A stretch of DNA of 64,000 nucleotides from Planctomycetota bacterium (GCA_030748635.1 JASMLP010000147.1:81268-145267), one strand, 5' to 3'; counted from the first letter of the stretch, positions 1 through 64,000 are shown. Numbers and translations: made by a program. Notes: generated from the letters alone by a model not told the origin.

Positions 1-1
1 C

Positions 2-658
2 AGACGTAAAACACACGAACAGACCATTTCTGCCCGGAAAACCCAAATCGAACTCGATTCCTTACGCACTCGGGCCACCGAATACGACCAACTCATCCGT
101 ACCTTTGTCGAAAAAGCAAAGGCACCTGAAAATGCGTCGAACACGTTCTCTTTTTGCGGTCGGGTTTACGATGCTCAACAAGCGCGCGCTCAGATGAAGC
201 GTTATGCCGTCGAGATGTCCGTCGTACAGGAACGCATCGAACATCTGACCCGCCTTCACCAGGCACGCCTCCAGGTGGTTACCTCCTATCGTTCCACCGC
301 CAATCAGCTCGCGAAGCGACTGAAGGATCTTCAGATCCAGCGCGAACACTACAGCGTAAAAATGGGTCTAGCTCAAGTTCGCTCCGAACTGCGATCCACC
401 CAAGATCTTCTTCGTGATTTCGACAAGATCTCCAGCGAAGAAGAGTCGAGCATTGCAAAAATCGTTCAGATCCTCGAGGACAACCTGAGCGAAGAACAGG
501 CCCGAGACAGCATCGAGAACAGCCTGGCGTCCCGAAGCGCCACTCACTCCCTGTCAGAAAGCCTACAACAACAAAATCGTTCCCAACCGGATAACGATCG
601 CACTCAGACACTCTTGCGACACTACTGGGACCAGAACGAGTCCCCAACGTCCCACTGA
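2..658 (+). CDS. Coiled-coil protein, 5'-truncated at window edge
   Basis: Frame 2 is open from base 2 (RRKTHEQTISARKTQIELDSLRTRATEYDQL...) into the listed 154-aa ORF at 194. Heptad-like E/Q/R/L-rich composition. Confidence 0.75.
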   Translation, partial: RRKTHEQTISARKTQIELDSLRTRATEYDQLIRTFVEKAKAPENASNTFSFCGRVYDAQQARAQMKRYAVEMSVVQERIEHLTRLHQARLQVVTSYRSTANQLAKRLKDLQIQREHYSVKMGLAQVRSELRSTQDLLRDFDKISSEEESSIAKIVQILEDNLSEEQARDSIENSLASRSATHSLSESLQQQNRSQPDNDRTQTLLRHYWDQNESPTSH

Positions 659-670
659 GGAGGAATAATC

Positions 671-1285
671 ATGGAACTTGCCATTATCATCCTTCTCGTC
701 GCGAGCATGTCTTGGGTCTACAAGAAGCTCTTCGTTTCGTGTCCACCCGATGGAGGTCCCAAAAAGATCACCATCGGTGGGTGGATGGTTATACTTGCCG
801 CAACCACCCTCTTGATCGGATCGATGGAGGAGTCCAAGAAGCAATCTGAACAACCTCCACCTTCCAGGCAAATCGCCCAGGAAATTCTACGGGTTGAGCA
901 GCAGTTATCTCGCCTCGACAAACTCATGGTTCAGTACGACCATGAAAAATCCTCGCTCGTAGGCCATCTCTCCGATGCGCGCGAGAAAGGCATGAGCTTG
1001 GAGGAAGCTCAACAGAGCCCTTTCCTGGAAGAGACCGCTCGTCGCCTGTCCAACCTTCAATCCTGGTCCGAAAGCGTCGAACAGAGACGCCAGGAACTAC
1101 GTACCCAGTGGAGAGAACTCGATCGACATCGTTTTCAGTCCAGGCACATCGAAGAAATCGCCGCCGCAATGGGGCGATCAAATCCTGCGACAGTCATGGA
1201 ACGTTATTCTTCTATCGAATCGCTGGGATCACTCGAATCGGATCGCATTCGGCAAAGAATCTCTCCACCTCCAACCCAACCCTGA
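671..1285 (+). CDS. Membrane-anchored coiled-coil hypothetical protein
   Basis: 204-aa ORF, 12 bp after the upstream gene, SD-like gaggagg before ATG. N-terminal TM segments, then coiled coil. Confidence 0.75.
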   Translation: MELAIIILLVASMSWVYKKLFVSCPPDGGPKKITIGGWMVILAATTLLIGSMEESKKQSEQPPPSRQIAQEILRVEQQLSRLDKLMVQYDHEKSSLVGHLSDAREKGMSLEEAQQSPFLEETARRLSNLQSWSESVEQRRQELRTQWRELDRHRFQSRHIEEIAAAMGRSNPATVMERYSSIESLGSLESDRIRQRISPPPTQP

Positions 1286-1298
1286 ACCGTCTACCGCT

Positions 1299-1337
1299 TG
1301 TCTTGTATTGCAGGTGTGAAGCCCGCAATACAAGACA
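1299..1337 (+). terminator. Strong stem-loop downstream of the coiled-coil gene (no U-tract)
   Basis: Perfect 13-bp inverted repeat tgtcttgtattgc / gcaatacaagaca with 13-nt loop, just after the stop at 1285. Confidence 0.5.
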
Positions 1338-1400
1338 CCTGGTTCACATAATGAAATTCAGCCAAAGCCTCACCCAGGGGGATACAGTACCCTGTGGGGT

Positions 1401-2618
1401 ATGCCCAGCCTGGACCGAAAAACCCTGACCACTCTGGTCAATACCTACCTTTTACTTGTCCTCCTCCTCGGACTTCTTCGATTTCCCCCCGACTGGCTGT
1501 CTTCAAACGGCCCAAGGTTTCCCGAACGCCCCATCGCTTTCAACATCGAATGGTGGATAGGCGTTGGAGAAGCTCAGTCATCCCACGGGGTATTTCATAC
1601 CTGGACACCCTACCCCCCTCTGTTTCCTCTTCTTTTCCGGGGAATGAACAAACTTTCCGGAGGAGATCCGGTTCTTTTGGTTTATCTCTGGTGGCTAGTC
1701 AATGCCCTCTCGCTTGCCATTCTCGCATCGGTGATCTTACGCCTACGCGGTTTTTCAGCGGGGCTGGGAACCGTTCTTGTCTTTTCCATCTCGACCTCCT
1801 TCGTGGGTATCGGCATTCAGGCCGATCAGTTCGATCTCCTACCCTGCGCACTACTAGGTCTTGGCATTCTAGGCCTATCCAAAAACCGACCTCTGGAAGC
1901 CGGAATAGCCGCTGGGGTCGGAGCCGCGACCAAGGTCTTTCCCGGTCTACTCGCCTTTGTCGCTCTGGGGCTACTCCCCCGTCGAGATGGTTTTCTTTTC
2001 ATCCTCGGCCTCGGACTTTCTCTGGTCATATCCCTTCTCCCTTTCTATCTCGCAGATTCAGATACATTCATGTCTACCTGGCGATGGAGTTTGGCCAGGG
2101 AAGGGTGGGAATCGATCTACACCTACCCCGACCTCAAACTCCCTCCCATGCCCGCCGCGGAGACACTCACCCGACCGGTCACCTCACCTCTCCCATCCAC
2201 CGAATCGAACTGGAGCCCTCCGCTCTGGATGCTAATTCTCGCGCAGGGAACACTCGTGTTCTGGCTACGAAAACGTTCCGACCGATCTTGTCTGGATTTC
2301 TCTCGAGGCGCTCTGGCATCCGTTCTTCTATTGCTACTGCTTTCTCGCGGTTGCAGTTCCTACTACAGCGCCTGGGTCATGGGGCTTCTATTTCTGGTCT
2401 ATTCCTGTCGACCAGCAATGCTCCTAGCGGGAGCACTGCTGCTAGTAGCGAACCTGGAATGGATCGCATGGAGTCCAGCGGGTTCTTCCGATCTCCCTTT
2501 CTACTGGGTATCGATTTTTGGACGCCACATTCTCTTCGCTATCCTGCTTGTCGACGTGCTACGCCGTATCGGTTCACCCGCTCCCATCCCCCCCGCGCAA
2601 CCGTCACCAGTCCGGTAA
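1401..2618 (+). CDS. Polytopic membrane glycosyltransferase, GT87/DUF2029-like
   Basis: 405 aa, many TM helices, N-terminal TPYPPLFPLLFRG and QADQFDLLPCALLGLGIL...AATKVFPGLL pattern typical of GT87-like mannosyltransferases. Confidence 0.65.
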   Translation: MPSLDRKTLTTLVNTYLLLVLLLGLLRFPPDWLSSNGPRFPERPIAFNIEWWIGVGEAQSSHGVFHTWTPYPPLFPLLFRGMNKLSGGDPVLLVYLWWLVNALSLAILASVILRLRGFSAGLGTVLVFSISTSFVGIGIQADQFDLLPCALLGLGILGLSKNRPLEAGIAAGVGAATKVFPGLLAFVALGLLPRRDGFLFILGLGLSLVISLLPFYLADSDTFMSTWRWSLAREGWESIYTYPDLKLPPMPAAETLTRPVTSPLPSTESNWSPPLWMLILAQGTLVFWLRKRSDRSCLDFSRGALASVLLLLLLSRGCSSYYSAWVMGLLFLVYSCRPAMLLAGALLLVANLEWIAWSPAGSSDLPFYWVSIFGRHILFAILLVDVLRRIGSPAPIPPAQPSPVR

Positions 2619-2744
2619 CCTGTCCACCCCGCCAGTTCACTTGCACCGCACCTCTTCACTCTCGTACACTCCTTTTCGAGCGACGAACAGATCGGAATAT
2701 CGTGCCGCAGGATTCCCCCCTCGGATCCTCACCAATCCTCTCTC

Positions 2745-3578
2745 ATGACCCCCACTCCAAAAACCAGAAAACCCGGGAAACTTCTTCGGTGGATTTTTGT
2801 CCTTAGCCTGGTTTCCAATGTCCTTCTCCTGGCCTTCGTGACCTTCCTTCTGGGGCTCTTCGACTCGGACGGGGAGATGGATGCCGACACTCTCGGCTTT
2901 ACCGCCTCCTCCTCTTCGAACTCCCCCCCTCACAACACCGACTCTTCCCCGAATTCGCGTCAAAACCCGTCATCTTCCAACGCAAAGCTTCCCCCCCCCT
3001 CCCTCCGCGACCCACACTCTCACCCGGTCGATCCACACTCTCACCCGGTCGATCCCAATCTCTCACCTCGAGACTGGGCGCAACTCTCTCGAGGGCTACC
3101 GATCGTCCGCCAAACCCAACAGGACAAAAAACTCTTCATCGTCTGCCAGTTTATAGTCCAGGCGCCGCCAATCGCTCTCTTCCGCTGCCTGACCGACAAC
3201 AGCAACCTCACCGCGGTCTATCCAGACATCCAGACCGTTGAAGTTTTTGAGAGTTCTCAGAAACACTCGATTATCTATTTCCGAGGGCAACATGGGATAT
3301 TCGGTCTCGAATACGTTCTTCAACGCGACTACATTCCCGGTCGTGAGATCCGGTGGATCAAGATAGACCATCCTCGTAGCAGCCAACGGATCCGGAGCTG
3401 TCGGGGCCGATGGCGATTCGACCCGACGCCCAACTCGAACTGGACTCTGGTTACCTACCAGAACCATATCGACATTCCCCTTCTACCCCAGAGCCTCACC
3501 ACCCGACTTCTACGCAAAAGCTTGCCCGAAGTGATCCGTAGACTCCGAGATCAAGCCCCGAACTATATCCGCCAATAG
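2745..3578 (+). CDS. Membrane-anchored SRPBCC/START-like protein
   Basis: N-terminal TM, Ser/Pro-rich linker, C-terminal region (FRCLTDNSNLTAVYPDIQTVEVFES...GIFGLEYVLQRDY...GRWRFDPTPNSNWTLVTYQN) resembling SRPBCC/polyketide-cyclase fold. Confidence 0.6.
   Translation: MTPTPKTRKPGKLLRWIFVLSLVSNVLLLAFVTFLLGLFDSDGEMDADTLGFTASSSSNSPPHNTDSSPNSRQNPSSSNAKLPPPSLRDPHSHPVDPHSHPVDPNLSPRDWAQLSRGLPIVRQTQQDKKLFIVCQFIVQAPPIALFRCLTDNSNLTAVYPDIQTVEVFESSQKHSIIYFRGQHGIFGLEYVLQRDYIPGREIRWIKIDHPRSSQRIRSCRGRWRFDPTPNSNWTLVTYQNHIDIPLLPQSLTTRLLRKSLPEVIRRLRDQAPNYIRQ
3012..3053 (+). repeat. Two-copy 21-bp tandem repeat encoding DPHSHPV
   Basis: ccacactctcacccggtcgat is repeated exactly at 3012..3032 and 3033..3053, in frame. 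Confidence 0.9.
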
Positions 3579-3589
3579 AACAATCCGAG

Positions 3590-5125
3590 CTACGAATTAT
3601 CCTGGTTGAACTGAAAATAGTTGTCCCACTTGTAGTCCAGACGCTGTAGCGCTTCGGCCAGAGGACAGGCTTCATAACGCCCATCTTTTTGGATCACCAG
3701 CCCTTCTCGCTCAATCTTCTCCAGCGCGTCCTCCACCTCGAAATCGACCTTCACTCCAAACTCCTGTCTCAAAAACAGCTCACACTCTCGATCCAACTCC
3801 TCTTCCGAAAGGCTGCCTTTTGTCCAGAGCATGAAGTAGGCCAGAGCCGATTCCTTGAACTCCTGAGACTCCAGAGAATCCACGAGATAAAAAATCACTC
3901 CCCGATCCGTATCCAGACTTTTGTGATAAAGAGAGTCGGTCACCATGCTTTCGTAGCGATCTCTGGAGCGTTTCCACCCGAGAAAGGTTTTCAGGCCGTA
4001 ACCGCCCAAACTCCCCAGCGCGAAAAGCGCGACCACGGGATTCAATATCGCCTGGGAAAGAAATTTTACTGCCACGATCACAACACCAGAAACACCGGTA
4101 ATCACCAGTTTCAGTAAATCCGCAGGTTTCATGGAAAGTTTTTTTTCCGGGAAAACAACCTCCAGATCGGCCATCGGTATATCCCGAAAGATCTTGATAT
4201 GAATTCCTCGATCAACCGACTCCGCCCCCTTCTTGGAATCGTTTTGAAAGCGGAAGAGAAGAATCAACTGACGATAGGTCGGCTCCTGAATGGTTACGGG
4301 CCGGAGAAAAGACTTCCACCCACGCAATCGATCAGCCAGCGTAATTCGCCGAACATACCGAGTGGTATGCATGGAGCTTTTGGGTTGTGAAGTCCCCCCC
4401 TGGGTCCCCCCAGGCCCTTTCGTCCCATCATTCTTCTGTCGCCTCCACCCCCCCAACAAGAAGCTTACCCCGCTCCAGATCTTTTCGATCCAATGGGTCA
4501 ACTGATAGTCGACTTTTTCCAGTAAGAGGAGCCCAGTGGTGGTATCGATCCCCATCCCTCGCCGAAAGATGAGAATCCGCTGAGCGAACTTCGGAGGCTC
4601 GCCCCCCCTCTTCCCGTAGCTTCGAGTCGCGAAATAACGGCTCAGCATGGCCTGATCCAAGCGTGACCAGTCGATCTCTATCGGTAGGTTGAAAAGATAG
4701 GCCTCATTTTCCGCCACATCCACATCTTCCTGGTAGAGCGGAATAAAATTACCCTTTTCCATCAGCTCCATGAAATTATCGAGAAACCTCTCTTCCGCTT
4801 CGAAAAGCTCTTCCTCGGTATGGGTCTCGACCACTCCATCCCACCCCCCGGAAGGGTCGAACAGGTCAAAATCACTCTTCAGGGATTCGGCCAGATCGTG
4901 ATATTCGAAATGATAAATGGCGTCGAAAAGACGCAAAAATGCTCGAAATTCATTTTCGGATTCAGATCCAGAAACCCGATCGAGGAGAGCCCGCTTTATC
5001 CGGTGCTTGGAGACCGGAATAAAACACTCGTGATCGACCCGAACCGAAGATCCTGTACGTGTGACAGGTTCTTCTTCAGTTCGAAGAGAAGCCCCTGTTC
5101 GCTCGAGAGATTCTTCGAGTTGCAT
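3590..5125 (-). CDS. DUF3754-like (TMEM143-type) membrane protein
   Basis: 511 aa. FIPVSKHRIKRAL..FLRLFDAIYHFEYHDLAESLKSDFDLFDP and two central TM segments resemble DUF3754 proteins. Confidence 0.6.
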   Translation of the reverse strand: MQLEESLERTGASLRTEEEPVTRTGSSVRVDHECFIPVSKHRIKRALLDRVSGSESENEFRAFLRLFDAIYHFEYHDLAESLKSDFDLFDPSGGWDGVVETHTEEELFEAEERFLDNFMELMEKGNFIPLYQEDVDVAENEAYLFNLPIEIDWSRLDQAMLSRYFATRSYGKRGGEPPKFAQRILIFRRGMGIDTTTGLLLLEKVDYQLTHWIEKIWSGVSFLLGGWRRQKNDGTKGPGGTQGGTSQPKSSMHTTRYVRRITLADRLRGWKSFLRPVTIQEPTYRQLILLFRFQNDSKKGAESVDRGIHIKIFRDIPMADLEVVFPEKKLSMKPADLLKLVITGVSGVVIVAVKFLSQAILNPVVALFALGSLGGYGLKTFLGWKRSRDRYESMVTDSLYHKSLDTDRGVIFYLVDSLESQEFKESALAYFMLWTKGSLSEEELDRECELFLRQEFGVKVDFEVEDALEKIEREGLVIQKDGRYEACPLAEALQRLDYKWDNYFQFNQDNS

Positions 5126-6223
5126 CTATCTCGAGTGTCGAACGTAAATCTTGCGTAATTCGACGTCGGTTCCCGGCAAGGCCAAAAAACCCATCGGCCC
5201 CCGCGTGGTCTGGCGGCGAATCCGAACCACTTGACCCATAAAATGAGCAACCACCTCATCCCCTTTGAGTTCGACCAGAACCGATGTCCAGTTGTCAGGG
5301 TCCAGTCTAGCATCCCCTTTGATTTGCAATTCGGTCGCCTTGCGCTTAGCCATATCCATATTGAAGAGTAGAACCAAAGTTTCGCCAGGAGCCAATCCTC
5401 GAAACTGCACGACATACGTACCATCCGTCCAGCCATCCTCTCCTGTCTGAAGCAACGAAGCCTTCTCGCCGCCGGAAAGGCCTAGCCGGATCACAACTCC
5501 CTCGGAAGTTTCGACCCGGGAGTAATCTCCATTTCCCTTCCACCCGGAGAAGTCTTTACTTGGGGTCTGCGGTTGGCCGTGCTGGGACACCCGTTGAAGT
5601 TCTTTTTCGAAGTCGACAGCGGATCTGGACTCGGACGGTTTTTGCGCTTTTTCTGGCTTCTCCGGCCTCTCCGACTTCTCCGACTTCTTTTCCCCGACCA
5701 CCTTCACTCGTATGTTCCGGATTCGGGCCCGGCTCTCCTTGTTGAGCATCAGTGTGAGATTTTTTACACCCGGCTCGAACGCTTGCTGAGTCAGATCCAT
5801 GAACTTGTTATCGACCCAGGCCAAAACGAACTTCCCATCATGAATGAAGACGATCCGCACCCACTGGTTGAGAGGGACTTCGTTTTCGGTGAAATGAACA
5901 GTAAAAAAACGCCACTTCCGGACCGCGATTCCGCCACTTTCCAAAAAAAGTTCGAAGGAAAGAGCCATGTCGCCATACTGGCGATCGGTTCGAACCCCAC
6001 CGAAATAGTTGAAATTCCGGGTAGGGTTATTTCCCGCGAGTTCGCCGCCTGAAACGGACCACAACCCCTCATCCCCCGGCTGAACCGACCAACCGTTGAG
6101 ATTTTTCCCGTTGAATATCGAATTCCAGCTCGCATCTGGAACCGGAGCTCGTGGCCCCTCTTGAGCCAGAACCGCCGACCAAAACAGCCCACTAACCCCA
6201 AGGCAATAAACGACCCATCTCAT
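5126..6223 (-). CDS. Secreted DUF1080 (3-keto-disaccharide hydrolase-like) protein
   Basis: Signal peptide, WNSIFNGKNLNGW...GLWSVSGGELAG hallmark, E/K/P linker, second jelly-roll-like half. Confidence 0.7.
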   Translation of the reverse strand: MRWVVYCLGVSGLFWSAVLAQEGPRAPVPDASWNSIFNGKNLNGWSVQPGDEGLWSVSGGELAGNNPTRNFNYFGGVRTDRQYGDMALSFELFLESGGIAVRKWRFFTVHFTENEVPLNQWVRIVFIHDGKFVLAWVDNKFMDLTQQAFEPGVKNLTLMLNKESRARIRNIRVKVVGEKKSEKSERPEKPEKAQKPSESRSAVDFEKELQRVSQHGQPQTPSKDFSGWKGNGDYSRVETSEGVVIRLGLSGGEKASLLQTGEDGWTDGTYVVQFRGLAPGETLVLLFNMDMAKRKATELQIKGDARLDPDNWTSVLVELKGDEVVAHFMGQVVRIRRQTTRGPMGFLALPGTDVELRKIYVRHSR

Positions 6224-6368
6224 ATCAAATCAACCTGCTGCAAATGGTGGAGAGGGAAAAATGGTCCAAAAATGGAACATGAAGATCTACACATCATACT
6301 CCATTCGAGTACCCCAATGACCAACTTCTACGACCAATCAATTCAATTTCCGGCTCAGTGTCCGTAAG

Positions 6369-7490
6369 ATGCCCCCCATGTCCAGCGCCAAAAAAAGCCC
6401 CATCACTTATCAGGATTCCGGTGTTGATACGGAACAGGGCGCCCACGCCCTCTCCGGCCTACTGAGCTGGGTTCGCTCCACAGAGTCCTTCCGGGCCGGG
6501 ACCACCGGCCAAACTCTCTGTCCATCGGGACATTTCGCCACCATTCTCGACCTTGGAGGGGAAACCGCTCTGGCTGCCGCCTCGGATGGAGTGGGAACCA
6601 AACTCCTGATTGCCCAGATGCTAGACCGCTACGACACCGTGGGCATCGATTGCGTGGCCATGAACGTAAACGACCTCGTTTGCGTGGGCGCCGACCCGAT
6701 CGCTATGCTGGACTATCTCGCGATAGCCAAAGCAGATCCCAAGATGCTCGAAGCGATTGGCCAGGGGCTTCACGAGGGCGCTCGCCTCGCCAACATCTCG
6801 ATTCCAGGCGGAGAATTGGCCCAGATTCCTTCCATGCTCTCCGGGTATCACCCGGACCGGGCCTTTGATCTGGTAGGTACCGCTTTTGGATTGGTTCCTC
6901 GTGACCAGATCCTCACCGGCGACCAGTTGGAGCCTGGCCAGATCATCGTTGGTCTCGAATCCAACGGACTCCACTCCAACGGTTACTCGCTTGCACGGCG
7001 TGTTCTGCTCGAACACGCCCAACTCCCCCTGAAGGATCCACACCCCGACCTCGACTCACCCCTCGCCGAGGAACTCCTTCGGCCCACCGCCATTTACGTT
7101 GAGTTTTGCCGCCGATTGACCCGGAGAAAGATCTTCCCCACTTGGCTTTGCCACATCACGGGTGACGGGCTTCTCAACCTTCTTCGTTGCCAATCGACGG
7201 TGAAATTCGTCATCGACAATCACCCCAGCCCACCCCCGATCTTTCGACTCATCCAGCGACTCGGGCCGGTGGATACCGTCGAAATGTTCCGTACCTTCAA
7301 CATGGGACTCGGATTTTGTGTCGTGATACCCGAGTCCGACCTGTCTGCTACCCTCGAGGAAGCCCGAGCTTGCGGACACCAAGCCCAGCAAATCGGACAC
7401 CTAGAAGCCTCTTCGATCCAAGAAGTTCTGATACCTGAGTTCGATCTTGTCGGGTCCGAAGGTTCGTTTCGAAGAATTTCCCGAGATTAA
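6369..7490 (+). CDS. purM: Phosphoribosylformylglycinamidine cyclo-ligase
   Basis: YQDSGVDTEQG, ASDGVGTKLLIAQ, DCVAMNVNDLVCVGADPIAMLDY motifs; 373 aa. Confidence 0.93.
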   Translation: MPPMSSAKKSPITYQDSGVDTEQGAHALSGLLSWVRSTESFRAGTTGQTLCPSGHFATILDLGGETALAAASDGVGTKLLIAQMLDRYDTVGIDCVAMNVNDLVCVGADPIAMLDYLAIAKADPKMLEAIGQGLHEGARLANISIPGGELAQIPSMLSGYHPDRAFDLVGTAFGLVPRDQILTGDQLEPGQIIVGLESNGLHSNGYSLARRVLLEHAQLPLKDPHPDLDSPLAEELLRPTAIYVEFCRRLTRRKIFPTWLCHITGDGLLNLLRCQSTVKFVIDNHPSPPPIFRLIQRLGPVDTVEMFRTFNMGLGFCVVIPESDLSATLEEARACGHQAQQIGHLEASSIQEVLIPEFDLVGSEGSFRRISRD

Positions 7491-8134
7491 TCCTGATCTT
7501 CACTTTCTGAGTTGGGGGGAGTTTCTTTATGAGATTTACTCTCGAGCTCTTTCTGACGATTCTCGAGTTCACGAATCTCCTTCTCGTACTTGCTGATCTC
7601 CTCCTCGAGTTCTTTACGCTCCCGAGTGGTTCCCTGACTATCCAACGAATTTTCTAATTCGGGTGATATGCCGTACTCCGTAGAGTCTTTCAGCGCCATG
7701 AACACCATCCCTGAAAGAAACTCCTCGTATTCGAGGTCTCGCCCCAAGCTTCGCCAGTCCGCCTCATAATAATTCATCGGATTGACCACGTTTTCGTTCC
7801 GCTCATGACTGCAACGAAACCGAGCAATCCAGTATTCCTTGCCTTGAAGCGCCGACTCGCCCTCGGCCTTCTCGAGGCGAATCTCGATCCGACGACGCAT
7901 TCCGGTGTGGCTATGAATGGTAGGACGAAAATTCCAACCCGTCTCCACTTCCCCTTCTTCCCGGTCGAAATGTTCAATATAGAAATCGTGTCGACGCAGA
8001 ACTTCGACCGCTTTATCGACGATCTCGCCCGGTTCTGCCTGAATCGGATCGGTAGCCGTCCAGTCCCCGATTCCACAACCTGATAAGGCCACCCAAAAAA
8101 ACAGAGAGATGATCAAAGAGTAATTTCGAACCAT
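7487..8134 (-). CDS. Lipoprotein with C-terminal coiled coil
   Basis: Signal with FFWVALSGCG lipobox, C-terminal E/K-rich helix. Start set to MVRNYSL (ORF track starts at 8179). Confidence 0.65.
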   Translation of the reverse strand: MVRNYSLIISLFFWVALSGCGIGDWTATDPIQAEPGEIVDKAVEVLRRHDFYIEHFDREEGEVETGWNFRPTIHSHTGMRRRIEIRLEKAEGESALQGKEYWIARFRCSHERNENVVNPMNYYEADWRSLGRDLEYEEFLSGMVFMALKDSTEYGISPELENSLDSQGTTRERKELEEEISKYEKEIRELENRQKELESKSHKETPPNSESEDQD

Positions 8135-8284
8135 CAAAGGCCTCCTTGACAACAGGATATTCAGAGCGATGGCTGGCAATAGAACACCCTGAATGTCTTA
8201 CTGTCAAGCTATCGTCCACGCCCCCAACTTGCATCTGAGCGTTGGGTTGAGTAAATTGTTGCACTTGAACTCGTTGTACCTTTC

Positions 8285-11200
8285 GTGCCGGGTCCACAGA
8301 TTATCATGTACCGACGCTCCCTTGCCACGCTGGCCGGCAGCCTTTTTCTGGTCTTCACACTCGTTGTCGGCTACATCTATTACGGGATCCTGAAAAATCC
8401 CGAATGGCTGGGAGATCAGTTTCAGAAGCAGGTGACCCGCTATTTTCGCTCTCAGGTCGAGGTCCAGCAGGTTACTGCTGACCACGCCGGCGGCCTGGTA
8501 AGAATCCTCGGACTACGAGTTGCCGACCAGGATCGGCCCGATGCGATCCCTTTTATCGAAGTGGGTGAACTCCGGGTTCAACACACGGCCACCACGATCG
8601 ATGAAATCGACACCATCCATCTCATCAAGCCCCGGGTCCACATCGAAACCAACGAAGCTGGCGAATGGAACTTCTTGCGCCTCATGCGCTTTGATCAACC
8701 CGAAGCGGTTTCTCCAGGCCGTCTTCCCAAGATCTCCCTCTCCGGAGCCACGCTGCATGTATCTCACTCTTCCCTGTTACGAGAGGAAAAAGAGCATACG
8801 ATTCGCCGTTTCCACCTGAACATCACACCCAATCAGAAATCGAGAGACTACACCCTCCGCGGACGATTTCACGATACGCTCCTGGGTGAATGTCGATTCC
8901 ACGGTAACTGGAACCTGGATACCGGGCAGGTGAGAATCGAGCTCGTCTTCGGCGACATCTCGATCAGCGAAGATGCCGTGGACCAACTTCGCCCCGACCT
9001 CTCCCTCATCCTTTCGCGCATCGGCCCAAGATCTCGTGCCGAACTACGAGCCACACTGAACTACGACCCCCGCAAGACCCCTCAACTCAAAGTATCCACG
9101 AACCTGCACTTCTGGAGCGGATATGCACATTGGGGGCCCTTTTCTTTCGCCGAGATGAACGGCTCGGCGGAATATTCGGGAGGTATCGGAGGAGAACTCA
9201 CCATTGGTGACCTGGTAGGCCGAATCGGTCAAGCCCATGTTCGAATTCGAGGACGGGTTTCCGACGTGGGAAAAACCAACGGGTTCCACATCTCTTTTCG
9301 GGTCGATGAATCCGCCCCCGACAAGCTGATCCAAAACCTTTTCCCCGACCCTCTCCCCTTCAAACTACCTCACTTTGGCCCGAAGGAAACGCTACGAGTT
9401 GAGGGAACAGTCCAGCGCACTTCTTCCAAAAATGCGCCGGTCATCCTCGCAGTGAAATCCCGACGCATGAAGGGCGCGGGGGGATGGAACGGCCTGAAGA
9501 CACTTGTGGACCTGCAAGCCGAACTGGAAATCGAAGAAAACCGTACCACAGGGCAAGCCACCATGAACTGGCAGGGGTTTCAGATCGGCCTCGAAGGATC
9601 CCTCGATCGCATTCCCGACCGAGGGGTTGCCATCCAGGCCCACGCGCGGGGAATCGAGATGGGTCCACAACTGTACGACCTCCTCGCACCCCGAACAAAA
9701 AAAGTCTGGAATGAAATCAACCCCAGAGGCCCCATCGATCTGACCCTTGCCATCGACCCGCCTTCTCCAGACAAAAATGCCGTGGTCTCCCGAACACGCA
9801 TCGACATCCAGTTCCAGGGGATACAAGCCTATCTTCACGACACACCCTATGAACTCGAAGATATTCGAGGAACGCTTCAGGTTCGGTTTCCAGACATCAA
9901 AATCAAATCCATCACAGCGCGGCACGGAAACACCCGAATCCGAGCACCCAGCGGAACTTTTCGGTTTCACGGCCCTCATCTGGTACCCATCTCGCTCGAT
10001 GTCGAAGCCGACGATATCGACCTCGACGAAGAACTCTTTGCCGCTCTCAAAGACGAACCACGTCAGTTTATCCGCAAGTTTCGACTGTCAGGTGAAGCCG
10101 ACGGAGTCTTGAAAATAAGGCGCGACCGCCGAACCGGCAGAAAGCGCATCGTGATCCATGGCCAGTTGCGAGAAGTCGCTTTTCGCCACAAAAAATTTCC
10201 GTTTCCAATTCGAGACTGTAGCGGAACCGTCCTGATCACCGATGAAGAGGTTTCTGCCGCTGGACATCCTCTGGGATACATCAACCCCTCCCGAAGCCAA
10301 CAACCGATCTTGACCGTTCGCTCTGATTTAAAGATGCGGATGAACGAAGGCTCGGAAATCCAAGCTCGCATACACCTCCAACAAGACGAACTTCGAAGTC
10401 AGCCCGGCAAGGACGTCGACGATTCCCGATTTCTTCTGGATATCGACGCACGGGGAGTGAGAATGACCCAGGAATCGTTTGCGATTCTCTCTCCAAAGCT
10501 CGAAGAAATCGGTAAATTCGAAGCGCCAAACAACCTCTTTGACATGCGCATCGAGGTCTATCAGCCCTGGTCGGATCCCGCGCGAATCAACCTATCTCTC
10601 CATCCGCGCAACATTTCGATCCTCCCGACAGAGTTTCCGTATCCCATCGATTCTCTCGACGGAGAAATCCATTTTGATGAGACCGGAATCGGTTGGGCTC
10701 GACTACAAGGTCGGCACGGTCAGACACTTTTGACCATCACCAGTCCCAATCCATGGAAACGGGACCGGATTCTCAGTCGATCGGGGAAACCTATTACTCA
10801 AGCCCTCGATTTCTCCTTCGAAAATGTGACTCTCGACGAATCCTTTCGCCAAGCGCTTTCTCCGTCTCTTCAGAAAGACTGGGACCAGTGGTCTCCCACC
10901 GGGAAGATGGACCTCAATATCCGCCTGATTCGCGAACGTTCTCTACCTTTGGAAGATCCTTTTTTAGATCAACTCAACACTCTGGTTTCTCGAATCGGCG
11001 TCCTTCCGCTACCCAAAATTTCCTGGATTCGCCACGAACCGACTATCGACGCGTTTTGTCGGGATGTGAATATTCAGTACGAAGCGCTTCCCTATCCCCT
11101 CCAGAACATTCGGGGACGTGTCCATTTCGAAAACAACAACATCGATATACCGGAACTCCGAGGGCGTCACGAAGATGCCGAATGGGCTCTCGCCGGCGGC

Positions 11201-12598
11201 ATTCGACACATCGCGATGAACCCCCAGATCGAGGTCCATATTGCCGGACGAAAAGTTCCCCTGGATGACTCTTTCCGAAAAGCGCTGTCCGAATCCCAAC
11301 AAGCTCTCTGGGATCAAATTCAACCTCAGGGACATATCGACATCGACGCTCGAATCCAGAAAAGTCGATCGTCCTCCCTTTTAGCCACTCGAATTCAAGT
11401 CATACCCCATAAGGTCACAATCTGCGCAAGCGCATTTCCCTACCCCCTGACCTTGGAGTCGGGAAAGTTGGTTATCGGCCCCGGCACGACCCGATTAAAG
11501 GATCTTCGGGCCACCCACGGTTCCGCCGTTTTCGAAGGATCTCTCCAACTCGGACTCCACGAAAAAGGATCGAAAATCTCAGGTCAATGGACCGGCAAGA
11601 ACATCCCACTGGACAACACGCTCCGCCAAGCGGTCGAAAGCTACCGCCCTGGGCTCTGGGAGAAGTGGAAGCCTTCCGGAAGCCTGAAAACCGTTGAACT
11701 CTCCTTTGAAACATTCCTGTATCCCGACCGCCCCAATCACACAACTCTGGAGCACCTCCTGATCGTTCCCACCTCCCTCACGCTGGATGGGAACATTCCT
11801 CTCCGCGATTTCGAGGGAACCCTGACCGCTTCGGGGAGTCAGATGGGAAGCCTGACGAATATTCACGGACATTTTCTGAACGCTTCGTGGACACTGCGTG
11901 ACGACCTCTCGATCAAGAACGTCAAGGGCCAGTTCAAGCTTCTTGACGACAACTTATGGGTGGACAGATTCTATGGTGAGTTGGCCGATGGAACTCTCCG
12001 AGGACATGCCCAGATTCAAATACGAGGGGACAGTCCTTCCCGAGGTGAGGTCCGATTTCACAAGATCAACATCGCCAAACTTACCGAATCGTTCTTCCCC
12101 GAGGAAGAATCACGCCCCGCGCTTGCGGGAAAACTTGGAGGACGCATATCACTACGCGGTTTCCCCGAAAACCTGGACTCCCTCACAGGTAATGGTTGGA
12201 TCGAAGTCCAAGATGGACATTTATGGGAACTACCCATTTTCATCGGAATTTTCGACATCTTCAGCCTTCCCAGAAAATCGGCCTTCCATCATGGGGAGTT
12301 GGAGTTTACGCTAAGTAATCGATCGATCGATCTTCGAAATATCACCTTTGAATCCTCACCACTTAAAATCAACGGCGGAGGCGTCCTCGACCTGGAGGGA
12401 CAAACCGACCTCTACTTTGTCTCCACCCTTGCACCTCGGCTAGCGCCTCGAATTCCTGTACTCTCTGGAGTCTGGAAAGACCTGAAGAAAAATATCCTCC
12501 CACTTCACATTTCCGGGGACATACGAGACCCTTCAACGACCATCGTCCCCTTACGATTCGTACAGAAAAAAACTTCCCACAATAACGAGAAGGAATGA
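8285..12598 (+). CDS. Giant AsmA-like envelope protein
   Basis: 1437 aa, single N-terminal TM, beta-rich repeats, C-terminal LTGNGWIEVQDGHLWELPIFIGIFDIFSL...ISGDIRDPSTTIVPLRF typical of AsmA-like C-terminal regions. Alternative ATG at 8306. Confidence 0.75.
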   Translation: MPGPQIIMYRRSLATLAGSLFLVFTLVVGYIYYGILKNPEWLGDQFQKQVTRYFRSQVEVQQVTADHAGGLVRILGLRVADQDRPDAIPFIEVGELRVQHTATTIDEIDTIHLIKPRVHIETNEAGEWNFLRLMRFDQPEAVSPGRLPKISLSGATLHVSHSSLLREEKEHTIRRFHLNITPNQKSRDYTLRGRFHDTLLGECRFHGNWNLDTGQVRIELVFGDISISEDAVDQLRPDLSLILSRIGPRSRAELRATLNYDPRKTPQLKVSTNLHFWSGYAHWGPFSFAEMNGSAEYSGGIGGELTIGDLVGRIGQAHVRIRGRVSDVGKTNGFHISFRVDESAPDKLIQNLFPDPLPFKLPHFGPKETLRVEGTVQRTSSKNAPVILAVKSRRMKGAGGWNGLKTLVDLQAELEIEENRTTGQATMNWQGFQIGLEGSLDRIPDRGVAIQAHARGIEMGPQLYDLLAPRTKKVWNEINPRGPIDLTLAIDPPSPDKNAVVSRTRIDIQFQGIQAYLHDTPYELEDIRGTLQVRFPDIKIKSITARHGNTRIRAPSGTFRFHGPHLVPISLDVEADDIDLDEELFAALKDEPRQFIRKFRLSGEADGVLKIRRDRRTGRKRIVIHGQLREVAFRHKKFPFPIRDCSGTVLITDEEVSAAGHPLGYINPSRSQQPILTVRSDLKMRMNEGSEIQARIHLQQDELRSQPGKDVDDSRFLLDIDARGVRMTQESFAILSPKLEEIGKFEAPNNLFDMRIEVYQPWSDPARINLSLHPRNISILPTEFPYPIDSLDGEIHFDETGIGWARLQGRHGQTLLTITSPNPWKRDRILSRSGKPITQALDFSFENVTLDESFRQALSPSLQKDWDQWSPTGKMDLNIRLIRERSLPLEDPFLDQLNTLVSRIGVLPLPKISWIRHEPTIDAFCRDVNIQYEALPYPLQNIRGRVHFENNNIDIPELRGRHEDAEWALAGGIRHIAMNPQIEVHIAGRKVPLDDSFRKALSESQQALWDQIQPQGHIDIDARIQKSRSSSLLATRIQVIPHKVTICASAFPYPLTLESGKLVIGPGTTRLKDLRATHGSAVFEGSLQLGLHEKGSKISGQWTGKNIPLDNTLRQAVESYRPGLWEKWKPSGSLKTVELSFETFLYPDRPNHTTLEHLLIVPTSLTLDGNIPLRDFEGTLTASGSQMGSLTNIHGHFLNASWTLRDDLSIKNVKGQFKLLDDNLWVDRFYGELADGTLRGHAQIQIRGDSPSRGEVRFHKINIAKLTESFFPEEESRPALAGKLGGRISLRGFPENLDSLTGNGWIEVQDGHLWELPIFIGIFDIFSLPRKSAFHHGELEFTLSNRSIDLRNITFESSPLKINGGGVLDLEGQTDLYFVSTLAPRLAPRIPVLSGVWKDLKKNILPLHISGDIRDPSTTIVPLRFVQKKTSHNNEKE

Positions 12599-13461
12599 TG
12601 AGCCTGACAGTCACCTGTTCTTGTGGCAAGAAACTAAAAATCCCTGAATCCAAACTGGGCAAAAACCTCAAATGCCCCAGTTGCGGGGAACGACTCCCCC
12701 AACCGGAAGCGGAGAAAAGTCAGTCCCCAAAATCCTCTACGGTTCGATCCAAAACAGGGTCCTCTCCATCCCGTAGACGCAGCGCCGCCTCCTCTCGATC
12801 CAAGAAATCTGCGACTCCGGAAAAAGCATCTTCAGCCCGATCTCGTCGCAAGAGTCGAGTCACCAACAAATCGGAAGAAGCGAGCGAGACCCCCAACGCC
12901 CGCTCCGCAAAAACCAGTGGCCGTTTGCGAGAATCATCCTCCAAACGAGGCAAACCAACCACCGCCCCATCGAAGCGCATGACATCCAGTCGTCGCAGTT
13001 CTTCTGAAGCGGGAGAAAAACGGACCAGTTCGCGAGCTCCCCGCTCAAAGCGAACTCCGGCGGTTTCGGAACGAGGCCGCAGCGTCCTGGCCACGGCCGA
13101 GCCGGAAATGGGACTGCTATACACCGCGGCTCTCGGAGGAACCACCCTCCAGATTCTGACCTTTTTGGCCATCATCGGAGCCTGCTTTGCCGACCCCGAC
13201 CTCCTCTCCCCGGCGGGATTTTTAGTGGAGGACTCGAACCGCCTGATTCTGGTCGGCCTGTTCGGACTCTTCGCGTTAGTCTCCCTCTCCTCCTTCGCAT
13301 CTCTTTTCACCGTGTGGAAGAGCGCCAAGCGTAATTCTCGACAATCTCCTGCCGCCTCGATGTCCAGTTCGCCCCGTGCTGATCTCATGGAGGAACCAGA
13401 GGGTGAGTTTCCTTCGGCGAACGATGCAGAAGACAGTGACGTCGAAGACATCGACATCTGA
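12595..13461 (+). CDS. Zinc-ribbon protein with RS/K-rich disordered region and TM helices
   Basis: CSCGKKLKIPESKLGKNLKCPSCG zinc ribbon, long S/R/K linker, two TM segments. Start overlaps previous stop (ATGATGA). Confidence 0.75.
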   Translation: MMSLTVTCSCGKKLKIPESKLGKNLKCPSCGERLPQPEAEKSQSPKSSTVRSKTGSSPSRRRSAASSRSKKSATPEKASSARSRRKSRVTNKSEEASETPNARSAKTSGRLRESSSKRGKPTTAPSKRMTSSRRSSSEAGEKRTSSRAPRSKRTPAVSERGRSVLATAEPEMGLLYTAALGGTTLQILTFLAIIGACFADPDLLSPAGFLVEDSNRLILVGLFGLFALVSLSSFASLFTVWKSAKRNSRQSPAASMSSSPRADLMEEPEGEFPSANDAEDSDVEDIDI

Positions 13462-13503
13462 GAAACATCCCGGAGTGAACAGGACCAAGACTAGGAGCTA
13501 ACC

Positions 13504-15099
13504 GTGAAGATCAAATCGGAACGGAATGGATTCTCCTGGGTCGAAAAACTCCGCTTCCTGCTAACGACGCTGATTCGACCTTTCGTCGATTTTTATTTCA
13601 GCTCCGGGTTATCCAAATCCGCGAGCATGGCCTATCTCATTTCGGTCAACATCGTCGTACTGGTCTATCTTGTTTATCCTCTCGTAGGTGGACTGGGAAT
13701 CGGGCCATTCTCCAACTCCTCCGACGCAAAACGATTCATAGAACTGAACTTCCTCTGGCCCACCCCAAACCGAACCGTCATTCTGGAGGCGCCGCCGGGA
13801 TTTCCCCTTTCTCGAGGTGAGATTGTTTCCGAAAAGAAACTACAGGAAGCCAAAATCGAATTTCAGCACCAAGGCGGTTTCCTAACGGAAGGAGAACTCC
13901 AGAAACAAGAGTTCTCGGTAACCAAAAACCTGGGCCACATGACCACCGAAATACTCGGAGCTTTTCACGATGGTCCCAAACTTCCTGTTTACGGAGCGGT
14001 CCTTCTCATCGCATTCGCATACGCAGGCCTCATCGTCAGCGTCCGAACCACTCTCCTCGAGGTCCATAGTCCACTCGAAGTCATACCCATCAGCCATCGA
14101 CAAAATCAATTCCGAAGACTCCTTTATCGCCTTCCGGAATGGATCACTCTCAAATGGGTTGGAATCGTTTTTCTTTTTCTCCCTATACTCGGCGCTATCG
14201 TCTTGCTGGTTCTCTCCGCGCTTCAGGGAGTCATCGACGGAATCATCAAACCCTACGGCCCCTACGATACGATCAACACCACCATCCATTCCCTGATTTC
14301 AGTTTCCCTTTCCACAATCGTATTTTCCTTTATCTATACCCGGGTTGTTTCAGACCTCAAACTGGAGCACGCTCTCGCGGGCGCACTCTTGGCCAGTTTG
14401 CTCTGGCTGGGCGGTCGATGGCTACTCACCCAGTACATAACCGCCAACCTGGTCAGAAACTTACGGAATCTGGCTCTCGTGCCGATCCTCTTGACCTGGC
14501 TCTATTATCTGTGCGCTATTTTTCTCCTCGGCCTACATATCGCCCATACTCTCGAATACAAACACCTCTCGGGTACTGCCCGAGACTGGATTCTTCGCTG
14601 GATCGGTCGCCCACACCGATTTGCCGCCTTGACCGGCTGGGTCAAACTGGAATTTCTGTTACAGCTTGCCGAAAATCACCAAAAAGGAGATGGGACGCCT
14701 GGTCTTTTCGTTTCTCGAACCATGTACGGAGACCTGGCCGAAACCATCGCCAAGAAGATGCAACTCCCTCTCCCCATGGCCAAGGAATCCATCAACGAGT
14801 TAGTCACCGAAATGATCGATCGATCGATGGTACGAGTTACCAAAGAAGACAAAGGGCATCACGTCACCCTGATCACCCCACCCGAACAGATCGACCTCTC
14901 ACGCCTTTTAGACACCCGCCTGGATGAAATGAAAATGGTCCGTCAGGAAATGTTTGGACTTCCCGAAGCTCTTTTTCTGGCCAACCACTATTCATCCGGA
15001 ACGATTACCGGAGGCGGGACTCTGGCCCAATTACTCCAGGTTCGAAAGAGTGGCCTGGAAGAATCCCCGCCCCCTTCCTCCGAGATACCGAACTCGTGA
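13504..15099 (+). CDS. YihY/BrkB family membrane protein with C-terminal winged-helix-like region
   Basis: GTG start; VSVSLSTIVFSFIYTRVVSDLKLEHALAGALLASLLWLGGRWLLTQYI...PILLTWLYYLCAIFLLG is the YihY family signature. Confidence 0.8.
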   Translation: MKIKSERNGFSWVEKLRFLLTTLIRPFVDFYFSSGLSKSASMAYLISVNIVVLVYLVYPLVGGLGIGPFSNSSDAKRFIELNFLWPTPNRTVILEAPPGFPLSRGEIVSEKKLQEAKIEFQHQGGFLTEGELQKQEFSVTKNLGHMTTEILGAFHDGPKLPVYGAVLLIAFAYAGLIVSVRTTLLEVHSPLEVIPISHRQNQFRRLLYRLPEWITLKWVGIVFLFLPILGAIVLLVLSALQGVIDGIIKPYGPYDTINTTIHSLISVSLSTIVFSFIYTRVVSDLKLEHALAGALLASLLWLGGRWLLTQYITANLVRNLRNLALVPILLTWLYYLCAIFLLGLHIAHTLEYKHLSGTARDWILRWIGRPHRFAALTGWVKLEFLLQLAENHQKGDGTPGLFVSRTMYGDLAETIAKKMQLPLPMAKESINELVTEMIDRSMVRVTKEDKGHHVTLITPPEQIDLSRLLDTRLDEMKMVRQEMFGLPEALFLANHYSSGTITGGGTLAQLLQVRKSGLEESPPPSSEIPNS

Positions 15100-16907
15100 A
15101 CCGAGGCCAAGTGGTTCGCGCCATAGAGTCGGACGACAGGTGGCGCATCGTGGTCGAGGACCACTTCTGGATCTGTCCCTTCTGCGGAGATGCATCGGCC
15201 CGATATCGAAGCTCTCCCCGAGACATGGCCCCTGAAATTCTCAACCACCTCCAGCGAGAGTGTCCAAAATGGGATCGGGGAGACGGGACCATCTTAGAAT
15301 CCCAACACCTTCTTCTCGCCGCAGAATCCTTTCACATCCGTCACAAAATCTCCACCGATCCACTCTGGAGAATCGTCGATTCCCGAAAGGTCTGGTACTG
15401 CCCACATTGTGCTTTACCGACCCGCGGTCGCTTTTCTTCTTCAGGAGCAGCCGACTCTCAAACCATTCACCTCATCCGGGGTCACCTCGCGCAATGCACT
15501 CTTTGCCAGGAAGGCGTCCTTCAGCCCCCACTGCACCTTCAGGTTTCTTATCACATATGCAATGAACCCACCTGGAGGCATTTCACGCGAGATCGAGATT
15601 GGGTCTGCCCATTCTGCGCCCAAAAAACAGGTGTCCTCATCGACCCTGACCTGAACATCACCACAGCGATGGTAGAAAAAGCGGCGAAACATCTAGGCCG
15701 ATGTTTTGCCTACAAAAGGCCTGGAGCCATCCACTGCTCCCGAGAAGAACTCGAGACCACAGTACGCGCCGAGAACCAGCTTGTTACCTGGAAACCCAAG
15801 ATCGCGAAGCTGCTCCAAAATGACCCGGTTTGGTCTGTAACCATCGACGATGCCATATGGGTCTGCCCCTTCTGCCGTAACCGTATCAACCACATTCGCC
15901 TTACCAGTCCTCTGGTACGCCAAGAAACATGTCCTCAGCAAATAACCACCCATTTGATCAACCAGTGCCCCGCCTTTCGACAGCAGAAGTCACCCGCAAC
16001 CACCGAGGATGAACTCCGGCATTCGATCTCCAGCCAACACCTTTCCCAAAAGACGACAGCCCCTCTCCAAAATAGCGAGGAATTCAAGGAGGCCCAAAGC
16101 AGTACGCTTTTGACCACAATTTCTCAGGAGATCGAAAGCCTGAAAACCCTGGTTACAAATCAAGAGGGGATAGAAAAAAGCCTCGAAGAAGCTCGAAAAA
16201 AGCAACTTCAGATGCTTCCCGACCTTCCCCAGATCGAGGGATATCAATTCCTGGCCATCTACCGTCCATGCGACAAGGTAGGTGGAGATTTCTACGATTT
16301 TCTCGAAGTAGGCGAACAGAAAATCGGCATTTTGATCGGCGATGTCAGTGGACACGGCATGGATGCCGCCCTCGTGATGGGTATGACCAAGAAGCTTCTC
16401 AACATCTATGCGCGTAGACGGTCCAATCCAGCCGAGGTGCTCTCCATTGCCAACGAAGACATTCAAAACGACCTGGATCAAGCCACCTTCGTCACCACCT
16501 TCTATTCGATCCTCGACACAAAAAATCGTTCTCTTTCCATGGCCCGGGCCGGACACAACCCCCTGATCCTTTTCAATCCGAAGCGAAACCCCACCATCCA
16601 GACTCTTCAGCCTCCCGGCATGGCGCTGGGTATGACCGGGACCGCAAAGTTCGATCAAACCCTCGAACACATGACTCTCGATCTACAATCGGGAGATTGC
16701 CTTGTACAGTTCACCGACGGCTTGACCGAAGCGATGAATCACCGTCAAGAAGAGTTTGGACTTCCTCGACTTCTGGAGGTCATCCAGCGTTCGGGGACTC
16801 AAGAGCCGGAGTACCTCGCCTTCCAGATCGATCGAGCACTGGAGCGATTTGGAGCGCTCGAATCTTCCGATGACGACATCACCATTCTGATCTGTCAAGT
16901 CCAGTAA
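15096..16907 (+). CDS. SpoIIE-type PP2C phosphatase with four N-terminal C2HC-like putative zinc modules
   Basis: GTG start overlapping upstream TGA. Four W-x-C-P-[FH]-C...HL...C repeats, coiled coil, then YRPCDKVGGDFYDFLEV..GDVSGHGMDAALVM..ARAGHNPL..TDGLTEA..DDITILI. Confidence 0.88.
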   Translation: MNRGQVVRAIESDDRWRIVVEDHFWICPFCGDASARYRSSPRDMAPEILNHLQRECPKWDRGDGTILESQHLLLAAESFHIRHKISTDPLWRIVDSRKVWYCPHCALPTRGRFSSSGAADSQTIHLIRGHLAQCTLCQEGVLQPPLHLQVSYHICNEPTWRHFTRDRDWVCPFCAQKTGVLIDPDLNITTAMVEKAAKHLGRCFAYKRPGAIHCSREELETTVRAENQLVTWKPKIAKLLQNDPVWSVTIDDAIWVCPFCRNRINHIRLTSPLVRQETCPQQITTHLINQCPAFRQQKSPATTEDELRHSISSQHLSQKTTAPLQNSEEFKEAQSSTLLTTISQEIESLKTLVTNQEGIEKSLEEARKKQLQMLPDLPQIEGYQFLAIYRPCDKVGGDFYDFLEVGEQKIGILIGDVSGHGMDAALVMGMTKKLLNIYARRRSNPAEVLSIANEDIQNDLDQATFVTTFYSILDTKNRSLSMARAGHNPLILFNPKRNPTIQTLQPPGMALGMTGTAKFDQTLEHMTLDLQSGDCLVQFTDGLTEAMNHRQEEFGLPRLLEVIQRSGTQEPEYLAFQIDRALERFGALESSDDDITILICQVQ

Positions 16908-16920
16908 GAGGCTTCCTACG

Positions 16921-17184
16921 ATGCGTATCACCCGAACTCAGGTCAAAATCTACTTCCAAAAATCCTCGTCTGGAAAACAGTCGGCAGAACGAGCGCTCGA
17001 AAACGTCCGAAACCGCTATCCCAACGCCAAACTCGGTGGCCAAGATTATCTGAAAATTTCCTACATGGCGGGGAACACCGCCTTCAACCTCGAGGATGTC
17101 CTCTCTCTCATTCAGGAAGGAAATCCGCCGCTGGAGGATCTCCGAGAAATCGATCTCCGTTATCGTGTCAGAAACGTCCCCTGA
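16921..17184 (+). CDS. Small hypothetical protein (87 aa)
   Basis: 13 bp after the PP2C gene, co-directional, balanced composition. No family recognised. Confidence 0.6.
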   Translation: MRITRTQVKIYFQKSSSGKQSAERALENVRNRYPNAKLGGQDYLKISYMAGNTAFNLEDVLSLIQEGNPPLEDLREIDLRYRVRNVP

Positions 17185-17224
17185 TCCCTATCCTTCGGCT
17201 TTCTTTTCACTCCGATCACCGGAG

Positions 17225-18835
17225 TTACCTCGGTTGTGCGGATGCATTTTCCAGGACGGTTCTGGCCGCCAGTCGCCCCGGTCCCCCGGTCAAACCACCG
17301 CCCGGATGACAACCCGATCCGCCGAGAAACAGTCCTTCGATCGGAGTTTTATACCGTGCCCAACCGGGCATAGGACGCATGAGAAATCGCTGCGAAAGAG
17401 ACATCTCACCGTGATGAAGATGTCCCTCGTGTACTCCAAAAGATCGCTCGAAATCCGGAGGAACGAGGACACGTCGGTCCGTGAGATGTTCCGAAAAAGA
17501 AGAGGACCGTTTCTCCAACTCCTGAGTCACAGACTCTCCAATTTTCTGTGCCCATCCGTCCCAATTTCCTCCATCGGGTCGGTCAGGAACAAACCGGACC
17601 AGAACACTCATTCCAAGCGTTTCCCTGACACCGCCTTCCCCGACCGCGAGACCTGGCAAAATCGCTTCCGCAACCAGATTTTTTGTATCGAACTGCCCTA
17701 ACCGGGCCGCATCGGACGCCCTCTCGACCTCCTCGAGTCCATCTCCAAGAAATATCCTCCCCCGATTGACCCGCGCAGATTGCTCACGATCAAGCCCTTT
17801 CCACTGAGGTTCGTCGGAAAGCAGGAATTGAACCCGTGCGGATGCCCCCCGGTATCGAATGTGCGTAACAGCCCGAACAAAGGAGGGATCGAGCTTGGGC
17901 GCTCCGACCAGATTCAGAAACGTACTCCTCGGGTCCAGGCCGGAGATCACCACGGAGGCCTGATGCTCTGTTCCATCCGCCAAGACAACGCCACGAACCT
18001 CCTCCGCCTCGACCACAATCGACCGAACCTCTTCTCCATAATTAATTTGCGCTCCGAAGGACTTGACGCAAGCCTCCAAAGCGCAAATCCAGGACCTCAT
18101 CCCCCCTAACGGCGTACACCACCTGGGCGCCCACTCACCACCGAAACCGCAATGATGCAACAAGAAAAGAGCCGCCGTTCCAGGTGCCATCGGTCCCTGA
18201 GGTTGCGCCGTCCAGATAGGCGCCGAAAGGAGAGCTTTGAGAGATTCGGACTCAAACCACTCATCCAGAAAATCGGAAAGTGACATGGGAAGAGTTCTCA
18301 GGAGTCGATTCATCCCCCTCTTTCCGAGCCCCCTCAACCTCCATCCGGTTTTCAGAATATGAAAGAGGCCCGAAGGCGTTCTCAACGCTGAAAGATCCGG
18401 TGGCAACTCTTCCTGTAAACGAGCCAGAAAAGAGCTCCATTCTCCTACCTCCTGACAGAAAGAACCCCATCGAGACGCGTCCCGCTCTGAAAGTGAGCGG
18501 ATTACAGATCGGGAGTCCCCTTCTCCCCAAATAACCGGATTCCCCTCCCGACGCAAAAGCGTCGTCACAGAGGAGCACTCCTGCTTGGAGCCGATACCAA
18601 AACTCTCCAGACCCAGTTCCCGGATCACCTTATCAGAAAAAAGCGCGAGATCATGAAGCCCAACGGGAAGAGGCACTTCGGGCCAGACCTCTTCGACCGA
18701 CATCAAGCCTCCCGGCTCATCTCTGCGTTCACAAACCAGAACCCTCCGTCCAGCCTTCGCGAGCAGTGCCGCTGCCACCAACCCGTTGTGACCAGCACCG
18801 ATCAAGATAACATCCCAACGGTCTTTCCGACTCAT
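17225..18835 (-). CDS. FAD-dependent NAD(P)-binding oxidoreductase, phytoene desaturase/CrtI-like
   Basis: DVILIGAGHNGLVAAALLAKAGRRVLVCERRDEPGG Rossmann/FAD motif; C-terminal GLFLGGSGCHPGGGLTGGPGRLAA. Start trimmed to MSRKDRWD. Confidence 0.85.
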   Translation of the reverse strand: MSRKDRWDVILIGAGHNGLVAAALLAKAGRRVLVCERRDEPGGLMSVEEVWPEVPLPVGLHDLALFSDKVIRELGLESFGIGSKQECSSVTTLLRREGNPVIWGEGDSRSVIRSLSERDASRWGSFCQEVGEWSSFLARLQEELPPDLSALRTPSGLFHILKTGWRLRGLGKRGMNRLLRTLPMSLSDFLDEWFESESLKALLSAPIWTAQPQGPMAPGTAALFLLHHCGFGGEWAPRWCTPLGGMRSWICALEACVKSFGAQINYGEEVRSIVVEAEEVRGVVLADGTEHQASVVISGLDPRSTFLNLVGAPKLDPSFVRAVTHIRYRGASARVQFLLSDEPQWKGLDREQSARVNRGRIFLGDGLEEVERASDAARLGQFDTKNLVAEAILPGLAVGEGGVRETLGMSVLVRFVPDRPDGGNWDGWAQKIGESVTQELEKRSSSFSEHLTDRRVLVPPDFERSFGVHEGHLHHGEMSLSQRFLMRPMPGWARYKTPIEGLFLGGSGCHPGGGLTGGPGRLAARTVLENASAQPR

Positions 18836-18974
18836 TACCAGAGACCTTCTGAATACCCCATGAAACAAGAGTATGAATCAGTAAAAAGCTTCCGGCATGA
18901 TAGCGCGACCGACCCTCAATTTTCCAACCTGAGATCAAATTCAATCGGAGGGAACCGACTCGAACGACAAATGA

Positions 18975-20459
18975 GTGGGGCCTTCCACCCCCTTGGTAAA
19001 CCGATCACTCCAGAGCTACCATGTACATGTGCTTCCGCGACAAATTTCCTTCGAAACCGAAATCGGAACCCTCCAGATCACATGGAGTCAACAAGGCATC
19101 CGAAGCCTCCATCTGCCCACAAAGCCCCAGAATCCTTCCCCATCCAACCCGACCTCTCTTCCTGGGACGATTCGCCGACTGATTCACTCCTTGATACGCT
19201 GGAGCAAGGGAATCAACACTCGATTTCCGCTCCTTCCTCTCGACCTCGACGGTTATAGCCGCCTCGAAAAGGAGGTTTATCATGCCACCCAGCAAGTGGC
19301 ATGGGGTCAAGTCTCGACCTACGGCCAAATCGCGCGTGACATCGATCGTCCGCGCGCCGCACGAGCCGTTGGGCGTGCCCTCGGAAAGAATCCGATCCCT
19401 CTCCTCATCCCCTGTCACCGCATTCTCACCAGCACAGGATCCATCGGCGGATTCAGCGCTCCAGGAGGCATTCCTAGCAAATATCGGCTACTAGCCCTCG
19501 AAGAGGTGTTCGTCCCACAAGAGGAGTTGCGCCGATCGGCACTTCGCTTGACACCTCCAGAAAATTTTCATCTGGAAAACACCGTAACCAGTCACGGATG
19601 GTTCGACCTCTCCCCTTTCCGGTGGCAACACCAACGAAAAACCCTGACCGTTCCCTTTCATCTAACCAATCAAAAAACGACAACCGCTCAGATCCGTCAA
19701 TCTCCACGTTCCGGTTGTCTCCAGATTCACCTGTACCACACAACCGCCGAACTCCAGCCCGACAACCGCAAAAGTCTTCGTCGTTCCCTGAAACGCATGT
19801 TCCAGTTCCACCAAGACATCGATTCTCTCGAAAACCTTCGCGATGAATTTCCGCACTTGCGAAAAATCTTGAGCCCCAGACGAATCCGACTACTTGCCGC
19901 TTCGTCGGTTTTCGAAGACGTGATCAAAACTCTCGCCACCACCAACTGCTCCTGGAACCTGACTCGACAGATCACTCGGTCCCTGGTCCATGAACTGGGT
20001 TACGACGCGCCCGGTGGTTTACGCACATTTCCCACCGCCTCGACCCTAGCCCGAACCCAGGAGTGTTTTTTACGACAGTCGATTCGTGCCGGATACCGAG
20101 CTCCTTTTATTCTCGAACTAGCTCGCCGAGTCGATGCTGGGGAAATCGACCCGGAATCCTGGCCTCACCCCGAACAAGATCCGGCGACTGTTCGCCATCA
20201 AGTTTCGTCCATCCGAGGGCTAGGTCCTTATGGAACTTCCCATCTGATGCGACTACTCGGCCACTTCGAAGAACTGAGTATCGACTCGTGGTGTCGACGA
20301 AGATACCGTACACTCTTTCCTCACCGAAAACATTCCGACTCGGCCATCAATAAGCATTACCAGCGCTACGGAAAGCTTCGAGGACTTGTGTTCTGGCTCG
20401 AACTGACCCGCGACTGGCACGATGCGTCAGGACGTTTTGTGCTCTCCAACATTTCATGA
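18975..20459 (+). CDS. MGMT (O6-alkylguanine-DNA alkyltransferase) fused to HhH-GPD (AlkA/OGG-like) DNA glycosylase
   Basis: MGMT part: GQVSTYGQIARDI..RAVGRALGKNPIPLLIPCHRIL. Glycosylase part: SSVFEDVIKTLATTNCSWNLT..FPTASTLA..GYRAPFILELA..SSIRGLGPYGTSHLMRLLGHFEELSIDSW. Confidence 0.8.
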   Translation: MGPSTPLVNRSLQSYHVHVLPRQISFETEIGTLQITWSQQGIRSLHLPTKPQNPSPSNPTSLPGTIRRLIHSLIRWSKGINTRFPLLPLDLDGYSRLEKEVYHATQQVAWGQVSTYGQIARDIDRPRAARAVGRALGKNPIPLLIPCHRILTSTGSIGGFSAPGGIPSKYRLLALEEVFVPQEELRRSALRLTPPENFHLENTVTSHGWFDLSPFRWQHQRKTLTVPFHLTNQKTTTAQIRQSPRSGCLQIHLYHTTAELQPDNRKSLRRSLKRMFQFHQDIDSLENLRDEFPHLRKILSPRRIRLLAASSVFEDVIKTLATTNCSWNLTRQITRSLVHELGYDAPGGLRTFPTASTLARTQECFLRQSIRAGYRAPFILELARRVDAGEIDPESWPHPEQDPATVRHQVSSIRGLGPYGTSHLMRLLGHFEELSIDSWCRRRYRTLFPHRKHSDSAINKHYQRYGKLRGLVFWLELTRDWHDASGRFVLSNIS

Positions 20460-21457
20460 CTACCTTCGACCCAACCAAACACCTTCTCTCTCACCGATTA
20501 CACGGATTCGGTCCTCATGAAGGAAGCCTCTCCTCTTTGGAGTCGGCTCTCGCCACTTCCGTCCGACATATCGAAATCGACACACGAGTCACCGGTGACG
20601 GAGAATTGATGGTGCTACACGATGCCAAACTCGATCGCGTCACCAACTCAGAAGGATGGGTCCGTGAGTTCAGAAGTTCCCTCCAGGGGCCGATGACCTT
20701 TCTGGGGGAACCCGAAGAACCGGTTCCCACCCTCGACGCATTTCTGGAAACCGTCAAGCGCGGACGAAGCGACACAACCATCTTTATCGATATCAAAGAT
20801 CATGGCACCGAAACCGAACACATTCGCCTGGTCGAAAAACACGACCTGGTTGAAAGAACCTGGTTTCTCAGCTGGATTCCCGAAGCGCTAGCCCGAATTC
20901 ACCAACTCAACAAAAACATCCCGATCTGTTTCTGCTATTTACCCCTCATCCGATGGAAACGTGCTGCCGTTTTTCTGGCCCAGAGACCCCGCATGTTGCA
21001 ACGTATACAACCGATAGCCACCCGAAAGGGATGGGGAAACATGGATGAAGTCCATTTCCATATCAACGACTTCGACGTCCCGGTAAATCCTTCGGGACTT
21101 CTCATGGAGCGTGGCCTAGGTTGCCCGATTCATCTCCTGCAGAACTTACCGGATGGAAATCTCGGAGACATGATTCGAGCGTCCGGTGGCGGAATCGGTC
21201 TAACCCCCCCCTCGATCACCACCGCGGCCTATCTCGAGCAAGCCCGAGAAGAAGGGTTTCACACTCTCCTTTTCCACATCGACACACCCCGCAGAATTCT
21301 CGATACCTACGAAAATTGTCAGCCCGATTTCATATCCACCGACCGAGCCGATCTGTTCGATTTCGACTGGGCTGAAATCAAACCTAGACGGCGGCGGAAA
21401 CAATCTCGGAACGTAAAAGCGGAAATTTCTCCAGATACCCCTTCCGCTCCCGCTTGA
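20456..21457 (+). CDS. Glycerophosphodiester phosphodiesterase family protein
   Basis: SHRLHGFGPHEGSLSSLESALATSVRHIEIDTRVTGDGELMVLHDAKLDRVTN; ATGA overlap with upstream gene. Confidence 0.82.
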   Translation: MTTFDPTKHLLSHRLHGFGPHEGSLSSLESALATSVRHIEIDTRVTGDGELMVLHDAKLDRVTNSEGWVREFRSSLQGPMTFLGEPEEPVPTLDAFLETVKRGRSDTTIFIDIKDHGTETEHIRLVEKHDLVERTWFLSWIPEALARIHQLNKNIPICFCYLPLIRWKRAAVFLAQRPRMLQRIQPIATRKGWGNMDEVHFHINDFDVPVNPSGLLMERGLGCPIHLLQNLPDGNLGDMIRASGGGIGLTPPSITTAAYLEQAREEGFHTLLFHIDTPRRILDTYENCQPDFISTDRADLFDFDWAEIKPRRRRKQSRNVKAEISPDTPSAPA

Positions 21458-22946
21458 GTCGAACCAGGTGCCGCTGGTACTCGTCTGTTCGCTGCTGGGA
21501 TTCATACATCAGGCGAGGACACAACAAGAAAGCGTCCTCTTCTCCGATACCGGGAACATGCGTGGCCACCTGGAAACCGAAATCCGGATCTTGTTCCCAC
21601 TCGATGGTTCCTTCAGCAATCCCCTTGACGATCGCAGAAGAGTGGCGAATCTTGACCTTGACCCCTTCCCCGTGTTCACCCCCGCCGCCAACCCAACCCG
21701 TATTCATCAGGTAAACTTCGATCGGATTCTGATCCATCAACTCGAACAATCGGTTTCCCTGGTGGTCGTGACGAAGAGGAAAGAAAGGATTCGTGCCGGG
21801 AATACGTAAACTCTTTCCGGCCTCCGCCGCTCCACCGGCAGAAGTCCCCATCGTTTCACCCAGCATGAAATAGGCCGCCGCTTGCTCCAAGCTCAATCGA
21901 GCCACTGCTGGAATGACGTTCTGACTCCGGTTGAGTATGAGAAGAAAATCCGGACGCTGAATCTGATTCGCGGCCGCCGCCCCCTCGATATCGGCCATAC
22001 GAACCACCGCTCGGCCGTTCTGGGTATAGCTATCGTCGAAAAAATCGAGATCTCCCTGAGCATTCTGAGAAACATTCTCGATCCAGGCTGTCGATTCCTT
22101 CACCGCGCGAGTGATGACCGGCTCGGATTCCTCACTCAGTCCATAGGTCTTGGCAAAGCAACCGTTCTCGGTGGCATACACACGACCGTTGGGCATCCAG
22201 GCCACGAAATCGTCCTGAACCGGCATGGAATGGTTCTGCTCGGTAAAGGTCGTGGTGGTTTTTCCTGTTCCCGAAAGCCCCACGATCAACCCCACCTTCT
22301 GGGTCCCTTGAACCGGGATGATCTTGCAACCCGCATGAAGAGGCAATCCACCGCGTTCAAAAACTCTTTGATTCCACATTCGCAAGCCACTTTTTTTCGA
22401 CTCGCCAAAGTAGTCAGTACCCAGGACTCGCGTCACCCCTTGCTCCAGAAACACGGCGATCACTCGCTCATCCGGATACCCGGCAGCCTTCAGTCCACCC
22501 GTATAGATAATGGTAAGCTCCGGCTCGAAAGTGTCCGAATCAACCGGGTCCAAGGGATAGTAAAGAACCTGCTGCATAGCGGCCACATTGGCGTTTTCCG
22601 AATCGATGATCAAGCGGGCCCGAGTTCGAAATTCCGGATCATCACCGATATACCCATCGATGATAATCACTTCTCGATCCAGCAGATACTCATCCTGCAG
22701 CCGACAGATCTCCGCTCCCTTTTCGACCGACAAACACTGACCACTGAAATCGTCAGGTTGGTCTGTCACAAAAAACGTAGATGCGTTGGATCGAGCGAGA
22801 ACCTCGGTCGTCGTGTTCAAATTTCCGTAACACGTCTGACGGACATTGGGTTGCTTGCCCGCCAAAATCCGCAAGTCATCGACCGTTGGATTACGATAGA
22901 TCTTACGGGCTTTCACTGGAACACCGACCGATCGGAGGGTAGGCAT
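21384..22946 (-). CDS. pckA: Phosphoenolpyruvate carboxykinase (ATP)
   Basis: GLIVGLSGTGKTTTT, DDFVAWMPNGRVYATENGCFAKTYGL, MNTGWVGGGGEHGEGVKVKI. Start trimmed to MPTLRSVG. Confidence 0.93.
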   Translation of the reverse strand: MPTLRSVGVPVKARKIYRNPTVDDLRILAGKQPNVRQTCYGNLNTTTEVLARSNASTFFVTDQPDDFSGQCLSVEKGAEICRLQDEYLLDREVIIIDGYIGDDPEFRTRARLIIDSENANVAAMQQVLYYPLDPVDSDTFEPELTIIYTGGLKAAGYPDERVIAVFLEQGVTRVLGTDYFGESKKSGLRMWNQRVFERGGLPLHAGCKIIPVQGTQKVGLIVGLSGTGKTTTTFTEQNHSMPVQDDFVAWMPNGRVYATENGCFAKTYGLSEESEPVITRAVKESTAWIENVSQNAQGDLDFFDDSYTQNGRAVVRMADIEGAAAANQIQRPDFLLILNRSQNVIPAVARLSLEQAAAYFMLGETMGTSAGGAAEAGKSLRIPGTNPFFPLRHDHQGNRLFELMDQNPIEVYLMNTGWVGGGGEHGEGVKVKIRHSSAIVKGIAEGTIEWEQDPDFGFQVATHVPGIGEEDAFLLCPRLMYESQQRTDEYQRHLVRLKRERKGYLEKFPLLRSEIVSAAV

Positions 22947-23169
22947 GAATCTTCTCCCAAAACACATGCAATGTTGCGAACCGGAACCGGGGCGATGAGT
23001 TTAGCGGCCTGGTACCCTGTCGCAAGGGGAAAAGCCTACGCCGAAAGAAGGATTTCGTCCAGAAGTAAGGTTCTCCTAGCCGATCCGACAATCCAAACCG
23101 AAATGCCTCGAAAGACCCGATAGGGCCCGTTTCTTTTCGAAAACATACCTGAACAACAACTTAGGCAGA

Positions 23170-23868
23170 CTACCTCCCAACCCGAGCCAGATGAATCCGG
23201 TCGGGATCGATCCCTCTGGAGCCGCCAAACATTTCCGTCGCTTGCCCAATTCCCCGAGTCGAAGGCTGGGTCGACCAGTAAGTCATCCCGGTGCGCTTCC
23301 CGTTCGCATCGCATTTCCATTTCATGAAAATGACCGAATGACCCGATCCGGAGTGGCGCCAAAACTGAACGAAGTCGCCAGGACGTGCTCGAGACAGGGG
23401 AACTTCACGTCCGATTCCATACTCGGTAATCGCCGACTGTGAGCAGAGAAGATTGGAGCGGGATCCAAACCAACGCCCCCGGAAACGCCTCAAACTGGTT
23501 GCATCCAGGTCGATAATCCGAAAAGGACGTTTCGAGAGACGACACCACTGTTCATAGGAGCGAAAAAACACCTCGAAGGTAAGTCCACAACAATAAGCCC
23601 GTCCCTGAGGATCCCCTTTGGCGAAAACCTCTCCGCGGTATATCAAGTCCCGGGTATTTCCAGCCCATGAAGAACCTCGAGGCCAGTAATAGGCGTGAGT
23701 ACCGTTGGCGGGATAAGTCCGCATGACGGAAAGGACTATTCGACTGAAATCCTTGGCCCGAGGTATCGAGTCCCGAAGTTCACCCTTTTCAGCAACTCCG
23801 AATCGGCATGTACACCCCAGAAGTACAGCCCAAAGGAACACGGTCCGAACAGCGACTCTTTGATTCAT
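23170..23868 (-). CDS. Secreted NlpC/P60-like (papain-fold amidase-like) protein
   Basis: Signal peptide; RAYCCGLTFEVFFR putative Cys and ARPGDFVQFWRHSGSGHSVIFMKW putative His region. Confidence 0.55.
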   Translation of the reverse strand: MNQRVAVRTVFLWAVLLGCTCRFGVAEKGELRDSIPRAKDFSRIVLSVMRTYPANGTHAYYWPRGSSWAGNTRDLIYRGEVFAKGDPQGRAYCCGLTFEVFFRSYEQWCRLSKRPFRIIDLDATSLRRFRGRWFGSRSNLLCSQSAITEYGIGREVPLSRARPGDFVQFWRHSGSGHSVIFMKWKCDANGKRTGMTYWSTQPSTRGIGQATEMFGGSRGIDPDRIHLARVGR

Positions 23869-23978
23869 CAAGAAAATTGTACGTTCCCTTTCTCTCACCA
23901 CAACCCAGTCCTTGATGGACCCAAGCCCTCACCCGACCTACAATGCGGAGCCACAAAGCAGGCCTACCCAAAAACCAG

Positions 23979-25844
23979 ATGCCCACCCATACCCAACCCA
24001 ACGAGCCGGAGAAACCTCGCCAGAAGGAGCTAGAGCTTCTGGCCAATGTCACCGAACACCTGACCGCCGGTCGAGACTCGGATACGTTTCTGGACTCGAT
24101 TCTTGAAGGCGCTACGGAAGTACTCGATGCTCAAAGAGGATCCATTCTGGTTGTTGATGCCCCTCACGATTATCTGAGCATGCGAGCCGCCCGTGGCATC
24201 CCTGAGGATATCCAGTCCCGAGTTCGAGTACATCCCGGCAAAGGCCTTGCGGGAAAGGTTGCTCTGACGGGAGAACCCATATTCATTCAAGATATTCAGA
24301 CGCAAGATAATCGTGAAAACGGAGAAGATCGATCCGGCTACAAGGATCGTTCGGCCATTCTCCTGCCACTCAAGATTTCGGGACGCGTTCTTGGAGTGAT
24401 CAACTTCAACAACAAACGCACAGAATCTTTCAACGAGGAAGATTTCCGCATTGCCCAGGTGATCGCCAATCAGGTCGCCCTCGCTCTCCATCAAGACGAA
24501 CTCCTGAGGGAACGTTTAGAAAAAGAGAGGGCCCAAAAGGATCTCTCAACCCTCACAGAAGATTACGCCAAGCTCTCCGGTCGTCTTTCCGCCCTCCAGC
24601 TCGTCACCTACGTCACCGACCATCTCGTTTCGGACCCTGATCTCCAGAATGTTCTGGAAATGATTGTCGAACAATCCACTCGCTTACTCGATGCGCAACG
24701 CGCCTCGATCATGCTCTTCGAAGAAAACTCCCAGGTTATGAAAATTCGAGCCGCCAAGGGTGTTCCCGAAGAAATCATGGAAAAAGCCCGAGTCCAACCG
24801 GGTCAAGGAATCGCCGGCCAGGTGGTCGAAACGGGTGAGGCTTTGTTGATACGGGATATCGATGAGTTTCTCTCTGGAAAAACGGACACCGACGCGAACA
24901 ACTCCTCTTACCAGACCAAATCGGCCCTCTGCATTCCCTTAGGTGTACGACGTTCCATCTTCGGTGCTCTCAACCTCAACGACAAAAAGGGAAATCAGAG
25001 TTTTACCGAAGAAGACCTCCTTCTGGGTCAATTGATCGCGAACCAGGCCTCGATCGCGGTCCACAACGCCAAGCTGACCGGAAGCTTTCTCGAGAACCAG
25101 AAGATTCGCCAAGCTCTCGATATCGCCAAAACCATTCAGCAGCAATTTCTGCCCAACCAGGCCCCCCAGATGAAAAACATCGATCTTGCCGGTCGTTCCA
25201 TCGCCTGCGACGCCATTGGTGGTGACTATTTTGACTATTTCCCCACCAATGACTCTCAAGTTGGAATCGTAATCGGCGATGTTTCAGGTCACGGCATCGG
25301 CGCGGCCCTGGTCATGGCAACAGCTCGTGCATTTTTAAGAGCGCTGAGTGGACTCTCTACCAACATCGGAAAAATCTTTTTCCGCGTGAACAACCTGCTG
25401 TCAGAAGACACCCGAGACGACAGCTTCATGACCCTATTCCTCGGCACTCTGGACACCGATTCTGGTTGCCTCCAGTACGCGTCGGCAGGGCACGACGCCC
25501 CCTTGCTATTCCGAAAATCGGCCGGAACAGTGGAAGAACTCATGAGTACGGGTCTTCCCATGGGAATGGTCGAAGATATCGACTATCCCACCGCAGAGGT
25601 CTCCGGTCTCGCCCCAGGAGACACGCTTCTCTTTTCCACCGATGGAGTCTGGGAAGCCCGAAACAAGGAGAAGGAAGCCTTCGGCCGCCCTCGCCTGAAA
25701 CAACTCCTGATCGACCTCTCCGACCACTCTTCCGAAGACATCGTGAACCGGGTTCACGAACACATTCTCGAGTTCTGTGATGGCATACCGATCAATGATG
25801 ACTTCAGTCTTGTTGTTGCCAAAATCCAGGACAACCAAGCTTGA
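23979..25844 (+). CDS. Tandem-GAF SpoIIE-type PP2C phosphatase
   Basis: Two GAF domains (LLDAQRASIMLFEENSQVMKIRAAKGVPEEI; preceding similar copy) plus DAIGGDYFDYFPTNDSQVGIVIGDVSGHGIGAALVMA...YASAGHDAPLL. Confidence 0.88.
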   Translation: MPTHTQPNEPEKPRQKELELLANVTEHLTAGRDSDTFLDSILEGATEVLDAQRGSILVVDAPHDYLSMRAARGIPEDIQSRVRVHPGKGLAGKVALTGEPIFIQDIQTQDNRENGEDRSGYKDRSAILLPLKISGRVLGVINFNNKRTESFNEEDFRIAQVIANQVALALHQDELLRERLEKERAQKDLSTLTEDYAKLSGRLSALQLVTYVTDHLVSDPDLQNVLEMIVEQSTRLLDAQRASIMLFEENSQVMKIRAAKGVPEEIMEKARVQPGQGIAGQVVETGEALLIRDIDEFLSGKTDTDANNSSYQTKSALCIPLGVRRSIFGALNLNDKKGNQSFTEEDLLLGQLIANQASIAVHNAKLTGSFLENQKIRQALDIAKTIQQQFLPNQAPQMKNIDLAGRSIACDAIGGDYFDYFPTNDSQVGIVIGDVSGHGIGAALVMATARAFLRALSGLSTNIGKIFFRVNNLLSEDTRDDSFMTLFLGTLDTDSGCLQYASAGHDAPLLFRKSAGTVEELMSTGLPMGMVEDIDYPTAEVSGLAPGDTLLFSTDGVWEARNKEKEAFGRPRLKQLLIDLSDHSSEDIVNRVHEHILEFCDGIPINDDFSLVVAKIQDNQA

Positions 25845-26602
25845 CCCCCAAAAAACGTGTGGTCTTGATCACCGGCGCCTCCAGCGGCATCGGAGAAGAG
25901 CTTTCCCGACGACTTGCCAGTCGAGGCGACCAGATCGGACTTCTCGCTCGTCGCTCCGAACAACTCGAATCCATCGCGAGTTCGATCCGAGATCAAGGGG
26001 GAAACGCCCTGGCTCTACCCGCCGACGTCCGGGAAAAAGATTCTATCTGCCAGGCGCTCTCTCGGCTTCTCGACCAATGGGGCCGACTGGACACTCTTAT
26101 CGTAGGCGCCGGCGTCATCCACCGAAAACCGATACAGAAACAGACCACAGAGGAACTGCTCCAAACCGTTGAGATCAACCTGCTTGGGGCCATAGCCACG
26201 ATTCATGCCACTCTGCCCACCTTCCTTCAACAGCAGGAAGGTCACATCGTTGGCATAACCAGCTTGGCCGGATACCGAGGCCTTTCCTGGGCCGGATCCT
26301 ACTCGGCCAGCAAAGCGGGACTTTCCAACTACCTGGAAGCTCTGCGAGTCGAACTTCAACCGATGGGGATCTCGGTCACTGACCTCCGCCCCGGATTCAT
26401 CTCGACCGCAATGACCGACGACTCCCCGATCTGGACTCCCCAGATCATGCCGGTTGAACGAGCCGTGGACCGCATGATTCGCGCGATCGACCGACGTCCC
26501 TCTGTCTATTCGTTCCCACCCCCTTTCTCCTGGTTCATTCGCCTCTCGAGGATGCTTCCCAATCGGTTATACGATCTTTTCGCCCGCCAATTTCTGGTGT
26601 GA
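25841..26602 (+). CDS. Short-chain dehydrogenase/reductase
   Basis: TTG start overlapping upstream stop; VVLITGASSGIGEELSRRLA, YSASKAGLSNY catalytic motif. Confidence 0.9.
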   Translation: MTPKKRVVLITGASSGIGEELSRRLASRGDQIGLLARRSEQLESIASSIRDQGGNALALPADVREKDSICQALSRLLDQWGRLDTLIVGAGVIHRKPIQKQTTEELLQTVEINLLGAIATIHATLPTFLQQQEGHIVGITSLAGYRGLSWAGSYSASKAGLSNYLEALRVELQPMGISVTDLRPGFISTAMTDDSPIWTPQIMPVERAVDRMIRAIDRRPSVYSFPPPFSWFIRLSRMLPNRLYDLFARQFLV

Positions 26603-26748
26603 AGAGTTTTCAAACGACGAAAATATAAAAATATTCCAAAAATCGTTCGATTACCTTGCCCTCCCTCCCGTCACACCCCACTCTTTGGATGTAGTCGAAT
26701 CAAAAGTCCCATCTGGCGCCTCGTTAGCTTGCGAAACAACCCCCCCAG

Positions 26749-26792
26749 CGGCTCGTAGTCACCCCCCCCGTGACTGCGGGCCGTTATTTTTT
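26749..26792 (+). terminator. Intrinsic terminator between the SDR gene and the greA-like gene
   Basis: 14-bp stem cggctcgtagtcac / gtgactgcgggccg (two G-U), C7 loop, followed by ttatttttt. Confidence 0.85.
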
Positions 26793-26985
26793 GGGTATTT
26801 TGCGTATTCTCCTCCCAGATTCTGGGGTCGAAAATGCGCTTTTCATGCCCATTCAAACTCGATACCGCTGGACCAAAAACCCTGTCATCTCCACGTTTCC
26901 TGGTCCACCTCCTTGAAAAGATACTCACGCTCACTACACTCAACCCAAAACCTGAAGAACCGATCAACCAAAGAGGGCTCCCTAC

Positions 26986-29211
26986 GTGGACAAACAAGAA
27001 CTACTCCAACTCGCGCGCACGAACGATCGCGAACGCCTGGAGAAAGCCTGGATGACCTGGCTGGAATCGATCCAGTTTGGCACTGAAACAGGAGTGGGAC
27101 AATCCGCTTCGGATGTCGCCCAAATTCTCGAAACCCTTGGACAAAGACCGCTTGCAGCCACTTTGCTCAAACTCTTCTATGACGAAGCGAGAAACCATAA
27201 AGCCCACGCCGAACTGTTACCCGTTCTCCAACGACTCGGCCGACTGTCACCCAACACCCCTGGGCTCCGCGGAGATCTCCTCGAATCCTTGCGAGCGATC
27301 CATTCGCAAAACTTGGCCCTCGAGGGGGCTCTCAAAGCCAGCGGACTCGTCGACGGCAGCCATATTCCCAAGGAGTTGGATCTCTTCGAGCACTACAAAG
27401 ACTTCACCCCAGGCCGCCATGTTCTCCACTCCTCGGGATGGGGCGCTGGACAGATCCGAGAAATCGACGCGTCCACCGCTCAAGTCGTAATCGATTTCGA
27501 AGGCAAAAAAAACCATCGAATGACATTCGAAGGGGTGAATGACCTGCTCGAATTCCTCGAGGATGATGATCTGCGTTCCTTGCGGGTTTCCCGTCCTGAA
27601 GAACTGGATCGACTTGCCAAGGAAGAACCCTCCAAGCTCCTGATGATGACGGTCAAAAGCCTGGAAAACACCGCCCCCCTTTCTCTCATCAGAAGTCAGC
27701 TCAAAGGCTCAATCATCCCCGAAAAATCGTGGAGTCGATGGTGGACAAAGGCCAAGAAGGAAGCGATGGCAGACCCCTACCTCGAGGTTGCGCGTGATGG
27801 GCGAGTTACCCTCCGCGAGGAAGCCATCTCACCTCTCGAAGAGACCATCGAACAGATAGATCGTGCGGCCAACTTCTCCAAACTCTGGAAAATCGCATCG
27901 ACCTTTCTTCGAACCACCCCTGAAGAGGAGGCCCGCAAAGCGATCGCCAACCACATCGCGCCTGCCACCCTCAAAGAAGAAGATCTCGACACCTTTCCTC
28001 AAATCGCCGAAGCCTTGGTTTTTCTGGAAAGCGAAACCATACCCGGAACCTCCGAACGGCTCGACACCCTGGCCTCGGATAGTGATAAGGCGGTACAGAT
28101 CTTTTCAGAACTGGGGACGAAAGAACGCCAGATGGCGTTCTTGGACCGCATTGTCACCCAGTCAGAAACCGCGCAGGATTGGGGAGAAACCTTCCTGGGC
28201 ATCCTGGTCATGGGCAAAAGCCGAGTCAACAAGGAGATCCGGGAACGCCTGATCGATTCTGAACAAACCGAACGGCTTGGAAGACTCGAACAAGCGATTC
28301 TCCAGAAGCCGGAAGACTTTTCGGAACCGTTTCTGGAAATCATCAAAAAACGGTGGAAGCCGAGCGCAACCACATGGGAAGTTTCCGAACTGATCCGTCC
28401 GGCTCTCCGATTTGCAGCCGATCTCGAACGAAACGATGACTACACTAAAGCTGCCAAAGCTCGCTTCTTAAAGCATGTCGAAAACTTCTTGCTCGAAGAC
28501 GAACTCACTGTAATTCGAAGCTACATTTCCAACTGCAACGAGGAAGAACTTGTCCGGACATCAAGCTACCTGGAAAGATCACCTTCCATCTCGAAAGTTC
28601 ACTCTGCCGTACGAAAACAGTTAGAAGAACTGCTCCCGGACCTGAAGCCCGCCCCAGTCGCCAATCGATTCTGGGAAAACGAATTCATTTATGTCACAAG
28701 CACCGGACTTTCGAGCCGACAAGAACGTCTCCGTATTCTTCTGGACGAAGAAATTCCGGAAAACCGGGACGCGATCGGCCGGGCTGCCGCATTTGGCGAC
28801 CTTTCCGAAAACTCCGAATACACGGCGGCTCTCGAAAAACAACGCGAGTTGACCGGCCTGGCCAGCCAAATCAGCAAAGAGATCGAAAAAGCGCGCCTGA
28901 TCGAGTCCGAGATCATCCAAAAAGATATCGTTTCTCCAGGAACCCGTGTTGAGGTCTCCGACCTGGCAACCGGAAAAATCGAAGCGTGGGAGATCCTGGG
29001 CCCCTGGGATGCGGATGTCGAAAAGGGGGCTATCAGCTATCGGACCCCGGTGGCCGCCGCCATCCTCGGAAAACATGTCGGGGACAAGGCCGAGGTCGTA
29101 TTGCCCGAAAGCACCACGGAATATCGCATCATGAATATCGAAATGATCTTCGATGATGTCAAAGAAGAGGAAACCAGTTCGGTCTCGAGTGCCGAACCAT
29201 CCGAGAACTAA
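26986..29211 (+). CDS. greA: Long GreA/GreB-family transcription elongation factor fusion
   Basis: C-terminal GRAAAFGDLSENSEYTAALEKQ...GTRVEVSDL...ISYRTPVAAAILGKHVGD is the GreA core; about 580-aa helical N-terminal extension; GTG start. Confidence 0.82.
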   Translation: MDKQELLQLARTNDRERLEKAWMTWLESIQFGTETGVGQSASDVAQILETLGQRPLAATLLKLFYDEARNHKAHAELLPVLQRLGRLSPNTPGLRGDLLESLRAIHSQNLALEGALKASGLVDGSHIPKELDLFEHYKDFTPGRHVLHSSGWGAGQIREIDASTAQVVIDFEGKKNHRMTFEGVNDLLEFLEDDDLRSLRVSRPEELDRLAKEEPSKLLMMTVKSLENTAPLSLIRSQLKGSIIPEKSWSRWWTKAKKEAMADPYLEVARDGRVTLREEAISPLEETIEQIDRAANFSKLWKIASTFLRTTPEEEARKAIANHIAPATLKEEDLDTFPQIAEALVFLESETIPGTSERLDTLASDSDKAVQIFSELGTKERQMAFLDRIVTQSETAQDWGETFLGILVMGKSRVNKEIRERLIDSEQTERLGRLEQAILQKPEDFSEPFLEIIKKRWKPSATTWEVSELIRPALRFAADLERNDDYTKAAKARFLKHVENFLLEDELTVIRSYISNCNEEELVRTSSYLERSPSISKVHSAVRKQLEELLPDLKPAPVANRFWENEFIYVTSTGLSSRQERLRILLDEEIPENRDAIGRAAAFGDLSENSEYTAALEKQRELTGLASQISKEIEKARLIESEIIQKDIVSPGTRVEVSDLATGKIEAWEILGPWDADVEKGAISYRTPVAAAILGKHVGDKAEVVLPESTTEYRIMNIEMIFDDVKEEETSSVSSAEPSEN

Positions 29212-29237
29212 ACGCCGAACTGTTTACAACCCCTTCC

Positions 29238-29270
29238 AAGCCCCGAACCGAGATTCTCGATTCGGGGCTT
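29238..29270 (+). terminator. Stem-loop downstream of the greA-like gene
   Basis: aagccccgaa-c-cgaga-t-tctcg-a-ttcggggctt, near-perfect 16-bp hairpin 27 nt after the stop; weak T content after it (gtcgttt). Confidence 0.65.
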
Positions 29271-29379
29271 GTCGTTTCAGGGTACTCTGAACAAATACGA
29301 CCCCGCGATCTGTTTTGTCATCGCGTAACCGGGAGTTTTCGAGCCTCCCTCATCCCAGTCCGGTCGTCCTGAAAAAAAG

Positions 29380-30303
29380 TTAGCGCGAATCCGATCTCGG
29401 GGGATCGACGAATTTCCCGGCGAAGAAATTCCTGAAACGAGATACATCTCGTCCCCGCAGTCGTTCAGCCAGTCCAAGAATAGCCTCCACCAGACTCCGA
29501 AACGTTTCTCCGCCGGCCGGCCCACCATACTCTTTGTAGTGACAAACGAACCGAAACCGATCCGCGTTGGTCACAAAACGAGGCCCTAAACTCGTCATGA
29601 AATTTGCGAGATCACGCAGAGGCCCCCGGGAAAGAGGCCGCCCCTCGCGCAACGGCTTTTTTAGATCGAGCAAACAGATTCCGGGAAGACGATCTCCCTC
29701 CACATCCGGCTCTACATAGACATGTTTCGCCAGGAATCCTGGATAAACAATACCCGCCTGATGCAGACGTGAAAGCGTGCTGGCCACAGCTCGAGACAAT
29801 CGACACTTTTCCCGAAAAAGATTTCCTTCGGATCGCCCCCCACCGAGTTCATCCAGTCGATCCCACAAGCAAACATAAGGTTCCACGGAACGGGTCAACA
29901 GGAAGGATACGGTCTCGATCCCCAAAACCTTGCGCTCTCCAGCCGCGATAGGGAACGCCGTGTCCACTCCAACGGACCGAAACCACAGGAGGTTCTCCAT
30001 CTCCGCCAAGCCTTTGGATCGGGGCTTGCGGAAATCGGCCATCTCTTCCCAGGCCTTCCGAAATCCGATCCTCCGATGAATCTTGAGATACACTGTCTCC
30101 ACACCGTCGCTTCCCGGAAGAGATAGCCGATACAAACTTCGCCCCGGTCGTTCCGTCTTATCGCTGATCTGTTCTGGATCCAGAAAGTCCTTCAATGCGC
30201 GAAAACCGTGAGCAGCCAATCGATCCTGATAGGACTCATGCACCCAGACACGCTCTCGAGAGGCCGTGGGTAAAAGACAGTATGGCTCATCAAACAAATT
30301 CAC
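29380..30303 (-). CDS. Lipopolysaccharide (Kdo/WaaP) kinase family protein
   Basis: VYLKIHRRIGFRKAWEEM...AEMENLLWFRSVGVDTAFPIAAG...STLSRLHQAGIVYPGFLAKHVYVEPD...CLLDLKKPL. Confidence 0.7.
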   Translation of the reverse strand: MNLFDEPYCLLPTASRERVWVHESYQDRLAAHGFRALKDFLDPEQISDKTERPGRSLYRLSLPGSDGVETVYLKIHRRIGFRKAWEEMADFRKPRSKGLAEMENLLWFRSVGVDTAFPIAAGERKVLGIETVSFLLTRSVEPYVCLWDRLDELGGGRSEGNLFREKCRLSRAVASTLSRLHQAGIVYPGFLAKHVYVEPDVEGDRLPGICLLDLKKPLREGRPLSRGPLRDLANFMTSLGPRFVTNADRFRFVCHYKEYGGPAGGETFRSLVEAILGLAERLRGRDVSRFRNFFAGKFVDPPRSDSR

Positions 30304-31952
30304 GATCTGAGTATCCTAACGATCCTGCCCCACTCTCCCCACCCCATAAACGTCAACTCTTCCTCGGTCACTCTCGGGGGAACGCTTCCATTTTCATTCA
30401 AAGAGCGGCCTGGCTCCTGGTTCTGTTCCTGTCGGGATCCTCTCCGATTCGATCCGAAGATGTAATTTCCTTCCAACACCGCCCCTATCGAGTCGAAGCC
30501 GATGGGGTTCGGGCCGTTCCCGGAAAGACGGTTTCTCTCTCCGAATTGCTGACTAGTCCCAGGTGGCTTTCGGCAAAAGAGCGCACCGCTCTTTTGAAAA
30601 CTCTTGGCCGCTTCCCTCAACTCCTCAATCTTCCAGCAAACTATCCTGCCGGCCGGATGTGGAGCGCTGCCTTCTCTCCCTTCATCCGACACGCCGAGGA
30701 ATCTGGAGTCGAAGCTCTCAACGCTCCGGCATGGATCGACCGACTCTCCTCTTTTCCATCCTTCAACCTCCGCTTTTTCCTCTTTTTACGTAAACACCGA
30801 TTCACCGACCGTCCCGACTTATCCTTTCCCAGCGCCCGGTCTTTTCGAGTCCCATTCCCCCTTCCTGAACCGATCGAGCGTCCGAAGTATCGATCGCTGG
30901 CCCACGTTCGAGACGTCACCCCCTCGGAATGGAGAAAACCCAGAAGACTCCTTCAGGGCGATCTGATCGAGGATTCGCTTTTCTCTCCCAGTAACACCTC
31001 CTTCCTGGCTCAGTCCGTCGCTCTATCCCAACGACTCGAAGCCCTTGTTCGGAACCCCCGCCCCCAACTCCTTTCCAGCCAGGAACAGGAAGTCTGGGCC
31101 CAGATCGGCGCCCAAACTCACTGGCTTTCCTCCTCGGTCCCCGTCGGCCCTCAGTCCATACCCACTCACTCCCTTCGCGAATTTTCTGCTGCGATCATGG
31201 ACCTGGGCTGGAAGATAGAGATCGAGGACGTCCGAAAATTTGCCAATCTGGCGGACCTGACCTTCATCGACGACCAGGGAATTCGACACGACGTAGCCAC
31301 CCCGTTATGGATAGAAACGGGCATCACCTTCCCCCAAAGCTCGCCACGAAAAGACCTGCGAGTCCCCATGCCCCACACACACCTCACCTTTCGGTTTCTC
31401 GACCCATCCAATCGCTGCCGAGCTCAAGTCCTTTACTATTACGGATGGTGGGGAGGGCCCACCTTTTTGCCCGACATCCAGCACTCCCAGTCGTGGATCG
31501 GAAACCGTACTCCTCGAGTCTACCGCTCTCGTGACCAGGTCCTTCTCATCGCGTCGGCGCTGGATGCTTATACTTTTCATGTGGGCTTTGTGGTTCGCCG
31601 TCTTGGGGAATCCAACGACCGATTCGGCCACGGCAACCTAGGAACCTGCCTTCGCCCCTCCGCTATCGTAGAACGAATGCTACACCCTGAAAATCCCACA
31701 ACCTTCTACCCCTTGACCGCCAACCCGGCACTCGACGCATACACAGGAAACCGTTCTCCTCTCACCAGTGCCGTTCGAAAGATCCGTCAGATCGGTGATG
31801 ATGTCCTTCGGTCCGCACAACTTACCGAGTCACTCAAAAAGCGGATCGGCGCCAGCCTTCCCGTAAATCGAGTGACAGATCTCGAGTTCCCCAATCTTGT
31901 CCAAGATTTGCTGACAGCGGGAATTCACCCCCCGAGCGAGACCGACCGATAA
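30282..31952 (+). CDS. Secreted/membrane-anchored hypothetical protein
   Basis: Hydrophobic segment AAWLLVLFLSGSSPIRSEDV near N-terminus. No family recognised; start uncertain (ORF track 30195). Confidence 0.55.
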   Translation: MAHQTNSRSEYPNDPAPLSPPHKRQLFLGHSRGNASIFIQRAAWLLVLFLSGSSPIRSEDVISFQHRPYRVEADGVRAVPGKTVSLSELLTSPRWLSAKERTALLKTLGRFPQLLNLPANYPAGRMWSAAFSPFIRHAEESGVEALNAPAWIDRLSSFPSFNLRFFLFLRKHRFTDRPDLSFPSARSFRVPFPLPEPIERPKYRSLAHVRDVTPSEWRKPRRLLQGDLIEDSLFSPSNTSFLAQSVALSQRLEALVRNPRPQLLSSQEQEVWAQIGAQTHWLSSSVPVGPQSIPTHSLREFSAAIMDLGWKIEIEDVRKFANLADLTFIDDQGIRHDVATPLWIETGITFPQSSPRKDLRVPMPHTHLTFRFLDPSNRCRAQVLYYYGWWGGPTFLPDIQHSQSWIGNRTPRVYRSRDQVLLIASALDAYTFHVGFVVRRLGESNDRFGHGNLGTCLRPSAIVERMLHPENPTTFYPLTANPALDAYTGNRSPLTSAVRKIRQIGDDVLRSAQLTESLKKRIGASLPVNRVTDLEFPNLVQDLLTAGIHPPSETDR

Positions 31953-32031
31953 CTCGTATCCCGTCTTGTCCCTCACACCGCTCGCGTCTACAATCCCCCC
32001 CTCAAACGACCTCTTTCTCGACTCCACCCCA

Positions 32032-32706
32032 ATGACACCTATCTCCCAATCCAAAGAAGACTATCTCAAGGCGATCTATGAAGCCCAACAGACCGGCATG
32101 TCGGTTCAACGAGCCCGATTGGCGGAAACCATCGGAGTCAGCTCTCCTGCGGTTTCAACCGCTCTCCAAAGGTTGAAACGGGACAAACTGGTCGACCTGA
32201 GTTCAGGAGGAGACATCGACTTGACCCCGAAAGGGCGTTCCATCGCGGAGAACCTGGTGCTTCGACACAACTTGGTGGAGAAACTCCTCTACGAAATTAT
32301 CGGCCTGGAATGGTACAAGGTTCATGAGGAAGCGGAACGAATCGAACACGTCATCAGTGAAGATGTGGAAGAGAAACTTCTCGATCTGTTCGGCAAGCGA
32401 GCCACGACCTGCCCACATGGCACCCCTATTTACGGCGAAACTCTCGAAGAACGTTCCGCTCGCGGACTCCACCGACTTTCGAATTGCGAACCCACAGGCC
32501 AGACGGTTCAGGTCGCTCTGATATCGGACCGAGACTCCAACTTCCTCCGCTTTCTGGACGAAAAAGGTGTTGTACCCCAAGCTCAGATTCAGATTATCAA
32601 GAAAGAGTACGGAGACATTCTCACCATCTCTGTGGGCAACAACCCCATTCACCTCGACCAACACGCTTGCGACCGAATCTGGATCGAGGAACTGGTTCCA
32701 GCCTGA
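32032..32706 (+). CDS. DtxR/MntR-family metal-dependent transcriptional regulator with FeoA-like C-terminal domain
   Basis: SKEDYLKAIYEAQQTGMSVQRARLAETIGVSSPAVSTALQRLKRDKLVDL, H-rich dimerisation region, SH3-like C-terminus. Start trimmed. Confidence 0.88.
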   Translation: MTPISQSKEDYLKAIYEAQQTGMSVQRARLAETIGVSSPAVSTALQRLKRDKLVDLSSGGDIDLTPKGRSIAENLVLRHNLVEKLLYEIIGLEWYKVHEEAERIEHVISEDVEEKLLDLFGKRATTCPHGTPIYGETLEERSARGLHRLSNCEPTGQTVQVALISDRDSNFLRFLDEKGVVPQAQIQIIKKEYGDILTISVGNNPIHLDQHACDRIWIEELVPA

Positions 32707-32718
32707 TCTACCTAGGGA

Positions 32719-33597
32719 CTACAGTCGGCTGTTAGCGACCTCGGTTTCCAGGATCGCTCGAGCACCGATACCTTCGAGTTGATCCATAATCCCCGGCACA
32801 TCCACCTTCTCGACCATGACCTTCACTGCCAGCCATTCAGAATCAGCCGTCTCCTGAACTGTCGGCGAAGAAAATCCAGGAGTAATTTGGGTCGCCTGCT
32901 CGAGAAGATCCCGCGGAAGGTTGTATTCGAGCAAAGAATAACGTCTCGCCTGAAGAACCCCTTCGATTCGGCGAATCAAACGCGAAACCTCCCCCTCGAT
33001 AACCTGCCCGCGCCTGGCAACGAGAACCGCTTCGGAAGATGCAATCTCTTCGATGGAGTGAAGGTGATTCTCGGCCAAGCTATCGCCCGTTTCGACGATT
33101 TCGACGATGCCATCCACGAGCCCCAAGCCGACCATAACTTCGGTAGCGCCCGACAGAGTCAGCAAACGGACTTCCGGCTCAACCCCCTCGAAGTAAGCTC
33201 GCGCGGTTTGTGGATAGGACGTTCCTATCGTTCGCCCCGCCAAGTCCTCCCGCCTTTCATAGCCGCTTCCATCCCGAACCGCCAAAACCATCCGACTCCG
33301 ACCGAATCCGAGAGGTAAGACGGCGTCCACCGCTAACCCTTGCTCACGAAGCACATCGCTACCGGTCACCCCCAGGTCCACGGCTCCCCCATCGACCATA
33401 CGAGGAACATCCGCCGCCCGACTGAAAACGAGCAAGATATCCATACCCTTGCATCGCGCGTACAAACGACGCTCACGCCGCCGATAACGAAGCCCCGCGC
33501 GACGAAGAATTTCTTCTGTCGTTTGAGCCAATCGCCCTTTGGAGGGTACGGCCAGCCTCAAGAGTTTTTCATCCATTCCTCGTTGTTCAGGATTCAT
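32719..33597 (-). CDS. hisG: ATP phosphoribosyltransferase (long form)
   Basis: LRLAVPSKGRLAQTTEEILRRAGL, GAVDLGVTGSDVL, C-terminal regulatory domain VKVMVEKVDVPGIMDQLEGIGARAILETEVANSRL. Confidence 0.9.
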   Translation of the reverse strand: MNPEQRGMDEKLLRLAVPSKGRLAQTTEEILRRAGLRYRRRERRLYARCKGMDILLVFSRAADVPRMVDGGAVDLGVTGSDVLREQGLAVDAVLPLGFGRSRMVLAVRDGSGYERREDLAGRTIGTSYPQTARAYFEGVEPEVRLLTLSGATEVMVGLGLVDGIVEIVETGDSLAENHLHSIEEIASSEAVLVARRGQVIEGEVSRLIRRIEGVLQARRYSLLEYNLPRDLLEQATQITPGFSSPTVQETADSEWLAVKVMVEKVDVPGIMDQLEGIGARAILETEVANSRL

Positions 33598-33928
33598 CTT
33601 CGACTCGCATTTCCTTTTCCACCCAACCACTCGTTCCCGAACGTCGCTCCAGTTCGGCTACGACCTCTGCCCACTGGACCTCGCGCGCCGCCAACAAAAC
33701 CAGCGCATGAAAAATCAGATCTGCGGCTTCACTGACCACACGCGTCCGACTTTCTTCTTGGGCCGCGAGAATCAACTCCTCGGCCTCCTCGAGAAGCTTT
33801 TCTCTCGCGCGACTTCCCTGATCACACAACAAACTGGCCACATAACTCGCCGAAGGGTCCGCGGCCGACTTCCGGCTCTTGATGACCTTCTCGAGTTGAA
33901 ACAGATACGAAGAGCTTTCCTCAAACAT
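33587..33928 (-). CDS. hisE: Phosphoribosyl-ATP pyrophosphohydrolase
   Basis: SYVASLLCDQGSRAREKLLEEAEELILAA...VSEAADLIFHALVLLA. Confidence 0.85.
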   Translation of the reverse strand: MFEESSSYLFQLEKVIKSRKSAADPSASYVASLLCDQGSRAREKLLEEAEELILAAQEESRTRVVSEAADLIFHALVLLAAREVQWAEVVAELERRSGTSGWVEKEMRVEDES

Positions 33929-33935
33929 CAAAATT

Positions 33936-35231
33936 TCAAACCTCGAGCATCCAGAGTTTTTCGAAGGCCTTGACCACCATTCCCATCTCCCGATAACGCC
34001 GATTCAGATCCTTGGCCATCATTCTCTGACAAATCCGAACCACCTCTTCTGGAATGGTGAAGTCTATTTCCTCCAGCGGTTCGGGCTCCTCGTGAGCCAC
34101 CTTGTGCAAAATTTCTCCGGGACTATTTCCCTGAAACGGACGCTGACCGGAGATCATGTGATAAAAGGTGGCGCCCAGGGAGTAGATGTCGGTCTGTGGG
34201 GTAAGAATATCGGTCTGAGTGATCTGCTCCGGAGCGATGTAGCTCGGTGTTCCGACAATACTTCCCTCCTTTTCGTCCTCTTCCCCGATCTTCATGGCCA
34301 ACCCCAGATCCAGGATCTTGGCAATACCATCCGGCCGAATCAGGATATTTTCCGGTTTGATGTCCTGATGTACCACATTGTGGCCATGCATATGCTGCAA
34401 CGCCTTGGCCATCTGCACAACGATATCAGCGGCACGAGGAACCTGAAGACGAGTTTCATCATAAAGGATTTCAGCCAAACTGACCCCTTCGACAAACTCC
34501 ATCGAATAGAACAACTGCCCGTCAAGATCGCCGATATCGTGAACGTGAACCAAATTCGGATGATTCATCTGACCGGCCAATGTCGCTTCCGCCCGAAACC
34601 GCTCGACGACCCGTTCATTTCCCACACAATCAGATTGCATCAACTTGACCGCCACGGTCCGGTTGAGGCCGATTTGGATCGCTTGATAAGTCACCCCCCA
34701 GGCCCCCTCACCCAGCACATCCCCCAGTTGGTATCCAGCCAAAACCTGCCCCGTACGATATTTTTTGACCGACGAAGGTCCACGGGCCTGTCGCAAACGG
34801 CCATTTATACGTCCCTCGAAAATGATCGACTCGCGAATGGAAAGCAGATCATCCAGACCCACCTTTCCTTGGTCGACCAGGCGGCCAGCCATCGGAATCC
34901 ACTCCCCCCGCTCCCGGGCCGCGTCTCGCAGATTCCGAACCTCCTGAGCTTCTTCGGGAGAGATACGTTCCTCCTCACAAAGAATCTCGATCAACTCCTC
35001 ATCTTCCCAGCGTCTGAGGAGACTTTTCGCACCTTCCAGTAACGACTGGCAAGCCGATTCTTCGACCATGCCTCGTTCTACCAGGATTTCCAGTAATGGA
35101 CGTGGCGGATTGTAGAATTCCTGGATCTCGAAAGCTCGATCGAGATCCTCTTCTTCAAGAACCTTTCGCTTGATCGATATGGCAGCAATCAAGCCTTCGA
35201 TTATTTTCTGACGTTTGTCGTCTTTGCCCAT
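33936..35231 (-). CDS. PknB-type Ser/Thr protein kinase with N-terminal helical domain
   Basis: LGEGAWGVTYQAI..VAVKLM..MEFVEG..HGHNVVHQDIKPENILI..KILDLGLA..GTPSYIAPEQ..DIYSLGATFYHMISGQRPF. Start trimmed to MGKDDKRQ. Confidence 0.88.
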   Translation of the reverse strand: MGKDDKRQKIIEGLIAAISIKRKVLEEEDLDRAFEIQEFYNPPRPLLEILVERGMVEESACQSLLEGAKSLLRRWEDEELIEILCEEERISPEEAQEVRNLRDAARERGEWIPMAGRLVDQGKVGLDDLLSIRESIIFEGRINGRLRQARGPSSVKKYRTGQVLAGYQLGDVLGEGAWGVTYQAIQIGLNRTVAVKLMQSDCVGNERVVERFRAEATLAGQMNHPNLVHVHDIGDLDGQLFYSMEFVEGVSLAEILYDETRLQVPRAADIVVQMAKALQHMHGHNVVHQDIKPENILIRPDGIAKILDLGLAMKIGEEDEKEGSIVGTPSYIAPEQITQTDILTPQTDIYSLGATFYHMISGQRPFQGNSPGEILHKVAHEEPEPLEEIDFTIPEEVVRICQRMMAKDLNRRYREMGMVVKAFEKLWMLEV

Positions 35232-35296
35232 GTCCGTCACTGGGACGAGGATACCGACTCCTTTTGCAACCGAAAAGACTTCCTCATGAGAGGTTT

Positions 35297-36250
35297 TCAG
35301 TCCTTTCGGCTCAGAACACTTTCGATACGCTGAAGAATTTCGTCCGGAAGCTCGATACTTGCGGCTCCAACATTTTCTGTCATCTGCCGAGGCGACGTTG
35401 CTCCCACAATCACACTGGCCACTTCGGGGTTTCGTAAACACCAGGAAAGCGCTAACTGAGCGAGGCTACAGTCCATCTCTTGGGCAATCTCTCGCAATTC
35501 ATCTACCATCGCCAGATTTCTCGGAGTCATTCGTGGCAACAGAAACTGATTGATCGACTCATTGGATGCTCGGCTTCCGTCGGGGATCTTTCCTCCGGAA
35601 TACTTGCCCGTCAACACCCCCTGAGCTAACGGACTGAATACAATCTGACCCACGCCCAGCCGAGCTGACACCGGAAGGATTTCCGCTTCTATGCTCCTGT
35701 CGATCATATTGTATGGAGGCTGATTGGAGCGAAGTGGATGACTCCGAAAGTGTTCAGAGCATCGAACCGCTTCCGAAATTTGGTCTGCGCTCCAACAACT
35801 GACTCCCCAGTAGAGGATTTTCCCCTGCCGACAGAGATCGTCCATGGTTTGAACCACCTCAGCAACCGGCGTTTCGGGATCGTATCGATGGCATTGATAG
35901 AGATCCAGATATTCGGTTTTCAGCCGACTCAGACTGGCGTGAACAGCTTCGATCAGATGCTTTCGACTCAGACCACGATCATTGATCCCGTCAGACATCG
36001 GCCAGAAACACTTGCTCGCAAGAACCAGATCTTCCCGACGATACTCTTTCAGCACCTCACCCAAACACGTTTCGGCTAGCCCTCGACCATAAATATCCGC
36101 CGTATCGTAAAAATTGACTCCGGCATCGTAGGCCGTTCGAACGATTTCGACGACTCGGGACTTCTCAACAGTCGTCCCGAAAGTAAGCCACGAGCCCAGA
36201 CTCACGACACTGACTTTCATGCCCGATTCACCCAATCGACGATACTTCAT
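35297..36250 (-). CDS. Aldo/keto reductase
   Basis: MKYRRLGESGMKVSVVSLGSWLTFG, NFYDTADIYGRGLAE, LASKCFWP, IVGATSPRQMTEN. Start trimmed. Confidence 0.9.
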   Translation of the reverse strand: MKYRRLGESGMKVSVVSLGSWLTFGTTVEKSRVVEIVRTAYDAGVNFYDTADIYGRGLAETCLGEVLKEYRREDLVLASKCFWPMSDGINDRGLSRKHLIEAVHASLSRLKTEYLDLYQCHRYDPETPVAEVVQTMDDLCRQGKILYWGVSCWSADQISEAVRCSEHFRSHPLRSNQPPYNMIDRSIEAEILPVSARLGVGQIVFSPLAQGVLTGKYSGGKIPDGSRASNESINQFLLPRMTPRNLAMVDELREIAQEMDCSLAQLALSWCLRNPEVASVIVGATSPRQMTENVGAASIELPDEILQRIESVLSRKD

Positions 36251-36282
36251 CACACACCCTCTCTTTATGCTCTTGGAGACTC

Positions 36283-37818
36283 TTAATCGGATTTCGACCC
36301 GAACTCGATCCCTTGGGCCAATGGTAGATCGACCCCCCAGTTGATCGTCGAAGTCTGGCGTCTCATATAGGCCTTCCATGCATCCGATCCCGCCTCACGC
36401 CCCCCCCCGGTATCCTTTTCGCCTCCAAAAGCCCCGCCAATTTCGGCCCCACTGGTTCCAATATTGACGTTAGCGATTCCGCAGTCACTGCCCAGAGGAG
36501 AGAGAAACCGTTCCGCGACACGAAGACTGTCGGTGAATAGAGCGGAACTCAGCCCCTGGGGCACCGCATTTTGCTGATCGATCACATCTTCCAAGTTCGA
36601 ATAACGCATCACATAAAGAATCGGAGCAAAGGTTTCCTCGTGAACAATAGGCATATCGTGTCGAGCCGCGACCAACGTGGGTTCGACAAAATAGCCCTGA
36701 GCGCAAGATCCTTCTTCAATACGCCCCCCTCCGAACAGGATCTCGCCTCCTTGCTTCACCACATCCTGAAGCGCGGATACCATGTTTTCGATCGCAGTCC
36801 CATGAATCAATGGACCCATCAACACGCCTTCATCGAGGGGATTTCCAACCGGAACCTGCGCGTAGGCTTCACGCAATCGGGGAACAAATTCATCATAAAT
36901 CCCCTCATGCACAAAAAGGCGACGTGTCGTCGTACAGCGTTGCCCCGAGGTCCCTACGGAACCGAAAAGAACTCCGCGCAAAGCCAGGTCGAGATCAGCG
37001 TCTTCAGCCAGAATCACCGCGTTATTTCCTCCGAGCTCGAGTAAACAACGCCCCAATCGAGCCGCTACCGCGCCCCCGACCTCTCTCCCCATTCGACAAC
37101 TTCCGGTAGCAGAAACGAGAGGAATACGAGAATCTTCGACCAATCGTTTTCCGATCGGATCGACATCCCCCACCAGAAGAGTGGAAACTCCGGGAAAACC
37201 GTGCCTCGAGAAAACCTCGTGAGCAATCTTCTGAACGGCCACCGCACAGAGGGGGGTCTCGGGCGAGGGCTTCCAAACCAGAGAGTCTCCACAAACAGCG
37301 GCCACGAGCGCATTCCAACTCCAGACCGCAACCGGAAAATTGAATGCCGTCAACACCCCCACCACTCCCAGCGGATGCCACTGTTCGAACATCCTGTGGA
37401 GCGAACGCTCACTAGCCATCGTAAGGCCGTAAAGTTGCCGAGAGAGACCGACCGCGAAGTCTCCCATATCGATCATCTCTTGGACCTCACCCTCCCCCTC
37501 GGGAAGAATTTTTCCCATCTCCAAGGAGACCAGCGTTCCCAGAGCCCTCTTTTTTTTTCGCAACTCCAGACAAAGTTCTCGCACGACCTCGCCCCGGCGA
37601 GGAGGAGGAACCATCCGCCACACATCAAAGGCGTCCACCGCGTCTTGTACCACTCGTTCATAATCGCCAGAACCCGCTTGCAACACGGTCGCAATGGGCG
37701 AACCCGTACTCGGGTTGATGCTAACGAGTTCTTTTCCTTCTGGTCGAGCGATCCAACTCGCTCCACAAACACCGGAGTTGACTTCCGATAGCCCTAACTC
37801 TTTCAGCATAGCATCCAT
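36283..37818 (-). CDS. Aldehyde dehydrogenase, ALDH7/antiquitin-like (aminoadipate-semialdehyde dehydrogenase type)
   Basis: WHPLGVVGVLTAFNFPVAVWSWN, LELGGNNAVILAEDADLDLALRGVLFGSVGTSGQRCTTTRRLFVH, AFGGEKDTGGGREAGSDAWKAYMRRQTSTINWG. Confidence 0.88.
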   Translation of the reverse strand: MDAMLKELGLSEVNSGVCGASWIARPEGKELVSINPSTGSPIATVLQAGSGDYERVVQDAVDAFDVWRMVPPPRRGEVVRELCLELRKKKRALGTLVSLEMGKILPEGEGEVQEMIDMGDFAVGLSRQLYGLTMASERSLHRMFEQWHPLGVVGVLTAFNFPVAVWSWNALVAAVCGDSLVWKPSPETPLCAVAVQKIAHEVFSRHGFPGVSTLLVGDVDPIGKRLVEDSRIPLVSATGSCRMGREVGGAVAARLGRCLLELGGNNAVILAEDADLDLALRGVLFGSVGTSGQRCTTTRRLFVHEGIYDEFVPRLREAYAQVPVGNPLDEGVLMGPLIHGTAIENMVSALQDVVKQGGEILFGGGRIEEGSCAQGYFVEPTLVAARHDMPIVHEETFAPILYVMRYSNLEDVIDQQNAVPQGLSSALFTDSLRVAERFLSPLGSDCGIANVNIGTSGAEIGGAFGGEKDTGGGREAGSDAWKAYMRRQTSTINWGVDLPLAQGIEFGSKSD

Positions 37819-37933
37819 GATGACCCTCCCTCATTCTTGGCCCGCCCAGGAAATCCTGACGGTAGTGGGCGAATCTTACTGAGGGACGCAAAACGTCGCA
37901 AACTGTTCTTGCAACTCAAGGCCGGGTGTAGCT

Positions 37934-38512
37934 TCAGGACCGATCCGGCAATCGTTCCATACTCAAGCCCAGAGCCGAAACACGTGCCTCGATCTCTTCC
38001 TCCATGCTCTCCTGACCGAGAGACAACCCCCCAAAAAGGACTCCCTCGAAAGATCGGGCTCCGACCAGATAAAACGTACCGTGATCCTCGGGTCCCAGAA
38101 CGATATCGGTTTCATCCATTCGGGAAAACGCGTAATCAATGAGTTCAGGATCCACCTCCAGATCATCACTTCCCAGAAGCACGACCCGCTCTGCGCCCTG
38201 ACTAAACCCCCCATGAAAAGCGTGATCCAAGCGGGTCCCCAGATCCCCGTCGACCTGAGGCAAATAGTGGCTATCCCTCTGGAGCCAGTTACGATACCGA
38301 TCCAGAGGCTCAATCGGATGACAATAGAGGTGAAAAGTCATTCGATTTTCGGTCCACTGACTGAATCGTTCGATCACCTTCTCCGCCATTTCCCCGTACA
38401 GTTTGGCCGCCATGTCATCACCAAATTCGATGGCCATCCGGGTTTTCAGGTATCCCGGAGAGGGGTAGATCAGAAAAAGCCCTAGCAAGCGTGTGGAGTC
38501 GAGGGTAGGCAT
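37934..38512 (-). CDS. DUF2064 (TIGR04282-type) glycosyltransferase-like protein
   Basis: LLGLFLIYPSPGYLKTRMA...GDLGTRLDHAFHGGF...VVLLGSDDLEVDPELI..ALGPEDHG-like DIVLGPEDHGTFYLVG. Confidence 0.75.
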   Translation of the reverse strand: MPTLDSTRLLGLFLIYPSPGYLKTRMAIEFGDDMAAKLYGEMAEKVIERFSQWTENRMTFHLYCHPIEPLDRYRNWLQRDSHYLPQVDGDLGTRLDHAFHGGFSQGAERVVLLGSDDLEVDPELIDYAFSRMDETDIVLGPEDHGTFYLVGARSFEGVLFGGLSLGQESMEEEIEARVSALGLSMERLPDRS

Positions 38513-38777
38513 GGAGAACATTGTACCCCAGGAATCCTCAACAGGTGAGTCCCTGACATCAGAGATCGCAAAAGGCAAAGACGTAACACTCCTCTGTTAC
38601 CAACCGAAACCACCTCCCCTCTCCCGATCCGCCCCACAACACCGCAAACTACTTCATGACAACAATTTGCGATATCCCCAAAAGAAGGAACGGTTCTTGC
38701 TCCTATTTCCTGACGACGGATTCGGTCGACAGGGGGATATGGACTGACCCATACCCTTCCACGGGAGATACCTCACG

Positions 38778-39869
38778 ATGTCTCGATTCGACCTGCCACA
38801 GACCCTAAAGCCTCTGCGCGCTCTCAGCCTGGCCTCCATTTTTCTCGCAGCCCTGAGCTGCGTGCCATCCAACGGCCCTACCACGCCAACTCCACCTCCG
38901 GCACCACCCGCCCCCACCTACGAGGTCGCGGCCTGGGCTCCCTGGACACACCTCGGTTCTGTCAAAAAATCCCTGACAGATAACATGGGAACCATCGATG
39001 TCGCCCACCTGTTCTGGTACTGGCTCGACAGCGACTATCGGGTCAAAGGTCGTAGCTATGTCGATCCCCAACTGGTCAACACTCTCCGACAAAATGGAGT
39101 GACCATTATTCCGACCGTCACCGATGGATTTGTAAACGGCCGAGTTCTCGGAACGCTCTCCAACAGCACACGTCGTTCCCAGCACATCCAAGATCTCGTC
39201 GATCTTGTCGTGAAAAACAACTACGACGGAGTCGACCTCGACTACGAAAACATCGGAGCTTCTGGTCGAGACCTGTTCAGCGCCTTTGTCGAAGACCTGG
39301 CGATGGAACTGCACAGAAAAAACAAATTACTCAGCATCACCGTGTACTCGAAATCCAGTTCTCCTGGTCGCTGGAACACTCAGAAATCCCACGATTATCA
39401 GCGTATCGGTGCCGCGGCGGATCGGATCAACGTCATGAGCTACGGATACGGATATGCCGGTGGACCTCCCAACCCTATCGGACCGGTTCACTACCTGGAA
39501 AAAAACTTCGCCTTTGCCATAACGAAGATTCCGGCCAAGAAGATATTTCTCGGTATCCCCTTCTACGGCAGAGATTGGGCCGCGGGTGAAAAAGGAAAGT
39601 CCTTGACCCACCCGAGTGTGGCCAGCCGAATCGCCACCTACAACCCAACCATATCCTATGAATCCAAGAATGGGGAATCCTCCTTCACCTACACCAAAAG
39701 CGGAGTGAAACATACCGTCTGGTTTCAGTCGCCCCAAGGAATCGCGGACAAGATGAAGGTCGTCACCAAATACGGACTGGGGGGAATCGCTATCTGGCGC
39801 CTGGGCAATGAAGACCCCAGGCTCTGGGACTCCATCCGAAAAGGCCTCAAACCCGGCGCTGGTCAGTAA
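38778..39869 (+). CDS. GH18-family glycoside hydrolase-like secreted protein
   Basis: NNYDGVDLDYENIG matches the GH18 DxxDxDxE motif; signal sequence and Pro/Thr linker; C-terminal KYGLGGIAIWRLGNEDPRLW. Confidence 0.85.
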   Translation: MSRFDLPQTLKPLRALSLASIFLAALSCVPSNGPTTPTPPPAPPAPTYEVAAWAPWTHLGSVKKSLTDNMGTIDVAHLFWYWLDSDYRVKGRSYVDPQLVNTLRQNGVTIIPTVTDGFVNGRVLGTLSNSTRRSQHIQDLVDLVVKNNYDGVDLDYENIGASGRDLFSAFVEDLAMELHRKNKLLSITVYSKSSSPGRWNTQKSHDYQRIGAAADRINVMSYGYGYAGGPPNPIGPVHYLEKNFAFAITKIPAKKIFLGIPFYGRDWAAGEKGKSLTHPSVASRIATYNPTISYESKNGESSFTYTKSGVKHTVWFQSPQGIADKMKVVTKYGLGGIAIWRLGNEDPRLWDSIRKGLKPGAGQ

Positions 39870-39925
39870 CAGAATTTTGCGATCGAGGGTCTTTGCCCTC
39901 AATACAAATCATTCTTATCCCCGAA

Positions 39926-39948
39926 GCCCAGCGCCTCAGGTGCTGGGC
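39926..39948 (-). terminator. Stem-loop overlapping the stop codon of the GlmS-like gene
   Basis: gcccagc / gctgggc, 9-nt loop. No clear U-tract; low confidence as terminator. Confidence 0.3.
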
Positions 39949-42900
39949 GACGCCCCCTCGATCGCAAAGATGGTCTCGGCAATCCGGTCCACCGATCGGG
40001 TAAGAAGAAACTCTGGGCTAAGAGCTTCGAGATAACGCTCTTCCCAGACGACATTGGCCTCTTCGACCGCATTGCGAATTTCCTCCAACTTGGACCCCAG
40101 CAGAGACTGCTTCTCGCCCAGTTCGAGGTGCTCGACAAAGGACAGGTGCACCAGCAGCAAACGTGTCACCCGAGCTCGATCATCGAGCAAAGGTAAAACC
40201 AAAAGTCGCTTTTGATCCGACTTCCCAATCCCCAGATAGAGCTCCCGCCGCATCACAATCGTGCGTTTGTTACCGACCAAAGGAGCCCCAGAATCGGCTC
40301 GACTTTTCATCGCCTGGGCAACCCCAGCCTTCTTGAGAGTTTCAATTCGTGACTCTTCATGGGGTCGACCGAACGCGTCCAGTCCTTCTACAGAATAAAC
40401 GGTGTAACCGGCAACTTCATGAACAGAAGACTGCAAAGCCCGTAACGTCGACACGTCACGAAATCCGACCTGATCCACTCCCACCTGCAATTCCCTCAGG
40501 ACATCAAAAAGAGACCCTTGAGGAAATCCTTCCGGCCGACTGGTTCCAACCGTGACCGTTTTGGCCTGATGTTTGATCGCATCAATCGGACGAGACAGGT
40601 CATCGATTGCGCGCCCCAAATGATTGAGAAACTCATCCACGACATTCTCGTAAGTGGGGGGACGATCGAACTCGACCACAAAATCCGAGAGAGGAGCCTT
40701 TCCCTGAACATACTTGAATAACAGGGCCAGGTTTGCGCAGGTATCAGATTCCAGCGAGGAGGCATAGCGACGTTCTTGTTTTCGACGACAAAAATCTCGA
40801 TAAGAAAGATCCAGAAAACCCCTCAGTTCCTGATCGGAAAGAAGACGGGAAAGGTCCTGGCTCATCCCACCGGACCAGATACGAGCTACCAATTCGGATC
40901 GAATGTGCCCGAAGAATTGGCTCTCTTTATCCAAAGCTCGCGCCGCCGCATATCCCCAAAGATGTCCCGCCATTGTGCACAAAACCAATGAAATCGATTC
41001 CGAAGCTCTCGGGATATGTAGAACATGAACCGCATAAGGGTCAAAGCGCGTCTCCTCCTCGCTGGCGATCACAACCGGCTGAGCCTTGTGCGCCTTGAAA
41101 ATCGCGACATCTTTGACCAGATCCCCCAAAACCGACTCGCGGCTTCCCGCCGCGCATACCAAGAGCAACGGTTCGCTGGAAAGATCGATATGCTTCTTGT
41201 CTTCCACGACATCACAGGCGATCGATTTGTAACAAAGCTCGCTCAGCTTGATTCGGATTTCCTGAGCGGCAATAAAATTGGGGCCACTCCCTACAACCGC
41301 CCAATGCTTTTGAGTAGGAGCCAGCGCCTGCGCCGACTCATTGATGGACTCATGATCCGCGTGGATACGTGCCAGCATGGCCGGAAGACTTCGAAGCTCC
41401 TCGAGTCCTGCCGCGATATCTTTCATATCCATGGTTTCGAAAATCCGAGCAAACTGCAAAGCCAGCACCGCCCCCGCAGTTACCTGCGAATAGAAGGCTT
41501 TTGTGCTCGCCACTGACATCTCGACATCCCGACCGTCGGAAGTATAAAAAACACCATCGACCTTATGGGTCACATCCGAGCCCCGCCGATTGACAATCGC
41601 CAAGGTGTAGGCTCCCCTCGAGATCGCGAGATCGACAGCACGATTCGTATCGGTCGTCGTTCCACTTTGAGTCACCGCAATCACCAGAGAGTCTGTCATG
41701 TCCGGGGAAAGAGCAAACCCGGAGAATTCACTCGACTTCAGCCCATAAACCGACACATTCGCTCCCGTCAACTGACGACCTACCAGCGCGGAGCAAGCCT
41801 GCCCAGCCACCGCCGCGGTTCCCTGACCGATAAAAACAATCCGACGAATCCGTCCCTGCTGAAGAGCCTCGACAACCCGACTGGGCAAAATCTCTTCGCC
41901 CAAATTGAAGGAAATCTCTTTCTTGGACCCCGAACGCTTTACATCAAATTTTCCTTGAAGAGTTTTTGATACCGACCGGGGAGCCTCGGAGATTTCCTTG
42001 GCGAAAAAGTGCTCAAAATCGGATCGATCTATATCTCGAGTTGTAATCTCCGCCGTTTTGAGATCTTCCTCCGTCCACGTCATCGGCGTCCCGTCGTACC
42101 AGATTCCACGGATCGCCTGAAGCCCCGAGCCTCGCCGGACATCGATGCAAAGAATCTGTCCGTTCGATTGCGGCTTCGAGGGGTCCCGAAGAGCCTCTCC
42201 GTCCATCCGGAGATACGAGGAAGTTTCCTCAACCACCCCATACACCTCGGATGCATAAATTATTCGCCCTTCAGCCAATCCGACATAGATCGACTGTCCG
42301 GAGCCCCGAAGAGCCAGAAACACCTGTCCGGGCGATCGGTCGGTCTCCAAAGCGACGGCATGCGAGCCCTCGAATTCATTCACGGTTCGGCGAAAAGCCT
42401 CTAAAGGCTCAACCCCCTGTGAAAGATGTCGTTCGGCCAGAACGGGGATCACCTTGGCATCCGTGGTGATCGTAGAGGCAATGCAACGACCGGTCTCCTG
42501 CTCATGAATTCGACGCAACTCATCGAAGTTGTCGATATCTCCATTCATGGCGGCTACAACCACCCCGGAACTCTCCTCACGGTCACCCAGAGTTCTACCA
42601 TCCAGCGGATGACAGTTGGGCACATTGATAATGCCGTTGGAGGCCCATCGAGTGTGAGCCATCAAACGAACTTTCACTCCTGGGTGAACCAAAGCAGCCC
42701 GCAAAAGTCCATCCTTCGAAATGGCTTCCCGAAGAGCTCGCGCGTTGTCCCCCATTTTTCCGATCTCTGAGGCCACCTTGTAAAGAAACGTGATCGAGGG
42801 ACTCCCCGAGGAGACATTCCATAGGACGGAACCGTTTGCCGCGTCCTGAATTCCACGACGGCGGACCGATTCTTCCGCCAATCCACTAGACAGCCAGGAC

Positions 42901-43508
42901 TCTTCGATCTCTTGGAGTTGGTTCAAGTCGACTGGGGAGAGAGAACAAGAAAGTCCGAGGGAATCTCTACCACGAACTTCGAGTCGATCCATCGCATCGA
43001 GAACGATTTGAATCCGATGATATTCCCGAAAGACAGAATCGGTCCCGGTAGAAAACAGATCTTCTCCCATCAGGGCGAGAATCGGATCACGCTTGGCCAG
43101 CACCTCTTTTTCCAGAGCCCAGCTGACATCTCGAACTCGAACCAAGGCCGCGTTAACCGATTCGATCACCTGAGAGGAAAGTGCAGAACCCTTTCCCAGT
43201 AAACTCTCCTCCCGAAAAGAAAACGCATCGAGACGACTGGCAAGTTCTTTCAGAGATTTCCAGGTATCTATATTTCTCAAAACCGGAACCAGGTTCGAAT
43301 AGCTCTTGAGAACCTGAACATAATCCTCCAGCCCGACAAGACGCCCTTCTCCCCCAGCATACTCCTTCGCCTCAATCGTCCCGGAATAAAGTTGAGAGAT
43401 ATTTCGCTGCTCGAGAGCCGAAACAACCTCCGCGATCACTTCCGACGAAGGAATATCCTCTCCCGATTGAAGAGGATCGATTTCAATAATTCCGACCAAT
43501 CCACACAT
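39936..43508 (-). CDS. Giant GlmS-like protein (class II glutamine amidotransferase plus two SIS domains, with insertions and C-terminal extension)
   Basis: MCGLVGIIE nucleophile start, VRGRDSLGLS, RLMAHTRWASNGIINVPNCHPLD, SIS IGQGTAAVAGQA..VIAVTQSGTTTDTNRAVDLA, second SIS, GlmS-like C-tail AKTVTVG. Confidence 0.82.
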   Translation of the reverse strand: MCGLVGIIEIDPLQSGEDIPSSEVIAEVVSALEQRNISQLYSGTIEAKEYAGGEGRLVGLEDYVQVLKSYSNLVPVLRNIDTWKSLKELASRLDAFSFREESLLGKGSALSSQVIESVNAALVRVRDVSWALEKEVLAKRDPILALMGEDLFSTGTDSVFREYHRIQIVLDAMDRLEVRGRDSLGLSCSLSPVDLNQLQEIEESWLSSGLAEESVRRRGIQDAANGSVLWNVSSGSPSITFLYKVASEIGKMGDNARALREAISKDGLLRAALVHPGVKVRLMAHTRWASNGIINVPNCHPLDGRTLGDREESSGVVVAAMNGDIDNFDELRRIHEQETGRCIASTITTDAKVIPVLAERHLSQGVEPLEAFRRTVNEFEGSHAVALETDRSPGQVFLALRGSGQSIYVGLAEGRIIYASEVYGVVEETSSYLRMDGEALRDPSKPQSNGQILCIDVRRGSGLQAIRGIWYDGTPMTWTEEDLKTAEITTRDIDRSDFEHFFAKEISEAPRSVSKTLQGKFDVKRSGSKKEISFNLGEEILPSRVVEALQQGRIRRIVFIGQGTAAVAGQACSALVGRQLTGANVSVYGLKSSEFSGFALSPDMTDSLVIAVTQSGTTTDTNRAVDLAISRGAYTLAIVNRRGSDVTHKVDGVFYTSDGRDVEMSVASTKAFYSQVTAGAVLALQFARIFETMDMKDIAAGLEELRSLPAMLARIHADHESINESAQALAPTQKHWAVVGSGPNFIAAQEIRIKLSELCYKSIACDVVEDKKHIDLSSEPLLLVCAAGSRESVLGDLVKDVAIFKAHKAQPVVIASEEETRFDPYAVHVLHIPRASESISLVLCTMAGHLWGYAAARALDKESQFFGHIRSELVARIWSGGMSQDLSRLLSDQELRGFLDLSYRDFCRRKQERRYASSLESDTCANLALLFKYVQGKAPLSDFVVEFDRPPTYENVVDEFLNHLGRAIDDLSRPIDAIKHQAKTVTVGTSRPEGFPQGSLFDVLRELQVGVDQVGFRDVSTLRALQSSVHEVAGYTVYSVEGLDAFGRPHEESRIETLKKAGVAQAMKSRADSGAPLVGNKRTIVMRRELYLGIGKSDQKRLLVLPLLDDRARVTRLLLVHLSFVEHLELGEKQSLLGSKLEEIRNAVEEANVVWEERYLEALSPEFLLTRSVDRIAETIFAIEGASPST

Positions 43509-43689
43509 AAGCGTTCCGTACTCCGGAAACAACGAACCGTTCTCCGAGGCCTTCCCCTGAGTAACAAGAGGCGCAGATCCTAACCGAGCTTTCCCGGAGT
43601 CGCCACCCGACTCTTTGACAGAACCAGACCCATGAGCTTAGGATCGCTTGAGGCATCCGATCCGCTCATCGACGCAGGAACCCCAAAAA

Positions 43690-45261
43690 ATGTCTGAAAA
43701 ATGGATTCAACTCGCCCTAACCCTGGCTCTCCTCCTCCTTTTCCCGACCCAGGAAAACCTACTGGCTCAGGAAGCGCCGCCCAAACCGGAAAAACAACAA
43801 CCTCCGAAATCTCCTCCGTCCGAGCCGAAGCCCCCGGCCAGTTCCCCGGAAAAAACCCCTCCCGCTGAGTCGGACCCCTCGAACAGTTCGCCGGCAAAAG
43901 CCCCTTCCAAGAACACAAATCGTTCCGAACCGACCTACAAACTCAATCTCGGCCTGTACTACCGGGTCGACTGGCCCGACTCAAGCCGCCAATTCATGAT
44001 ACCGTTCTTCGATTCTAGCTACGACCGATCCCGCCAGATGAACCAATTTAGACTCTGGCCGCTACTCTCGGGATACTACACGGACCAGCAGTCCGACTAC
44101 TGGTACAGTTTTCCCCTCTTCACCGTGGCCGGCACTCTCCAGCGACCCGATCTTCGTGTCTCCGGCTTCGCTTCACTCCCCCTGCTCACCTTTCAGTACG
44201 AAGTCGAACAGGAGTCCAGAAATCAACACTCTTCCCAGTGGTTCTGCCTTCCTCTTCTTTCTCTGGTCAGCAAACAGAGTGGTCCACGCGGAACCGTGCA
44301 CATCGAGGAAATGACCTGGGCCTCCCCCTTTCTCCACAACTTCGAACAGTCCCTCAGCGCCAAGAAAGATGGTAAGAACAAAAAGCTTCAGATCGAAAAG
44401 CTCGAACTAGCTCCTCTCCATTTCCTGCTCTCTCGAGGGCGAGCCCAGTACGATCTCAGCATAATCAGCGATACTCGCTGGCAAAACGATCGCCGTTTTC
44501 GACTTTTTCAGACACTCGATCTTTCTGTGATTGAATTTCACAAAAGATACAATTCTCGTTTTCCTGGATACGAAATATCCAAACTCCAGCAAAGAGTGCG
44601 TGACATTCAAGGAGAACGAGCTCTCAAAGTGGATGAAATCCCCTTTGATTCTCAAGGCACTCCAACCACCCACTTCGGCTTCTTGGACCCTTTTTTCAGT
44701 GTCGAGTCCAACGCCAACGGATACCAACGCATCGAGTGGATGCCTTTTTTCAGCCACACCTCAGACTCGAATTCAAATCGTTGGACCCTCCCCTTCATGT
44801 TCATGGAAATCGAAGACGGAAAACCACACTTTCGCCCCATTCGCGCGCTACAAAAAAGTTTTCCTCTGGCCTATCACGATGAAAATTCAGGACGCACCGA
44901 CGTCCTCTGGCCTCTGATTTCCTGGGCAAACCTTCCAGAAATAGACCAAACGGATTTTCGAATCCGATTCCTCGTGGACTACCAGCAACGACAGGACCTT
45001 CTTCAACTCCAAATGGCCATGGGCATGCTCTACAATCACCAGGCGGGCCCAGGAGGACACAAGAAAGACATTCTGGGGGGACTCCTCTTTTCCGATATAG
45101 AACATAAAAGCCGTTCGTTTCGGCGCTGGGACATCCTCAAGGGCTTTCTCTTCGGTTACGAAGAACGCGCCGATCATGATGTGGTGGAGCTATTCCGGTT
45201 TTTCAGATTCAAAACCCGGACCGACAAACAGGCCGCCACCCCCCCGAAGAAAACCGAATAA
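43690..45261 (+). CDS. Secreted hypothetical protein with W-x-P-L repeats, beta-barrel-like
   Basis: Signal peptide, P/K/E-rich linker, recurrent [WF]-x-[FL]-P-[LF]-[LF] motifs (WPLLSGYY, WYSFPLF, WFCLPLLS, WTLPFMF, WPLISW). Confidence 0.6.
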   Translation: MSEKWIQLALTLALLLLFPTQENLLAQEAPPKPEKQQPPKSPPSEPKPPASSPEKTPPAESDPSNSSPAKAPSKNTNRSEPTYKLNLGLYYRVDWPDSSRQFMIPFFDSSYDRSRQMNQFRLWPLLSGYYTDQQSDYWYSFPLFTVAGTLQRPDLRVSGFASLPLLTFQYEVEQESRNQHSSQWFCLPLLSLVSKQSGPRGTVHIEEMTWASPFLHNFEQSLSAKKDGKNKKLQIEKLELAPLHFLLSRGRAQYDLSIISDTRWQNDRRFRLFQTLDLSVIEFHKRYNSRFPGYEISKLQQRVRDIQGERALKVDEIPFDSQGTPTTHFGFLDPFFSVESNANGYQRIEWMPFFSHTSDSNSNRWTLPFMFMEIEDGKPHFRPIRALQKSFPLAYHDENSGRTDVLWPLISWANLPEIDQTDFRIRFLVDYQQRQDLLQLQMAMGMLYNHQAGPGGHKKDILGGLLFSDIEHKSRSFRRWDILKGFLFGYEERADHDVVELFRFFRFKTRTDKQAATPPKKTE

Positions 45262-45299
45262 CGGCTCTGACCCCTTTACAAGGCCTCCAGAGCCGTTAT
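45258..45299 (+). terminator. Stem-loop embedding the stop codon of the W-x-P-L gene
   Basis: Perfect 12-bp inverted repeat ataacggctctg / cagagccgttat; no U-tract. Confidence 0.45.
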
Positions 45300-45390
45300 C
45301 ATCTCGATCCCGCAATATCTGTTTGCCATACCCATCGGAATCCATTGCCACTCCGGATACCCCGTTTTCCTGAGTGGTTGAGAGTACAGC

Positions 45391-46425
45391 ATGGCCACCA
45401 AAGATCTGAAAAAAGTTCACGAGTTTCTCTGGAAAAAATACGTCGAGTATTCGAGTGACCTCCCACCCAATATCGACGACAACTCCGCTCTGGAAGTACT
45501 TCAGGAATACTACGAAAACCACCCCCTCGAAAGTCACAAGGAGTTTTATTTTTACGGCATACTCCTGTTCGAAGTGGCCAGCGAATGTCCTGAGAAACAA
45601 CTCGACTACTGGGCCAAAGCCAAGGTCATTCTCGACAAGTATCGAGCTTTCAGCGGTGAAACGGACTGGGAGGAAATCGAAGACCGACTCGAAGATATCG
45701 ACCAGTATCTCAAAGAAAAAGATCTCTTGGCTCAAGTCACCGCGGCAGGAGAAACCCTGATCCACGCCAGCGGTGGCCTCCTCGAAACCCTCGAAGGATC
45801 TGAAGTCACCGGCCCGGACCTCCCACCGGACATGGTCCTGATACCCGAAGGCCACTTCATCTTTGGTGATGGGGTGGAAAAGACATTACCCGCCTTTCTC
45901 ATGGACCGCTATCCGGTCAGCAACTCGCAATTCCAGACCTTCCTCGAAGACACGGGATACCGAAAACCAAAATTCGTCCGGGACAATCGGTTCAATCGGC
46001 CCGAACAGCCGGTCGTGGGCATCAGCCTCATGGACGCCAAAAAATACGCTCGCTGGTCGGGCAAAGATATCCCTACCGAGGAACAGTGGGAAAAAGCCTG
46101 CCGAGGTAGTGACGGTCGCCCCTTTCCGTGGGGAGACACCCCTCCCAGCGAAGAGCAGGCGGATTTTGGCCAAAACCCCGAAGAAGGTGGTGCGGCGGAT
46201 ATCGGAAACAATGGGGACGGTCAGTCGGAATACGGCTGCGAGAACATCGTCGGCTCGGTCTGGGAATGGACAAACACCTCCCACGAATCGGTCGAAAACA
46301 GCAAAGTGATTCGAGGGGGCTCCTGGTGTGACTCTCCCCGCTACATCAACTGCACATCCCGACTCCCCGTACTGACACGCGAAAAGTCTGACAACCTAGG
46401 ATTTCGCTGCTGTAAACCGATCTAA
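45391..46425 (+). CDS. FGE-sulfatase/SUMF1-domain protein
   Basis: DMVLIPEGHFIFGDG...FLMDRYPVSNSQFQTFLEDTGY...RWSGKDIPTEEQWEKACRG..PFPWGD..GSVWEWT..VIRGGSWCDSP..LGFRCCKP; about 130-aa N-terminal extension. Confidence 0.87.
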   Translation: MATKDLKKVHEFLWKKYVEYSSDLPPNIDDNSALEVLQEYYENHPLESHKEFYFYGILLFEVASECPEKQLDYWAKAKVILDKYRAFSGETDWEEIEDRLEDIDQYLKEKDLLAQVTAAGETLIHASGGLLETLEGSEVTGPDLPPDMVLIPEGHFIFGDGVEKTLPAFLMDRYPVSNSQFQTFLEDTGYRKPKFVRDNRFNRPEQPVVGISLMDAKKYARWSGKDIPTEEQWEKACRGSDGRPFPWGDTPPSEEQADFGQNPEEGGAADIGNNGDGQSEYGCENIVGSVWEWTNTSHESVENSKVIRGGSWCDSPRYINCTSRLPVLTREKSDNLGFRCCKPI

Positions 46426-46732
46426 GCTCGTCCAGAGAAGCGATCGCCCTTCCCCATGGGTTGGGGTGTTCGAATTGGCTTATCCTGGCAATAGGAGCCG
46501 GAGATCCGATTCCTGAGGATCCTGCCTCCCCGCACCGAGCCTGTCCACAACGCAGGACAGTATCAGCAGATCGATCGTCCTCCCCCGGGACAACCGGAGC
46601 ATTGATTGTCCTTCCTCGTGGGCAATGCTATCCTCAATCACCAACGCCGCAATGAGTTGGAGTTCCTACCCGACTTCTGGTTCGTCAGGCATGGGCTTTG
46701 CTTTGGTAATCGGTCTCCAACAGGACTTTATC

Positions 46733-47173
46733 ATGATCCGAACCCACGACCTACTCATTCTGACACTCCTGCTGTCGATCTCGGTGATCCTTCCGGCATC
46801 TCCAGCCCAGGCTCAATCTTCTCCTTCGAAAAACCCGACTCTTCCCCCGGAGATCCAAGCTCTTTACCGATCTCTGGAGCGGGACTGGAAACTAGGTCGA
46901 TCCGCGTCGATCGGTCGTCTGCTGGCCCCCAAAGTCGATCTCAATCTTCCCGGCTACCGGGGACGTTACGGTCGCGTTCAAGCCACAAAAATCATCGATA
47001 CGTTCTTTTCCAGGATCAAAACCCAACAATTCAAGATCCTCCAGCCCCAAGCCAACTATGCCCGAGCCGTACACGAATACATCGAAAACCGATCCCGGGT
47101 CAAACGAACTGTTTTCATTCGTCTCGTTCGCCTGGACCGTCGATGGCTGATAGACAAGATCGAAACGTTCTGA
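46733..47173 (+). CDS. Secreted NTF2-like / DUF4783-like hypothetical protein
   Basis: Signal peptide LLILTLLLSISVILPASPAQAQ, then ALYRSLERDWKLGRSASIGRLLAPKVDLNLPGYRGRYGRVQATKIIDTFFSRI. Start trimmed. Confidence 0.5.
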   Translation: MIRTHDLLILTLLLSISVILPASPAQAQSSPSKNPTLPPEIQALYRSLERDWKLGRSASIGRLLAPKVDLNLPGYRGRYGRVQATKIIDTFFSRIKTQQFKILQPQANYARAVHEYIENRSRVKRTVFIRLVRLDRRWLIDKIETF

Positions 47174-47199
47174 CTTCATCTCCACCAGCTTGAATAACT

Positions 47200-50100
47200 G
47201 TGACCGTTCAAAGACTGATTCTTATCGGCCTGACCCTGATCCTGGCCCGACTTGCGATATGGAAGTTCTCCCTGTTGGAGTTCCTTTTCCCGTCCAACTC
47301 CCCCTGGCTCTCCCTAGAGACCTACGCCCACTCCCTCCCGCTTGTGGGCAACCTAGGAGAATTGCTCGTTTCGCTGACAACGATTTTGCTTCTCTGGAAA
47401 TCTGTCCAGCACTTTCTGCAACAGGCCTACCCCTTCCCGCGCTCCGGAACAGCCCGACATCAACCTCATCGAAAAGATTTGCCTGGAATCGGACTCTGCC
47501 TCCTTCTACCGATAGGACTAGGCGCTGGTCTCTCTCTCCTGGAGAAACTCAGTTGGAGTCTGATTCAAGACAGTTCGATCATTCCCTTCTCCGCCTTCCA
47601 GACCCTTCCATCGTTGCCCGAGTTCGGTCTGCACGCGGCACTTGTTCTTGCCACCCTGATTCTTCTGGCAAGCTTTGAAATCTCCTGGCGTATTCTGAAC
47701 CGATTCCTCATCCCTATTCTGCCCGGATACCCTCTGTTGCCGCCCCTGGCTGGCTCTATACTCATCCTTCTTGGCGTTGGATTACCCCTCCCATCCGCTC
47801 CAACCGATGAGACCCATTTCCTCACCCGAGGAGTGGTGGCTCTGTGTCTTCTCCTAGCCACCCTGACTCACTGGACCCGAAAAACATCCATCCCTCGCCA
47901 AAACGAGATCCTCCGCGTCTTTCTGATCACCGGATGCATTCTCGCCCTCTTCTCCTGGCAGTATGAAAGAGCTCTGGACCTCGAACTCCGACAACACGCA
48001 GGGCCTCGTATTTACAGCGCGTCAGAAGCGACCCTGGGGAAACAGATCGAACTCGGACTCGAACGGATCACGAGTCATCCCGAAACGGTTTCTCGACTAC
48101 TCGATGGCGTCGATCGCAACGACCCCGACCTCGCCTTTCGTATCTGGTCCCAGAGTCAACTCGCTGAAATGGGACTCGACTGTCATTTTTCTATTTTCGC
48201 AGAAAATCCCGTCCGAACGGTTAGCAGCTTCTGGCAGAACATGCCCCCTTTCGACTGGTATCAATCCCTCTTGATGCGACTGGTCGAATCCGACCGAATC
48301 CTCTCTTTTCCTGGCGCAAATCGGGGGAAAAACACTCAGTTTTTCGTAGGCGCGCGTCGAGTCCAGGATCCGGCCAACCCGGCTCGACACTGCTACTTGG
48401 ACCTGGTTGTCCCCAACCTCACGAACGAATTCTACCGAGGTGTTGTACTGCCCAAACTCCTGGGAGGCAAAGACCCCAAACACTCCCTCCTGGTTTCACC
48501 CACCTACAGTGAATATTCACGCGACGGCTCCTTGCTACGAACCACAGCCGAGGATCTTCCCCGGTCCCCACACCTTCCCAAAAAACAGATAGACGACCTG
48601 GTCGGAAGCGAGGAGAGGATCGCAGCGGATGCCTACCACATCCTGAATGAGAACCTTTCAGGTCGGACCTACCGGACACTCTATGTTCCTCTTGAACGCA
48701 ACGGCACCATCGATCGTATCTGGGCAATCCGGGTGGATAAAGGGTTTCAGATTCGCTCCGAATTCCGAAGTCTGACTTTCCTGCTGCTGATCATCCTGAT
48801 TCTCCTGTTTTCTCGTACACTTGTACCCGCCTGTCGCTGGCTCACGGATAAAAACCGACGATTTCGACCTCATTTCACCCTCGAAGGGAAACTGGTCCTC
48901 TCCTTCCTCTTCATCGCGGCGCTCCCCACGCTTCTGGTCGGCTTCTCTATTCGAGATGAAGCCCATGACAACATCATCAAGGAGATGGAAAGAGAGATCA
49001 GCCTCAAACTGAACTCGATCCAAAAAACTCTTCTGGAGGAAGGGATCTTGATCCCGACTTCCAGCAATTCGCCCACCTCTCCATCGATGCGCTTCCTCCC
49101 CCCCTCGGAACGCACCCACGCTATCGATGGGCAGTTCCCCAACCTGTCTCAACTCCCTCCTGATATGGATCATCTGTTGATCGAAATGGGACGTCGCCTG
49201 GACACCATCATTCTGGTTTACGGGCCTGAAAGCTCGATCTCCTCCAATCGCCCTGAATTGATCAACTCCGGCCTCCTTCCCCACCGCCTTCCTCCTGAAG
49301 TTCGTCGCGCCCGACAGGAAGAGGGGCGACAAACGGTCTACCGCTTCGAGAAAGTTCAAGGAGAACCGATTCTTTTTGGGTACCGAATCCAAACGGATCC
49401 CCAGGGACGTCTTGTCGGAGCCATCGCGATACCCGCCCTATTTCGACAGCACGAACTGGATCGAACACTGACCGCGACCTCTGATCGAATCCTTACCAGC
49501 ACCGTGGGAATCATCTTGGCGATGATCCTGGTCGCCTCCACTCTGGCTCACTGGATGACTCGACCGATCAGGATCCTCCTGGACGGCACAACACGAGTCG
49601 CAGGAGGAAACCTGGACATTCACCTTCCTCGTCAGTCCAACGATGAACTGGGTGACCTGGTAGAAAGCTTCAACCGAATGACACGAGACCTGAAGGAGAG
49701 TCAGGAAAAACTGGTGCATGCCGAAAAAGAGGCAACCTGGCGAGACATGGCCAAACAAGTCGCCCATGAGATCAAAAATCCACTCACCCCCATGAAACTT
49801 TCGACTCAACATCTAGTGCGGGCCTACCAGAAGAGTCCGGAAACTTTTGATGCTACCCTCCAAAAAATCAGCCACACCTTGATCGAGCAAATCGATGTCC
49901 TCAATCGGATCGCGACAGGATTTGGTGACTTCGCCCGCTTTCCCGAACGGGATCTCATCTCCCTCGACATCGCCCCCCTTCTCAAAGAGACACTCGACGT
50001 CCTCCATCCGCCCGAAGGGCCCAGAATTCAGAAAATCCTGGACCTGGCTCCCGACCTGCCCGAGGTGAGACTCGACCGGGACGAAACCCGACGGGTCTTC

Positions 50101-50526
50101 ATCAACCTCATCACCAACGCCTATCAGGCCATGGAAGAAACCGGTGGAACCCTCCGGATCACAGCTCGTGCCGTTTCCCTTCCGGGCGCCCTGGAAAGTC
50201 ACCGATTTCGGTGCCTGGAGGGAGACCCCGAACTCGAACCCAACGAACAAGGGGTCCGGATCGACTTCGAAGACACCGGAAGCGGGATCGAGGAAGCCTT
50301 CCTCAAAAAAATCTTCATTCCCTCCTTTTCCACCAAAAGCCAAGGGTCTGGACTGGGCCTAGCCATGTGCAAGAAAAGCGTTGTCGAAATGGGAGGCTTG
50401 ATCGGCGTCCAGAGCAAGCCGAGCGAAGGAACCACCTTTACCCTCCTTTTTCGCCTAGATGCCGAAGGAGCAACGACTCGAGTACGAAAGATTCTCGAAG
50501 AAGAGAGGTCCCGACTTGAACGCTGA
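47200..50526 (+). CDS. Multi-TM sensor histidine kinase, NtrY-like, HAMP-HisKA-HATPase
   Basis: GTG start; ATWRDMAKQVAHEIKNPLTPMKLSTQHL H-box, VFINLITNAYQAM N-box, FEDTGSGIEEAFLKKIFIPSFSTKSQGSGLGLAMCKK G-boxes, HAMP HWMTRPIRILLDGTTRVAGGNLD. Confidence 0.9.
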   Translation: MTVQRLILIGLTLILARLAIWKFSLLEFLFPSNSPWLSLETYAHSLPLVGNLGELLVSLTTILLLWKSVQHFLQQAYPFPRSGTARHQPHRKDLPGIGLCLLLPIGLGAGLSLLEKLSWSLIQDSSIIPFSAFQTLPSLPEFGLHAALVLATLILLASFEISWRILNRFLIPILPGYPLLPPLAGSILILLGVGLPLPSAPTDETHFLTRGVVALCLLLATLTHWTRKTSIPRQNEILRVFLITGCILALFSWQYERALDLELRQHAGPRIYSASEATLGKQIELGLERITSHPETVSRLLDGVDRNDPDLAFRIWSQSQLAEMGLDCHFSIFAENPVRTVSSFWQNMPPFDWYQSLLMRLVESDRILSFPGANRGKNTQFFVGARRVQDPANPARHCYLDLVVPNLTNEFYRGVVLPKLLGGKDPKHSLLVSPTYSEYSRDGSLLRTTAEDLPRSPHLPKKQIDDLVGSEERIAADAYHILNENLSGRTYRTLYVPLERNGTIDRIWAIRVDKGFQIRSEFRSLTFLLLIILILLFSRTLVPACRWLTDKNRRFRPHFTLEGKLVLSFLFIAALPTLLVGFSIRDEAHDNIIKEMEREISLKLNSIQKTLLEEGILIPTSSNSPTSPSMRFLPPSERTHAIDGQFPNLSQLPPDMDHLLIEMGRRLDTIILVYGPESSISSNRPELINSGLLPHRLPPEVRRARQEEGRQTVYRFEKVQGEPILFGYRIQTDPQGRLVGAIAIPALFRQHELDRTLTATSDRILTSTVGIILAMILVASTLAHWMTRPIRILLDGTTRVAGGNLDIHLPRQSNDELGDLVESFNRMTRDLKESQEKLVHAEKEATWRDMAKQVAHEIKNPLTPMKLSTQHLVRAYQKSPETFDATLQKISHTLIEQIDVLNRIATGFGDFARFPERDLISLDIAPLLKETLDVLHPPEGPRIQKILDLAPDLPEVRLDRDETRRVFINLITNAYQAMEETGGTLRITARAVSLPGALESHRFRCLEGDPELEPNEQGVRIDFEDTGSGIEEAFLKKIFIPSFSTKSQGSGLGLAMCKKSVVEMGGLIGVQSKPSEGTTFTLLFRLDAEGATTRVRKILEEERSRLER

Positions 50527-51436
50527 CACTTCACCGAACTCATCCCATCGCCCATTTTTTCATCATGTACTGCAGGGAATCTGCATGGGTGCGGCGGACA
50601 TCGTTCCCGGTGTTTCGGGAGGAACCGTAGCCCTGATCCTTGGAATCTACGAAAGATTAGTCACGGCAATCAGTCGCGTCGATCTGCACCTTTTCTCTCT
50701 TCTTCGTCACAGAAAATGGACCGACGCCGCGAGATACATCGACCTTCGCTTTCTCCTGGCTCTGGGAACAGGCATCGGCCTTGGAATCCTCTCTCTCGCA
50801 AGCATCATCCATACGCTTCTCCAAGATCAAATGGCCAACACATTTGGACTTTTCTTCGGCTTGATCCTGGCTTCTGCTGTCATCGTTATTCGAATGGTTG
50901 AACGCTGGACACTGACAAGAGGGCTACTGGCCTCTGCGGGGACCCTTTTTGCCTATTCGGTCACGGGAATGGTACCGCTGGAGATCACCCCGACCCCCAC
51001 CTATCTCTTTATTTGTGGGATGGTCGGAATCTGCGCCATGATTCTTCCAGGAATCAGCGGCTCCTTCCTTCTCCTGATTCTGGGGACCTACCACCATATC
51101 ACCGGAACCCTGAAAGCGATCGTCCGGGGACAAGCGGGTCTGGCCGAAATAGAAACCGTTATCCTCTTTTCTATGGGTTGCCTCCTGGGAATCTTGTCCT
51201 TCAGCAAAATCCTTCGGCGACTTCTGGAACGAGCGCGCTTGGCCACTCTTTCCATCCTGTGCGGTTTCATGCTCGGTTCGCTACGACGCATCTGGCCGTT
51301 CAAGGAAACCCTGAAAAATGACCAGTGGATTAACCTCTGGCCCGAAGTTTCCCAAGCAACTTTCATCGTATTTCTCTTCATGTTCCTTGGCGTCGTCGCC
51401 GTCCTTCTCCTCGATCGGATCAGCAAGAAAGCATGA
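50516..51436 (+). CDS. DUF368 family membrane protein (polyprenyl-phosphate transporter family)
   Basis: GICMGAADIVPGVSGGTVALILGIYERL and ILPGISGSFLLLILGTY are DUF368 signatures. TTG start at 50516 preferred over 50459. Confidence 0.85.
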   Translation: MNADTSPNSSHRPFFHHVLQGICMGAADIVPGVSGGTVALILGIYERLVTAISRVDLHLFSLLRHRKWTDAARYIDLRFLLALGTGIGLGILSLASIIHTLLQDQMANTFGLFFGLILASAVIVIRMVERWTLTRGLLASAGTLFAYSVTGMVPLEITPTPTYLFICGMVGICAMILPGISGSFLLLILGTYHHITGTLKAIVRGQAGLAEIETVILFSMGCLLGILSFSKILRRLLERARLATLSILCGFMLGSLRRIWPFKETLKNDQWINLWPEVSQATFIVFLFMFLGVVAVLLLDRISKKA

Positions 51437-51927
51437 GAATCCCTTTTCGTATCGCGGTCATAGGCAGCGGAAACACCTCTCGAAAAGTGAAAGAACAGGC
51501 CGAAGAGGTCGGACGACACCTGGCCGAAAATGGAGCAATTCTCCTCTCAGGAGGGCTCGGAGGAGTCATGGAAGCGGCCTGCCAGGGAGCCACCCAGTCG
51601 GGAGGACTCACCGTCGCCTTTCTGCCCGGACTCGACGCGAATGCTGCCAATTCTTCGGTTCAGATCCCCTTACCGACCGGACTCGGACACGCCCGAAACC
51701 TCCTGGTCGTAACCGGCGCGGAAGCTGTCATTGCCCTCGACGGTTCGCTGGGCACCCTTTCGGAAATCGCTCTTGCTGCCATCCACGATCGCCCGGTCAT
51801 CGGACTCAACACATGGGATCTCGATTCGGCCCGCACACGCGGCTTTCAGGTTGAAACGGCCTCAAACCCCCAGGAGGCCGTTCTGCGGGCTCTGGCTCGG
51901 GCCGAGGAAAAGCGATCCGATTCGTGA
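51433..51927 (+). CDS. TIGR00725/LOG-like Rossmann protein
   Basis: RIAVIGSGN...LSGGLGGVMEAACQGATQSGGLTVAFLPG...GHARNLLVVTGAEAVIALDGSLGTLSEIALA; ATGA coupling. Confidence 0.85.
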   Translation: MRIPFRIAVIGSGNTSRKVKEQAEEVGRHLAENGAILLSGGLGGVMEAACQGATQSGGLTVAFLPGLDANAANSSVQIPLPTGLGHARNLLVVTGAEAVIALDGSLGTLSEIALAAIHDRPVIGLNTWDLDSARTRGFQVETASNPQEAVLRALARAEEKRSDS

Positions 51928-52778
51928 GAAACTTCGGACCGCTCTTTCCAAGCGTCGCGACACTGATCGCCCTCCTGAGCCTCTCGATCGGGTGCAGTCG
52001 ATCGACCCAGATCTTGGTTAAAAAAACCCTACCCGCCCGCCATCCTCTTCCTACCACCTGGGACCGACTCGGGCTACGAGCCGCGGGAGGTGAAGTCGCT
52101 CCAGAAATCGTTCACCGCCTCCATCAGATCTGGATTCACTACCCGGACCTACCCACGATCACAACAGTGGACAACACTGGACCTCGTCGACTGGATATTC
52201 AGACCGAAACCCCGCGAATCGAAACCTCCGAAAACCAGAACCTACTCGGGCGTATCAAGGGCACCGCCAAGCTCTATGGAAGTCACTCCGGCCGCCCCCT
52301 GTGGACTTTTGCCTTCTCGGTCACTCACAACACCCACACCGACCCAGCCCGCACCGAGAGAGAAATCGTCTCCTGGCAATCCGGAGGAAAAGCTCTCCCC
52401 CCTCCCACCGTGGCTGAAGTCGAGGCCGCGTTAATCGATCACATCGTGAAAAAAATCCTCCTTGCTACGCGAGCACGACACGAAAAAGTCAGCGCTATTT
52501 TTTTTCGTGTCACCCCCGATGGGAGTGTTCTGCAACTCCTGCGTTCCGGCCATACAGATGGCGCTCTTCACCAACTTCTGGATCTATCAGAACCATCTCT
52601 CGACCCACAAGGTCACATCGCGTTCAATATCGCACAGATCTACCATCTTCGTGGGGACACGAAACGAGCTCAACACTGGACCGCGCAAGCTCGAGTTCGT
52701 TCTCCCGAGCCATCCAGCCTGCCCCTCACCTACCCGCCCCAAGAAGAAGCGAACGATAACGCGACCCACTCTGACTGA
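51924..52778 (+). CDS. Lipoprotein, hypothetical
   Basis: GTG start overlapping previous stop; LLSLSIGCSRS lipobox. Confidence 0.65.
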   Translation: MRNFGPLFPSVATLIALLSLSIGCSRSTQILVKKTLPARHPLPTTWDRLGLRAAGGEVAPEIVHRLHQIWIHYPDLPTITTVDNTGPRRLDIQTETPRIETSENQNLLGRIKGTAKLYGSHSGRPLWTFAFSVTHNTHTDPARTEREIVSWQSGGKALPPPTVAEVEAALIDHIVKKILLATRARHEKVSAIFFRVTPDGSVLQLLRSGHTDGALHQLLDLSEPSLDPQGHIAFNIAQIYHLRGDTKRAQHWTAQARVRSPEPSSLPLTYPPQEEANDNATHSD

Positions 52779-52793
52779 CGTCGTTCTCAAAAA

Positions 52794-53816
52794 TTACTTT
52801 TTCAGTCGGGGACGTAAAAATCCCATCGCGTCGAAAGCTCGTTCCAACGTCACATTCGCAACCGCCCGTGCTCGCTCGGCTCCCTCCAGCAGAAGACGAT
52901 CCAGAGCAGCGGGATCATCCGTAATCTCACGGTATCTCTTCTGAATCGGCTCGATCCGGGAAATCGTCGCCTCGGCGACCTCGCGCTTGAGGTCTCCGTA
53001 ACCTTTCCCTTCGAAATGAGCTTCGATGGCTTCAGCGGTTTCACCGGTCATGGACTGATAAATCGAGAGAAGATTGTGCAATCCGTGCCGTTCTTCGTCG
53101 AATCGAATGGAGCGACCACTATCGGTCACCGCTCGTTTGAACTTCTTCAAAATCGTCTTGGGTTCATCCAGCAAGCCCACGGCATGATGTGGAGTCGAAG
53201 TGGACTTGGACATCTTCTTCTTTGGGTCATCCAACCCCATCACTCGGGCCGCGACCCCGGGGATAAAAGGTTGAGGAATCGTGAAAACCGACTGTCCAAG
53301 ACGACTGTTGAGACTCTGAGCAATATCACGAGTCAACTCAACATGTTGTTTCTGGTCCTCACCCACCGGCACCCGGTCGGCATCGTAGAGCAGAATGTCA
53401 GCTGCCATCAACACGGGATAATCAAACAGCCCGACAAAAACCTGCCCCTTTTGCTGCTCGCTCTTCTCCTTGTACTGATGCATACGCCCCAGCCAGCCCA
53501 TCGGAGTGGCGCAATTCAGTAACCAGGCCAGTTCCGCATGCTCGGAAACATGGCTCTGAACAAACACCACGGATCGAGAGGGATCGATCCCACAGGCGAA
53601 ATACATCGCCGCCACTTCGCGGGTTTTCTCCCGAAGCTCCGAGGGTTCATACGGCACCGTGATGGCATGGAGATCGACGATGCAGAAGAAATTCTCGAAC
53701 TCATCCTGACTATCCACCCAGTTCTTGAGGGCTCCAAGATAGTTTCCAATATGCAGATCCCCGGAAGGCTGTACCCCCGAAAGGACTCGTTGCTTCGAAG
53801 ACGGCTTTTTTGTCAT
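52794..53816 (-). CDS. trpS: Tryptophan--tRNA ligase
   Basis: SGVQPSGDLHIGNYLGALKNWV (HIGH-like), DPKKKMSKST (KMSKS). Confidence 0.95.
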   Translation of the reverse strand: MTKKPSSKQRVLSGVQPSGDLHIGNYLGALKNWVDSQDEFENFFCIVDLHAITVPYEPSELREKTREVAAMYFACGIDPSRSVVFVQSHVSEHAELAWLLNCATPMGWLGRMHQYKEKSEQQKGQVFVGLFDYPVLMAADILLYDADRVPVGEDQKQHVELTRDIAQSLNSRLGQSVFTIPQPFIPGVAARVMGLDDPKKKMSKSTSTPHHAVGLLDEPKTILKKFKRAVTDSGRSIRFDEERHGLHNLLSIYQSMTGETAEAIEAHFEGKGYGDLKREVAEATISRIEPIQKRYREITDDPAALDRLLLEGAERARAVANVTLERAFDAMGFLRPRLKK

Positions 53817-53880
53817 GGTGAATCATTGTCCAGGGCCGATCTAGACCGCGTCAACCCACTGGAGCCGTTACAATCTGTTC

Positions 53881-55041
53881 ATGTCTTGCGAGTCGCCCCA
53901 TCCAGCCCCCCCTCAAATCATCGGGATCGATGTCCGAGTGGTCGGCCAAAACCGCCGAGGATTCGAAATCTATATCCGAGAACTCGTCTCCGCCCTGGCT
54001 CATTCGGACTCCCACAATCGATACCGACTCTATGCGCCCCACCCGATACCGGAATTCGAAAACCTTGCCCCCCATGTCGAATCGGTCCACTTGCCTTCCC
54101 CCATTCATTCTCTGGACTGGACGAACCGGATTCTTCCCAAGCAAGTCAAAAAAGACCGAGTCGATGTCATTCACTTTCCGGCATCTTCCATCTGGTTTCG
54201 AAATCCCTCTCGAGTCGTCGTCACTGTCCACGACCTCTCTTTTTTCCGGCTTCGCGACGAACGCCTCACTTCACCTCTGATCGATCTTTACCACCGACTC
54301 CAATTCGCCTGGATCGCGAAAGCCCACCGAGTCATTGTCGTCAGCGAAAAAACGCGATCCGACTTGATCGAGCGCAATCCATCTCTTGCCGACCGGATCC
54401 GGGTAATTCCCTGTGGACTTCGACAAGGATTTGTCGCACCTCCCACCCCGGAAATTTCAGCGACACTACAAAAACATGAGATCTCTTCTCCCTACGCTCT
54501 TTTTGTTGGAGGGATCGATCGACGAAAAAATCTCCACACCCTTTTCAAAGCCTGGCGAGACCTTGAGCACATCCCACTGATTGTCGCTGGCCCCACCGGA
54601 TCGACACCCGGAGCCCGTAGCCAGAGTCCGGAGGAGTTACTGGAGCCACACCCAGGCCTTTCTTCTCGGGTTCGATTTCTGGGATACGTGGAAGACCGGG
54701 AATTACCCGCCCTCTACGCGGGGGCTCGGATTTTTGTACTGCCCTCTCTCTACGAAGGATTCGGTATGCCGGTTGTGGAGTCCTTATCTTGTGGAACAGC
54801 GGTCGCCTGTTCGAACGCAGGATCGCTACCTCAAGTGGCCGGCCCAGGAGCCCTATTCTTCGACCCGCTAGACCCAAGCGACATGGCCAGAACCGTTACG
54901 AAGCTCTGGAACGACCCTGAAACGAGGGGGCAACTGGTCGCTCAAGGACAGCAACACATCGAACAATTCACCTGGAACGAAGCGGCTCGACGCACCCTCG
55001 AGGTCTACTCGGAAATTCCGATCGAAGGAGGAATCGCTTGA
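53881..55041 (+). CDS. GT4-family glycosyltransferase
   Basis: VVTVHDLSFFRL, YALFVGGIDRRKNLHTLFKAW, RVRFLGYVEDRELPALYAGARIFVLPSLYEGFGMPVVESLSCGTAVACSNAGSLPQVAG. Confidence 0.92.
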   Translation: MSCESPHPAPPQIIGIDVRVVGQNRRGFEIYIRELVSALAHSDSHNRYRLYAPHPIPEFENLAPHVESVHLPSPIHSLDWTNRILPKQVKKDRVDVIHFPASSIWFRNPSRVVVTVHDLSFFRLRDERLTSPLIDLYHRLQFAWIAKAHRVIVVSEKTRSDLIERNPSLADRIRVIPCGLRQGFVAPPTPEISATLQKHEISSPYALFVGGIDRRKNLHTLFKAWRDLEHIPLIVAGPTGSTPGARSQSPEELLEPHPGLSSRVRFLGYVEDRELPALYAGARIFVLPSLYEGFGMPVVESLSCGTAVACSNAGSLPQVAGPGALFFDPLDPSDMARTVTKLWNDPETRGQLVAQGQQHIEQFTWNEAARRTLEVYSEIPIEGGIA

Positions 55042-55073
55042 CCCCCCCGGCAAAGACCCGTTAGATACCTGCC

Positions 55074-56045
55074 ATGAACGTGCTCATCACCGGGGGTGCC
55101 GGATACATAGGAAGCCATACCTGTAAAGCCATCGCTCAGACCGGAAATACTCCAGTGGCGTTCGACGATCTTTCTACCGGCTGGAAAAAACTCGTCCAGT
55201 GGGGTCCCTTGATCGAGGGGCGGATCCAGGACACCGATCGATTGCGTAAAACCATTCGCGATCACTCGATCGAAGCTGTGATCCACTTCGCCGCCAGTTC
55301 CAATGTTGGTGAGTCGGTTCGAAACCCAAGACACTACTTCGAAAACAATGTAGGCGGCACCTTGTCGCTCCTCTCCGCACTACTCGAAGAAGGGGTTTCG
55401 GATATCATTTTCAGCTCGACCTGTGCGGTATATGGAGTCCCAGAAGTGGTTCCGATTCCGGAAGATCACCCTCATCGCCCGGTCAATCCCTACGGGATCA
55501 CCAAGGCCATGATCGAGTCCATACTCGGTGTCTACGGAAAAACCCACCCCCTACGCTGGGTGGCTCTACGCTACTTCAACGCGGCGGGCGCCGACCCCGA
55601 AAGCGAAACGGGTGAGTGCCACGAACCGGAACTTCATTTACTTCCCCGGATTGTGGATGTCGCCCTGGGAAACCGTCCTCAAGTGGAAGTTTACGGAACC
55701 GACTACCCCACCCCAGACGGCTCTGCCGTCCGAGACTACATCCATGTCTCCGACCTGGCCCAGGCTCACGTGCAGGCTCTAGAGTACCTTCGTGGCGGTG
55801 GTTCAAGCACCGCGCTCAACCTCGGAACCGGGAAGGGATGGTCGGTTCTGGAGGTGATCCGGGCGGTCGAAACGGTGACGCAATCCAGCCTCCCTGTCAC
55901 CCTAGGACCTCGCCGAGAAGGCGATCCTCCGCAACTCGTGGCGCAAGGTGATCGAGCCCGGAAGGTCCTCGACTGGACCCCCCGATACAGCGACCTCGAA
56001 CATATCGTCGAAACCGACTGGCGCTGGCGACAGAAGGAACGCTGA
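55074..56045 (+). CDS. galE: UDP-glucose 4-epimerase
   Basis: MNVLITGGAGYIGSHTCKAI, FSSTCAVYG, NPYGITKAMIE, YFNAAGAD. Confidence 0.93.
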   Translation: MNVLITGGAGYIGSHTCKAIAQTGNTPVAFDDLSTGWKKLVQWGPLIEGRIQDTDRLRKTIRDHSIEAVIHFAASSNVGESVRNPRHYFENNVGGTLSLLSALLEEGVSDIIFSSTCAVYGVPEVVPIPEDHPHRPVNPYGITKAMIESILGVYGKTHPLRWVALRYFNAAGADPESETGECHEPELHLLPRIVDVALGNRPQVEVYGTDYPTPDGSAVRDYIHVSDLAQAHVQALEYLRGGGSSTALNLGTGKGWSVLEVIRAVETVTQSSLPVTLGPRREGDPPQLVAQGDRARKVLDWTPRYSDLEHIVETDWRWRQKER

Positions 56046-56055
56046 GGATTCCCAC

Positions 56056-58056
56056 GTGACCGCCTCACGCAGGTTCTCCTCCTTGGGACTCTGGATCGTC
56101 TTGTGTCTCTTTGCTCTGGTTCCCCTGACCTATCAGGACTCTCCCCACGAACGAAACCGACTGAAGGAACCGGTCGCCGAAACAGCCTGCCTTGCCGCCC
56201 TAGTCGTCGCCCTCCTCTCCTACCGCCCCAAATATTCTGCCGACGTGGAGATAGGCAACCCCGGCCCCTTCCGCTGGGCGGCAGCTGGAGTCCTTTGGGG
56301 AGCCATCGTTTCGACTCCTCTGTCTCCCTTTCCCTGGCCCGCGCCCGGAACCCTTCTCCCGATCGCCTTTTTCAGCTTGGGAGCCTTCGCTCTTTCCAAA
56401 CTTCTTCGATCCCCACGAGCCGTATCGCAAGCGGCCAGCGTCTTCGGCTTGGGATACCTGATTGCAGCGGGAATCTATATCGCTTGCCGACTCGGGATGG
56501 AAGGATCTGTAGAGCCGGGATGGAATCGACCCTTCGGCAATCCCAATCTCGCAGCGGGAGCGCTCTTGGGCCCCACTCTCTGCGCCACGGTTCTCGTCAT
56601 AGGATCCTTCGCTCGCCGCGAATCGAATTCGAGAAAAGAGATGATTGCCCGCCTGCTCGTCCCCGCCGGAGGAGCCGTTCTGATCCTTGCCGGTTCCGCG
56701 GGCGCGTGGATCGGTTTTTTGCTCGGGCTTTTCCTGTCGATTCTGATCTACTCGAAAATGTCGCCCAAACGTTTGGGCATTCTTGGCGTTTCATCGATCT
56801 CCCTGATTTCCATCGGCTTCCTGGCCCGACATGTATTGATTCCGGAAACCCTCATCAACGGACTTGAGACCTCTTTTGCAGAACGGTGGATCATCTGGAA
56901 GGGCACCTGGAAATCTATCTGCTGGTCTCCTCTTTCGCTGATCGTCGGTCATGGTCCGGGATCCTTCTTGGTCATCTTTCCGCGACTCGCGGGTCCAGAA
57001 GTCCATGCCGGCCCCCACCCCAGCCCAATCACCGAACTCGCCCACAATCTTTACCTTCATGTCTGGTCCGAAGTCGGCATCGTGGGATTGTCTTTGCTGG
57101 GGATTCTGATCTTTGCCGGAATAAGTTCGGCTCGAAAAGCCGTTCAGTTGGCCGAAAAAGGGAAACATCGGGATCTCATGATCGGACTCACAGTCGGCGT
57201 TGCGGGAACCCTAATCCACGCCGCCGTCAGCGTCGCTCCACACTACCCGAGCGTAGCCACCAACCTCTGGTTCGCCCTAGCTCTTCTGGTCGCGGGATCT
57301 CGCACCCAACCTCACCCCGACCGAGGCCCTAGACTCCCACCCCCGCAACGGCATCTCGCACGCGCTCTTCGAGGAGCCGTCCTCACACTAGCGGTCCTGG
57401 CCTGGGTCCTCATTGTTTTGCCTCGATTCCGATACGAAATTTCCGCCACAAAGGGCGGCATCGCCTGGAAGCGGAACGGAAACCCGAAAACCGCTCAACT
57501 CCACTACAATCGGATGTTAGAGCAAATCCCTTTCGATGACCGAGTCACCCTTTTGCTACGAACCGACCGGGCTGAATCGATCCAAAAATCGCAGGGAATA
57601 TCCATCGCGCAAGAAGCCCTCGAGGAAATTCATCATCTGGCTCCCCAATTCGGCACGAACGAAATGCGCCTCGCTCTGGGAGCCTTACGGATGGGGGACC
57701 GTGCGCAAGCCGCCCGATTTCTGGACGACATGAACCGAACGAATCCGTACCAGTGGCAAACCTATCTGACCTGGATCGACGCTGAATTTCCCCCTCATTT
57801 TCCGAAACGAACCCAGCGGATCGAAAAACGCCTGATTCAAGGGATCCGTCGACACCCCGACCGATTCGATCTATTGGCCATTCGCGGGCTCTGGTTACAC
57901 GCGATCGGTCACCCCGAACCGGCCAAAAAGTTTCTCCAGCGAGCGATGAAGACCCTCGACGAAACCGAAACCAACCGATGGCACGAGAAAGCCTTCGCCC
58001 CCCTTCTTCAGCGCGCCCAGAAACGGATCGCCCCCCAAAGCGCACCTCCTCGTTGA
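56056..58056 (+). CDS. O-antigen ligase/polymerase (Wzy-like) membrane protein with C-terminal TPR-like region
   Basis: Many TM segments, GHGPGSFLVIFPRL...PHPSPITELAHNLYLHVWSEVGIVGL; in-frame GTG at 56056 after galE (ORF track starts inside galE). Confidence 0.78.
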   Translation: MTASRRFSSLGLWIVLCLFALVPLTYQDSPHERNRLKEPVAETACLAALVVALLSYRPKYSADVEIGNPGPFRWAAAGVLWGAIVSTPLSPFPWPAPGTLLPIAFFSLGAFALSKLLRSPRAVSQAASVFGLGYLIAAGIYIACRLGMEGSVEPGWNRPFGNPNLAAGALLGPTLCATVLVIGSFARRESNSRKEMIARLLVPAGGAVLILAGSAGAWIGFLLGLFLSILIYSKMSPKRLGILGVSSISLISIGFLARHVLIPETLINGLETSFAERWIIWKGTWKSICWSPLSLIVGHGPGSFLVIFPRLAGPEVHAGPHPSPITELAHNLYLHVWSEVGIVGLSLLGILIFAGISSARKAVQLAEKGKHRDLMIGLTVGVAGTLIHAAVSVAPHYPSVATNLWFALALLVAGSRTQPHPDRGPRLPPPQRHLARALRGAVLTLAVLAWVLIVLPRFRYEISATKGGIAWKRNGNPKTAQLHYNRMLEQIPFDDRVTLLLRTDRAESIQKSQGISIAQEALEEIHHLAPQFGTNEMRLALGALRMGDRAQAARFLDDMNRTNPYQWQTYLTWIDAEFPPHFPKRTQRIEKRLIQGIRRHPDRFDLLAIRGLWLHAIGHPEPAKKFLQRAMKTLDETETNRWHEKAFAPLLQRAQKRIAPQSAPPR

Positions 58057-58120
58057 ACCGGCCCCCCCCAACGGTTAGGATCTTCTCACTTGTTCGATCT
58101 CAGAGAAGGAATCAAAAATC

Positions 58121-58540
58121 ATGATCAAGAAAGCTACGACCTATATTCTGCTACTTTCCTTGACCCCGATCCTCGTTTTGGGGCCCGGCTGTGCGTATCG
58201 TAGCCAGGTCAACTCCTCCCCCGACGGAGCCAAGGTCTATTTCAACGGACAAAATATCGGCACCACCCCAGGTGTGGTGATCCCCAGCCAACACGGCCTC
58301 CCCAAGCAATTTTCTCTCCGCTTGACCAAAGAGGGATACAAGGAGCGTGTCTTGATCATCGACCGCGCCTATCGAGGAGACGCCAACTTGTTGTGGCTCA
58401 TCTTCGGGTTCATCCCCTACTTCTTTTCCGCTCACCTGGACCCCTACTACAATGTCACCCTCGAGCCCGAGGAGCGCATTGAAGTCATCCGGGAAGAGAA
58501 AATTCGAACCATCAAAAAAGAAGAAACCATCGTCGAATAG
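58121..58540 (+). CDS. PEGA-domain lipoprotein
   Basis: Signal plus GPGCAYRSQVNSSPDGAKVYFNGQNIGTTPGVV. Confidence 0.75.
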   Translation: MIKKATTYILLLSLTPILVLGPGCAYRSQVNSSPDGAKVYFNGQNIGTTPGVVIPSQHGLPKQFSLRLTKEGYKERVLIIDRAYRGDANLLWLIFGFIPYFFSAHLDPYYNVTLEPEERIEVIREEKIRTIKKEETIVE

Positions 58541-58562
58541 ACATCGATTCCATCCACGTCAC

Positions 58563-59405
58563 CTAGGACGGTGGAATCCCCCAGTGAAGCTTGCTTCGCA
58601 AAACCTCGTACACCGTTCGTCGACGAGTATCGACAAGTAGCGCTGGATTCGCCGAGGGACGACAGCGAACCTGAACTCCAGATTCGATTTCAATTCCGAC
58701 CTGCCCATCGAGAGTGAGGGAGCAGACGCTCTCTTCCCCTATCAATTCGCACCGAATGCCTTGCTGAATGGGCAGGACCAGTGGACGATTGGTCAGAGTG
58801 TGCGAACAGATCGGCGTGATCAAAGCTACATCCATCTCCGGATGCACGATGGGTCCCCCGGCAGAGAGAGAATAAGCCGTCGATCCCACCGGAGTTGACA
58901 AGATCACTCCATCTCCACCGTAGCTGGTAATTTCCTCTTCTCCAGCCCAGACTCGAATCTCAACCAGACGATTATGAGAACGACTCAACACCGCGTCGTT
59001 GAGGGCGCACCCCTCATGAAGGATTTTATCCCCGCGGCAAACCTGGACCTCCAACCGCATTCTCGAACTCTCCCGGTATTGACCGGCAAGAATCGGCTCC
59101 AATCCGTCGGGAAGATCGCCCGCCTCGAATTCACTAAGAAAGCCGAGCTTGCCAAAATTCACGCCAACCACCGGAATCTGACGTGACCCCATCCGACGAA
59201 CCGCGGAGAGAATCGACCCGTCCCCCCCCAGCACCACCACCAGATCCGCCTCGACCTGAGAGAGATCTCCCTCAAATCCCTCGGGTCCAGAAAGGACCTC
59301 GACCCGACCTTCCAACCAGGAACACAACTGACGTCGGGTTTCAGGTATGGAAACCTTCGAATCGTCCGAAAGAACCAGAACACGCTTGACCGGGGACGGC
59401 ATCAA
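58563..59405 (-). CDS. nadK: NAD kinase
   Basis: VVLGGDGSILSAVRRM, GVNFGKLGFLSEF, CALNDAVLSR, TPVGSTAYSLSAGGPIVHPE. Confidence 0.93.
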   Translation of the reverse strand: MMPSPVKRVLVLSDDSKVSIPETRRQLCSWLEGRVEVLSGPEGFEGDLSQVEADLVVVLGGDGSILSAVRRMGSRQIPVVGVNFGKLGFLSEFEAGDLPDGLEPILAGQYRESSRMRLEVQVCRGDKILHEGCALNDAVLSRSHNRLVEIRVWAGEEEITSYGGDGVILSTPVGSTAYSLSAGGPIVHPEMDVALITPICSHTLTNRPLVLPIQQGIRCELIGEESVCSLTLDGQVGIEIESGVQVRCRPSANPALLVDTRRRTVYEVLRSKLHWGIPPS

Positions 59406-60268
59406 CCACTCCTCTCTAAACAGTATTCAGCCAACTGCTTCAAACCACGACTTTCAGCATACCCGGCCACAAATGTTTTCGCTTGCCCAACGAGTTCTCG
59501 GGCTCGATTTCGACTCGCCTCCACTCCATAAACCGCTGGCGCCGTAATCTTTTGACTCTTCTCATCTTTACCCGCGGTTTTTCCCAACGAATCACGATCA
59601 CCGGAAAGATCCAGTAGATCGTCGACAATCTGAAACGCGAGCCCGAGAGCCTCTCCATAACGTCCAAATTGTTCGACATCCTCATTCGACCCTCCCGCGA
59701 CCAGAGCCCCCATACGACACGCACAGCGCAAAAGACACGCTGTTTTGTCCCGATGGATGGCCTCCAGCTTTTCCGAACTCGGAAGACTTCCCGACCAGCG
59801 AATATCTGCCGCCTGGCCCCGGATCAAACGCATGGTCGCTTCTCCCAACTCTTGCTGACACCGAATCACTCGATCGGTCCCTTCGAGATGCCGTATCAGC
59901 GTCAAGAATGCGCCGACCAACAAGCCGTCTCCGGCCAAAATAGCCATGCCTTCACCATAGACCTTATGGCAAGTGGCCTGACCACGGCGAAGATCGTCGT
60001 CATCCATTCCCGGAAGATCGTCATGAACCAGAGAAAATGTATGCACCATTTCAAGAGCGCACGCGGCGGGAAGCGCTCTCTCGAGCCCCCCCCCAAGAAC
60101 CCGATTGACCTCCAGCAAAAGAACGGGCCGAATCCGTTTGCCGGGCGCAAAAGTACTGTAACGCATCGATTCTTCGAGCCAGGGCCGAAGCGAATCGACC
60201 GGAGGCAAGAACCGACGAAGCGCCTCCTCCACCTGTTGACCCATCTCTTCAAGAAATACGGGCTTCAC
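59402..60268 (-). CDS. ispA: Polyprenyl (farnesyl/geranyl) diphosphate synthase
   Basis: GKRIRPVLLLEV, LVHDDLPGMDDDDLRRG first DDxxD region, FQIVDDLLDLSGD second DDxxD. Confidence 0.9.
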   Translation of the reverse strand: MKPVFLEEMGQQVEEALRRFLPPVDSLRPWLEESMRYSTFAPGKRIRPVLLLEVNRVLGGGLERALPAACALEMVHTFSLVHDDLPGMDDDDLRRGQATCHKVYGEGMAILAGDGLLVGAFLTLIRHLEGTDRVIRCQQELGEATMRLIRGQAADIRWSGSLPSSEKLEAIHRDKTACLLRCACRMGALVAGGSNEDVEQFGRYGEALGLAFQIVDDLLDLSGDRDSLGKTAGKDEKSQKITAPAVYGVEASRNRARELVGQAKTFVAGYAESRGLKQLAEYCLERSG

Positions 60269-60534
60269 GATGACTCCGAGTCCGAAGTATCCGCTCCAGT
60301 AAAGTCCTGTAGATAGGGCTTCCCTTCTTCATCAGTCATCAGCAATTGAATCTTTTTTTCAGCTTTCTTCAGGAGGTCGTGACAACATTTGAGGCACGCC
60401 ATCCCCTCTTCATAAAGAGTGATCGATTCATCGAGAGTGCCTTGACCCGACTCGAGGACCTTGACAATCTCTTCGAGACGATCAAAAGATACTTCGAAAC
60501 TGGGCTTGGATTCATCTTTGGCATTCGCAGTCAT
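60265..60534 (-). CDS. xseB: Exodeoxyribonuclease VII small subunit
   Basis: PSFEVSFDRLEEIVKVLESGQGTLDESITLYEEGMACLKCCHDLLKKAEKKIQLL. Confidence 0.92.
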   Translation of the reverse strand: MTANAKDESKPSFEVSFDRLEEIVKVLESGQGTLDESITLYEEGMACLKCCHDLLKKAEKKIQLLMTDEEGKPYLQDFTGADTSDSESS

Positions 60535-61943
60535 GGGGTCTCTCCGGGAGCGGAAATATCAACATCCGAAAGCGCTCCCGCTGCCTTCGATGCTGAAAGT
60601 TGGGTTGTTTCCACTCGGGACTCGAACTCCCCTCGCGCCAAACAGGTTCGAACCTTTTGCCCCTCTTCAAGTGTGGATGCGTCCATGACCACATTTCCTT
60701 CCTGAGTGGTTGTCAGGCTGTAGCCACGCTGAATAACCGATCGAGGAGAGAGACTTTCCAGTCTCCCCTGAAGCCCCTCCAGGCGATTCCGCATTTTTTC
60801 GATCCGCAAAAAAGCTTCTCGGTTCAGTCGATCCGACGACCGCTCCAGATCGCGAAGTCTCTCTGCAACTCCATCCAGTGGACGGACAAGAACAGGACGA
60901 CTTTCGAGTACCTCCAGTCGACCTCGAGCCCGATCTCGAGCCAATCCCAGGCCACGACGAAGATCGAGCGCCAATTCCTCGACCGCCTGCACACGATCCT
61001 GAATCCCTTCCAGGGGGCGCAAAAGAACCGGGTGTTGACTCAACGCGACCAAACGGTCCTGGTCCCGAACAATCCGCCCCTGAAAAGCCATTCTCAAACT
61101 GTGTTTTCGTTGGTCCAGTTCGGAAAGGATCTGATTCCAGTCCGGAACCGAAATCTCCGCCGCCTCGGTCGGGGTCTGAGCTCGCCGATCCGCGACATGA
61201 TCGGCGATCGTTGTGTCGATTTCGTGACCCACAGCGGAAACCACAGGTATCTGGCTCTCGAAAATAGCCCGAGCGACCTCCTCCTCATTGAATGCCCACA
61301 GATCTTCAGGACTCCCCCCTCCTCTTCCCACAATGAGAAGGTCGAGTTGCGCCACATTTCGATTCAGACAGCGGATCGCAGAAGCGATCTCGTTGGCTGC
61401 CCCTTCCCCCTGAACCCTTACGGGTGCTACCAGGACTTTCAGGCGGGGCGCGCGACGAAATAGCACTCGAAGCATATCCGCGATCGCCGCACTCGTCGGA
61501 GAAGTCACCAGACCGATTTTCATCGGAAAGCGTGGTAACCCCTTCTTCTGTGAAGGATGAAACAGGCCCTCGCGCTCCAGACGCGCAAAAAGCTGCTTAT
61601 AAGCCAACTGCAGGGCTCCGATCCCCTTGGGAACGATTTCCTGAACCTCGACCTGATAGGTCCCTCGTTTCTGGAAAACCCGAAGCGCGCCTCGAACGAT
61701 CACCTCGAGGCCCTCTTCGAGATCAAAAGTCAGTTTTCGAACTCGATCCTTCCACAAAACCGCTCGGATCTCACTCTGATCATCTTTGAGGGAGAAAAAC
61801 AGATGGCCGGCTGGCGTCAAACGCACACCGCTGGTCTCTGCGACGAGATTCACCTGAGGGAAACGCCCCTCGATGATCCGTTTGACCCGTCGATTCAACT
61901 CACTGACGGAAAGAGGCTCCGCTGGGCCGCCAAAATCTTTCAC
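60531..61943 (-). CDS. xseA: Exodeoxyribonuclease VII large subunit
   Basis: LSVSELNRRVKRIIE, GLVTSPTSAAIADM, LLIVGRGGGSPEDLWAFNEEEVARAIFESQIPVVSAVGHEIDTTIADHVADRRAQTPTEAAE. Confidence 0.95.
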   Translation of the reverse strand: MKDFGGPAEPLSVSELNRRVKRIIEGRFPQVNLVAETSGVRLTPAGHLFFSLKDDQSEIRAVLWKDRVRKLTFDLEEGLEVIVRGALRVFQKRGTYQVEVQEIVPKGIGALQLAYKQLFARLEREGLFHPSQKKGLPRFPMKIGLVTSPTSAAIADMLRVLFRRAPRLKVLVAPVRVQGEGAANEIASAIRCLNRNVAQLDLLIVGRGGGSPEDLWAFNEEEVARAIFESQIPVVSAVGHEIDTTIADHVADRRAQTPTEAAEISVPDWNQILSELDQRKHSLRMAFQGRIVRDQDRLVALSQHPVLLRPLEGIQDRVQAVEELALDLRRGLGLARDRARGRLEVLESRPVLVRPLDGVAERLRDLERSSDRLNREAFLRIEKMRNRLEGLQGRLESLSPRSVIQRGYSLTTTQEGNVVMDASTLEEGQKVRTCLARGEFESRVETTQLSASKAAGALSDVDISAPGETP

Positions 61944-62057
61944 GATTTCGAATTCTACGGAGCGACATCCATGCCGGCAAGCGTTCCCGCAATCGTTGAC
62001 CCCCCTCGCCCCCCCCCGTAGGATGCATGGCTTCTCTCATCGTCCTAGGAGATTCGC

Positions 62058-64000
62058 GTGGACCCACTCCGCAATGACCAGATTCTCGTGTTACTGATCC
62101 AACGCAAGGATTTGATGGATTCTCAAGCCCTTCAGGATTCTCTCGAAGAATCGAAGCGTCAGGGGATCCCGTTGCTGCATAACCTTCTCGATCGAAAGGT
62201 GCTCCAAGAAAACTCTCTGGAAAACCTTCGAAAGGAGGCGAAGGAGCTGGCCTTAGTGTACGAATCCACCATGGAAATCGATACCCGACAACCTCCGATC
62301 AAACAGAATCCCGAGCCTCCCGATCTCGTCGCTATTTTCGACACCTCCCATTCCGACCTGGAAACATCTATCGAAAGTCGGACCGATGGCCTTCCGCTGG
62401 ATGCCCCGCCCAAAGAGTTCGGCAACTATGAACTGGAGTCCGAAATCGGCCGCGGTGGAATGGGAATCGTGTTTCGAGGCCGCGACAAGAAATTAGGTCG
62501 ATCCGTTGCCATCAAGGTAATGAATCCACCACCAGGACTGACCAAAGAGGAGCGTCGCAACGCGTTCCACCGATTCGAGCGGGAAGCGAGTCTCACCTCT
62601 CAACTGACACACCCAAACATCGTCCCCATCTTCGAGTCAGGTCAACAAGACGGGTTTCACTTCATCACCATGGCATTCATCCAGGGAGAGTCTCTTTCTT
62701 CTTTGATGAAGCAAAAGCGATTCAGCCCCATGGAAGCGGCGGAACTCATTGAGCCGATCTGCCGAGCCCTTGCGCACGCGCATTCTCAAGGAGTGATTCA
62801 CCGCGATATCAAACCCTCCAACATTCTCGTCGATCAATCAGGAACCCCCTACCTCGTCGACTTCGGACTCGTACGATCTATTTCCAACCTCACCGACCTG
62901 ACTGTCACCGGCATCATTCTGGGAACACCTCGATACATGAGCCCCGAACAAGCCGCGGGAGAAAAAGACGAACTCGGCCCCCGGTCGGATCTCTATTCTG
63001 TCGGCGTGGTGCTCTATGAACTGGTAACCGGCACCCCCCCTTTCAAAGCCAAGTCGATTCTCGAACTCCTTTCGCTGATCGCCAACTATCCCTGTCCGGA
63101 CCCAAAAGTAAAAATCCCCAGTCTCCCCGAAGAGATGCGCACGATTCTCTTGACCGCTATCGCCAAGGATCCCGCAGATCGTTACCCCGGTACCCGGGCC
63201 ATGGCTGATGATCTGAAGCGATTCCGAGAAGGGTCTCCGATCAAGACATCCCCTCCTCCGCCGCCAACCACCACCACTCCCATCCATCCGACTCGCATCA
63301 CGAGACTCCCATTCGTCGTAGGAACTGTAAGCCTTTTCGTGGCCATCGTCTTCGCGACTCTCTTCTTTACATCTCCCCCCCCCAAACAGCCCGCCACCGT
63401 CGATCCTCTCCAAACGTTGATTTTTGGAGTCCACCCTTTTACCGAAAAAAAAGCCATCGAGAAAGGGTACGGCACCCTGATCGACCACCTCTCGAAAGCT
63501 TGCGACACCTCCATCGAGCTCGTCATCTGCCCCAACTACGAAGAGGTTGTTGCAAGAATCACCCAAGGAGAAGGAGGCATCCACCTCGCCCTGCTTTCGG
63601 GATACAACTATGTTCAAGCTCATTCCCGTGAACCCGATCTGAAACCGCTAGCTCAACAAGTCCGAGGAGGCCAAGCCTTCTACCACGGAGTTATCATCAC
63701 CCAACAAGACTCCTCGATCCGTACTCTCGAGGACCTGAGAGGAAAACGTTTCGCCTTTGTCGACCCCAACTCGACCTCCGGTTATGTGTTTCCCAGAAGC
63801 TTGATTCGAACCCAGGGCAAAGATCCGGACGATTTTTTTCGAGAGATCCTTTTCTTCCGCTCTCACGACAAGGTCCTTCAAGCCGTTCGCGAAGGGAAGC
63901 AGGTCGATGCGGGCGCTGTTTTCGAAGGAGCCCTTGACGAAGCTCCCGAGGTCCTTCGCGCTGAGCTTCGACGGCTCGACAAGCTTCGCACCGACCCCAT
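62058..64000 (+). CDS. Transmembrane Ser/Thr protein kinase with PhnD-like extracytoplasmic binding domain, 3'-truncated at window edge
   Basis: Frame 3 is open from GTG 62058 to the window end. IGRGGMGIVFRGRD, GVIHRDIKPSNILV, YLVDFGLV, GTPRYMSPEQAAG, TM at about 63306..63375, then LQTLIFGVHPFTEKKAIEKGYGTLIDHLSKA...LALLSGYNYVQAH...LEDLRGKRFAFVDPNSTSGYVFPRSLI. Confidence 0.88.
   Translation, partial: MDPLRNDQILVLLIQRKDLMDSQALQDSLEESKRQGIPLLHNLLDRKVLQENSLENLRKEAKELALVYESTMEIDTRQPPIKQNPEPPDLVAIFDTSHSDLETSIESRTDGLPLDAPPKEFGNYELESEIGRGGMGIVFRGRDKKLGRSVAIKVMNPPPGLTKEERRNAFHRFEREASLTSQLTHPNIVPIFESGQQDGFHFITMAFIQGESLSSLMKQKRFSPMEAAELIEPICRALAHAHSQGVIHRDIKPSNILVDQSGTPYLVDFGLVRSISNLTDLTVTGIILGTPRYMSPEQAAGEKDELGPRSDLYSVGVVLYELVTGTPPFKAKSILELLSLIANYPCPDPKVKIPSLPEEMRTILLTAIAKDPADRYPGTRAMADDLKRFREGSPIKTSPPPPPTTTTPIHPTRITRLPFVVGTVSLFVAIVFATLFFTSPPPKQPATVDPLQTLIFGVHPFTEKKAIEKGYGTLIDHLSKACDTSIELVICPNYEEVVARITQGEGGIHLALLSGYNYVQAHSREPDLKPLAQQVRGGQAFYHGVIITQQDSSIRTLEDLRGKRFAFVDPNSTSGYVFPRSLIRTQGKDPDDFFREILFFRSHDKVLQAVREGKQVDAGAVFEGALDEAPEVLRAELRRLDKLRTDP

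Follow-up and report, generated by a model that had tools for sequence, protein, structure and literature searches.

Tandem C2HC zinc-finger-like modules as a probable protein-docking input of RsbU-like phosphatases and pseudophosphatases in Planctomycetota

The RsbU/RsbP/RssB-type PPM phosphatases combine a SpoIIE-type PP2C domain with four metal-binding Asp residues, a helical linker near that domain, and an input that is a REC, PAS or GAF domain or the four-helix domain of RsbU. Across RsbU-type phosphatases with diverse N-terminal domains, ordering of the helical linker dimerizes the catalytic domains, and E. coli RssB is a catalytically dead PPM adaptor that works by protein contact (PMC12143880). 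The E. coli protein has a REC input and no zinc modules. Here, we describe a gene in a 64,000-nucleotide stretch of DNA from a Planctomycetota bacterium (GCA_030748635.1 JASMLP010000147.1:81268-145267; hereafter, the window), which belongs to a draft genome of 4.25 Mb in 217 contigs that is 93.7% complete. The window protein has the four metal Asp of the RsbU/RsbP/RssB type and a predicted linker in the corresponding place, but, as the original prediction proposed, an array of C2HC-type putative zinc modules takes the place of the usual PAS, GAF or REC input. We found no STAS, RsbW or stressosome gene adjoining the window gene, which, in lacking an adjacent STAS or RsbW gene, also differs from the RsbU/RsbP/RssB-type systems. 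In itself, the joining of an unusual input to a SpoIIE phosphatase varies a theme that is already known.

The gene (15096-16907, + strand) encodes 603 aa; the interval first assigned to the feature, 15096-16005, covers the repeat half but stops short of the 3′ end of the gene. All four repeat segments quoted in that prediction match the ORF letter for letter. They correspond to repeat 1 at 15120-15272 (aa 9-59; C27, C30, H51, C56; W16, W25; repeat HMM E 6e-15), repeat 2 at 15345-15503 (aa 84-136; C102, C105, H130, C134; W91, W100; E 1e-14), repeat 3 at 15552-15713 (aa 153-206; C171, C174, H199, C203; W160, W169; E 4e-16) and repeat 4 at 15810-15977 (aa 239-294; C257, C260, H286, C291; W246, W255; E 1e-16), all on the + strand. 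The proposed spacing of about 75 aa is exact between the first two knuckle Trp (aa 25 and 100) but not between those that follow (aa 169 and 255), where it is 69 and 86. Following the array is a predicted helical linker (16098-16229, +; aa 335-378), which ends in E-A-R-K-K-Q-L-Q-M-L-P, a motif common to the active relatives in our alignment; a full-length AlphaFold2 model built from two sequences, poor at pLDDT 43.6, places helices at aa 332-354 and 356-372. The C-terminal half is a SpoIIE-type PP2C domain (16284-16901, +), matching PF07228 over aa 407-602 (E 9.5e-46; 156.6 bits against a Pfam cut-off of 25), and the proposed fusion is thus borne out. Its nearest PDB sequences are those of P. 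aeruginosa RssB (3es2/3eq2). The catalytic columns of the alignment hold all four metal-binding Asp, namely D398 (GGDF), D416 (GDVSGHG), D541 (TDG) and D594 (DDxT), and the phosphatase should therefore be active. It is probably cytoplasmic, since no 19-residue stretch of the protein reaches a Kyte-Doolittle value of 1.3.

The GTG start of the phosphatase gene overlaps by 4 bp the TGA stop of an upstream gene for a BrkB/YihY family membrane protein (13504-15099, +; PF03631, E 7.8e-18). In our neighbor clusters, this gene is not kept beside relatives of the window phosphatase, and the two are therefore probably unlinked in function. Elsewhere in the window, a second SpoIIE-domain protein, without repeats, is encoded 7 kb downstream (23943-25844, +). 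Judged by eye, the ORF at 18975-20459 (+) fuses an MGMT-like alkyltransferase with a PCHR motif to a HhH-GPD-like DNA glycosylase domain. The product of 12595-13461 (+) has a motif resembling a zinc ribbon at its N terminus, together with a long stretch rich in Ser, Arg and Lys and a hydrophobic segment.

The four-repeat pattern is far beyond chance. A leave-out profile trained on homologues, with the window and its closest relative excluded, recovered repeats 1-4 at E values of 2.9e-11, 2.4e-13, 3.4e-15 and 2.6e-13. For comparison, every other window ORF stayed at 0.7 or above, and 2,000 shuffles of the protein's N-terminal half gave no E value lower than 0.036. Among cellular genomes, we surveyed the family in 392 from Planctomycetota, where a three-repeat profile finds it in 63 genomes and in 48 of 267 genera; a single-repeat profile finds nearly the same set (65 genomes), the extras being weak or interrupted matches. 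Profile searches of plasmids, phages and viral contigs found no member. The 77 stretches that we fetched, together with the window, yielded 265 repeats in 90 proteins from Planctomycetota, with one to five repeats per protein. By the SpoIIE profile, 80 of these 90 have a phosphatase domain C-terminal to the repeats. Contig ends truncate most of the other 10; clear exceptions are L028 and L035, which have three repeats and no phosphatase, and a kinase fusion described below.

Among the aligned repeats, Trp and Pro are each present in 262/263, and the ligand columns are filled by the first Cys in 233/263, the second Cys in 226/263, His in 240/257 and the last Cys in 246/246. The aromatic residue three positions past the last Cys is invariant where that column is filled (195/195). 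His and the last Cys are spaced as H-x3/4-C in 231 of 233 repeats, and the second Cys and His are separated by 17-34 residues, rarely more. The full CCHC set is intact in 224 of 263 repeats, in agreement with the expectation that homologues would conserve these positions. The repeat had not been recognised as a named domain, and we likewise find no covering family in Pfam or NCBIfam and no match in a PDB sequence search. A full-text search of open-licence literature, in which most subscription journals are missing, found no paper that treats zinc fingers, SpoIIE and Planctomycetes together, and the repeat family, along with its metal-less variants and its pairs of active and dead members, appears undescribed.

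Modeled alone with AlphaFold2, using an alignment of seven other repeats from the window and L068, repeat 4 is predicted with confidence to fold by itself (pLDDT 87.5) as a helix, a short helix bearing the first Trp, a hairpin with the knuckle, a long helix ending at the His, the Cys and a final short helix. Foldseek returned no significant match to this single-repeat model (best E 3.3 in the PDB and 0.57 in the viral library). BIR domains were the most frequent weak neighbors in both libraries (TM of about 0.3-0.4), and Pfam BIR does not appear among the families listed for the repeat. BIR domains are tandem C2HC zinc modules that act as docking domains, and their ligands are spaced H-x6-8-C. 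As the H-x3/4-C of our repeats departs from this spacing, the predicted resemblance is a lead and no more. The zf-Sec23_Sec24 finger (PF04810) has a similar knuckle, and its summed score over the window repeats exceeds the Pfam cut-off. We reject it as the family of the repeat: the match covers about 16 residues at W-x-C-P-x-C (profile positions 17-33 of 39), leaving the H/C half of PF04810 unmatched, and is a likely source of misannotation.

The C2H2-like fingers, such as BED, Di19 and the C2HC finger of RNF125, share with the repeat a knuckle on a hairpin and an H-x3/4-C spacing of the last two ligands where a helix is about to end, and all three give weak local matches. This element order, together with weak scores against zf-BED and Di19 in Pfam, would suit an array that binds nucleic acid or the ribosome and takes the phosphatase to a nucleoprotein substrate. 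The arrays are also mildly basic (median pI of about 8.6-9.1), and at least six loci have a gene for the ribosome-assembly GTPase RsgA immediately upstream of the five-repeat gene. At L075:5509-6573, L078:4568-5956, L031:9649-10968 and L086:4453-5463, the gap is a few bases, making a possible operon tied to ribosome assembly. However, the RsgA linkage is confined to some families, active members are near neutral in net charge, averaging +1.3 per 100 aa and spanning -5.8 to +6.2, and no nucleic-acid-binding family matches significantly. We therefore consider nucleic-acid or ribosome binding quite unlikely as the role of the array. The repeat differs from the C2H2-like fingers in its extra N-terminal helix and its longer variable middle (mostly 17-34 residues); the C2H2-like finger profiles give no significant match to it, and zf-BED and Di19 stay below curated cut-offs with partial coverage in the window protein.

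Variation at the metal site bears on whether the array is a sensor. The knuckle Cys are incomplete in 37 repeats, of which 30 lack both, seven lack only the second and none lacks only the first; such joint loss fits a single metal site to which both Cys contribute. The C-P-x-C mostly gives way to D/N-P-F/Y-S/T/N or S-P-x-S/T. These motifs suggest that a hydrogen-bonded Asx-Pro turn substitutes for the metal knuckle, and the Trp and Pro are retained. Zinc-ligand substitution among zinc-finger homologues has a precedent in the RING-like domain of alpha-COP (PMC4678705). Repeats with W-x-D-P-F-S-G or W-x-N-P-F-N-G occur in subfamilies that have all four catalytic Asp, and in a two-repeat subfamily, both repeats are metal-less while the four catalytic Asp are kept. 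From the sequences, metal would thus be unneeded for the role of the module in these proteins, and the presence of metal-less repeats beside intact active sites suggests that the metal of the module, most likely a putative zinc, is structural rather than sensing.

According to the sensor explanation, loss of zinc or oxidation of Cys would unfold the modules and switch the phosphatase. Zinc-cysteine redox switches such as RsrA and Hsp33 are precedents, CCHC sites are conserved in most members of the family, and most active relatives keep their ligands. Yet subfamilies lacking all or most ligands still have the four catalytic Asp, and fully dead phosphatases keep every ligand, which would be needless for sensing an absent activity. 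We accordingly regard a metal or redox sensor as unlikely.

In the alignment columns, at least 16 members of the family have lost catalytic Asp, having for example AGGVLG for IGDVSG and FTNGLL for FTDGLT; L122, a further candidate, was left out of this count on account of an alignment gap. These pseudophosphatases come from 15 genomes, and for 13 of the 15 the loci that we read include an active member as well. All 14 of the three-repeat pseudophosphatases retain all 12 ligands. Eight loci (L022, L023, L031, L071, L072, L075, L078 and L086) have a five-repeat gene with a three-repeat pseudophosphatase gene next to it on the same strand, although both genes look dead in L086. In the window genome, the pair is on separate contigs, consisting of the active window gene and the dead G000:C194 (L027). 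A conserved third gene between active and pseudophosphatase genes was considered and dropped, as inspection found a GNAT-like gene at one locus, a QueD-like gene at another and none elsewhere. Genes for an ECF sigma factor and a FecR-domain protein lie downstream of the active/dead pair at L023:3809-5873 and L031:2214-4033. In a quick tree of the last three repeats, which has several long branches, the dead state takes five changes, and since the well supported branches force at least two of these, catalysis has probably been lost more than once in the family.

Comparison of the eight genomes with both kinds of protein separates the fate of the repeats from that of the enzyme. Active members average 44% pairwise identity over the repeat region and 63% over the SpoIIE domain, whereas for dead members the averages are 42.5% and 38.5%. 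Identity is higher in the repeats than in the SpoIIE domain for 25 of 28 dead pairs and for 0 of 28 active pairs; these pairs share genomes and are hence non-independent, but they point almost uniformly the same way. Within the window's order, for which G001 (contig JACQVV010000011.1) was the sole relative of the window genome in our search, the identities of repeats and SpoIIE domain are 43.8% and 60.4% for active and 41.0% and 38.1% for dead members. Because the repeats are constrained in dead proteins while the SpoIIE domain decays, they appear to have a selected function independent of catalysis in the same chain.

This constraint also weighs against the array being a rigid dimerization element or spacer without a specific partner, comparable to other N-terminal dimerization domains of RsbU. 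Such a role would accommodate the variation in repeat number from one to five and the disappearance of metal sites from proteins that keep their active site, and N-terminal dimerization is required by RsbU-type phosphatases (PMC12143880). The strong constraint in the pseudophosphatases and the existence of L028 and L035 as three-repeat proteins without a phosphatase nevertheless point to a function of the repeats' own, making a pure spacer distinctly improbable. Nucleic-acid or ligand binding would fit the constraint as well. With the module recurring across the phylum even on phosphatases without an active site, the array is probably a protein-docking module rather than a metal sensor. Of the two roles originally suggested, the multivalent binding scaffold thus fits better, as the repeats are fully constrained in pseudophosphatases and subfamilies have lost ligands yet kept the fold residues and the active site, while the metal- or redox-responsive sensor is unsupported.

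The module is not tied to a single enzyme, as is evident from a Ser/Thr kinase domain in three metal-less repeat proteins of one family (L121, L192 and L195). In L121:3921-6299 (+), a single ORF contains metal-less repeats, the kinase (E 5.8e-49) and a partial SpoIIE domain, and it adjoins an active two-repeat phosphatase gene. Two Hanks-type Ser/Thr kinase domains in the window (33936-35441, -, and 62058-64000, +) resemble the L121 kinase (E of about 1e-41 to 1e-43). In frame upstream of the likely start of the window protein's closest relative, L021:8886-9068 (+) encodes KYRLLREVGRGGMGAVH, which resembles the N-lobe of a Ser/Thr kinase and is possibly a remnant. Neighboring Ser/Thr kinases were dropped as a functional link, being too numerous in these genomes, with at least about 125 per genome. 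A role in anti-phage defence was likewise set aside, as the phosphatases have no PADLOC match and the kinase fusion matches kinase models solely through its kinase domain. Across loci, we found no universal neighbor of the repeat-phosphatase genes; neighbors vary by lineage, and in a family other than those with RsgA, a metallophosphatase gene lies upstream and a PP2C_2 gene downstream (10 loci). The window genome has 18 SpoIIE, 11 RsbW-like and 13 STAS matches over cut-offs, and partner-switching substrates are thus available.

On balance, we lean towards an RsbU-like phosphatase with a C2HC docking and assembly array, in which the linker sets the dimer state, dephosphorylation follows assembly and dead paralogues join. 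A docking role is suggested by the constraint, by the occurrence of the repeats in tandem, by their fusion to more than one kind of enzyme and by the dead paralogues. In the arrangement that we infer, from zinc binding and docking function to partner, substrate and linker mechanism, the window gene would encode an RsbU-like Ser/Thr phosphatase of the cytoplasm. Its input, at the N terminus, would consist of four zinc-finger-like modules, each predicted to run from a helix through a W-x-C-P-x-C knuckle, set on a beta-hairpin, to a long helix that bears H-x3/4-C. The array would most likely be a multivalent protein-docking or assembly platform that self-associates or binds a shared partner, thereby positioning the phosphatase domain, with the helical linker setting its dimeric state. 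That the array sets the state of the linker is the simplest reading of a predicted helix and E-A-R-K-K-Q-L-Q-M-L-P motif located where the linker of RsbU/RssB sits. Assembly would then lead to dephosphorylation of a phospho-protein, which may be a STAS-type anti-anti-sigma factor or another phospho-Ser/Thr protein, and dead paralogues with the same modules, such as G000:C194, may join the assembly as decoys or regulators. E. coli RssB is a precedent for a dead SpoIIE-type domain like those of our pseudophosphatases; unlike E. coli RssB, the repeat family has dead and live paralogues that coexist, often in tandem. We put forward only tentatively a wider planctomycete platform, in which C2HC-derived arrays, zinc-bearing or secondarily metal-free, would bring live and dead phosphatases together in a single regulated complex, joined in one lineage by Ser/Thr kinases, with dead partners having evolved more than once.

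With these proteins, the range of inputs known for PP2C phosphatases gains a domain family not yet catalogued, and does so in a phylum where phospho-signalling is abundant. The active/dead pairs, together with the natural losses of the metal site, offer ready comparisons for the purpose of a zinc site in a signalling module, and the pairs do so too for the origin of pseudophosphatases. If the array is a docking platform, the family would make the multivalent assembly of phosphatases tractable in a bacterial system.
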